DNA of 32,258 nucleotides, from the NCBI GenBank assembly GCA_903933385.1, contig CAIZJW010000283.1, positions 1 to 32,258 of the forward strand. The letters are read 5' to 3'. This document shows positions 1-32,258 of the stretch, in pieces. Numbering within the stretch: the stretch's first letter is position 1; each line of letters begins with the position of its first letter. Origin of the DNA: an uncultured Silvanigrella sp. GTDB taxonomy: Bacteria; Bdellovibrionota_B; Oligoflexia; Silvanigrellales; Silvanigrellaceae. The position numbers were made by a program, and so were the translations under genes. The notes beneath the pieces were generated by a model that had not been told where the DNA came from, made no database searches, and saw only the letters and a list, made by a program, of their open reading frames with translations.

Positions 1-386
1 GCATTTACCTGTGGATCTTGGAGGTTGTAGCCGCATTTGCGGCCGCTCGCATCCCAGGCAGGTTGTGTCGGGTGCTTCACACCTCTGCCACCTTCACCGC
101 CGGGGTATGTCTCGTTTATTTGGAAAAGTCCGACATGAACGCCTGTGCGAGCATCTGCTCGGCCAGACGATTCACAGAGAATGATGCATGTTGCGCGGTT
201 TCGGTCCCACTTTGGAAAGCCGGCTTTGTCAACGTAGGAGCGCAGTTGGAGAAGCTTGCTGTCCTGCATGAGGAGATCGTCGTTGGCTCCCGAAATTGCC
301 GAATCATTTTGTAGTTTATTTGATGAACACGCGACAGCAGAAGTCAGAGCAAGGGCGAGCGAGAAAATCAGTTTCATGTTTTTCAT
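1..386 (-). CDS. Lysozyme/lytic transglycosylase-like lipoprotein, C-terminus cut by window edge
   Basis: I translated this by hand; the frame is open from an ATG at 386 to base 1, about 128 residues, so the C-terminus lies outside the window. The start follows a strong GGGAGGA Shine-Dalgarno (about 394-401). The N-terminus (MKNMKLIFSLALALTSAVAC) is a signal peptide ending in a usable but weak lipobox (AVAC), with the lipidated Cys at residue 20 and Ser at +2, consistent with the outer membrane. Residues 67-91 contain CESSG with a candidate catalytic Glu72, then GLFQIN about 13 residues later. This Glu-Ser-Ser then Gly-Leu-x-Gln-Ile arrangement is typical of goose-type lysozyme/SLT folds that cleave peptidoglycan glycan strands. 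Cysteines at 67, 71 and 118 could form disulfides. Activity is inferred from motifs only. It lies downstream of the split protease on the same strand, with an 82-bp gap. Confidence 0.72.
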   Translation of the reverse strand, partial: MKNMKLIFSLALALTSAVACSSNKLQNDSAISGANDDLLMQDSKLLQLRSYVDKAGFPKWDRNRATCIILCESSGRADARTGVHVGLFQINETYPGGEGGRGVKHPTQPAWDASGRKCGYNLQDPQVN

Positions 387-468
387 GAGTTCGTTCCTCC
401 CAAAGGCATCGATACCCAGGAATAAGCCATGTTGACAATATAAATAATAAATCAATCAATTTCAATTG

Positions 469-1849
469 TTATCTGCACGATGAGCCGGTTGGCCGGGAGA
501 CGATCACCTCGTCGTTGCTGGGTTCAGGAAGAGCTAAAATGGCTGCGCCTCCGCTAATAGAACTGGAGCCTTTCGCGCTGAGGAGAAGAAACGGGGTTGA
601 GTCATCCAGCAAAAGAGCACTTCCACTGTCACCTGCGGAGAGAACGAGGTTCTTGCCTGGAGGAGATTCAAATCTAAAGAATAAATCGCGGGAGCTCTCT
701 TTGCTAAAAAAATCAAATTGGGGGCTCATTCCTTGTGAAGTGAAAAAATCCTTCAAGGGAGCGCTTGAAAACTTCCACGATTTTCCATCTGCATCAGCAA
801 AGTTTCCAGCAAAAATGAGGCCCAAATTTTCGTTTTGTATTGATGCCTGAAGCTTAGAAAATAGCGGCAAAAGAACGCTGTTGTAGTGATTCTGTGCCCG
901 AGATTTTTTATATTCAGAATAACTTTTTCCTGGTTGGAAATATCCATCTTTCTCTGCTTCAGCAATGAGATCGCGACCCGGTGCTCGCCATTTTCGTGCG
1001 AGAATCTGCAGTGTGTCTTTGTAATTGCAAACCGCTGAGGGTGTTTTTTCACTGCATTCGAGGAGCGTGTCGACAAATCGCCCTCGAGAAATGTCGAGTT
1101 CCATTTCCATTTGCCGCGTGACCGCAAGTTGCCATTGTTTGACAATTGATTCAGCTGCGCCACGCCGGTTGGAATCGTTCTCGCGAGTGAGCAGGGAGTT
1201 TAGGATCTCACTGCCGATTTTAGTTTTTGGGCGAATGTCTGCATCAAACAATCGGAAATCCTGCAGAGCTGAACAAAGGAGTGTTTCACTCACAGTTTCG
1301 CTCGCACCATTGCGTTTGCACTCTGCACCGTAGTTTTTCTTTCCCTCTTCCTCTAGAAAAGTGTAGTTCAGAGCGATGCGTGCGGGATTCTTTTGTTTTT
1401 TTTTCAGTATCGATGAACTCTGGAATTTTTGCTGCAACTAAATTGAAGAAACCGTCTCGAGCTTGCGCGAGTGATAGCGAGATATCCAATTGCACATAAG
1501 CATTTCTGCCATCAAAAAGACGCAGATCGCTCCTCACAATGCGAGATGAAAAATCCGGGAGACAATGTCGTGCCGTCCAGATTTGACTCTTAAATATTTC
1601 GCCTGATTTCGAAACAACTCTGACGAAGGCAGAGCATTGCGAGGTAACTGATTTATTTTCCTGCTCTGGAGAAAACGACAAACCCTCGAGGATGAGAATT
1701 CCACCGCCTGTTGTGAGTTTCGACACATTTGCGTTGCTCACTGCTTGTGTGGATGAGCATGAAGGAGGCACCTTTCCACCCTGGCATGCCGCCAGGACCG
1801 AGGAAAGAATCAACAAGCTGGATTTGTTGAAAATTCCGACTACCGCCAT
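469..1849 (-). pseudogene. Trypsin-like serine protease lipoprotein, interrupted by a frameshift
   Basis: Two overlapping frames together make one S1-type protease of about 458 residues. The upstream frame (1849 to 1286) starts with a signal peptide and lipobox (LAAC, Cys22) and carries the catalytic-His motif WTARHC (His95), with Asp122 in LDISL a candidate catalytic Asp. The downstream frame (open from 1437 to 469) carries GDSG near its residues 269-272, the catalytic-Ser motif. The frames join at a run of nine A (1396-1404 on this strand); losing one A, or gaining two, restores a continuous protein. A helical, charged stretch of roughly 170 residues sits between the His and Ser parts, longer than in ordinary trypsins. 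The gene starts 29 bp after the SDR gene and probably shares its transcript. It may be a real pseudogene, a sequencing error in the homopolymer, or a gene expressed by transcriptional slippage. Confidence 0.72.
1396..1404 (-). repeat. Nine-A homopolymer at the protease frame break
   Basis: On the coding strand this reads G, nine A, then C. The His-containing frame enters it as GAA AAA AAA ACA and the Ser-containing frame leaves it as AAA AAA AAA CAA. Tracts of this length are known sites of RNA polymerase slippage and of sequencing or replication indels. Confidence 0.8.
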
Positions 1850-1878
1850 AACAGCATTTCGGAATTCTATTCGGGAAC

Positions 1879-2601
1879 TTAAGGGGACATGCGCTTTGTT
1901 GCGGAGAGTCCGCCGTCAATTGCGATAATTTGTCCTGTGATCATCCGGCTTTGTTCGCCGAGCAAAAAGGAAATTGCTTGAGCCATGTCGCTTGGCTCTG
2001 CAAGCCGTGGAATGGCCTGCAATTGCAAACTTGCTTTCAAAGCTTGTTCACTCTCAACAATCCGCTTGCTCATTCTGGAACGTGTGAGTCCAGGTGCAAT
2101 GGCATTGAATCGCACGGGAGCATACGTCGCTGCGCTTGAGCGCACGAGAGCCTCGAGTGCACCCTTAGCGGCCGCAATGGCTTCGTGATTCTGGAGTCCT
2201 ACTTTGGCAGCGGTACTCGATATAAGTACGACGCTTCCATGCCCTTGGCTTTTGAGTGTGGGCAGAACTGCCTTCATTCCTAGAAAAGCTGAGGTGACGT
2301 GCTTTTTAAAAACCTCTTCCCATTCATCGAGTCGTGTCATGTGAAGCGGTTTTAGAAGTATTGAACCACTGAAGTGGGCGTATCCATCGATACGTTCCCA
2401 GCGTTCCACGGCTTGCTGGATAGACTGCTTTAGGAAATCCTCATCAAAAGCCGATCCCACCAACGAAATATGCTCGCACTCCGGAGTTCTTTCCAAGTCA
2501 TGCTCTGACAAAAGAAGAAATCGAGCGTTTTTATTTTGTGCCACAAGCTCTTGTGCCATGGCAGAGTTTGCACCTTGAACAACATAAATTGGTGAACTCA
2601 T
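1879..2601 (-). CDS. SDR-family protein with degenerate cofactor and catalytic motifs
   Basis: This 240-residue Rossmann-fold protein has the length and layout of a short-chain dehydrogenase/reductase. The N-terminal nucleotide loop reads VVQGANSAMAQ where classical members have TGxxxGxG. The catalytic Ser is present in LISSTAA, but the YxxxK motif reads IAAAK (within NHEAIAAAKGAL), so the catalytic Tyr is replaced by Ile. The C-terminal part (FNAIAPGLTRS, then SRMITGQIIAIDGG) is typical of SDRs. The fold call is firm, but a normal redox function is doubtful; a binding or atypical role is possible. Its ATG overlaps the stop of the yqeY gene in an ATGA, so translation is probably coupled. The split protease gene follows 29 bp downstream. 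Confidence 0.85.
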   Translation of the reverse strand: MSSPIYVVQGANSAMAQELVAQNKNARFLLLSEHDLERTPECEHISLVGSAFDEDFLKQSIQQAVERWERIDGYAHFSGSILLKPLHMTRLDEWEEVFKKHVTSAFLGMKAVLPTLKSQGHGSVVLISSTAAKVGLQNHEAIAAAKGALEALVRSSAATYAPVRFNAIAPGLTRSRMSKRIVESEQALKASLQLQAIPRLAEPSDMAQAISFLLGEQSRMITGQIIAIDGGLSATKRMSP

Positions 2602-3035
2602 CCGAGCACTCGCTTCAATGTTTCAGAAAGTGATTTGCCATCGACTCTTCCCACGAGCTCACCTTGCAGACCCTTCATCAGGATTCCGAAGGTTCTCTCA
2701 CTCGTTTTGCCGAGATAGTCCTTGATAAAGCTTTCAAGTTCAGCACCTGAGAGAGCCTTCGGTAAGTAGCGTTCTACGATCCCAAGTTCTGCTTTAAGCG
2801 GTGCTTGGCGGTCAGGTGGATACTCAGCAAGACTTTTTTGAAGTAGCTTTTGATATGCAGCAAGCAGTTGAACAACTTCAGCTTCAGTACGAGCACGGCC
2901 TGGCTCTTTCAGGTCATTGATTTCTGCATTTCGCACTTCATTGAGCATCATTCTGACGACAGCAAGAAGTTCTTTATCGCCCTCTTTCATCGCTTTCTTC
3001 ATATCTTCAGTGAGGCGCGTTCGCGTTTCGCTCAT
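2598..3035 (-). CDS. yqeY: GatB/YqeY domain-containing protein
   Basis: This 145-residue protein matches the YqeY family in length and pattern: an N-terminal helical region with KKAMKEGDKELLAVVRMML, then EINDLKEPGRARTEAEVVQLL, and a C-terminal segment with IVERYLPKALSGAELESFI. The domain also occurs at the C-terminus of the GatB amidotransferase subunit, where it contacts tRNA; the job of stand-alone YqeY is not well established. I place the start at the ATG at 3035 because AAGGAG lies 9 nt upstream and the family normally begins there; a longer frame from a TTG at 3086 would run through the hairpin. The stop overlaps the SDR start (ATGA). A perfect hairpin encloses its Shine-Dalgarno, which suggests translational control. 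Confidence 0.9.
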   Translation of the reverse strand: MSETRTRLTEDMKKAMKEGDKELLAVVRMMLNEVRNAEINDLKEPGRARTEAEVVQLLAAYQKLLQKSLAEYPPDRQAPLKAELGIVERYLPKALSGAELESFIKDYLGKTSERTFGILMKGLQGELVGRVDGKSLSETLKRVLG

Positions 3036-3042
3036 TGCAGGA

Positions 3043-3081
3043 ATCTCCTTATCAATCTTAGAGCAAGATTGATAAGGAGAT
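3043..3081 (-). promoter_or_regulatory. Perfect 17-bp hairpin sequestering the yqeY Shine-Dalgarno
   Basis: Arms at 3043-3059 and 3065-3081 are perfectly complementary around a 5-nt loop. In the minus-strand transcript the second arm contains AAGGAG, the yqeY ribosome binding site, and the first arm contains the matching CUCCUU. No U-run follows on either strand, so a simple intrinsic terminator is unlikely. The hairpin begins about 33 nt after the amylase stop codon. It could repress translation (thermometer or protein-bound switch), stabilise the 3' end of the amylase message, or both. Confidence 0.75.
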
Positions 3082-3114
3082 AGCAAATTTAATCAACAAC
3101 AGGAAGTGCGCGAC

Positions 3115-6100
3115 TTATTGAGGCTGCACGAAAAGTACTGCTCGCTCTCTTCCAATTGAGACAGTAATGCGACCTTGGTCGTCAACGGGATATGCCCGAC
3201 CGGAAACAACTTCAAGTGCGCTGCGGCCTGGAATGAAGCGAGTGTAGAGAGTGACGCTTTGCGAATCGCTATTCATTTGCTGATTCGAAAGGAAATAAGC
3301 AAAGTTTTTCTCACCGAAAGCGCGCTCGTAGCCCCAGAGCCATGTGGCATCGGAGTCTGGTTGTCCGGTTGTAAACACGCGGCTGCCGAGCTGGACTTTG
3401 ATGCTTGTATTCATCTTTCCGCGGCGCAGAGCAGGGTTTGCATTACGAGCTTGGATAATGCGCTGGTACATGCTGAGTAAGTCTTTGTCTTGCTCAACAG
3501 AGAACTTCACACTCGGGTTTTCGAGGCACCAAGTTCCAGGATGCGTGATGCATTGCGTTTCGAATTGTTGATTAAGAGCCAAATCGTCCCAAACCATTGG
3601 TTTGCGATCAGTTGGGTCATCTGCTCCCCACATGCCAACTTCAGCACCGTAGTATATGACCGGAGCGCCTACATAGGACATCTGAAACGCAACAATTCCC
3701 TTGAAGAACTCCTTCTCAAGGAGGCCAGGTTTGTCGTTCGAGTAAAGGGCACCACGGTCGGGTTTGTTTACGGTATCATTGTCCCAGCTGTTACCCTCTT
3801 GTGGACGGGGTGAGAGGGAGCGATTTTGCCAAATCGTTTTGCTCAGGAATCGATCGGTGTCGTGGCTATCGAGCATCGTCCACAAAGCGTGTTTCGTGTG
3901 CTCTCGGTAACCATTCAGGCGTTGTTCAATAAAATTGCGTGCGCCGCTCGGTGTGAATTTGAATTTCTGATCGAGATTAATAAACCAGCCTTCAGCCAGG
4001 GTACGGCTTCGGTAGTTCATGATCCCATCTGCTTGGTCTCCCTGCAACATGTCATAGCCGTCGTACCAGTCTTCAGCGATGATCAGGGCGTCGTTACGCA
4101 GGGTTTTGAGGTGTTTGCGGAAAAGTTTCCAAAACGATGCGGGCACATCGGCGTAAACATCGAGGCGAATTCCGTCAACGCCTTTGAATTGAATTCCATC
4201 GATTTCACGCGGTGTGAACCAGCGATCCAAAACAGCAAAAATATGCCGTTGGAGTCCGGGATGTAGGGCGCCATTCGGAAAGCCTTGTCGATGATTTATC
4301 AAAGGACAGAAGCCCGCCCATGAATCAAAGCGAATTTTGCTGGCAAATGGGAATTTGTTGCTGTCAGGATAAAACTCGGAGAGTTGGCATGAACGAGCGT
4401 AGTAGTTGGCTTCACCTTCGAAAGAGGTGGCAAACCACTCATAATAGGGCGATGATTTCCCGCGTTTGGCAATGTCTTCAACCAGTGGTCCGTTCGAAGC
4501 AGAGTGATTGAAAACTCCGTCGAGCACCACTCTAATGCCATTGCTATGAAGCTCGCTTGTCAGCTGCATAAATTCTTTGTCGGCGCGCGTGAAGCCCCAG
4601 GTCGAGGGATCGTCGAGACGCTCACTCGCCAAAAGACGCTTGTCGTCTTCATATAGATCGGGCTTGCCATTGCTTCCGCGATCCATTGGTCCGAGTTTGG
4701 CGTCTACGTGACGGTAATCTTTTGTATCATAGCGATGCAAAGAATCTGAATCGAACACAGGGTTGAAATAAACGCCCGTGATACCCAAAGATTTGAGATA
4801 GGGAATCATCTGTCGCACGCCGCGCAGGTCGCCTCCATATCTGCGGGTGAAGATTATTTGTCTTTGTACTTCCCTTGGATCGAGCTCAGGTTGGAGTTGT
4901 CTGACAATACGCTCCATATTTCGCTCAACGGGAGTGAAACTAAACCAGCTGCCCGTCCAGGGAGTGGCAGTACGATCGAGTTGTTTCAAAGCAGAGTTGC
5001 TGCGCTCCCATTCGGTAGGAAGTTGTCCAACAACATCGTTGCTGACATCTCCATTACGGAATCTTTCAGGGAAAATTTGGTACCAAGTCGTATCCACGGA
5101 CCAGAGTGGGACCTGGTAGAGATCGGAGCCATTGATTTGTTGGTTGCTAGAATCGTAGCGAAACGAAAAAGTTTCAGGACGCGTTGCACTTGAGAATGGG
5201 TCGCCTGCAACAATGCCTTGTTTGCCGAGATTAAATGACGATGGCGAATCGTGAGCGATGATCACGAAATTTGAATTGATAGATTCAAGCGGAAGAGTCA
5301 GCAATCCAGAATATGTTGTGTAGCTCAGTGAGTCGAGAACGAAGGTGCTTTGAGGGAGCAGTTCCATGTGTTGACCGTCGGAGAACAACACTTCAACTCG
5401 TTCAGCATCGCCAGTGAGCATTTTAATTTTGAATCGCACAACGCGCTCGCCCGCGTCCAGCGCTGCAACCGTTTGTGCATCAAGTTCAAGGCCCGCTTCG
5501 TCGATGAATCCATCTTTGCGCAATATAAACTTCTTCGCGAGAAGCGACCGGGGCGCAGGAATCACATTGTTGTTGTAGGGAGCCAAACCGGATTGTGGTT
5601 GTGAGGAATCAGCGAGCCAGTCGAAGGTTTCGTCTTCGTACCTAATGACGAATTTAAACAAAGTTTCCTGGCTACGATCTACCTGAAGAGTGCGAAGAAA
5701 TGAGCCGTCAGTTTGTGGAAGAAGACGATAGTTTTCGTCAAATCCGGTGCTCCAATTGCGGAAAGCTCCCGAGACATAAACAGCCTTGACCTGCCTATTT
5801 TGCACTGGAATTTTAGCAAGACGGAAGTCAACACGCCGAGGCACTACCATTTTTGAGCGAACAATCGAAGCTTCACCGCGACTGTCGACGGCTACAGCGC
5901 GGACGATTGTGGGCTGTGTTACCTTGAGAATTTGATTGAATGTTCTGGTTGCGCCAGTGGGGCGATTGCCCGAAAGCGACGGAAGAGAACCATCGATTGT
6001 ATAATAAACCTGATAGCCTTCGGTTGTGTTGAAGGTAACGTCAACGTCACCAGTTGTTTCCACAGGTGTTGTTTTGATGTTGAGCGAAATGTTGAAATTG

Positions 6101-6315
6101 CGATCACGGAGAGTATTTCTCTCGGACTTGATTTCAATTGGTCTCGATTTGAGTGCTGTCCAATTGTAACTTGGCTCCGTTTGGAATGATGCTAATTGCA
6201 TCTTCGGCTTGCCACTTACAGAGGAATGACAGGCTGCCAACATGAGCAACGCAAGCACACCAGGAAGTCTTACTCTGCTCAAAAGTCTCGCAAGTTTTCG
6301 TTCAGCTGATTTCAT
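3115..6315 (-). CDS. Multidomain GH13 alpha-amylase-family lipoprotein
   Basis: I start at the ATG at 6315, giving 1066 residues that begin with [20 protein letters not shown] and a lipobox LAAC (Cys29); an upstream in-frame start at 6393 would bury the signal peptide and lie deeper inside the ABC gene. All GH13 landmarks are present: YQIFPERF near 412, region I DGVFNH (about 599-604), nucleophile in GIRLD (Asp719), acid/base in IIAED (Glu748) and SHD (His818-Asp819). Ahead of the barrel are about 380 residues of probable beta-sandwich modules: a chitobiase-C-like segment (about 82-160, with [10 protein letters not shown]), a CBM48/CBM20-like segment (about 164-265, with [10 protein letters not shown]) and a third near 289-389. 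It probably cleaves alpha-glucans or maltodextrins at the cell surface. The start overlaps the ATPase gene by 14 bp, so the two are co-transcribed. The exact GH13 subfamily is not resolved. Confidence 0.92.
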
Positions 6316-7426
6316 TGACACGTCCGCCTTCTTCCGTTGAGTCGAACCAGTGCATTGCTTTGCGATCAATTGTTGTTGCAAGTTCCGAGCCACGAGTGGC
6401 TTCTTCCATGACTTGTAGCCGTTTTGGGTTGGCCGAACGGATGATCACCTGCTGACCACCGATTGATGCGACCAGATGGGTTTCATGTCCGTGCGGTTCG
6501 ATGAGTACCACCTTTGGTTTACAGTCAACGGCTCCTTGTGATTCACGTCCCTCTTTGGCGAGCACTTTCAGAGCCTCAGGGCGCAAGCCGAGAACATATG
6601 AGCCCGGCTTCGTTGGAGTAGGGGCATCCGAAAAATCAAAGCTGAGGCCGTTAAACGAGAAAACTTTCCTGGAACCGGAAATTTCGAGGTTGCCCTTGAA
6701 GAAGTTCATGCTTGGGTTGCCAATGAACGATGCCACGAAGGTGTTCACTGGATTATTGTAGAGCTCGAGCGGGGAGCCGAGCTGTTGCACTCTTCCCTTG
6801 TTAAGTACGGCAATGCGGTCGGCCAATGTCATAGCTTCAACTTGGTCGTGCGTGACGTATACAACGGTCGCTCCAACTTTCTGGTGAAGTGCTGCGAGTT
6901 CAATTCGTGTTTGGCTGCGCAATTGCGCGTCAAGGTTCGAAAGTGGCTCGTCAAACAAGAACAAGGCTGGCTTTCGAACAATGGCTCGGCCAATTGCTAC
7001 TCGCTGCCGCTGTCCGCCCGAAAGCTGGCTAGGCTTGCGATCGAGAAGATGGTCGATGTCCAGCATTTTGCTGGCTGTCTGAATTCGTTCGTTGATTTCA
7101 TCTTGCGGGCGTTTTTTTATCCGCAAACCAAAGCTGAGGTTTTCTCGCACTGTCATGTGGGGGTAGAGCGCATAGTCTTGGAAAACCATGGCAATGTCGC
7201 GTTCTGCTGGTGGAAGCTCATTCACAACTCGTTCACCGATTTCGATGCTTCCGGAAGTGATGTCTTCGAGTCCCGCAATCATTCTCAGCAGGGTTGACTT
7301 TCCGCAGCCAGAGGGCCCAACCAAAACCAGGAATTCTCCATGGCCAGCTTCAATGTTTACGTTTTTGAGAACTTCAACTTTGTTTTCATAGATCTTGTTG
7401 AGATCTTTGATGACCAGCTTGGCCAT
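6302..7426 (-). CDS. MalK/UgpC/MsmX-type sugar ABC transporter ATPase
   Basis: This 374-residue protein is a complete carbohydrate-importer ATPase. Walker A is GPSGCGKST (37-45), the signature is LSGGQ (135-139), Walker B ends LFLFDE (Asp159-Glu160), and the switch His is in VTHD (His193). A C-terminal regulatory domain of about 130 residues follows (GLRPEALKV and onward), as in MalK. No permease or binding-protein gene adjoins it; instead it overlaps the amylase gene. The sugar ABC operon at 15571-23486 lacks an ATPase, so this subunit probably serves that transporter and perhaps others, as MsmX does in Bacillus. The start is the ATG at 7426 with CGGAGT about 7 nt upstream. Confidence 0.94.
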
Positions 7427-7506
7427 GTGGACTCCGAGTTAAATCAAACAGTGTTGATTGGTTTTAGTGCTCAAAATTGGTACTTGAGTGGTCGCTTGAA
7501 CGCAAG

Positions 7507-9825
7507 TCACGGGAGCCCCTCAAAAAACTTTTCAAAGGAATGAGAGGCGCTGATCATGCCGCATTTGGAAGATATGCCTGCGAGTTGATTTTTCTGAGAG
7601 CCCGCGCAAAGAAGTTCTTCTGCGCGCTTTTTTTGTTGTTCTCTCGACCATTCAGGAGTCACTTCTCGGATGGCTCCCAAGAGTAATGCGCCTACTGATG
7701 CAGCAATCGGTGACGCCATGCTTGTTCCAGATTTTTCCCCCATGCGTGCGCCAGGCAGTGTGCTGGTGATGTCGGCGCCAGGGGCGAATGCGAAAACTGA
7801 TTTTGAACCCCAATTACTGAACCGAGCTCTTCCGTTGTTTGCTGTGGAAGCCCCAATCGCGATGACCCCGGGAAATCTCTTCGGGACAGGAGGATTATCG
7901 TCAGATTGGAGTCCATCATTTCCCGCGGAAGTGAAAATCATCATTCCGGACGCATTTGCTGCTGCGAAAGAATCGCGCAGCGCTTGAGTTTCCGGACCCC
8001 CGCCCCACGAGCAATTCATCAGGTCTGCCTTGCTTCTGATGGCTGCTGCAATAGCCCTCGAAAGATCAATGCTGTTGCTTTTGCCACTGCCATCGAGAGC
8101 TCTGAAAATTCGCAGTTTTGTATTGAAGGCACCGCCTAAGTCACCGGTGTGCGACCAAGCGTTATTGATGAGGCCAGCAACGTGAGTGCCATGACCAAAG
8201 AGATCGATGGGCTCGGGCTGTTCGGTGACGAAGTCGTATCCAATATCGTCATCGACAAGTCCGTTAGCGTCGTCATCAATTCCATTTCCCAGAATTTCAT
8301 CTTCGTTGTGATGTAAAACATTCTTCAAGGCTGGGTGACTTGAATCGATCCCGCTGTCAACAACGGCAACGAGAACTGACTTCAATTGATTTTTTCTTGC
8401 CTTCAGGTTCGAAATTGCCTGTTTTAAACCAGATGAACTCGTCCACCAGGGCGATTTGAGAGTGGGAAGATTGCTGTCGCTGAGGCTTGGAGTCCATTCA
8501 TTTGCAAGAGCGAGTGCATTGAATTCGATCTCTTGTTCAACCGCAGCCCAATCACTGGGCCAGCGGTCTGGCAGTGCCCCCTCAAAAACGATCACATCTC
8601 CGAACTGCTGATATGCACCGGTGTGCGGGGAATAAGTAAAGAGTAATTCCTCGTTTGGGGCGGTATAGTTATTTCCCGCGGATGCGATTCGTTTTCCCTT
8701 CAACCATATCAAATATCGTTGAGAGTTTTTTCCGCGAGATTCGCTATTCTTGGTATGCTTTTCTGCAAAAAGGAAACGAGGGAGTTGTGCTTCAGGGGGC
8801 AAATATCCAACATCAGCATCTATGTCACCTATCAAAATGAATTGATTCGATGATGCGACTAAGGCAGCTCCTGGGCTGGTTGAATCTGTTGTGAGAAGTG
8901 GAGTTTTGATTCTTGAAAATGCAGCGTTGCGACCAACGTATGTTCCCCAGCTACCAGCAATTATCCATCGTTCATCTTCACCGAGCCAAGAGCCGCAGCC
9001 TCCGTTTTCAGAGCAGGGATTAACAGCAATGCGGCGCACATCAGACCATTGAAATATTTCTTTGCCAGGCAGCAGTGTCACGAGGGAGGTTTGGCTCTCT
9101 CCAGTGCGAAGAATAAGTGAACCACGAGTGGAAAGCGTGTCGCGGTTTTGGAGGTCGGGCCAAGGCGCTTTGATGGCCTGCGTGTAAGCAGCAACGTCTG
9201 TGTCTTGGATGATTCGTTCTGCCAAACCATTCTCTCCCAAGGCTATGAATGCATCATCGACATGAACTACGTGGGTCCAGGTCGATGAGTTTTTCCTCAG
9301 TGACAAAGAAGTTCCGTTACTTAGAATGACTTGGCCAGAACTAATGTTTAAGGCTAGCCACTCCCCTGTTTTTGGGTTCACTGCGCAGCGCAACTCGCGG
9401 GGCTTTTTAAGCTGCAGTAAATCTTTGAGAGGCGTGCTTTCTTTCGCAGCTCTTCCTGATTCATCAATGCTAAGAACATGGATTTTTGTTTCAACACAAA
9501 TAATTGCCCGAGTCGGGAATGATGAGTCGTTCGGAACGTTCTCAGCAGAACGGGCCAGCATAGCACCTGTTGCAACTGAGGGTTCACCGGGAAATTCTCT
9601 GCGAAGAAAGAGGCCATTTTCAAACCTCCCCCGCTTCATGAGAATTTTCTCGTCACCTGCTAGAATATAATCGCCTGCAAGATTGCTGTCGGCAAATGCT
9701 CTTGATCCAGGGGAAGTGTATCCTCCTCCGGCATGAGCCTGTGATGTCATTAACGAAATCCACAGCAGCATAAAGAAGCTTGTGTGCAGCGCAAATTTCA
9801 CTGTGAATCGGCTGAGATTGAGCAT
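7507..9825 (-). CDS. Secreted subtilisin-like (S8) serine protease with large N-terminal region
   Basis: This 772-residue protein has a Sec signal peptide ending near SQAHA (about residue 32). The catalytic domain is in the C-terminal third: Asp490 in VVDSGID, His545 in GHGTHVAG, oxyanion Asn636 in TSAGND, and Ser702 in SGTSMASP. After Asp490 comes an Asp-rich stretch (GNGIDDDANGLVDDD), probably a calcium site. Residues about 35-480 match no family I recognise; their Gly/Trp-rich, beta-rich pattern would suit a propeller or inhibitory prodomain. The C-terminus has two Cys that could pair. It is probably a secreted or surface protease that degrades proteins. It lies 36 bp downstream of the DUF6209-like gene on the same strand, so the two are likely co-transcribed. 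GGGAGC precedes the ATG. Confidence 0.93.
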   Translation of the reverse strand: MLNLSRFTVKFALHTSFFMLLWISLMTSQAHAGGGYTSPGSRAFADSNLAGDYILAGDEKILMKRGRFENGLFLRREFPGEPSVATGAMLARSAENVPNDSSFPTRAIICVETKIHVLSIDESGRAAKESTPLKDLLQLKKPRELRCAVNPKTGEWLALNISSGQVILSNGTSLSLRKNSSTWTHVVHVDDAFIALGENGLAERIIQDTDVAAYTQAIKAPWPDLQNRDTLSTRGSLILRTGESQTSLVTLLPGKEIFQWSDVRRIAVNPCSENGGCGSWLGEDERWIIAGSWGTYVGRNAAFSRIKTPLLTTDSTSPGAALVASSNQFILIGDIDADVGYLPPEAQLPRFLFAEKHTKNSESRGKNSQRYLIWLKGKRIASAGNNYTAPNEELLFTYSPHTGAYQQFGDVIVFEGALPDRWPSDWAAVEQEIEFNALALANEWTPSLSDSNLPTLKSPWWTSSSGLKQAISNLKARKNQLKSVLVAVVDSGIDSSHPALKNVLHHNEDEILGNGIDDDANGLVDDDIGYDFVTEQPEPIDLFGHGTHVAGLINNAWSHTGDLGGAFNTKLRIFRALDGSGKSNSIDLSRAIAAAIRSKADLMNCSWGGGPETQALRDSFAAANASGMMIFTSAGNDGLQSDDNPPVPKRFPGVIAIGASTANNGRARFSNWGSKSVFAFAPGADITSTLPGARMGEKSGTSMASPIAASVGALLLGAIREVTPEWSREQQKKRAEELLCAGSQKNQLAGISSKCGMISASHSFEKFFEGLP

Positions 9826-9861
9826 GAGATGCTCCCGTGCTTCAACGTTGATTGGGACGTC

Positions 9862-11283
9862 TCAGTGCTTGTGTTCAATTTTACGAGGTTCAACAACACC
9901 CACGCGGTTCCCAGCGTCTTTTCCAGCTCGGAGCCAAAAGAGCCCGTCGGTTGAGAACTGAAAAGAATATTCGAGCGACTTCCAAGAACGTGTGCGCAAC
10001 GATGCTGCGGGAAGAATCCAACGGTAGCGGTAATTCAAGCCGTTTCGTCCTGCATAAGTCAGCCATTGGTTGCCGCGCTGTCCTGTATCCACTTTCCAAT
10101 TCACCTGCGCTTGAATGGCTTGCGGCGATACTTCGAACGATGTTGTCAAACCTGGAACGAGTACTTCTGCTTCAACAGCATAGCACGCGTTATCGAGTTG
10201 GTCGTCGCTGAATGCTTCTGTGTTGGCAAGAGGAGTTGGATTGGAAAATGACGAGCAGTCGGCCGGGCCTTTGACCAATTGCCACTGACCTGCCCAAGTA
10301 GGCGAGGAAGTGATACCCGAACGAATATCGACGTCGTAATTTTTTCCAAAATTGCTGTCCCAGCCTCCTTCGCATCCGCGCCCACGCGTGCGGAACCAAA
10401 GTTGTGCGCGGGTCGCATCTTCTGGAACCTCAAAACGAGCGGGAAGCGACAGCATTGTTCCGCCTTGAAACGAATTCAAAGCAGACGAATATTCTTCGCC
10501 GTTAGGGAAGAACCGAACGAAGGCCTCGGTCTGCCATGCCGGAAGGCCGTTGTAGCTGCTCCCTTGGCAGTTTGGCAGTCGAGAGAGATCGTACTCAACG
10601 AGCATTGATTGTCCGGGATGCACTTCACCGCGAAGCTCGGAACTCCAATCCCCCAAAAATCTCAGAGTCGCAGAGCCACGCCCGGCTCTTTCACAAAGTG
10701 TTGGCTCAGTCGCTGTTTTCCAGTTGTTTGCAGAACCGAGTGTGTAAGTTTCGGTCAGCCCTGTTTGAGAATTGTGGTCGAAAATTCTTCGGCCGTCACT
10801 GCTTTGCAGAAATGGAATGATCTGAAGAGACTCTGAATGTGCGGGAAAAGAGGTGATATCGCCGTTTCGCGCTGCAATAGTATCGTTAGAAATTCGAAAT
10901 TGGTGCCTTTGCAGGCTTGCTGAAGCCCCCGGAACTGCAACTCCAGGAGCTGTGTGCCAGGTTGAGTCGCGCTGGCGGCGGTACAAAAGTTGAATTGATG
11001 CCCCAGATTTGAGGGGGGCAGAAGCCGTATCAACGGTGGCCTCAAATGCGAACCACGATCGTCCCACGTTGTCGGTTTCGGTTTCTGGAAGACCCGTTAC
11101 CGAGTTCAAAACGATTTGAGCGCTGCGCAAAACAACCTGACACGAATGATCTGCGCTGTCGCTTGAAAGAGCCTTGAACGTCTCACCCCGTGCCAACGGG
11201 GTGCAATGAGGCAAAAGTTCTGCTGCTGTCACGAGCATCAGGACGAGTCCTGCAATCTTCTTGCTGGAGTTTAATTGAAGCAT
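9862..11283 (-). CDS. Secreted protein with DUF6209-like domain
   Basis: This 473-residue protein begins with a signal peptide (hydrophobic IAGLVLMLVTAA at about 10-21) and has no lipobox. The central part (about 200-330) reads like the DUF6209 domain I recall from myxobacterial secreted proteins: ATLRFLGDWSSELRG, VEYDLSRLPNC, LPAWQTEAFVRF, LWFRTRG and GWDSNFGKNYDVDI occur in the expected order. The function of that domain is unknown. Six or more Cys point to disulfides outside the cytoplasm. The N-terminal part (45-180) and C-terminal part (345-473) are also probably beta-rich and I do not recognise them. The start has a strong SD (AGGGGG, 9 nt upstream). It leads the unit that continues with the S8 protease; the M1 peptidase is divergent. 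The domain call is from memory and needs a profile search. Confidence 0.78.
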   Translation of the reverse strand: MLQLNSSKKIAGLVLMLVTAAELLPHCTPLARGETFKALSSDSADHSCQVVLRSAQIVLNSVTGLPETETDNVGRSWFAFEATVDTASAPLKSGASIQLLYRRQRDSTWHTAPGVAVPGASASLQRHQFRISNDTIAARNGDITSFPAHSESLQIIPFLQSSDGRRIFDHNSQTGLTETYTLGSANNWKTATEPTLCERAGRGSATLRFLGDWSSELRGEVHPGQSMLVEYDLSRLPNCQGSSYNGLPAWQTEAFVRFFPNGEEYSSALNSFQGGTMLSLPARFEVPEDATRAQLWFRTRGRGCEGGWDSNFGKNYDVDIRSGITSSPTWAGQWQLVKGPADCSSFSNPTPLANTEAFSDDQLDNACYAVEAEVLVPGLTTSFEVSPQAIQAQVNWKVDTGQRGNQWLTYAGRNGLNYRYRWILPAASLRTRSWKSLEYSFQFSTDGLFWLRAGKDAGNRVGVVEPRKIEHKH

Positions 11284-11436
11284 TCTTCTGACCCCCTAAG
11301 GTCGGTCGTGTCTTTAAAGGGGGGCGTAGCACAGAAAGCTCGTCGCGGCAAAAGCCCAGCCTTTGCTTGCCCTGTGCTGTGTCATGGGTGATACAGGCTG
11401 GTTCTATGGCGCGACCGTAGCAGGGAGGAAATTGCG
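11284..11436. promoter_or_regulatory. Divergent intergenic region between DUF6209-like gene and M1 peptidase
   Basis: These 153 bp must contain the start signals for both divergent genes. SD sequences are clear at each end (AGGGGG for the minus gene, GGGAGG for the plus gene). An inverted repeat, AGCACAG at 11328-11334 and CTGTGCT at 11372-11378, could be a protein-binding site, but the 37-bp spacing makes this speculative. I see no convincing sigma-70 promoter. Confidence 0.4.
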
Positions 11437-14187
11437 ATGATTTTGGGCTCACATCTCGAAAAAATGATTGAATCGGCCGAGAAATTGAATCTTCAGCCCA
11501 GCGGCTCAGGCACGGCGAGTCAAACTTCCGGGGCCAAAAACTTCCCTGCTCTTCGGAGCGCTCGCAACTACTACGAGCCTCACCGCTATTGCAGGCAAAT
11601 ACACCTCACCCTCGCTGGTCGAATCAGCTTCGATGAAGATCGTTTTGAAGCGTATGCATACATTGTTGTGAAGACCCTCTCTGAAGGTGCTCAGCAAGTG
11701 ACTTTTGATGCTCGTGAAATGCAGATTCACGAAATTGCAACTGCACCAATTAATGCCTTCGACATAATGAACCCATACGCAATTGAGTCGTTGCAATTTA
11801 ACGCGAGCGCATTCGAATACGATCATGCAATTTTATCAATCAAATTTAATGAGTCGATGCGGCAAGGCCAGCTTGCAGTTGTTCGTATTCACTATTCAGT
11901 TGTGAGGCCCAATGCCGGCCTCTATTTCGTGCATAAGAAAACGACAACCGACGCTGCCTACGACTGCGTTTGGACTCAAGGCCAAGACACTGATTCTCCA
12001 TTCTGGTTCCCATGCCAAGATGATCCTCGAATGAAGATCACCGTGCTGCAAAGAATTAGTTTTCCCGCTGCTTGGAAAGGCCTGGGAAATGGGCAGTGCA
12101 TCAGCGACACGGCAGATAATCATTGGCGCACTCAGGAATGGATTTTGCGCCATCCACACGCCCCCTATCTTGTAGCATTTGCTTGTGGTGAATTTCATGA
12201 ACACAAAACGTCGTGGCGTGGTCGTGACGTCAATGTTCTGGTTCCGCAGAAATTCTCTGATTGTGCTGGGCAGCTCTGTCAAGATACCGCAAAAATGCTC
12301 GAATTTTATTCCAACTATTGGGGTTATGAGTACCCTTGGAGTAAATATGGGCAGGCTTTTGTTGCTGATTTTCTTTATGGTGGAATGGAAAATACCACTG
12401 CAACTTTCAACACCGACAATGTTATCGGCCCACAGGAATTCCTGGTTGGAAGTGAGTCGCGAAACTTTCTTGTGATGCACGAGCTTGCGCATCAGTGGTT
12501 TGGCGATACGGTCACCTGTGAAACTTGGTCTGAGGGGTGGTTAAACGAAGGTTTTGCGACACATTCCGAAGTGCTTTGGGAAGAGTTTTGCAATGGTAAA
12601 GCCAGCGGAATTTTCTATCTCATGGAGAATTTTCAGGATGGGTACCTAGAAGAATCTAAAACTTACCAGCGCCCCATCGTTTTCAATCAATTTGAGTTTG
12701 TTTCCGAGATTTTTGACGCCCATTTGTACGACAAGGGCGCCTTGGTTCTGAATCATCTTCGCGACACAATCGGTGAAGATGCATTCCGCCGCGCGGTGGG
12801 TCACTATCTGACCAAGCACCAGTTCTCTCCTGTGAGCACTCAAGATCTCATTCGTGCCATTGAAGAGGCAACTGGGTTCAACGCCCGCAGATTTTTCGAT
12901 ACCTTTGTATTTCGCGCAGGTCACATTGAACTTGAGGCCGAAGTTAAGAAAACTGAGGTCGTTGCAAACGGCCTTGAAGTGACTCTCGTGCAGAAACAGA
13001 AGTCCAGCGAGGAGTTGCCAGCCGAGTTTCAAACACGGATCTTTATTCAATATGAGGATGGAAGCGGCGAAGAGCGACCACTCGCTGTTGCAAAAACAGA
13101 AGAGAAGATGATCATCAGCGCGAATGCACCCGTTGCATTTGCAATCGTCGATCCCAGCTGCGCGGTAGTGGGTTCTACAAAACAGAAGATTTCTCAGGAT
13201 TTTGCGAAAAAAATCTTGGCAACAAAAGAATGCAAGGGTCCGCTGAGCTACTTTAAGTTTTTAGCTACGAAATCATTATGTGAAGGTTTTGTCTCGCAGG
13301 AGATCAGGGAGTTGATTCTTGGCTGGCTCAAAGGCGAGCAGCTTTGGCGCGCGCGAGCCTGTGCTTACACCATGCTTTCTGAAACGAATGCCGAGGTTGC
13401 TGCACAGCTGTTAACGTCGAGCGTTGAGCGTCATCCCCTGGCGCGTGGTGCTTGGATTTCAGCAGTCAGCAAATCGACAACTGAGAATAAGCAAGATTGG
13501 CTAAAGAACCTGAAGGACATTGCAAACACCGTCAATGAACCCCTTATGGTTCGCGACTCTGCTCTTGCTGGAATTGTTGAACTTTTAAAAAAGACACCAT
13601 TTCTTCGCACACCCGATGAGCGTCAGGCCATCGCTGCTTGGGCTTGGTCACTTGCGCGTGGAAGCACTCACTTAGGATTGGTTGAGGCTGGAGCTTTGCG
13701 AGTGGTTGCAGAGTTGGTTCAGGCTCAAGATCTTATTCCGCTGCAAGAATTAGTAGAAAGTCAGCAATTGCCTTTCCGTGTTCGCGTTGCAGCTCTGAAG
13801 GCGATCGGAACTCTCTCAAGTCGATTTCCAGAGCTTCGTGCCGAAACTCGACCTCTACTTCAGCAATACGGCAACAAGCACCATCCGGTTCGGCTTATTG
13901 CTGCCTTGCCAGAGGCCTGGGTTGAGTCGCAAGATTCAGCGCTGACAGGAGCATTTGATTCCTATATTCACAGAAAGAACTATGGCCTGCTGTCGATGTT
14001 GATTCCGCGCGCTCGCCGAGCACAGGAACGATTCAATAAGCGAATTTCTCCCAATGGCGCTGCGGACAAATTTTCCGAGCTGGCGGAACTTAAAGAGAAG
14101 TTGGGCAAACTTTCCAAGGATTTTGATGAACTCAAGGAAGTTGTGAAAAACTCAGCACCAAAACCTTCTCCGGCTTTGCCAGGATAA
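11437..14187 (+). CDS. M1-family zinc aminopeptidase with C-terminal HEAT-like domain
   Basis: This 916-residue protein has the M1 (gluzincin) signature. The substrate-binding GxMEN motif is GGMEN at 315-319; zinc binding is HELAH at 348-352 with Glu371 in LNEGFA as third ligand. The N-terminal beta-sandwich domain (about 45-255) includes the SPFWFPCQDDP segment. Beyond the catalytic domain, an alpha-helical region (about 590-880) rich in Leu/Ala resembles HEAT repeats, as in TAF2-like and cold-active M1 enzymes. The last about 30 residues form a charged, heptad-like helix. There is no signal peptide, so it is probably cytoplasmic and removes N-terminal residues from peptides. The ATG at 11437 has GGGAGG about 7 nt upstream. 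An intrinsic terminator follows, so it is probably monocistronic. Confidence 0.94.
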   Translation: MILGSHLEKMIESAEKLNLQPSGSGTASQTSGAKNFPALRSARNYYEPHRYCRQIHLTLAGRISFDEDRFEAYAYIVVKTLSEGAQQVTFDAREMQIHEIATAPINAFDIMNPYAIESLQFNASAFEYDHAILSIKFNESMRQGQLAVVRIHYSVVRPNAGLYFVHKKTTTDAAYDCVWTQGQDTDSPFWFPCQDDPRMKITVLQRISFPAAWKGLGNGQCISDTADNHWRTQEWILRHPHAPYLVAFACGEFHEHKTSWRGRDVNVLVPQKFSDCAGQLCQDTAKMLEFYSNYWGYEYPWSKYGQAFVADFLYGGMENTTATFNTDNVIGPQEFLVGSESRNFLVMHELAHQWFGDTVTCETWSEGWLNEGFATHSEVLWEEFCNGKASGIFYLMENFQDGYLEESKTYQRPIVFNQFEFVSEIFDAHLYDKGALVLNHLRDTIGEDAFRRAVGHYLTKHQFSPVSTQDLIRAIEEATGFNARRFFDTFVFRAGHIELEAEVKKTEVVANGLEVTLVQKQKSSEELPAEFQTRIFIQYEDGSGEERPLAVAKTEEKMIISANAPVAFAIVDPSCAVVGSTKQKISQDFAKKILATKECKGPLSYFKFLATKSLCEGFVSQEIRELILGWLKGEQLWRARACAYTMLSETNAEVAAQLLTSSVERHPLARGAWISAVSKSTTENKQDWLKNLKDIANTVNEPLMVRDSALAGIVELLKKTPFLRTPDERQAIAAWAWSLARGSTHLGLVEAGALRVVAELVQAQDLIPLQELVESQQLPFRVRVAALKAIGTLSSRFPELRAETRPLLQQYGNKHHPVRLIAALPEAWVESQDSALTGAFDSYIHRKNYGLLSMLIPRARRAQERFNKRISPNGAADKFSELAELKEKLGKLSKDFDELKEVVKNSAPKPSPALPG

Positions 14188-14213
14188 AATTGCCCACCGT
14201 TCTTGTCAGTGAT

Positions 14214-14266
14214 TGTGAGATTCTCAAAAAGGTTTTTGCCAAATTTGAGAATCTCACATTTTTTTT
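14214..14266 (+). terminator. Intrinsic terminator after the M1 peptidase gene
   Basis: A perfect 15-bp stem (14214-14228 with 14244-14258) around a 15-nt loop is followed at once by eight T (14259-14266). It starts 27 nt after the peptidase stop codon. The cyclase gene begins 27 nt after the T-run, so it either has its own promoter or depends on read-through. Confidence 0.92.
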
Positions 14267-14292
14267 GGCTGAAAAGAGCGGGAGATCAAACA

Positions 14293-15525
14293 ATGCTGAA
14301 GAAAACGGTGGAGTCATTGGCTCGAGAACTCGAGACGGAACGCCTTGGAAACATTCGTCGGCTCGCACTCATTCGCCTTTGCACTGTTGGTGCATTCTTC
14401 CTGCTTCACCTGATTCTCGGCTGGGGATTCTCGATGTCGAGTTTTCGCGGCAAAGAGGTGATATTCACAAGCTACTTGCTTGTCAGTGGGTTGCTTTGGC
14501 TTGCTTCGAAACGAAATAAATCAATCCGGAATGCGAGTACATATGCCATTCCTCTCCTCGATCTTCCCTTCACATTCATGATTCTCGCGCAGTGGGCAGA
14601 GGGCAAGGGCGTTCAAGGACAAATTGCCACGGGTTTGATTGGGTTGTCCTTCATGCTTTTTTTCATAAATTTATCGGGATTTTACTTCAGCACTCTGCAG
14701 TCAATCACAACTGCTTCCATGGCTGTGGTGCTAACCGTTATATTGCATTTTGAAACTAGAGTGCCACCTGATTCAAGAATTGTAGCTGTTTTGTTGTTGC
14801 TTGCAGCTGTTGTGTCAACGCACATAAAGGCAAGCCGATTGCACGTTCTTGTGAAGCGTTCCTTTGATGAGCATATGCGACTTGAAAAATTGACGCGGTA
14901 TTTTTCGCCCTCAGTTGCTCAGTTACTTCAATCTAGTCAGGCAGACATTCATCAAAATGGTCGAGAGCTTGATGTAACGGTTTTGTTCGCTGATATTCGA
15001 GACTTTACGAAAATGAGTTCAACTCTTGCGGGCAAGGATGTTGTTAAGCTCCTCAATGAAGTTCATGAGCATCTTGTGAAGTGTATCTTTGAAACGGGTG
15101 GCACACTCGATAAATACATCGGCGATGGTGTGATGGCGTACTTCGGAGCCCCGGTCGCAAATCAGCTTCATGCCGATCAAGCCGTGAATTGTGCGCTCAA
15201 AATGCGCGCCGCCATCGGTGAATTGAATGTGTTGCGAGCATCACGAGGCGAGGAACCTCTACGTGTGGGAATTGGCATTCACTCGGGACTCGCCGTCGTT
15301 GGGGATGTCGGAGCAAAATTTCGTCGCGAATTTACCGTCATTGGTGACACAGTAAACACAGCATCAAGAATCGAATCTCTGACAAAAAAACATTGCGTCG
15401 ATATTCTTGCGAGTGAAGAGGTTCGGGCTCGGCTCAATTCCAACAGCATTCTCACTTTTCAGGGCGAGGATGTTTTACGAGGTAAAAATTCCAGCATTCG
15501 CACATATGCGATTGCTGGAGTCTGA
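14293..15525 (+). CDS. Membrane-anchored class III adenylate/guanylate cyclase
   Basis: The start is the ATG at 14293 (GGGAG upstream); a longer frame from 14203 would run through the terminator. The 410-residue protein has about six hydrophobic segments (roughly 23-45, 58-71, 85-101, 110-130, 138-152, 162-178), then a linker helix and a class III cyclase domain from about 225. Metal-binding Asp234 (LFADIRDFT) and Asp278 (YIGDG) are present. Lys274 sits where adenylate cyclases place their adenine-recognising Lys, and [12 protein letters not shown] (350-361) supplies the second base contact, Asn355 and Arg359. It should make cAMP from ATP as a dimer, with the membrane part as sensor or anchor. 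Substrate choice is inferred from Lys274. Confidence 0.92.
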
Positions 15526-15570
15526 TTTTAATTCGTTTTCCAGAGCAAAAGTTAAGCAAAGCAAATTTGC

Positions 15571-17661
15571 TTACTCATTGAAAAACAATCCATTCCATTG
15601 CGAGTCGCTTCTCACAAAAACGGGGCATCCAGCCCAGCGCGGAATTTTATGAATCTCTTTCCCTGAGTAATTATTCCCGTCAGTAAGGCACTTCCACTGT
15701 CCTTCGGGTAAATAGACATTGCGACCATTTTCGGGTGTAAGGTACGGCGCAACGAGCACATCTTTCGAGCCTGCAAAAAATTGATCTTCTATGGTCCAGC
15801 AGAGAGGATCAAGAGCATAGTGAAGCCAAAGAGGGCGAATGAAACTTTGCTGAGTGCGAACGCTATCTTTACCGCATTCAACAAAATAGGCTTTGAATTT
15901 GTTACGCAATGCCACGTCTTTTTTCACCTGCAGAAGAGCTTGTGTGCCAAACTCCCATGGTTCGCGTGCTGAGGTTCCGTGCATGCGTGCATGACTTCCC
16001 CAGAGACCAACCTGGGTCCAGCGTGTGAATAATTCGGCATCAGGCGATGGCCCGTAGAAGCCGCCAATATCGTGAGACCAAAAAACAGCTCCACCAACAG
16101 CTTGCGACAAACCACCACGCAGTGAGGCTCTTAATGCATTCCATGAAGTTTGACTGTCGCCAGCCCACTTCACTGGAGTCTTAGACATTTTTGTATAGCC
16201 GGAACGAGCCCACAGTATTCCCTGCTCTTTACACTCCTCACGGACAACTTCCATGACGCACAGGTTGTACAAATCAGAATAAACATTGCGTAATTCTTTT
16301 CCCGTGGAACCGTCGCTAAAGATGGCGTCGTGCGGAATCTCTTCGCCGAAGTCCGTTTTGAAACAATTTACGCCTGCACGTAAATAGGGTCTGTGTTGAT
16401 CCTTCCACCAAGCTCGAGCATTTGAGTTTGTGAAATCGACAAGGCCTGCCAAGGGTGGTTGAGGAAATCCCTCCAAACCGGTTGGAACCCATTGGTATGG
16501 ATACACATCGCCTTTGCTGTTTTTAGCAAAGAATCCGTTTTTTACACCTTCATTATAGAGCGATTCGGTGGCTGAAGAAACGTAAGGGTTTTCCCAAAGA
16601 CAGACTTGAAATCCCTGCTCCCGAAGCCAAGGAATGAATGTCTGGTAAGGGCTCCAACGCGCAGTATCCCAAACAAAGTCAGTACGTGTTTGAGCTCGCA
16701 TCCATGCTCTTGCATCGAGGTTGATAACCGATGCTCCTAGGCCGTGTTTTTTGTTACCCTCGAGAACAGTTCGAACTTCGTTTTCATCTTTGTAGAAGCA
16801 TCTTGAGAGCCACAGACCATAGCTCCAATCGGGAACACTGCTGACACCACCCATCATTGCTCGCCATTGCTCTATGGCTGAGGCCGGCGCGGTTGGGTTG
16901 GCGAGATAAAGGCCAAGAACTGGGCCATCGCTGCAAAATGTGGTGATGTCATGGCGGCGTGAGCCAAAGTCAATGCGTCCGGGTTCGCACTGAAGCATCG
17001 CAAACGAATGTCCTTCGTTTGTGAGGAAGAAAGGTGTGCTCTGATAGCGGAGATGTCCGTTGACGCCAAGAGCGTCGGAGTTCATCACATCATAAACGCG
17101 GCCACGCAGGTTAGTTGCGCCGAATTGTTCGCCTCCACCAAAAATATATTGACTCTCTCCCATGTCCAAGGAACATCCGTATCCATCAGCATGTTTGAAA
17201 AATGCAAAGCTCATGGGGACGTCACCCACAAAGAGATCGAGCCCTGCGCTTTGCCAAGATCTCACTCCTGCAGAATTGAAAATTGAAATCAGAGGGTTTG
17301 ATTTGCCGATCTTTAACATTCCTGCAGGAGATCTAAGCAACCAGTTGTCACTTTCAAATGAGATTTTAATTTCATTCGACGCGGTGTTGCTTAAAAGATC
17401 GTGTTCTCTCGGTGCGTCACCCATCCAAAGAACCCAAGCAGAAGGGGTTGTATCTAGGGCTCCTATGCGGAGAGAGGAGTTTGAACCATCTTTGAATTTT
17501 AAATTGAACAGAGCAAAACCACTGCGGTCGATTGTGTTCAATGATTCACACTCGACCGCTGCTATTTGCCGGAACGCTCCCCGGGCACGTGCAGTGAGGG
17601 ATGGCCACTCAGGAGTGAGCGCAAAATTAATATCACTTGCAACTTCGTCATTGAGACGCAT
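15571..17661 (-). CDS. GH31 alpha-glycosidase (YicI-like)
   Basis: This 696-residue protein is a complete GH31 enzyme. The nucleophile is Asp437 in KTDFGEEIP and the acid/base is Asp502 in WAGDSQTSW, followed by RGGLSQAVGG and FWSHDIGGFYG. The TDFVWD segment aligns with CDFEWD of E. coli YicI, so it looks like the alpha-glucosidase/alpha-xylosidase branch. The Arg-x-x-Trp pair that grips sulfonate in E. coli sulfoquinovosidase YihQ is not seen at the equivalent place. There is no signal peptide, so it should act in the cytoplasm on a glycoside brought in by the adjacent transporter. Its ATG lies 1 nt after the upstream permease stop, with an SD inside that gene. It is the last gene of the operon and converges on the cyclase gene. 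Substrate is unknown. Confidence 0.93.
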   Translation of the reverse strand: MRLNDEVASDINFALTPEWPSLTARARGAFRQIAAVECESLNTIDRSGFALFNLKFKDGSNSSLRIGALDTTPSAWVLWMGDAPREHDLLSNTASNEIKISFESDNWLLRSPAGMLKIGKSNPLISIFNSAGVRSWQSAGLDLFVGDVPMSFAFFKHADGYGCSLDMGESQYIFGGGEQFGATNLRGRVYDVMNSDALGVNGHLRYQSTPFFLTNEGHSFAMLQCEPGRIDFGSRRHDITTFCSDGPVLGLYLANPTAPASAIEQWRAMMGGVSSVPDWSYGLWLSRCFYKDENEVRTVLEGNKKHGLGASVINLDARAWMRAQTRTDFVWDTARWSPYQTFIPWLREQGFQVCLWENPYVSSATESLYNEGVKNGFFAKNSKGDVYPYQWVPTGLEGFPQPPLAGLVDFTNSNARAWWKDQHRPYLRAGVNCFKTDFGEEIPHDAIFSDGSTGKELRNVYSDLYNLCVMEVVREECKEQGILWARSGYTKMSKTPVKWAGDSQTSWNALRASLRGGLSQAVGGAVFWSHDIGGFYGPSPDAELFTRWTQVGLWGSHARMHGTSAREPWEFGTQALLQVKKDVALRNKFKAYFVECGKDSVRTQQSFIRPLWLHYALDPLCWTIEDQFFAGSKDVLVAPYLTPENGRNVYLPEGQWKCLTDGNNYSGKEIHKIPRWAGCPVFVRSDSQWNGLFFNE

Positions 17662-17662
17662 A

Positions 17663-18496
17663 TCAAGCTCCCTTCACTCCACCTTGGGTGGGCGATGCAA
17701 TCATGTGTTGGTGCAATTTGAACGAAAGAGCAAAAACGGGAAGAAGCAGAATGCACGCTCCAGCGCACAGTGGTCCCCATTCGGTTCCGAAACCTGTGAC
17801 GTAGCCATTCAGCGTTAAAGGTGCTGTTTTTACCTGCGAACCGGCAAGAATAAGAGAGAAAAGAAAATCGTTCCAGCTCATCAAAAAGCAGAAAAGTGCA
17901 GCAACGACAATTCCTGGTTTTGTCACTGGCAAAACAACGTGAGAAAATGTTTGCACACGTGATGCACCATCGAGCGAAGCTGCCTCTTCGAGGACACGAG
18001 GAACAGCATCCATAAAGGGCATTAGAATCCAAGTGGCAAGAGGGAAATTCAACGCAGTGTGTGCTAGCACCAGGCCCGAAATCGTATCGTGGAGCATGAA
18101 CTCTTTGAGCACCAGGAAGAGAGGAAGTGCAAGTGCCACTGGTGGCAGCAAACGTGCAATTAAAAGTGTTGTTAAGAGATGTTTCTTTACGTTGCTTTGC
18201 CAACGTGTGAGTGCAAATGCCATCAGCGCGCCGCAGGCAACCGAAAGAATCATTGAGCCACAAGCAATCAGAATTGAGTTCAAGAGGTCTGGAGCCAAAC
18301 TTTGCTCAACGAAGAGTCGGTGAAAGTTAGACGCAGTCCAGCCGCCCCACGTGAACATCCCCGACTCCAAAAGACTCCGCGGTGTTTTGAATGCGGTTTG
18401 GATGATCATCACAACAGGCGCTATTTGAAGAGCGAGTAGAATTGCAATGATCGCCTTTGAAAAAAGAGGGATTTTATTCTGCGCGAGGGTTGTCAT
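17663..18496 (-). CDS. Sugar ABC transporter permease, MalG type
   Basis: This 277-residue integral membrane protein has about six hydrophobic segments and the cytoplasmic EAA loop of carbohydrate importers (EEAASLDGASRVQTFSHVVL, followed by PVTKPG), which docks the ATPase. This form of the loop and the short N-terminus fit the MalG/LacG half of a CUT1 permease. The ATG follows the stop of the MalF-type gene by 1 nt, and its SD (GGGAGG) lies in the end of that gene. It forms the inner-membrane channel with that partner. No ATPase gene adjoins; a MalK-type protein encoded at 6302-7426 is the likely motor. Confidence 0.93.
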   Translation of the reverse strand: MTTLAQNKIPLFSKAIIAILLALQIAPVVMIIQTAFKTPRSLLESGMFTWGGWTASNFHRLFVEQSLAPDLLNSILIACGSMILSVACGALMAFALTRWQSNVKKHLLTTLLIARLLPPVALALPLFLVLKEFMLHDTISGLVLAHTALNFPLATWILMPFMDAVPRVLEEAASLDGASRVQTFSHVVLPVTKPGIVVAALFCFLMSWNDFLFSLILAGSQVKTAPLTLNGYVTGFGTEWGPLCAGACILLLPVFALSFKLHQHMIASPTQGGVKGA

Positions 18497-18497
18497 T

Positions 18498-19382
18498 TTA
18501 ATTTCCTCCCGCCAGAGATGCTCGATTTTGAAGACGAGTTATCCCCCAAGCCAAACTCATTCCCAAGATCAACAACAGAATTGAGGCTGCCGATGCCGGA
18601 CCAATCTGGAAAAAATGAAAAGCTTGTTTAACGACGAAAAGAGAAAGAAGTGATGTGGAGTCACCTGGGCCTCCTCCAGTCATCACATAAACTTCGGTAA
18701 AAACCTTGAGCGACTCCATCACCTTTAGCCCCATGGCAACCGCCAGGGTAGGTCGCAGAGCGGGGAAGATAATGTAACGAATGAGCTCGCGAGTGTTCGC
18801 TCCATCCATTTTAGCAGCTTCGTGAGCAGACTTGGGGAGTGCTTTCAGGCCTGCGTAAATGATGAGAAAGAGAAATGGCCACATGCGCCAAATGTCTTGC
18901 AAAACAATCGCCCAAAAAGCCCAGAATGAATCAGCAAGAGGTGACATGGGTTCATAGCCAAAAGCGTTAAAGAGCGAACTCAGTGGACCATCGTTTGGGT
19001 CATAGATGTATCGAAAGGTCAGTCCGGAAACAACCGGCAGAACGAACATTGGCAAAATCAGTAAAACCTCAACGATGCGCGGAAGCTTTCTTTGAAAATA
19101 AAGAAAAAGTGCCACAGTCGAGGCAATAAAGAGCTCGAGAGCAGTTGTTGTGAGCGTGAACACTGCTGCAAGCGACAACGAGCTCCAAAAAGAAGATTGC
19201 GTCACAAGCGTTTTGAAATGAGTCAGGCCTGCGAATTGCGTCGCACCTTCTTCGGTGCCTGACGACAAAGAAAGTGCCGCAACGGAGCTCTGAAGAACTG
19301 GCCACGCGATGAGAAGGGTGAGCAGCGCACACCCAGGAAGAACAAATATGATCAGCGAACGCTGCGAGCGGGCAAAAAACAT
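18498..19382 (-). CDS. Sugar ABC transporter permease, MalF type
   Basis: This 294-residue inner-membrane protein has about six hydrophobic segments and an EAA loop (HEAAKMDGANTRELIRYIIF, then PALRPTL). The arrangement is typical of the first permease (MalF/LacF/UgpA type) of CUT1 sugar importers, without the large periplasmic insertion of E. coli MalF. Its ATG directly follows the stop of the binding-protein gene (TAAATG), so translation is coupled. It should pair with the MalG-type product encoded next. Confidence 0.93.
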   Translation of the reverse strand: MFFARSQRSLIIFVLPGCALLTLLIAWPVLQSSVAALSLSSGTEEGATQFAGLTHFKTLVTQSSFWSSLSLAAVFTLTTTALELFIASTVALFLYFQRKLPRIVEVLLILPMFVLPVVSGLTFRYIYDPNDGPLSSLFNAFGYEPMSPLADSFWAFWAIVLQDIWRMWPFLFLIIYAGLKALPKSAHEAAKMDGANTRELIRYIIFPALRPTLAVAMGLKVMESLKVFTEVYVMTGGGPGDSTSLLSLFVVKQAFHFFQIGPASAASILLLILGMSLAWGITRLQNRASLAGGN

Positions 19383-20660
19383 TTAGTGTGCTTCCTTGCG
19401 CTGTGAGCCACCCATTGCAAGTTCATTCATTCTCCCAAGTGCTGCATAAAGTTCTGAAGCTGTCTCGGAGAGAGTTTTTTGTCCTGCGATCCAACGCGTG
19501 AAAGCCTTGCTGAGTTCATCGGATGTACTGCGATATTGTTTATGGCGAGGGCGCAGAAACGCTCTTTCAAAATTTAGATGAGTGGAACTCAACCAAGGGA
19601 ATTGAGCAGTAAGCTTTGATTGTTGAAGAAGATCTGAGCGAGCTGTGCTTAGCCCTTTGGGAATCAGAGCCTCGTTCACTTCGCGAGATGTCCACCACCG
19701 CACAAAATTTGCGGCAGCCTCAACTTCCAGTGAATTTTTTCGAACTCCGGCGATCCAGGTTCCGGCTATTCCAGTTGAATCTGTTCCTGGAGACAGCGCA
19801 TATCCAGTTTTTCCAACAACCAGAGATTTGTGTTCGTCTTCAAGGTCAAAAAAGAAACTATTCCACGTCATCATTTGAGCAACCCTGCCTTTTGCGTATG
19901 CCGACATGCGTTCGGTATGATGCCAAGCGCGGGCTGATTTAGGTGCAGTTTTCAGAAGCGATTCATAAAATTCGAGTGCTTCAGAAATTGTTGCGATATC
20001 GATGTTGGTTGAGCCGGGCTTGTAGCCGAAGCCAGCCAAAAGCCAAAGCAGTTCTACGGTTGTGCCCTCTGACATCTTGGTAAACGGTGCGAAGCCATAA
20101 AGATTCGGGGGGCGATGAAAAAATTGGGCTATCTCGCGTAATTCCAAAAAACTTCTGGCGGGCAGAAGCGCCCGGTTGAAACGCTTCTGAAAATTCGTCT
20201 TTTCTATGGGGTCGTTTAGGAGATCTTTTCTAAAAATATATTGATAGACGTTCCCGTTGACAGGCAAGCCCACCAAAGAGCCCTGGACTTTGGCTGCTTC
20301 AAGCGCTTTGCTCTCGAAGCCACCTGTGTTTTTGTCCGTAGTTGTGAGGGGCCACTCTTCTACGCCCAGCAATGATGTGTGAAATTGAGGAATGAACGGC
20401 TCGTCGACTGTGTAGACATCGTAAGTTCCACCGGCCGCGAGATCGGTCATCATTTTGGTCGCAACTGTGGAGGCCGGAATGTCATCGAACTGGACGCGGA
20501 TTGAGTGTTGCTTCTCAAATTCTGGCAAGGCAATCCGCAACGCTGCAGATTGCCGGTCGCGGAACGACAAAACACGCAGCACCCGTTCGGGTTTTTTGGT
20601 GCAGCCAAAAACCAAAAGGGTTGCAATTGGCACAACAAATATTTTCCAACTACGCCACAT
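19383..20660 (-). CDS. Extracellular sugar-binding lipoprotein (SBP family 1)
   Basis: This 425-residue protein starts with a signal peptide and lipobox LVFGC (Cys20), so it is anchored in a membrane facing the periplasm. The rest has the two-lobed pattern of family 1 solute-binding proteins of CUT1 importers: LRVLSFRDRQSAALRIALPEF near the N-terminus, MMTDLAAGGTYDVYTVDE, GLPVNGNVYQYIFRKDLL, GIAGTWIAGV, and a late FVRWWTS element. The ligand cannot be read from the sequence; context suggests a glucoside or sulfosugar glycoside. Its ATG overlaps the end of the aldo-keto reductase gene by 11 bp, and its stop abuts the MalF-type start. Confidence 0.92.
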   Translation of the reverse strand: MWRSWKIFVVPIATLLVFGCTKKPERVLRVLSFRDRQSAALRIALPEFEKQHSIRVQFDDIPASTVATKMMTDLAAGGTYDVYTVDEPFIPQFHTSLLGVEEWPLTTTDKNTGGFESKALEAAKVQGSLVGLPVNGNVYQYIFRKDLLNDPIEKTNFQKRFNRALLPARSFLELREIAQFFHRPPNLYGFAPFTKMSEGTTVELLWLLAGFGYKPGSTNIDIATISEALEFYESLLKTAPKSARAWHHTERMSAYAKGRVAQMMTWNSFFFDLEDEHKSLVVGKTGYALSPGTDSTGIAGTWIAGVRKNSLEVEAAANFVRWWTSREVNEALIPKGLSTARSDLLQQSKLTAQFPWLSSTHLNFERAFLRPRHKQYRSTSDELSKAFTRWIAGQKTLSETASELYAALGRMNELAMGGSQRKEAH

Positions 20661-21540
20661 CGTGACCCACCGCAGCTTTTAGCAGACGGAACCAGTCTTC
20701 GTGTTCGAGCTGGATTTTGAGGGCATCAACGGCAGCTTTTAAGCGTGCTTCTTTGCCTGTGCCTAGAACCGGCAAAACCTTTGACGGATGTCGCAACAAC
20801 CAAGCATATGCGATAGATTCTGGATGTTCGACGTTATATTTTCGGCTCAGTTGATCAAGACAATTTCGCAGTTTGCGGGTGTGTTCATCGTCATTTGTAA
20901 ACAAACGTCCACCAGCAAGCGGCGACCACGCCATAGGTGACATGCCGAGCTCAATGCATTGATCAAGTTGCCCGTTGAGCATTGGTTCCGTGTGCAGAAG
21001 CGAAAACTCTATTTGATTTGCGCTGAGTGGAGTTTTCAATTGCGCCTGAAGCATGCGAACTTGATTTGTTGTGAAGTTTGAAACGCCAAATTTTTTCACT
21101 TTGCCCTGAACTTGCAGGTCGTTGAAAGTTTCCGCAACTTCATTTGGATCCATCAGAGGATCTGGGCGGTGGATGAGTAAAAGATCTATTACTTCTGTTT
21201 TTAAATTTTTAAGCGAGCGCTCCACTGATTTGACGATATGTGTTCGGCTTGTGTCATATGTTTTGATTGCGTGTTCGGGCCGATTGCTCGATACGAGTTT
21301 GATGCCGCATTTTGTGATCAGTTGCATTTTATTTCGTGGGATTTTGTGCTTTGCAACCGCCTCGCCGAACAGTTCTTCGCAGGTGTAATTTCCATAAATA
21401 TCAGCGTGGTCAAAAGTTGTAATTCCGTGCTCAAGTGCCATTGATATCTTTTTAGCAACAGCATCTGGGTTTGCTTCAGCCGCAACGTCGGCAAGTCGCC
21501 ATGCACCAAAAATGAAGGGCGAGAGAATAGGTGTTGTCAT
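20650..21540 (-). CDS. Aldo-keto reductase, YdhF type
   Basis: I start at the ATG at 21540, giving 296 residues that begin [16 protein letters not shown]; the longer frame would overlap the monooxygenase gene by 120 bp. The AKR tetrad is present: Asp and Tyr in DHADIYGNY, Lys in ITKCG, and His in [17 protein letters not shown]. The sequence closely follows E. coli YdhF, including VSNFT and the end AAVGHDVA. It should reduce a carbonyl with NADPH. The ATG overlaps the monooxygenase stop (ATGA). In the known sulfo-SMO pathway an AKR (SmoB) reduces 6-oxo-glucose to glucose after the monooxygenase has released sulfite; its place here fits that role, but this is inference from context. Confidence 0.93.
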
Positions 21541-22718
21541 AGGCGAGCTCCTGCAGCCAAGGGGGTGTCGGGGGGAGTTGTGGGAATGCGTCCCTGAATC
21601 TCGGCAAGCTTGCCGAGACGGAACTTGGGAAGCACATATTTTCCAACCAAGCCGCATTCATCAAAATGGGGGTAGCCTGATAACACAAATGAGCGGATTC
21701 CCATTTCAACATAGCGGTTGAGTTTCGCGACGATTTGGTCGGGATCTCCCACCAAGGCACATCCGCACCCTGATCGAGCCCGACCAACGCCTGTCCACAA
21801 AATGTCTTCTGCAAATCCCTCATCGTCAGCCAGCGTTCGCATTTCTGCCTGTTTGGCAACGCCGAAGGATTTTGAATCGAGTGCACGCGATCGAATTTCA
21901 TCGCCCTTTTTGTCATCAAGTTTCGACAATAGACGCTGGGCAGCGGCGCGCGCTTCGGTTTCAGTTTCCCGAACAATCACGTGAACACGCAATCCAAAGT
22001 CCACTTGCCTGCCAAAGGCTTCAGCACGTCGTGTCATTTCTTGCATATGTGAGCGCAGCCTATCTTCGGTTTCTGGCCACATCAAAAAGACATCGCACTC
22101 GCGCGCGCAAAGATCGAGAGCATCTGGAGAAAGCCCGCCGAAATAGAGAAGCGGCCCGCCATTTTGTTGATAAGGTTTGCAAGGACTTGTGGGCAAGTTT
22201 AGCTTGTAGAATTCGCCTTGGAAATTGATTTGATCTTGAGTCCAGCACTGTCGGAGAATCTCACAGACCTCACGCGATTTTGCATAACGTGTTTTGGAAT
22301 CGAGAGTTTCACCCGGTAGATCTGAAGAAATGATATTTACCGTCAGGCGACCTTCGAGCATGTGATCAAGAGTTGCTAGGGTGCGCGCTAGCATTGCGGG
22401 GTGAACTTCACCGCAGCGGACGGCTGCGAGTAAACTCATCTTCTTCAGGTGAGGAGCGATGCCGGCTGCGAATGTAAGCGTGTCTTGGCCAACTTGGAAG
22501 CTGCTCGGGCAGAGCATGTTGTTGAAACCCTGCCGCTCTGCCTCAAGAGCAATCTTGGATGTGTGGGCCCAAGAGCTTTTGAGCTTGGCATCGGGCACAC
22601 CGAGAAACTGGAAGTCGTCAGAGCAGAGCGGGGCAAACCAACTCATTTCTACTATTTCAGGAGAGCGGGTCCGAGGAACTATGCCAGCGTTCAACAAAAC
22701 ATCCGTAGGAGTATTCAC
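21537..22718 (-). CDS. SsuD-family FMNH2-dependent sulfonate monooxygenase (SmoC-like candidate)
   Basis: This 393-residue LLM-class flavin monooxygenase begins at a GTG (22718) with AAGGAG 8 nt upstream; the next start (ATG at 22646) would give the usual SsuD N-terminus but has no such SD. Comparison from memory with E. coli SsuD shows the key residues kept: Arg244 and His246 ([10 protein letters not shown], like Arg226/His228), Arg315 ([10 protein letters not shown], like Arg297), Tyr349 (LSGYPH, like Tyr331) and Trp214 (like Trp196). SsuD Cys54 is replaced (by Gly77 in my alignment). The expected reaction is oxygenolytic C-S cleavage giving sulfite and an aldehyde, using reduced FMN from a separate reductase. 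Sitting inside a sugar-import operon, a sulfosugar is a more likely substrate than an alkanesulfonate. The exact substrate is inferred. Confidence 0.88.
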
Positions 22719-22742
22719 TCTCGGCGCTCCTTGCAGAGAATT

Positions 22743-23486
22743 TCAAGGTTGAAAATCCCTCCAGTCGGCGGTGAGTTCTCCAGTTTTGGCGTTCAGAGAA
22801 AAGGAGTCGGTGGCCATGATGGTTCCGGTTATTCCTTTAGCCTTAAATGCCAAATTGAACTCGAGTCCCGCGATGGGGTCTTCGAGAGTACCGCAATTTC
22901 GAGGTGCGAGCGAGAGGGAGTCAACCTCCAGATGCCACATGGGGTCGAGGACAATTTTCAAGGGCGTGAAGAGCACGTAAGGAACATATTGCCCCTTGCT
23001 GTTGTAGTCGGCTGCGTAGGAATAACTCACTTTGTACTCGACCTCAACGAGCTTAAAACCCAGCAGGCTTTTAAAGAGTTTTCTGAATGTTTTTCCCGAT
23101 ATTTTGCTGTTCTGAAGCGAAATGGCGGCAACACCATCAGGCCTGGCTTCAGCGATCACGTTCCCCTTCATCAGGGGAGTTTCCGGCGCGATCACTTTTT
23201 TCATGATGTCTGCAAAGGCATTTACAATTTTACTGATGGTATCAACCTTGTCAGAGATACCATCTTCGAAAATTCCAGTTCCCCTGGAAGGAGAGTTTTT
23301 GATCCAATTGAGCGTCTCTGCGTGTTGTTGAGGCTCATCTTCAAACGGTAATTCCAAAGTTTCAACCGTATACTGAATTTGGTCAGCCTCATTTTCTTCA
23401 AGTGCACTCGCCATTGCAATCGATTCATTGATTGCAAGAACGGCGCATAATGCGCAAATAAGGAACGACAAAAGAGGTCTTCTCAT
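22743..23486 (-). CDS. Secreted hypothetical protein heading the sugar/monooxygenase operon
   Basis: I do not recognise this family. I start at the ATG at 23486 (AGGTGA upstream), giving 247 residues; the TTG at 23513 would add nine residues before the signal peptide. The N-terminus (MRRPLLSFLICALCAVLAIN) is a Sec signal peptide with likely cleavage near ESIAMA; no lipobox. An acidic segment follows (about 30-60), then a mostly beta-like domain with alternating hydrophobic residues (LVEVEYKVSYSYAADYN, HLEVDSLSLAPRN, GLEFNLAFKAKGI). The gene ends 24 bp before the monooxygenase start, with only the SD between, so it is probably in the same operon. A role in the envelope linked to substrate capture is possible but unproven. 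Confidence 0.75.
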   Translation of the reverse strand: MRRPLLSFLICALCAVLAINESIAMASALEENEADQIQYTVETLELPFEDEPQQHAETLNWIKNSPSRGTGIFEDGISDKVDTISKIVNAFADIMKKVIAPETPLMKGNVIAEARPDGVAAISLQNSKISGKTFRKLFKSLLGFKLVEVEYKVSYSYAADYNSKGQYVPYVLFTPLKIVLDPMWHLEVDSLSLAPRNCGTLEDPIAGLEFNLAFKAKGITGTIMATDSFSLNAKTGELTADWRDFQP

Positions 23487-23517
23487 GTGATCACCTGCTT
23501 GAATTTTGTCCAAACCT

Positions 23518-23538
23518 ACGAATCAGTGAGAGATTCGT
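23518..23538 (-). terminator. Small hairpin between CoA-transferase gene and the downstream operon
   Basis: Seven-bp arms ACGAATC and GATTCGT flank a 7-nt loop, starting 5 nt after the CoA-transferase stop on the minus strand. No U-run follows, so termination would be weak or factor-dependent; it may be a processing or partial-attenuation site. Confidence 0.3.
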
Positions 23539-23543
23539 CAACC

Positions 23544-24836
23544 TCAAATGTATCCGGCCCTTCGGGCGTCGAACTGAAGTTGCTCTCGGACAGAGGGATG
23601 GGCAATAGAAATCAGTGCTTTAGCGCGTTCCGCGACACTCAGGCCAATGAGCTCAGCCACTCCGTATTCTGTGACAACGGTATCGACGTCGTTGCGGCTA
23701 ATGGATACCTTTGCTCCAGGTTTGAGCTCAAAGCAGATTTTCGAGGCTTTGCCATCGGGTGTCATCGAGCGCAATGCAATGATGCCTCGTCCACCCTCCG
23801 ACCGTTGCGCTCCAGTGTGGGTGTCTGTGGCACCACCGACACCACTCAGTTCTCTGTGGCCAACAGATTCAGAACAAACCTGCCCAGTGATGTCGATCTC
23901 CACGGCAGTGTTAATTGAGATCATTTTATGATTCCGACAGATCCGGTTTGGGTCGTTGATGATGGATGCTGGGTGCAGTTCAACTGCAGGATTTTCAGCT
24001 ACAAATTGATAAAGTGACTCGGATCCGTATACAAATGTCGCAACCATCTTCCTCGGCCAGAGAGTTTTGCAAGAGCCATTCACCACACCGTGTTCGTAGA
24101 GAGTTTTCATTGATTCGGTGAAGAGTTCAGTGTGTATACCAAGATTTTTTCTGTGAGTTAAGCATTCGCCCACTGCGTTGGGAATTCCGCCAATTCCAAG
24201 CTGGATTGTTGACCCATTTGGAACAAGTTCAGAGATATGAATTGCAATCATTCGATCCTGGTCTTCAGGTAATTCACTTTGGCATATCGGCAAGGGACGT
24301 TGATTCATAAGAAAAAGATCGACGTCTTCTATTGGGACAAAAGTGTCTCCGTACACAACAGGCATGTTTGGGTTGACTTCAAGAATGACGCTCTTGGCTT
24401 TGCGCAGAATATCTGGTTCGTAACAAGCGTTCACTCCCAAGCTCACAAAGCCTTTTTCGTTTGGAAGGCTACAGGTTCCCCAGAACACGTCTATTTCATT
24501 TTTGCGAATCAGATTAGGAGCCCACCGCGAAAGATGCTGAGGGACATAGTGAAGTAAATTGTGACCTTGAGCATTTCGAACGGCTGAAGTGAGAAACATG
24601 ACGTTGAAGTGAAAGTTCTCAGAATGTCGCGTGTCACTAAAACAGGCATAGCTCTTGGTTGGATTAGCGCAATGCACGCGCAAACCTTGGTGTGATTGTG
24701 CGTGTTCGTGCAGATGCTCAAAGAAGAGACCGGGCTCTGCTGCCGCCATTGAAGCAACAACATGACCCGTCCGAGGAATGAGAGCGAATGCGGAATCGAG
24801 AGAGTTGAGTTTCCCGGCTAACAAATTTTCATGCAT
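23544..24836 (-). CDS. Acetyl-CoA hydrolase / 4-hydroxybutyrate CoA-transferase family protein
   Basis: This 430-residue protein follows the Ach1/Cat1/4-hydroxybutyrate CoA-transferase family from end to end: IQLGIGGIPNAV (211-222), HTELFT with Glu237 at the expected catalytic-Glu position, VEIDITGQVCSES, SGVGG, and VVTEYGVAELIG near the C-terminus. These enzymes move CoA between carboxylates through a glutamyl-CoA intermediate. The usual GGQxDF after SGV reads GGATDT here, so the CoA or acyl pocket may differ. There is no signal peptide, so it is cytoplasmic. It begins 7 bp after the universal stress protein gene and so is its operon partner, which hints at use under stress or energy limitation. 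The donor and acceptor acids cannot be told from sequence. Confidence 0.9.
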   Translation of the reverse strand: MHENLLAGKLNSLDSAFALIPRTGHVVASMAAAEPGLFFEHLHEHAQSHQGLRVHCANPTKSYACFSDTRHSENFHFNVMFLTSAVRNAQGHNLLHYVPQHLSRWAPNLIRKNEIDVFWGTCSLPNEKGFVSLGVNACYEPDILRKAKSVILEVNPNMPVVYGDTFVPIEDVDLFLMNQRPLPICQSELPEDQDRMIAIHISELVPNGSTIQLGIGGIPNAVGECLTHRKNLGIHTELFTESMKTLYEHGVVNGSCKTLWPRKMVATFVYGSESLYQFVAENPAVELHPASIINDPNRICRNHKMISINTAVEIDITGQVCSESVGHRELSGVGGATDTHTGAQRSEGGRGIIALRSMTPDGKASKICFELKPGAKVSISRNDVDTVVTEYGVAELIGLSVAERAKALISIAHPSVREQLQFDARRAGYI

Positions 24837-24843
24837 TTCTTAT

Positions 24844-25788
24844 TTATCCCACAACAACAAGACAAGTCGCCTTGCGAAGAAATCTGTTTACCATTCGGCC
24901 CAAGTGAAAACGGTGCGCTCCCTCTTCAGCGTGCCGACCGAAAATCATCAGATCGATTTTATTGTCGACAACGAAATTCAGCAGCTCTTCATCTGCATGT
25001 CCTACAAGCAGATGTCCCTGACCGTGGTAGCCCTCTTCGGTGAGAAGCCTCGCTCGCTCTTGAACTGCTCTTTCCAGCCTCGATTCAGCCATGTCGTAAA
25101 TCATTTCCAGTTCGCGATAGGTTGAATAAGCATCTGTAGTTTCAAAACCCGAATATCCGGGCGCGACGCGTTCAAAACAATGGGCTATATGCGCAACAGT
25201 TTTTCTTTGTGCATCGGCAGCAAGAAACTCGCGAAGCAGAGCTTCACTGAGTTGTGTATCGGGGCGCAGAGCCGTTGCGAGACCGATGTTTTTTATCTCT
25301 AATGGAAGCTTCTTTTCGCTGATGGGAAGTATCACGACCGGGATAGGGCTTTGTTCTGCTATTCTTTGTGCAACGCTTCCGAAAAGAGCAGTATAGAGGC
25401 GAGCGTGATGGTGCCGTCCAATGATAACTGCTCCATATTTTTTCTCCTCAGCTTCTAGAATTCCCAATATTTCGTTTTCGGCGTTTCCTAATTTTACATG
25501 AACCTGAAAATGTTCGCCCTCAGAATGAAGAACTGAGAGAGCTTTTTCTGCTTTCATTTGAGTCTGCGCCAGTAATTCACCACGGTATCGAGTCTCGAGC
25601 TGTTCCCATTTCTGCCCTTCTTCAAAGGGCATTGGACCAAGGAACAGTGGTGCATCTTCGAGCACGTGAACAAAAGTGAGTGAACATCCGAGTTGTTTGG
25701 CAAATGTAAGAGCGACTCGTTCTGTATTCAGGTCGGGATGCGATAGATCAGTCGCACATAGGAGGCGTTTGCCCTGAAGAATACTCAT
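24844..25788 (-). CDS. Tandem universal stress protein (two Usp domains)
   Basis: The 314-residue product (ATG at 25788; a GTG one codon earlier shares the same SD, GGAGGA) has two Usp domains. Domain 1 (about 5-155) has RLLCATDLSHPD, CSLTFVHVLED and the end VIIGRHHHARLYTALFGSVAQRI...PVVILP. Domain 2 (about 165-314) ends DLMIFGRHAEEG and ATCLVVVG. The ATP-binding loop G-2x-G-9x-G-S/T is incomplete: domain 1 keeps the first Gly and the final GS but has His at the second Gly, and domain 2 is more degenerate, so ATP binding is uncertain. Usp proteins are cytoplasmic and support survival in stress or starvation. It is first in a two-gene unit with the CoA-transferase, facing the secreted-protein gene at 25913. 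Confidence 0.9.
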   Translation of the reverse strand: MSILQGKRLLCATDLSHPDLNTERVALTFAKQLGCSLTFVHVLEDAPLFLGPMPFEEGQKWEQLETRYRGELLAQTQMKAEKALSVLHSEGEHFQVHVKLGNAENEILGILEAEEKKYGAVIIGRHHHARLYTALFGSVAQRIAEQSPIPVVILPISEKKLPLEIKNIGLATALRPDTQLSEALLREFLAADAQRKTVAHIAHCFERVAPGYSGFETTDAYSTYRELEMIYDMAESRLERAVQERARLLTEEGYHGQGHLLVGHADEELLNFVVDNKIDLMIFGRHAEEGAHRFHLGRMVNRFLRKATCLVVVG

Positions 25789-25912
25789 CACGAATTTCCT
25801 CCGACAAAAAGAAGAATGACTGAAAAGTATAGTCTAGTGAGTAGTTGATAAAGCCGTTTCTCGGATAAGAGCGAAAGAATGCACCTCATCCTATTGAGGG
25901 CAAGGAGGTCTG

Positions 25913-26536
25913 ATGCGCTGCATTCTAATTATTTCTTTATTGTTGAGTTGTCTTGGAGGTGAAGGTTGGGCCCAATGGGATGTCTCCGCTTTGCGGACAC
26001 TCGGAGGTGAATGCTTCATTGCTGATAGGGCGGTGGATGAATCAAAGCTGACGCTGAAATTTTCCCGTTTCTCCGCATCATTGGATTCATTCGGGGTGAG
26101 CTTGCTTGTCGACGAGGCTGATTGCACGGCAGGTGTGCAATTCAAGGTGCCTCCGCGACGGAAATTGAACTCACTAACGCACCGTGTTTTTGCATACGCA
26201 AATAAAAATGAAAGTGCTTCGATTGCACTCGATGTCGTGCTCTCCCTTGATACGCATCCTTTCGGAATTCATGGGCAACTTCCTTCCGGCAGCGCATTTA
26301 ATAATACCGTTCTTCTCTATAAATCTTTTGATGCAGGATCGCTTTATGAATGCAGCGACGAGCCTAGGACAGTTGATGTCACGATGAATTGGAAACTGAG
26401 GGTAAAATCAGACGGCGACAATGGCCGAGCAACCCTTAATCTCTCTGGTGATGATTTGTGGACGGACTCATGGATTGAAACCATGCCTTGTGATTCAACG
26501 ACCACCTTTGCATTGTCCGATGATGCTCTCCGGTGA
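25913..26536 (+). CDS. Secreted protein, possibly DUF4360-like
   Basis: This 207-residue protein starts with a clear Sec signal peptide (MRCILIISLLLSCLGGEGWA, cleavage near AQW) and a strong SD (AAGGAGG, 4-5 nt before the ATG). After it come GGECFIADRAVDESKLTLKFS and a beta-rich body with spaced Cys (two early, two late). The order early Cys, amphipathic strand with Phe, second Cys, then a Pro-containing strand recalls DUF4360 secreted proteins, which are common in predatory and myxobacterial genomes, but the match is loose and from memory. Function is unknown. Its last 42 bp overlap the 3' end of the convergent small lipoprotein gene. Confidence 0.75.
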   Translation: MRCILIISLLLSCLGGEGWAQWDVSALRTLGGECFIADRAVDESKLTLKFSRFSASLDSFGVSLLVDEADCTAGVQFKVPPRRKLNSLTHRVFAYANKNESASIALDVVLSLDTHPFGIHGQLPSGSAFNNTVLLYKSFDAGSLYECSDEPRTVDVTMNWKLRVKSDGDNGRATLNLSGDDLWTDSWIETMPCDSTTTFALSDDALR

Positions 26537-26797
26537 ACCACCGTTTTGAGTCTTTTTTCGAAAACAGTCGACGGGCGCGCTCGAGGTTGCGCCCTCGCAG
26601 AGAGTTGATTGTTGACCTTGGTTTAGCGAAAGCTGTGCTGCTCTTTCCAAGCAACGCTTTTTTGCATCAGTTGAGAAGAGTTCCACGGGTTTAGTCGCCA
26701 TTGACGCACTTTCAGAGGAATCTACACGACGACAGCCAACTGCTGCGAGGAGTGCAGCAGCCATTAAACCAGCGAGACCAAGTTTGATTGTGGTCAT
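26495..26797 (-). CDS. Small lipoprotein with Cys-rich LCxGA...PVxC motif
   Basis: Starting at the ATG at 26797 gives 100 residues that begin MTTIKLGLAGLMAAALLAAV, with the lipid Cys in AAVGC at residue 22; a TTG start 15 codons earlier would place extra residues before the signal. SD is weak. The mature part is short, with Cys in KKRCLERAAQL, STLCEGATSSAPVDCF and IGQCKGG. The LCxGA...PVxC pattern looks like one unit of a repeat I have seen in secreted proteins of deltaproteobacterial-type genomes, but I cannot name a family. The 3' end overlaps the secreted-protein gene at 25913-26536 in tail-to-tail fashion. Function is unknown. Confidence 0.65.
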   Translation of the reverse strand: MTTIKLGLAGLMAAALLAAVGCRRVDSSESASMATKPVELFSTDAKKRCLERAAQLSLNQGQQSTLCEGATSSAPVDCFRKKTQNGGSPESIIGQCKGGR

Positions 26798-26941
26798 ATC
26801 CAAGAACCTGCCGAGCAAAAGATTTTCCAAATCACTCATCAAATTCTAGCAGAGGGCAGGGGCGACGGACAACTGTCGCCAGTCGGCGGGAAAATGTCGC
26901 AAAATATGTAGCCAGGGAGAAACTTGCGAGAAACTCGGGGC

Positions 26942-26969
26942 GCCTGGTAAGGCAAGCTGGTAACCAGGC
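26942..26969 (+). promoter_or_regulatory. Alternative small hairpins upstream of ctaA
   Basis: GCCTGGT (26942-26948) can pair with ACCAGGC (26963-26969), and the internal CTGGT (26957-26961) can instead pair with ACCAG (26963-26967). Both lie just before the ctaA ribosome binding site. They could form exclusive structures in the leader, but the stems are short. Confidence 0.3.
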
Positions 26970-26983
26970 AGAGGAGGAGCCAC

Positions 26984-27904
26984 ATGAGTCTTTCTGGTGT
27001 TCGAAAGTTTGCTTGGGCGACTCTGATTTATATGGTGTTCGTCATTGTTTGGGGTGCATTTGTTCGTGCCACGGGCTCTGGCGCTGGTTGTGGTGACCAC
27101 TGGCCGCTCTGCAATGGCCAGGTTATTCCTCGGGCTCCAACAGCAGCAACTCTCATTGAAATCTCGCATCGACTTACGAGCGGCCTATCGCTCGTCATGG
27201 TTGTGATTCTCTTTTTCATGGCCCGACGTGTCAGCGCGAAGCAATCTGCTCTTCGCAGCGCTGCAGGATGGTCTCTTGGCTTTATTATCGTTGAAGCCTT
27301 GATTGGAGCTGGCTTGGTTTTGTTCGAGTTGGTTGCTCACAATGCGTCACTGAAACGCGTATTTTCAATGTCTGCTCACTTGTTGAACACGTTCGCTCTC
27401 TTGGGTGCACTCTGTTTGGTGATTCACAGGGCAGACGAGTCAATTCAACATCGCAAGTTCAATTCTTCTGACCTTGGTCTATTAAAATTACCTATAGTTA
27501 CGGCTATTCTGTTGTCTCTCACCGGAATGACCGGCGCAATTGCTGCACTGGGGGACACTTTGTACAGCGCATTCGGTACAATGCCTCTTCAAGCCTATTT
27601 AGACGGTGAGGTACCGCTCTTGTTGAGGTTGCGGCTCGTTCACCCAGTTGTCGCAATTGCGACGGCCGCCTTTCTCGTTTGGTACCAGGTCCAGGTCGCA
27701 GATCGATTCCGAGAAGTGTCCATGACGCGATTGACCTGGTTAGTGAGCGGCCTCACGTTATTGGAAATTGGGCTGGGGTTTGTGAATGTTTACCTTATGG
27801 CCCCAGTTTGGATGCAGTTAGTTCATTTGGGTGTTGGAGTCTCCCTTTGGATTTCCTTTATGCAACAGAGTTTCCTTTCATACTCTAAGTCCATGATAAA
27901 ATAG
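26984..27904 (+). CDS. ctaA: Heme A synthase (CtaA/COX15 family)
   Basis: This 306-residue polytopic membrane protein has about eight hydrophobic segments and the CtaA landmarks: ATGSGAGCGDHWPLCNG with a Cys pair after the first helix, EISHRLTSG with a heme-ligand His, SAHLLNTF, RLVHPVVA and QLVHLGVGV in the later helices. It oxidises heme O to heme A for aa3-type cytochrome oxidase, which implies aerobic respiration in this organism. No cox genes or heme O synthase are beside it in the window. The ATG has a strong SD (GAGGAGG). Confidence 0.93.
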   Translation: MSLSGVRKFAWATLIYMVFVIVWGAFVRATGSGAGCGDHWPLCNGQVIPRAPTAATLIEISHRLTSGLSLVMVVILFFMARRVSAKQSALRSAAGWSLGFIIVEALIGAGLVLFELVAHNASLKRVFSMSAHLLNTFALLGALCLVIHRADESIQHRKFNSSDLGLLKLPIVTAILLSLTGMTGAIAALGDTLYSAFGTMPLQAYLDGEVPLLLRLRLVHPVVAIATAAFLVWYQVQVADRFREVSMTRLTWLVSGLTLLEIGLGFVNVYLMAPVWMQLVHLGVGVSLWISFMQQSFLSYSKSMIK

Positions 27905-28012
27905 TTATAAACCGTTTAAATTCAAATTCCTGAGCAAGTCTCCGAACTCTCTCTTCGGGTCTGACAGACAAAGTCTGTCCAATCCTTTCTTTGGTTTCAG
28001 TGGGGGATTTCA

Positions 28013-28285
28013 ATGGTTTACAAACGCAGTCGCCTAGACGAAATTGCTTTTCAAAAACAATTCGAGGAAGCGCTGAACCTCGCGATGCACCACATCGGTG
28101 TTAACTATTCTGAAGCTCTGGAGCTTGTTTTCACTCCCTTACGTGAGCAGGGGGGGCTAAGTGTTGCTGACTACGTCCGACGGGGTCAGCTGCCCCAAGC
28201 GAAAAGAGCTTTGGTAGAACTCATTGACGATCAAAAAAGAAGTGCGAACTCGAGCCGTCTCGCGCTGCCCTCACGCGTTCTCTGA
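28013..28285 (+). CDS. Small hypothetical protein
   Basis: This 90-residue protein is not one I recognise. It is supported by a good SD (GGGGGA, about 5 nt before the ATG) and an open frame without strong shadowing. It has no signal peptide or membrane segment. The sequence is mainly helical and charged (LDEIAFQKQFEEALNLAMHH, then ADYVRRGQLPQAKRALVELI), so it is probably a small cytoplasmic helical protein. It stands alone: ctaA ends 108 bp upstream, with a 7-bp hairpin (27963-27979) between, and the beta-barrel gene starts 109 bp downstream. Confidence 0.6.
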   Translation: MVYKRSRLDEIAFQKQFEEALNLAMHHIGVNYSEALELVFTPLREQGGLSVADYVRRGQLPQAKRALVELIDDQKRSANSSRLALPSRVL

Positions 28286-28394
28286 CTCTCTGCGTTGTTT
28301 TTCTTGTTCTTAGCTAATTTTGTTGAAATTTTTCTCAAGTGAGCGTCGCTAGTTCCGATACCCCGAAGGAAAAGTTCGCGGTCGGAGGCCTGTG

Positions 28395-29369
28395 GTGCAC
28401 TCGAAATCTCAATCAACCAGGGACGCTAGCATTTGTGGAGGTGTTGCTGCGCATAGCTCCCGGGTCAGCACATGGCAGATTATTTTAGCGATCGTTTTTG
28501 CCGGATTTTTAACTTCTCCCGATGCATACGCCTCAGAAATTGAGGTTTTAAAGCAAAAAGGGTGCACACTTCTACTCTCACCCGGTTCAGACTTTTCGAA
28601 GGGCCAATTAGTCAAAGCGGAAACCTCTTCCGGTAAGGCTCTCACTTTTCGCGTGACAGCGCTCAAAGGACAAAAAGCATTTGCAAAAATGACCGCACGA
28701 GCAGGCCGATGCATCTCTGTTGGTGGACAAACACTTTCATTGGATGGCAAAACCACTCGGCGTAAAACCAAACTTTCATTTGGAGTCATGGGCTCGGGCG
28801 GGCAATTTACTTTCAGCCAACCGTTTGTACCTTCAGACTTAGAAGCAGATTCAAGCCCAGAGACTCAAAAGGCTCAAACGGTCAATGGACTCAGTGGGCT
28901 TGGATTTTCTGCCGGTGGTTTGCTTCGATATGAATTTAAAACACCGTTCGCAGTTGAGCTGGGTGTTGGCGCCCTCAGTTCAACAACAACCGGAAAAACG
29001 AAGCTTGTCAATGGTGATGACTATCAGGTTGAGGGGAAATTCCTCGAAGTTATGTTGCAACCTGCGCTGGCAATTACAAGCTGCTTAAGCGCAAGACTTT
29101 TCTGCAAAGCAGGAGGAGTTTTTGCCATTCCAATAAAATCAACAATTAGCGTGAAAACAAATATATTAGATGAATCAGCGGCTTTAAAATACTCACGCAT
29201 GGGTGGTGAATTCGCCGCAGGAATTAACATTGGCCGAAATCTTACGATTCTAGGTGGCATGCAAATTTCACAAGACAAAGGTAGTTTCAAGTTTGCTAGT
29301 TCAATTGACGCAGTCAGCATTGGAGTTTTAACGGTCTATATTTTTGGTGGCGTCGCTGCCGTTTTCTGA
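28395..29369 (+). CDS. Outer-membrane beta-barrel protein
   Basis: There is no ATG near the start. Adjacent GTGs at 28392 and 28395 follow GGAGG (28384-28388); I choose 28395 because the 6-nt spacing is better. The 324-residue product has a long charged N-region, then a hydrophobic core (WQIILAIVFAGFLTS) ending near DAYA, a plausible signal peptide. Residues about 48-125 form a small domain (KGCTLLLSPGSDF to ISVGGQTL). From about 130 the sequence shows alternating hydrophobic strands rich in Gly and aromatic residues (FSAGGLLRYEF, AVELGVGALS, FLEVMLQPALAI, GGEFAAGINIG, LTILGGMQIS), consistent with an eight-stranded outer-membrane barrel. Function is unknown. The large lipoprotein gene starts 11 bp downstream, so the two are probably made together. 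Confidence 0.75.
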   Translation: MHSKSQSTRDASICGGVAAHSSRVSTWQIILAIVFAGFLTSPDAYASEIEVLKQKGCTLLLSPGSDFSKGQLVKAETSSGKALTFRVTALKGQKAFAKMTARAGRCISVGGQTLSLDGKTTRRKTKLSFGVMGSGGQFTFSQPFVPSDLEADSSPETQKAQTVNGLSGLGFSAGGLLRYEFKTPFAVELGVGALSSTTTGKTKLVNGDDYQVEGKFLEVMLQPALAITSCLSARLFCKAGGVFAIPIKSTISVKTNILDESAALKYSRMGGEFAAGINIGRNLTILGGMQISQDKGSFKFASSIDAVSIGVLTVYIFGGVAAVF

Positions 29370-29380
29370 GGGCACCAACA

Positions 29381-31810
29381 GTGCATTTTCGAAAACAAAA
29401 ATATTTATCAGGAAAACTCAAAAAGAAAATCTTGGCTGTAACAAGTTTGGTGATATCTTTGCACCTCGTGTCAGGTTGCAAAAGAAATAAAACAGAATTC
29501 ACGGATGCACTGCCGCTTGAAATTCAAAACGAACCTCGCGATTATCTCCGAGGTGCCTTGATTGACTTAGTCAGTCCTGCACAAAGCGTAGGGGTAGATT
29601 TAGCGTTACTCATGAAACAAGGGATACTCACTTCAATCCCTCCGGTCACTCATTTTTCAACGAGCAAAAACGTATTTTCTTCCCTAAATGTGATGATGCA
29701 GCACGGAATCGGTTCATCAACAATGACAAGCGGGGAGGTGCTCCGCGCTGAGACTTTCTCTTTGAGGGGCAATATTAATCCTGGGTCGTTGAATTTCTCA
29801 GGAAAAACTTTGCCCCTCCATCTTTCTCTGAGCGCAAATGCCAGCATCAATATCTATCGAAATTTTGCAGATACTGCGGAGGCGAAAAGATTTGCCCCTT
29901 TTTCCTTTGTTGACTTGCCACTCACAATAGAAAACGCCCGAAAATTCAGACGAGGTGACTTAATTGTTATCCCTCTCGATGCACAGTTCATGAGCTCAGT
30001 GGACGGAAGTTTTTTGCGGTCGGTTCACCAGGCTGGAGTTGTAGTTGAAAAATTACTTGGCAACAGTTTACTTGGACATGCGCAGTCGGGTTTGAGGGGA
30101 AACCTAATTGTTTCCGGACGATTTGAAATGCATATCTTCAAAACAGCCAACGATGTAGTCAGGGTAAGGTTATTTCAGCAATCAGAGAGAAATGTTTCTG
30201 GAGGAGCCTCGGCATCTGCCTCCGCTTCTGCAAAATATACATTAATTCCCTTTTCTAAAATTCATCAAGTGAGTGAAATAAAGAAAATTCGAAGAGTCAG
30301 TTTTTATGGAAGCACAGATCTGAAAAAGCAGGATGAAATGTACAACCAGCTAGGTTCGAGCATACTCTCGGGCACTGGCTCGAATGATTTATTAAATAGC
30401 CAATTTGATGCTCAAATGAAATCAAAAAACGACGGCCTGCTTGATTTAGCCAAACAAGCCTCAATAGTTGTAGATGACGTTCAGAGAGCTACGACAGATA
30501 AATTGAATTCAATTTCCGACTTAATAAATAAAAAAATAGTCGGTAAAGTAAATCAGCCCATTGCGAAAATGAAAAAATTCACAGACCAAGAGCTTCGATT
30601 CGATGCGCAGGTGAGTTGGAATGAAAGCCGGAAGAATAGAATACAGTTTCTCGCCGACTATCAATTCGATCTGAGCAATGAACTGGGTCAACAGGCTTTT
30701 CTTCATGCTGTCACAGGCGCGACCACGTTTTTTGCAACAGGTGCAGATAAAATGGATGTTTTTCAAAGAGGAAAAACAATTCATAACTTTGCTCCCGCCG
30801 AAAGAATTGCGCGTGAAAATGCAGGTGAGAATAATCCGCCCGTCGTGCGGATAGTAGGTGCTAGCTCACGCAGTGAGATGGCTGAAAGTGTTTTTCAAAT
30901 ACAAGTTGGTCAGAAAGCGAATTTCTCACTCTCTGAAAATTGGCAGCGCGAAAATTACAGTCTCGAAAAAAAGGACTCTTCGCAGATGCCGGAAGAGTCT
31001 TTTCTGACCCGTTGGGTTTTTAAGCAGGGGTACCGTTTTGGAATTGTTTCTGATCGGCAGCTTCGCAGCAGCGGGTACATAAGCGACTCTTCGTCGCTCC
31101 CCGGTGAGCAGCCGCTGTATTGGTATAGCCGCGAAACGGAGGGAATTTCTCCTGGGGCGAATCATCTCGCTCAGTTCATCAGTTCCGCCTACAACACCCT
31201 AGGTCCAGTCGCTTCGGGTCTCATGTTATCAGGTAAATATCGTGGCGAAGTTGAGGGGGAGTTTCGCGGGCGATTGGTCGTAGCTTTCTCACCGAAGAGT
31301 CTTCAGCATATATTTGATGAGAAAGTGACCACCGATTCAGCTGTCTGGCGGGCGATTGCTGGCGTATCAAAAACATTCGACAATACTTTTGGTCTTCCGT
31401 TTTTGATGTTTCCCCCAGGACTGCCTCAGGGTGTTGCGGGTTCAGTTCATCAAGATGATTGTGAAACAATCTCTCGAAATTGGGGCAATTTCTACTGCCA
31501 TTTTGTTTCGAGCGAATTCCTACCTCGGCTACGCAGCGTTCAACAAAGCCGCAATCCCCAAGATAAGCTCCGGTTTCTTGAATCGTTTTTTGGAAAGGGC
31601 TTTGGGGCAAACAAAATAGGGGCTGAGGTGTTGGCCCGAGTACTTCTTCAGATTCTTATTGAGGGGAAGGGTAAATTGGGGCCCGAAGATGTGGCTGTTT
31701 GGTTTGAAACACGTCAGGGCGCTTCAGCCGCCGTTGAATACAATCCACACGTAAAGTATGGAAATCCTGAACTCATTGGGCTGTTAGATTCTGTGTTGCT
31801 TCCCTGGTGA
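29381..31810 (+). CDS. Large lipoprotein of unknown function, paired with the beta-barrel gene
   Basis: This 809-residue protein starts at a GTG with GAGGG 8 nt upstream and has a signal peptide ending in LVSGC (Cys33), so it is a lipoprotein. I recognise no known domain. The body looks beta-rich at the N-terminus (50-270), then has a low-complexity Ser-Ala run (SASASASA) near residue 283, a helical middle (about 310-405), more strands, and a C-terminal region (about 640-809) with several aromatic residues. The tight spacing from the barrel gene suggests the two form an envelope complex. It could be a structural, transport or effector component; the sequence does not decide. Confidence 0.78.
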   Translation: MHFRKQKYLSGKLKKKILAVTSLVISLHLVSGCKRNKTEFTDALPLEIQNEPRDYLRGALIDLVSPAQSVGVDLALLMKQGILTSIPPVTHFSTSKNVFSSLNVMMQHGIGSSTMTSGEVLRAETFSLRGNINPGSLNFSGKTLPLHLSLSANASINIYRNFADTAEAKRFAPFSFVDLPLTIENARKFRRGDLIVIPLDAQFMSSVDGSFLRSVHQAGVVVEKLLGNSLLGHAQSGLRGNLIVSGRFEMHIFKTANDVVRVRLFQQSERNVSGGASASASASAKYTLIPFSKIHQVSEIKKIRRVSFYGSTDLKKQDEMYNQLGSSILSGTGSNDLLNSQFDAQMKSKNDGLLDLAKQASIVVDDVQRATTDKLNSISDLINKKIVGKVNQPIAKMKKFTDQELRFDAQVSWNESRKNRIQFLADYQFDLSNELGQQAFLHAVTGATTFFATGADKMDVFQRGKTIHNFAPAERIARENAGENNPPVVRIVGASSRSEMAESVFQIQVGQKANFSLSENWQRENYSLEKKDSSQMPEESFLTRWVFKQGYRFGIVSDRQLRSSGYISDSSSLPGEQPLYWYSRETEGISPGANHLAQFISSAYNTLGPVASGLMLSGKYRGEVEGEFRGRLVVAFSPKSLQHIFDEKVTTDSAVWRAIAGVSKTFDNTFGLPFLMFPPGLPQGVAGSVHQDDCETISRNWGNFYCHFVSSEFLPRLRSVQQSRNPQDKLRFLESFFGKGFGANKIGAEVLARVLLQILIEGKGKLGPEDVAVWFETRQGASAAVEYNPHVKYGNPELIGLLDSVLLPW

Positions 31811-31928
31811 AAAAATTATCAGAAAACTGTTGGATTCTCATTCTTGCCATGCTAGGTTCGCGTCGCTCTGGGGTAGAGGATTTTAAGTATACTTCCTTTC
31901 CAGAGATGAGACGTTTTAAGGAGAAGTC

Positions 31929-32258
31929 ATGGGTAAGAAGTTGTACGTTGGTAATATCCCTTATACTGCTACAGAAGAAGCGCTTGCACAGGCGTTTTCT
32001 GAGTGTGGCCAAGTGGAGTCAGTTCGTATCGTAACTGACCGGGAAACAGGCCGTAGCAAGGGATTTGCTTTCGTTGAAATGGGAACTGACGATCAAGCTC
32101 AGGAAGCCATTTCTAAGTGGAACGGCGCTCAATGGGGCGGTCGCTCCATGACCGTCAATGAAGCTCGTCCTCAGCCAGAGCGCGGCGACCGTCCTCGTCG
32201 TGATTTCGGCGGTGGTGATCGCGGTCCTCGTGGCTTCGGCTCAGGCCCACGCCGCTAA
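31929..32258 (+). CDS. RRM-domain RNA-binding protein with Gly/Arg-rich tail
   Basis: This complete 109-residue protein ends on the last base of the window (TAA at 32256-32258). Residues 1-82 form one RNA recognition motif: RNP2 is LYVGNI and RNP1 is KGFAFVEM, both with the aromatic residues that stack on RNA bases. The tail (about 83-109) is rich in Arg and Gly, like eukaryotic and cyanobacterial glycine-rich RNA-binding proteins. Such proteins bind single-stranded RNA and are often linked to cold adaptation or RNA handling; the role here is not known. AAGGAG lies 5 nt before the ATG. It lies 118 bp after the large lipoprotein gene and has no obvious terminator before it. Confidence 0.95.
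   Translation: MGKKLYVGNIPYTATEEALAQAFSECGQVESVRIVTDRETGRSKGFAFVEMGTDDQAQEAISKWNGAQWGGRSMTVNEARPQPERGDRPRRDFGGGDRGPRGFGSGPRR

Follow-up and report, generated by a model that had tools for sequence, protein, structure and literature searches.

The window analysed here, a 32,258-nucleotide contig (C283, about 48% G+C) of an uncultured Silvanigrella sp., carries on its minus strand one protease-like gene in two open frames that meet at a run of nine A (window 1396-1404). In a sister species the same gene is uninterrupted with eight A, and the two halves are equally conserved between the species. Our best explanation, in which we place moderate confidence, is that slippage recently shifted the frame of a dispensable paralog within a peptidase family S1-like lipoprotein family, the gene being leaky at most through slippage by RNA polymerase. 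The source assembly (G000) is a draft of 326 contigs and 3.3 Mb that is 98% complete.

The upstream ORF (1849-1286, minus strand) starts with ATG and encodes 187 aa comprising the lipoprotein signal and the His half of the protein. It contains LAAC (1784..1795, minus strand), which by its motif reads as a lipobox and hence as a predicted lipoprotein signal, and the catalytic His motif TARHC (1562..1576, minus strand), assigned by motif. Its final 36 residues, 3' of the A run, are out of the sister gene's frame. The downstream frame belongs to an ORF of 322 aa (1437-469, minus strand), whose part 3' of the run (469..1395) encodes a conserved QKNPAR...YTFLEEEGKKNYGA stretch, QDFRLFD with the putative catalytic Asp (1243..1263, minus strand; column conservation), the catalytic Ser motif GDSGS (619..633, minus strand; by motif), and a C-terminal Cys in the ending SSCR. 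The preliminary description had placed the break at a nine-A tract with the His motif in one frame and the Ser motif in the other, and this was confirmed on the minus strand. Upstream, 29 bases from the protease start, lies a gene (1879..2601, minus strand) that we call an SDR-type reductase from reading its translation. Just downstream of the protease gene, window 3-455 holds a lipoprotein-like frame cut by the contig end, with a stretch that reads in translation as lysozyme/transglycosylase-like.

The nine-A run is flanked by G on its 5' side and C on its 3' side. No other homopolymer in the gene is as long, the remaining runs of six or more reaching at most seven. It lies within the sequence coding for EKKQ, and the conserved peptide at this place is EKKQKNPAR. 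Relative to the upstream frame the downstream one is shifted by +1, and the third frame runs into an early stop past the A run. By our own arithmetic, a one-base indel placed at random over the 1381 bases would fall in the nine-base run with a chance of about 0.7%; this coincidence indicates slippage, either in DNA replication or in sequencing and assembly.

Each half was searched separately in 144 genomes of relatives (E 0.01 or better). Matches to each half were found in 6 of the 144 genomes, the window's own included, and outside G000 they were strong only in G002, a sister species of the same genus, where both halves matched at one place (E 2.7e-111 for the downstream half and 2.3e-49 for the upstream half). 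There (contig RFOM01000035.1), the gene has eight A at the run and stays open over all its 485 codons in a single frame; the sister protein of 463 aa is counted from a chosen ATG within this frame. The sister frame aligned to both window halves, with a length difference at the junction of one base, within the A run only. Since a single frame covers both, the two halves are parts of one gene. The tract lengths in relatives, a point raised in the preliminary description, are thus eight A in G002 versus nine in the window. A scan of 84,980 species with the conserved peptides (genome_contigs, one genome each, the window's genome perhaps left out) gave one relative among 244 candidate stretches, again RFOM01000035.1, listed as 'Proteobacteria bacterium isolate WB4_1_1462'. 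Furthermore, half-by-half trees (20 and 18 rows) paired the window gene with the G002 gene, with support of 100/100 for the downstream half and 100/99 for the upstream half.

Protein identity between the window and G002 was 51% in the upstream half and 55% in the downstream half, reaching 80% over the 40 codons 3' of the run, and 66% and 63% of the codons, respectively, differed at third positions. The dN values were 0.43 for the upstream half (145 codons) and 0.42 for the downstream half (307 codons); as the comparison involves two divergent orthologs only, dS is not computable and these figures give neither a date nor a dN/dS ratio. The downstream half is no more decayed than the upstream half, so that any decay would be recent, and the earlier statement that both halves are well preserved and any decay recent holds against the intact sister gene. 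Judged from these alignments, the equal conservation would suit an error, phase variation, or a gene that is still expressed or efficiently rescued as well as it suits a recent frameshift.

The product is a predicted lipoprotein, S1-like by its motifs only, of a lineage-limited family. It had been described as a secreted trypsin-like protease, and this calls for correction: 'trypsin-like' applies to the motifs, no protease model of Pfam or NCBIfam having matched, and 'secreted' gives way to a lipoprotein-type signal. The S1 motif order of His, Asp, and Ser is present, His and Ser by motif and Asp by column. By our own reading of alignment A2, 19 rows cover the putative Asp column, 16 of them with D and 3 with E. 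Among the 18 full-length A2 rows (L091, L104-L108, L111-L118, L120-L122, and L005; the family also includes L150), lipobox-like motifs were found in 15 by a loose pattern, and all 18 have a Cys within the last five residues. Similarity to peptidase family S1 (chymotrypsin/trypsin, PF00089) is seen in TAxHC, GDSG, one Cys before His and one just after it, and an Asp between His and Ser, whereas the window family differs in having about 200 residues between the Asp and Ser motifs.

Profile searches placed the family at a distance from known proteases. Twenty members were compared with Pfam (E 0.1) and with NCBIfam, and none matched a protease model of either; there was a single chance hit in Pfam (E 0.095) and four in NCBIfam (best E 0.04). 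PF00089 gave 43 matches in three genomes of the genus (E 1e-5), of which none overlapped the family loci among the places listed. A profile-profile comparison with 12 out of 14 S1 proteins read off from the genus gave a probability of 39 and an E of 3e-4, the alignment spanning only 25 columns, at and near the His. When solved structures were searched, the family profile gave one weak match, lysyl endopeptidase (E 0.86), again round the His motif, and the sister protein alone gave five unrelated chains (best E 0.11). A PHROGs search with the sister protein and the two window halves found nothing, and AlphaFold2, given the sister protein and an alignment made up of the two window halves, produced a model with a mean pLDDT of 35, too poor for a fold search on the double beta-barrel of family S1. 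To judge from the motifs, remote kinship to peptidase family S1 is likely.

The family profile matched 10 of 58 genomes of the class, and 40 of the 59 matched stretches were in the window's genus. Within this one genus the S1-like lipoprotein family is expanded, with seven groups among the treed rows and a long insert between the Asp and Ser motifs.

In G001, a genome of the same genus that is 94% complete, no ortholog of the window gene was found (best E 2.6e-5 and 0.008 for the halves). None of the six G001 members in the tree, which left out some weaker G001 family matches, joined the window's clade. The G001 ortholog of the SDR gene adjoins a transporter-like gene in place of the protease gene, and a protease remnant sought beside it was not found (best E 0.21). 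The absence from G001 would be more telling if G001 were closer kin to G000 than G002 is, and on this the four paralog groups represented in all three genomes disagree: G000 and G001 grouped in three of them, and in the fourth (C226, C2, C185) G000 grouped with G002 in a first tree (98/97) and was unresolved in a second.

Two paralogs in the genus look decayed, as far as their reading frames tell. One, in the same genome as the window (G000:C23; L103:2753-4123), is without the Ser-motif stretch and out of frame at its end; about 150 bases are missing by reading of the frames, the edges not being cleanly placed by alignment. The other, a remnant in G001 (G001:C3:128855; L109, minus strand), has kept only a C-terminal frame of 179 aa, Ser motif included, and nothing in it can be recognised as an N-terminal half. 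A family that gains and loses members in this way makes simple decay likely for the window gene, which appears dispensable and heading for loss.

The course of events that we propose is as follows. Until recently the gene would have been one reading frame for an S1-like protease lipoprotein. Strand slippage in replication most likely left the run at nine in the window lineage, the sister having eight. The main product would now be a lipoprotein fragment of 187 aa that has the His motif and lacks the Asp and Ser motifs, and thus presumably is no active protease. RNA polymerase slipping on the nine A may still yield a minor full-length protein, the situation known as a 'pseudo pseudogene'.

Leaky rescue of this kind is possible, and efficient rescue is less likely. 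Slippage giving full-length enzyme, as the preliminary description proposed, is conceivable and at the same time unfavoured, because single-base insertions, the commonest slippage product on A/T runs according to PMC5574713, lead to the third frame with its early stop. According to the data presented in PMC5574713, 80% of the slippage insertions in E. coli and Buchnera are of one base, and the portion of that paper on these two bacteria describes few deletions in homopolymers and no frame restoration. The same source gives 16 of 57 Buchnera deletions in homopolymer runs, at a rate rising with run length, which favours some rescue. Earlier work cited in PMC3017870 puts full-length transcripts at about 30% for frameshifted genes.

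Long A/T runs were surveyed over the whole genome. The nine-A matches listed on either strand number 79 and correspond to 66 distinct A/T runs of nine or more. Called genes contain 21 of these, the window's run and 20 more that are spread over 19 genes. The gene calls are heuristic (hexamer score), a called gene being one open frame by construction, and a looser rule puts 28 of the 66 inside open frames. A frame-switch test flagged two of the 66, the window's run and L074; the latter was rejected because the preceding gene's stop codon already contains the first bases of the run. L037 and L060, labelled together with the window's run in a first pass (3 of 66), have short open stretches only and were dropped by the second pass. 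Only the window's run, among the 66, clearly joins two coding frames by this test, which is fairly insensitive, the window's own upstream half barely passing (0.01 against 0).

An error of sequencing or assembly, or the assembler's choice of an allele from a minority strain, would mean that the cellular gene is whole. We regard this as somewhat unlikely, and as the most serious of the alternatives. It is in keeping with the single draft assembly, the equally conserved halves, and the intact sister gene, and PMC3711429 states, in the part concerned, that non-clustered frameshifts confirmed by BLASTp are expected to be sequencing errors and not genuine indels. However, the genome gives no sign of systematic miscalling: of the 21 runs in called genes the telling ones are the 13 that lie at least 60 nt inside a frame, and 10 of them score as coding on both sides, three of these being runs of ten bases (L056, L083, and L087). 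There is no sign of an assembly-wide frameshift defect, and one wrong base at the window's run is possible.

The genes of this genome avoid long A runs. Although 92% of a 217-kb sample is coding, genes hold just 21 of the 66 long runs. In this sample the ratio of run density in genes to that in other DNA dropped from 1.17 at a length of five to 0.19 at eight and 0.08 at nine or more, where it is based on four runs. Shuffling of synonymous codons in 189 genes (200 shuffles) gave a mean of 14.2 A8 runs, where the genes have 6, a count as low arising in 1 of 200 shuffles. For at least nine A the mean was 5.3, where the genes have 1, a count as low arising in 3 of 200; that single run is, by position, the window's own. 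Shorter runs were not avoided, with 133 seen versus 111 shuffled for A6, 33 versus 36.7 for A7, and 92 versus 64 for T6. Nor were long T runs clearly avoided (T8, 10 versus 7.7; at least nine T, 1 versus 3.3, with 23 of 200 shuffles as low). Lys codon use was 2175 AAA versus 1420 AAG. Under-representation in coding regions is the sign that Baranov et al. used for slippage-prone runs (PMC1088944), and as treated there it leaves replication slippage and transcription slippage indistinguishable.

A phase-variable contingency locus, in which replication slippage at the run toggles the surface lipoprotein on and off in the population, seems to us quite improbable. A surface-type protein, an A run, and two well-kept halves would suit it, and the results given in PMC3441752 provide a precedent: in Vibrio cholerae, A8 and A9 runs occur in wbeL and manA, and manA was shown to revert. 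On the other hand, the case comes from one assembly, in which no variant alleles were seen, the run stems from the conserved EKKQKNPAR peptide written in common codons and not from an expanded repeat, and the ortholog was not found in G001. A broader form of the idea, that A8/A9 acts as a live switch by replication and transcription slippage together, on-state cells keeping the halves intact, strikes us as more doubtful still; if it were true, one member of an expanded, unnamed S1-like surface lipoprotease family would vary within the population.

Among the kinds of frameshifting on A runs, the -1 ribosomal shift is the better-known. Programmed recoding, in which transcriptional slippage or ribosomal frameshifting would set the ratio of short to full-length protein, is highly improbable: nine A is a recognised slippage length (PMC1088944, in the part on such runs) and the genome's genes avoid long A runs, but a -1 ribosomal shift and a single-base insertion by RNA polymerase (the 80% class of PMC5574713) both lead to the third frame and not to +1, and the gene is unbroken, with eight A, in the one ortholog that the searches gave, so that neither the split organisation nor the run is conserved. 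The earlier suggestion of a recoded protease is accordingly not supported.

A recent frameshift with at most leaky rescue, the reading that we favour, resembles several reported cases. With the 'pseudo pseudogenes' of Baranov et al. 2005 (PMC1088944), as outlined there, it shares the change from eight A to nine by frameshift, a homolog that is a single ORF in a relative, here a sister with a shorter run, and the under-representation of long A runs in genes; it differs in being a between-species comparison in one genus, from draft genome sequence alone, and in concerning a predicted surface lipoprotein. The frameshifted genes of Blochmannia and Buchnera, as far as PMC3017870 sets them out in the relevant part, likewise have an A-run indel in a gene otherwise intact, which transcriptional slippage may rescue. 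Those genes belong to reduced, AT-rich genomes, and some of them are conserved from one species to another, whereas the window's genome has 3.3 Mb, the G+C content of the window is about 48%, and its sister gene is unbroken. In V. cholerae, similarly, wbeL and manA have coding runs of eight or nine A in which a one-base change truncates the protein, but variation and manA reversion were shown there (PMC3441752, section concerned), and here the sequence of one assembly is at hand.

The break thus looks like a kind already known, an ordinary recent frameshift at a homopolymer or a sequencing slip, and not a conserved switch. By itself it is minor, one more A-run frameshift in an apparently dispensable paralog. 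Because there is an intact ortholog to compare and the genome's genes show a signal of avoiding long A runs, it makes a clean example for whether nine-A frameshifts in ordinary, non-reduced genomes leave genes dead or leaky. Probably of greater value than the break is the S1-like lipoprotein family itself, which the Pfam and NCBIfam models miss. One member, L107 (G000:C216), stands beside two ordinary PF00089 trypsin genes on the same strand. In 7 of the 18 full-length members (L104, L106, L111, L112, L113, L117, and L118), TDSG or SDSG replaces GDSG, a change two residues before the Ser.
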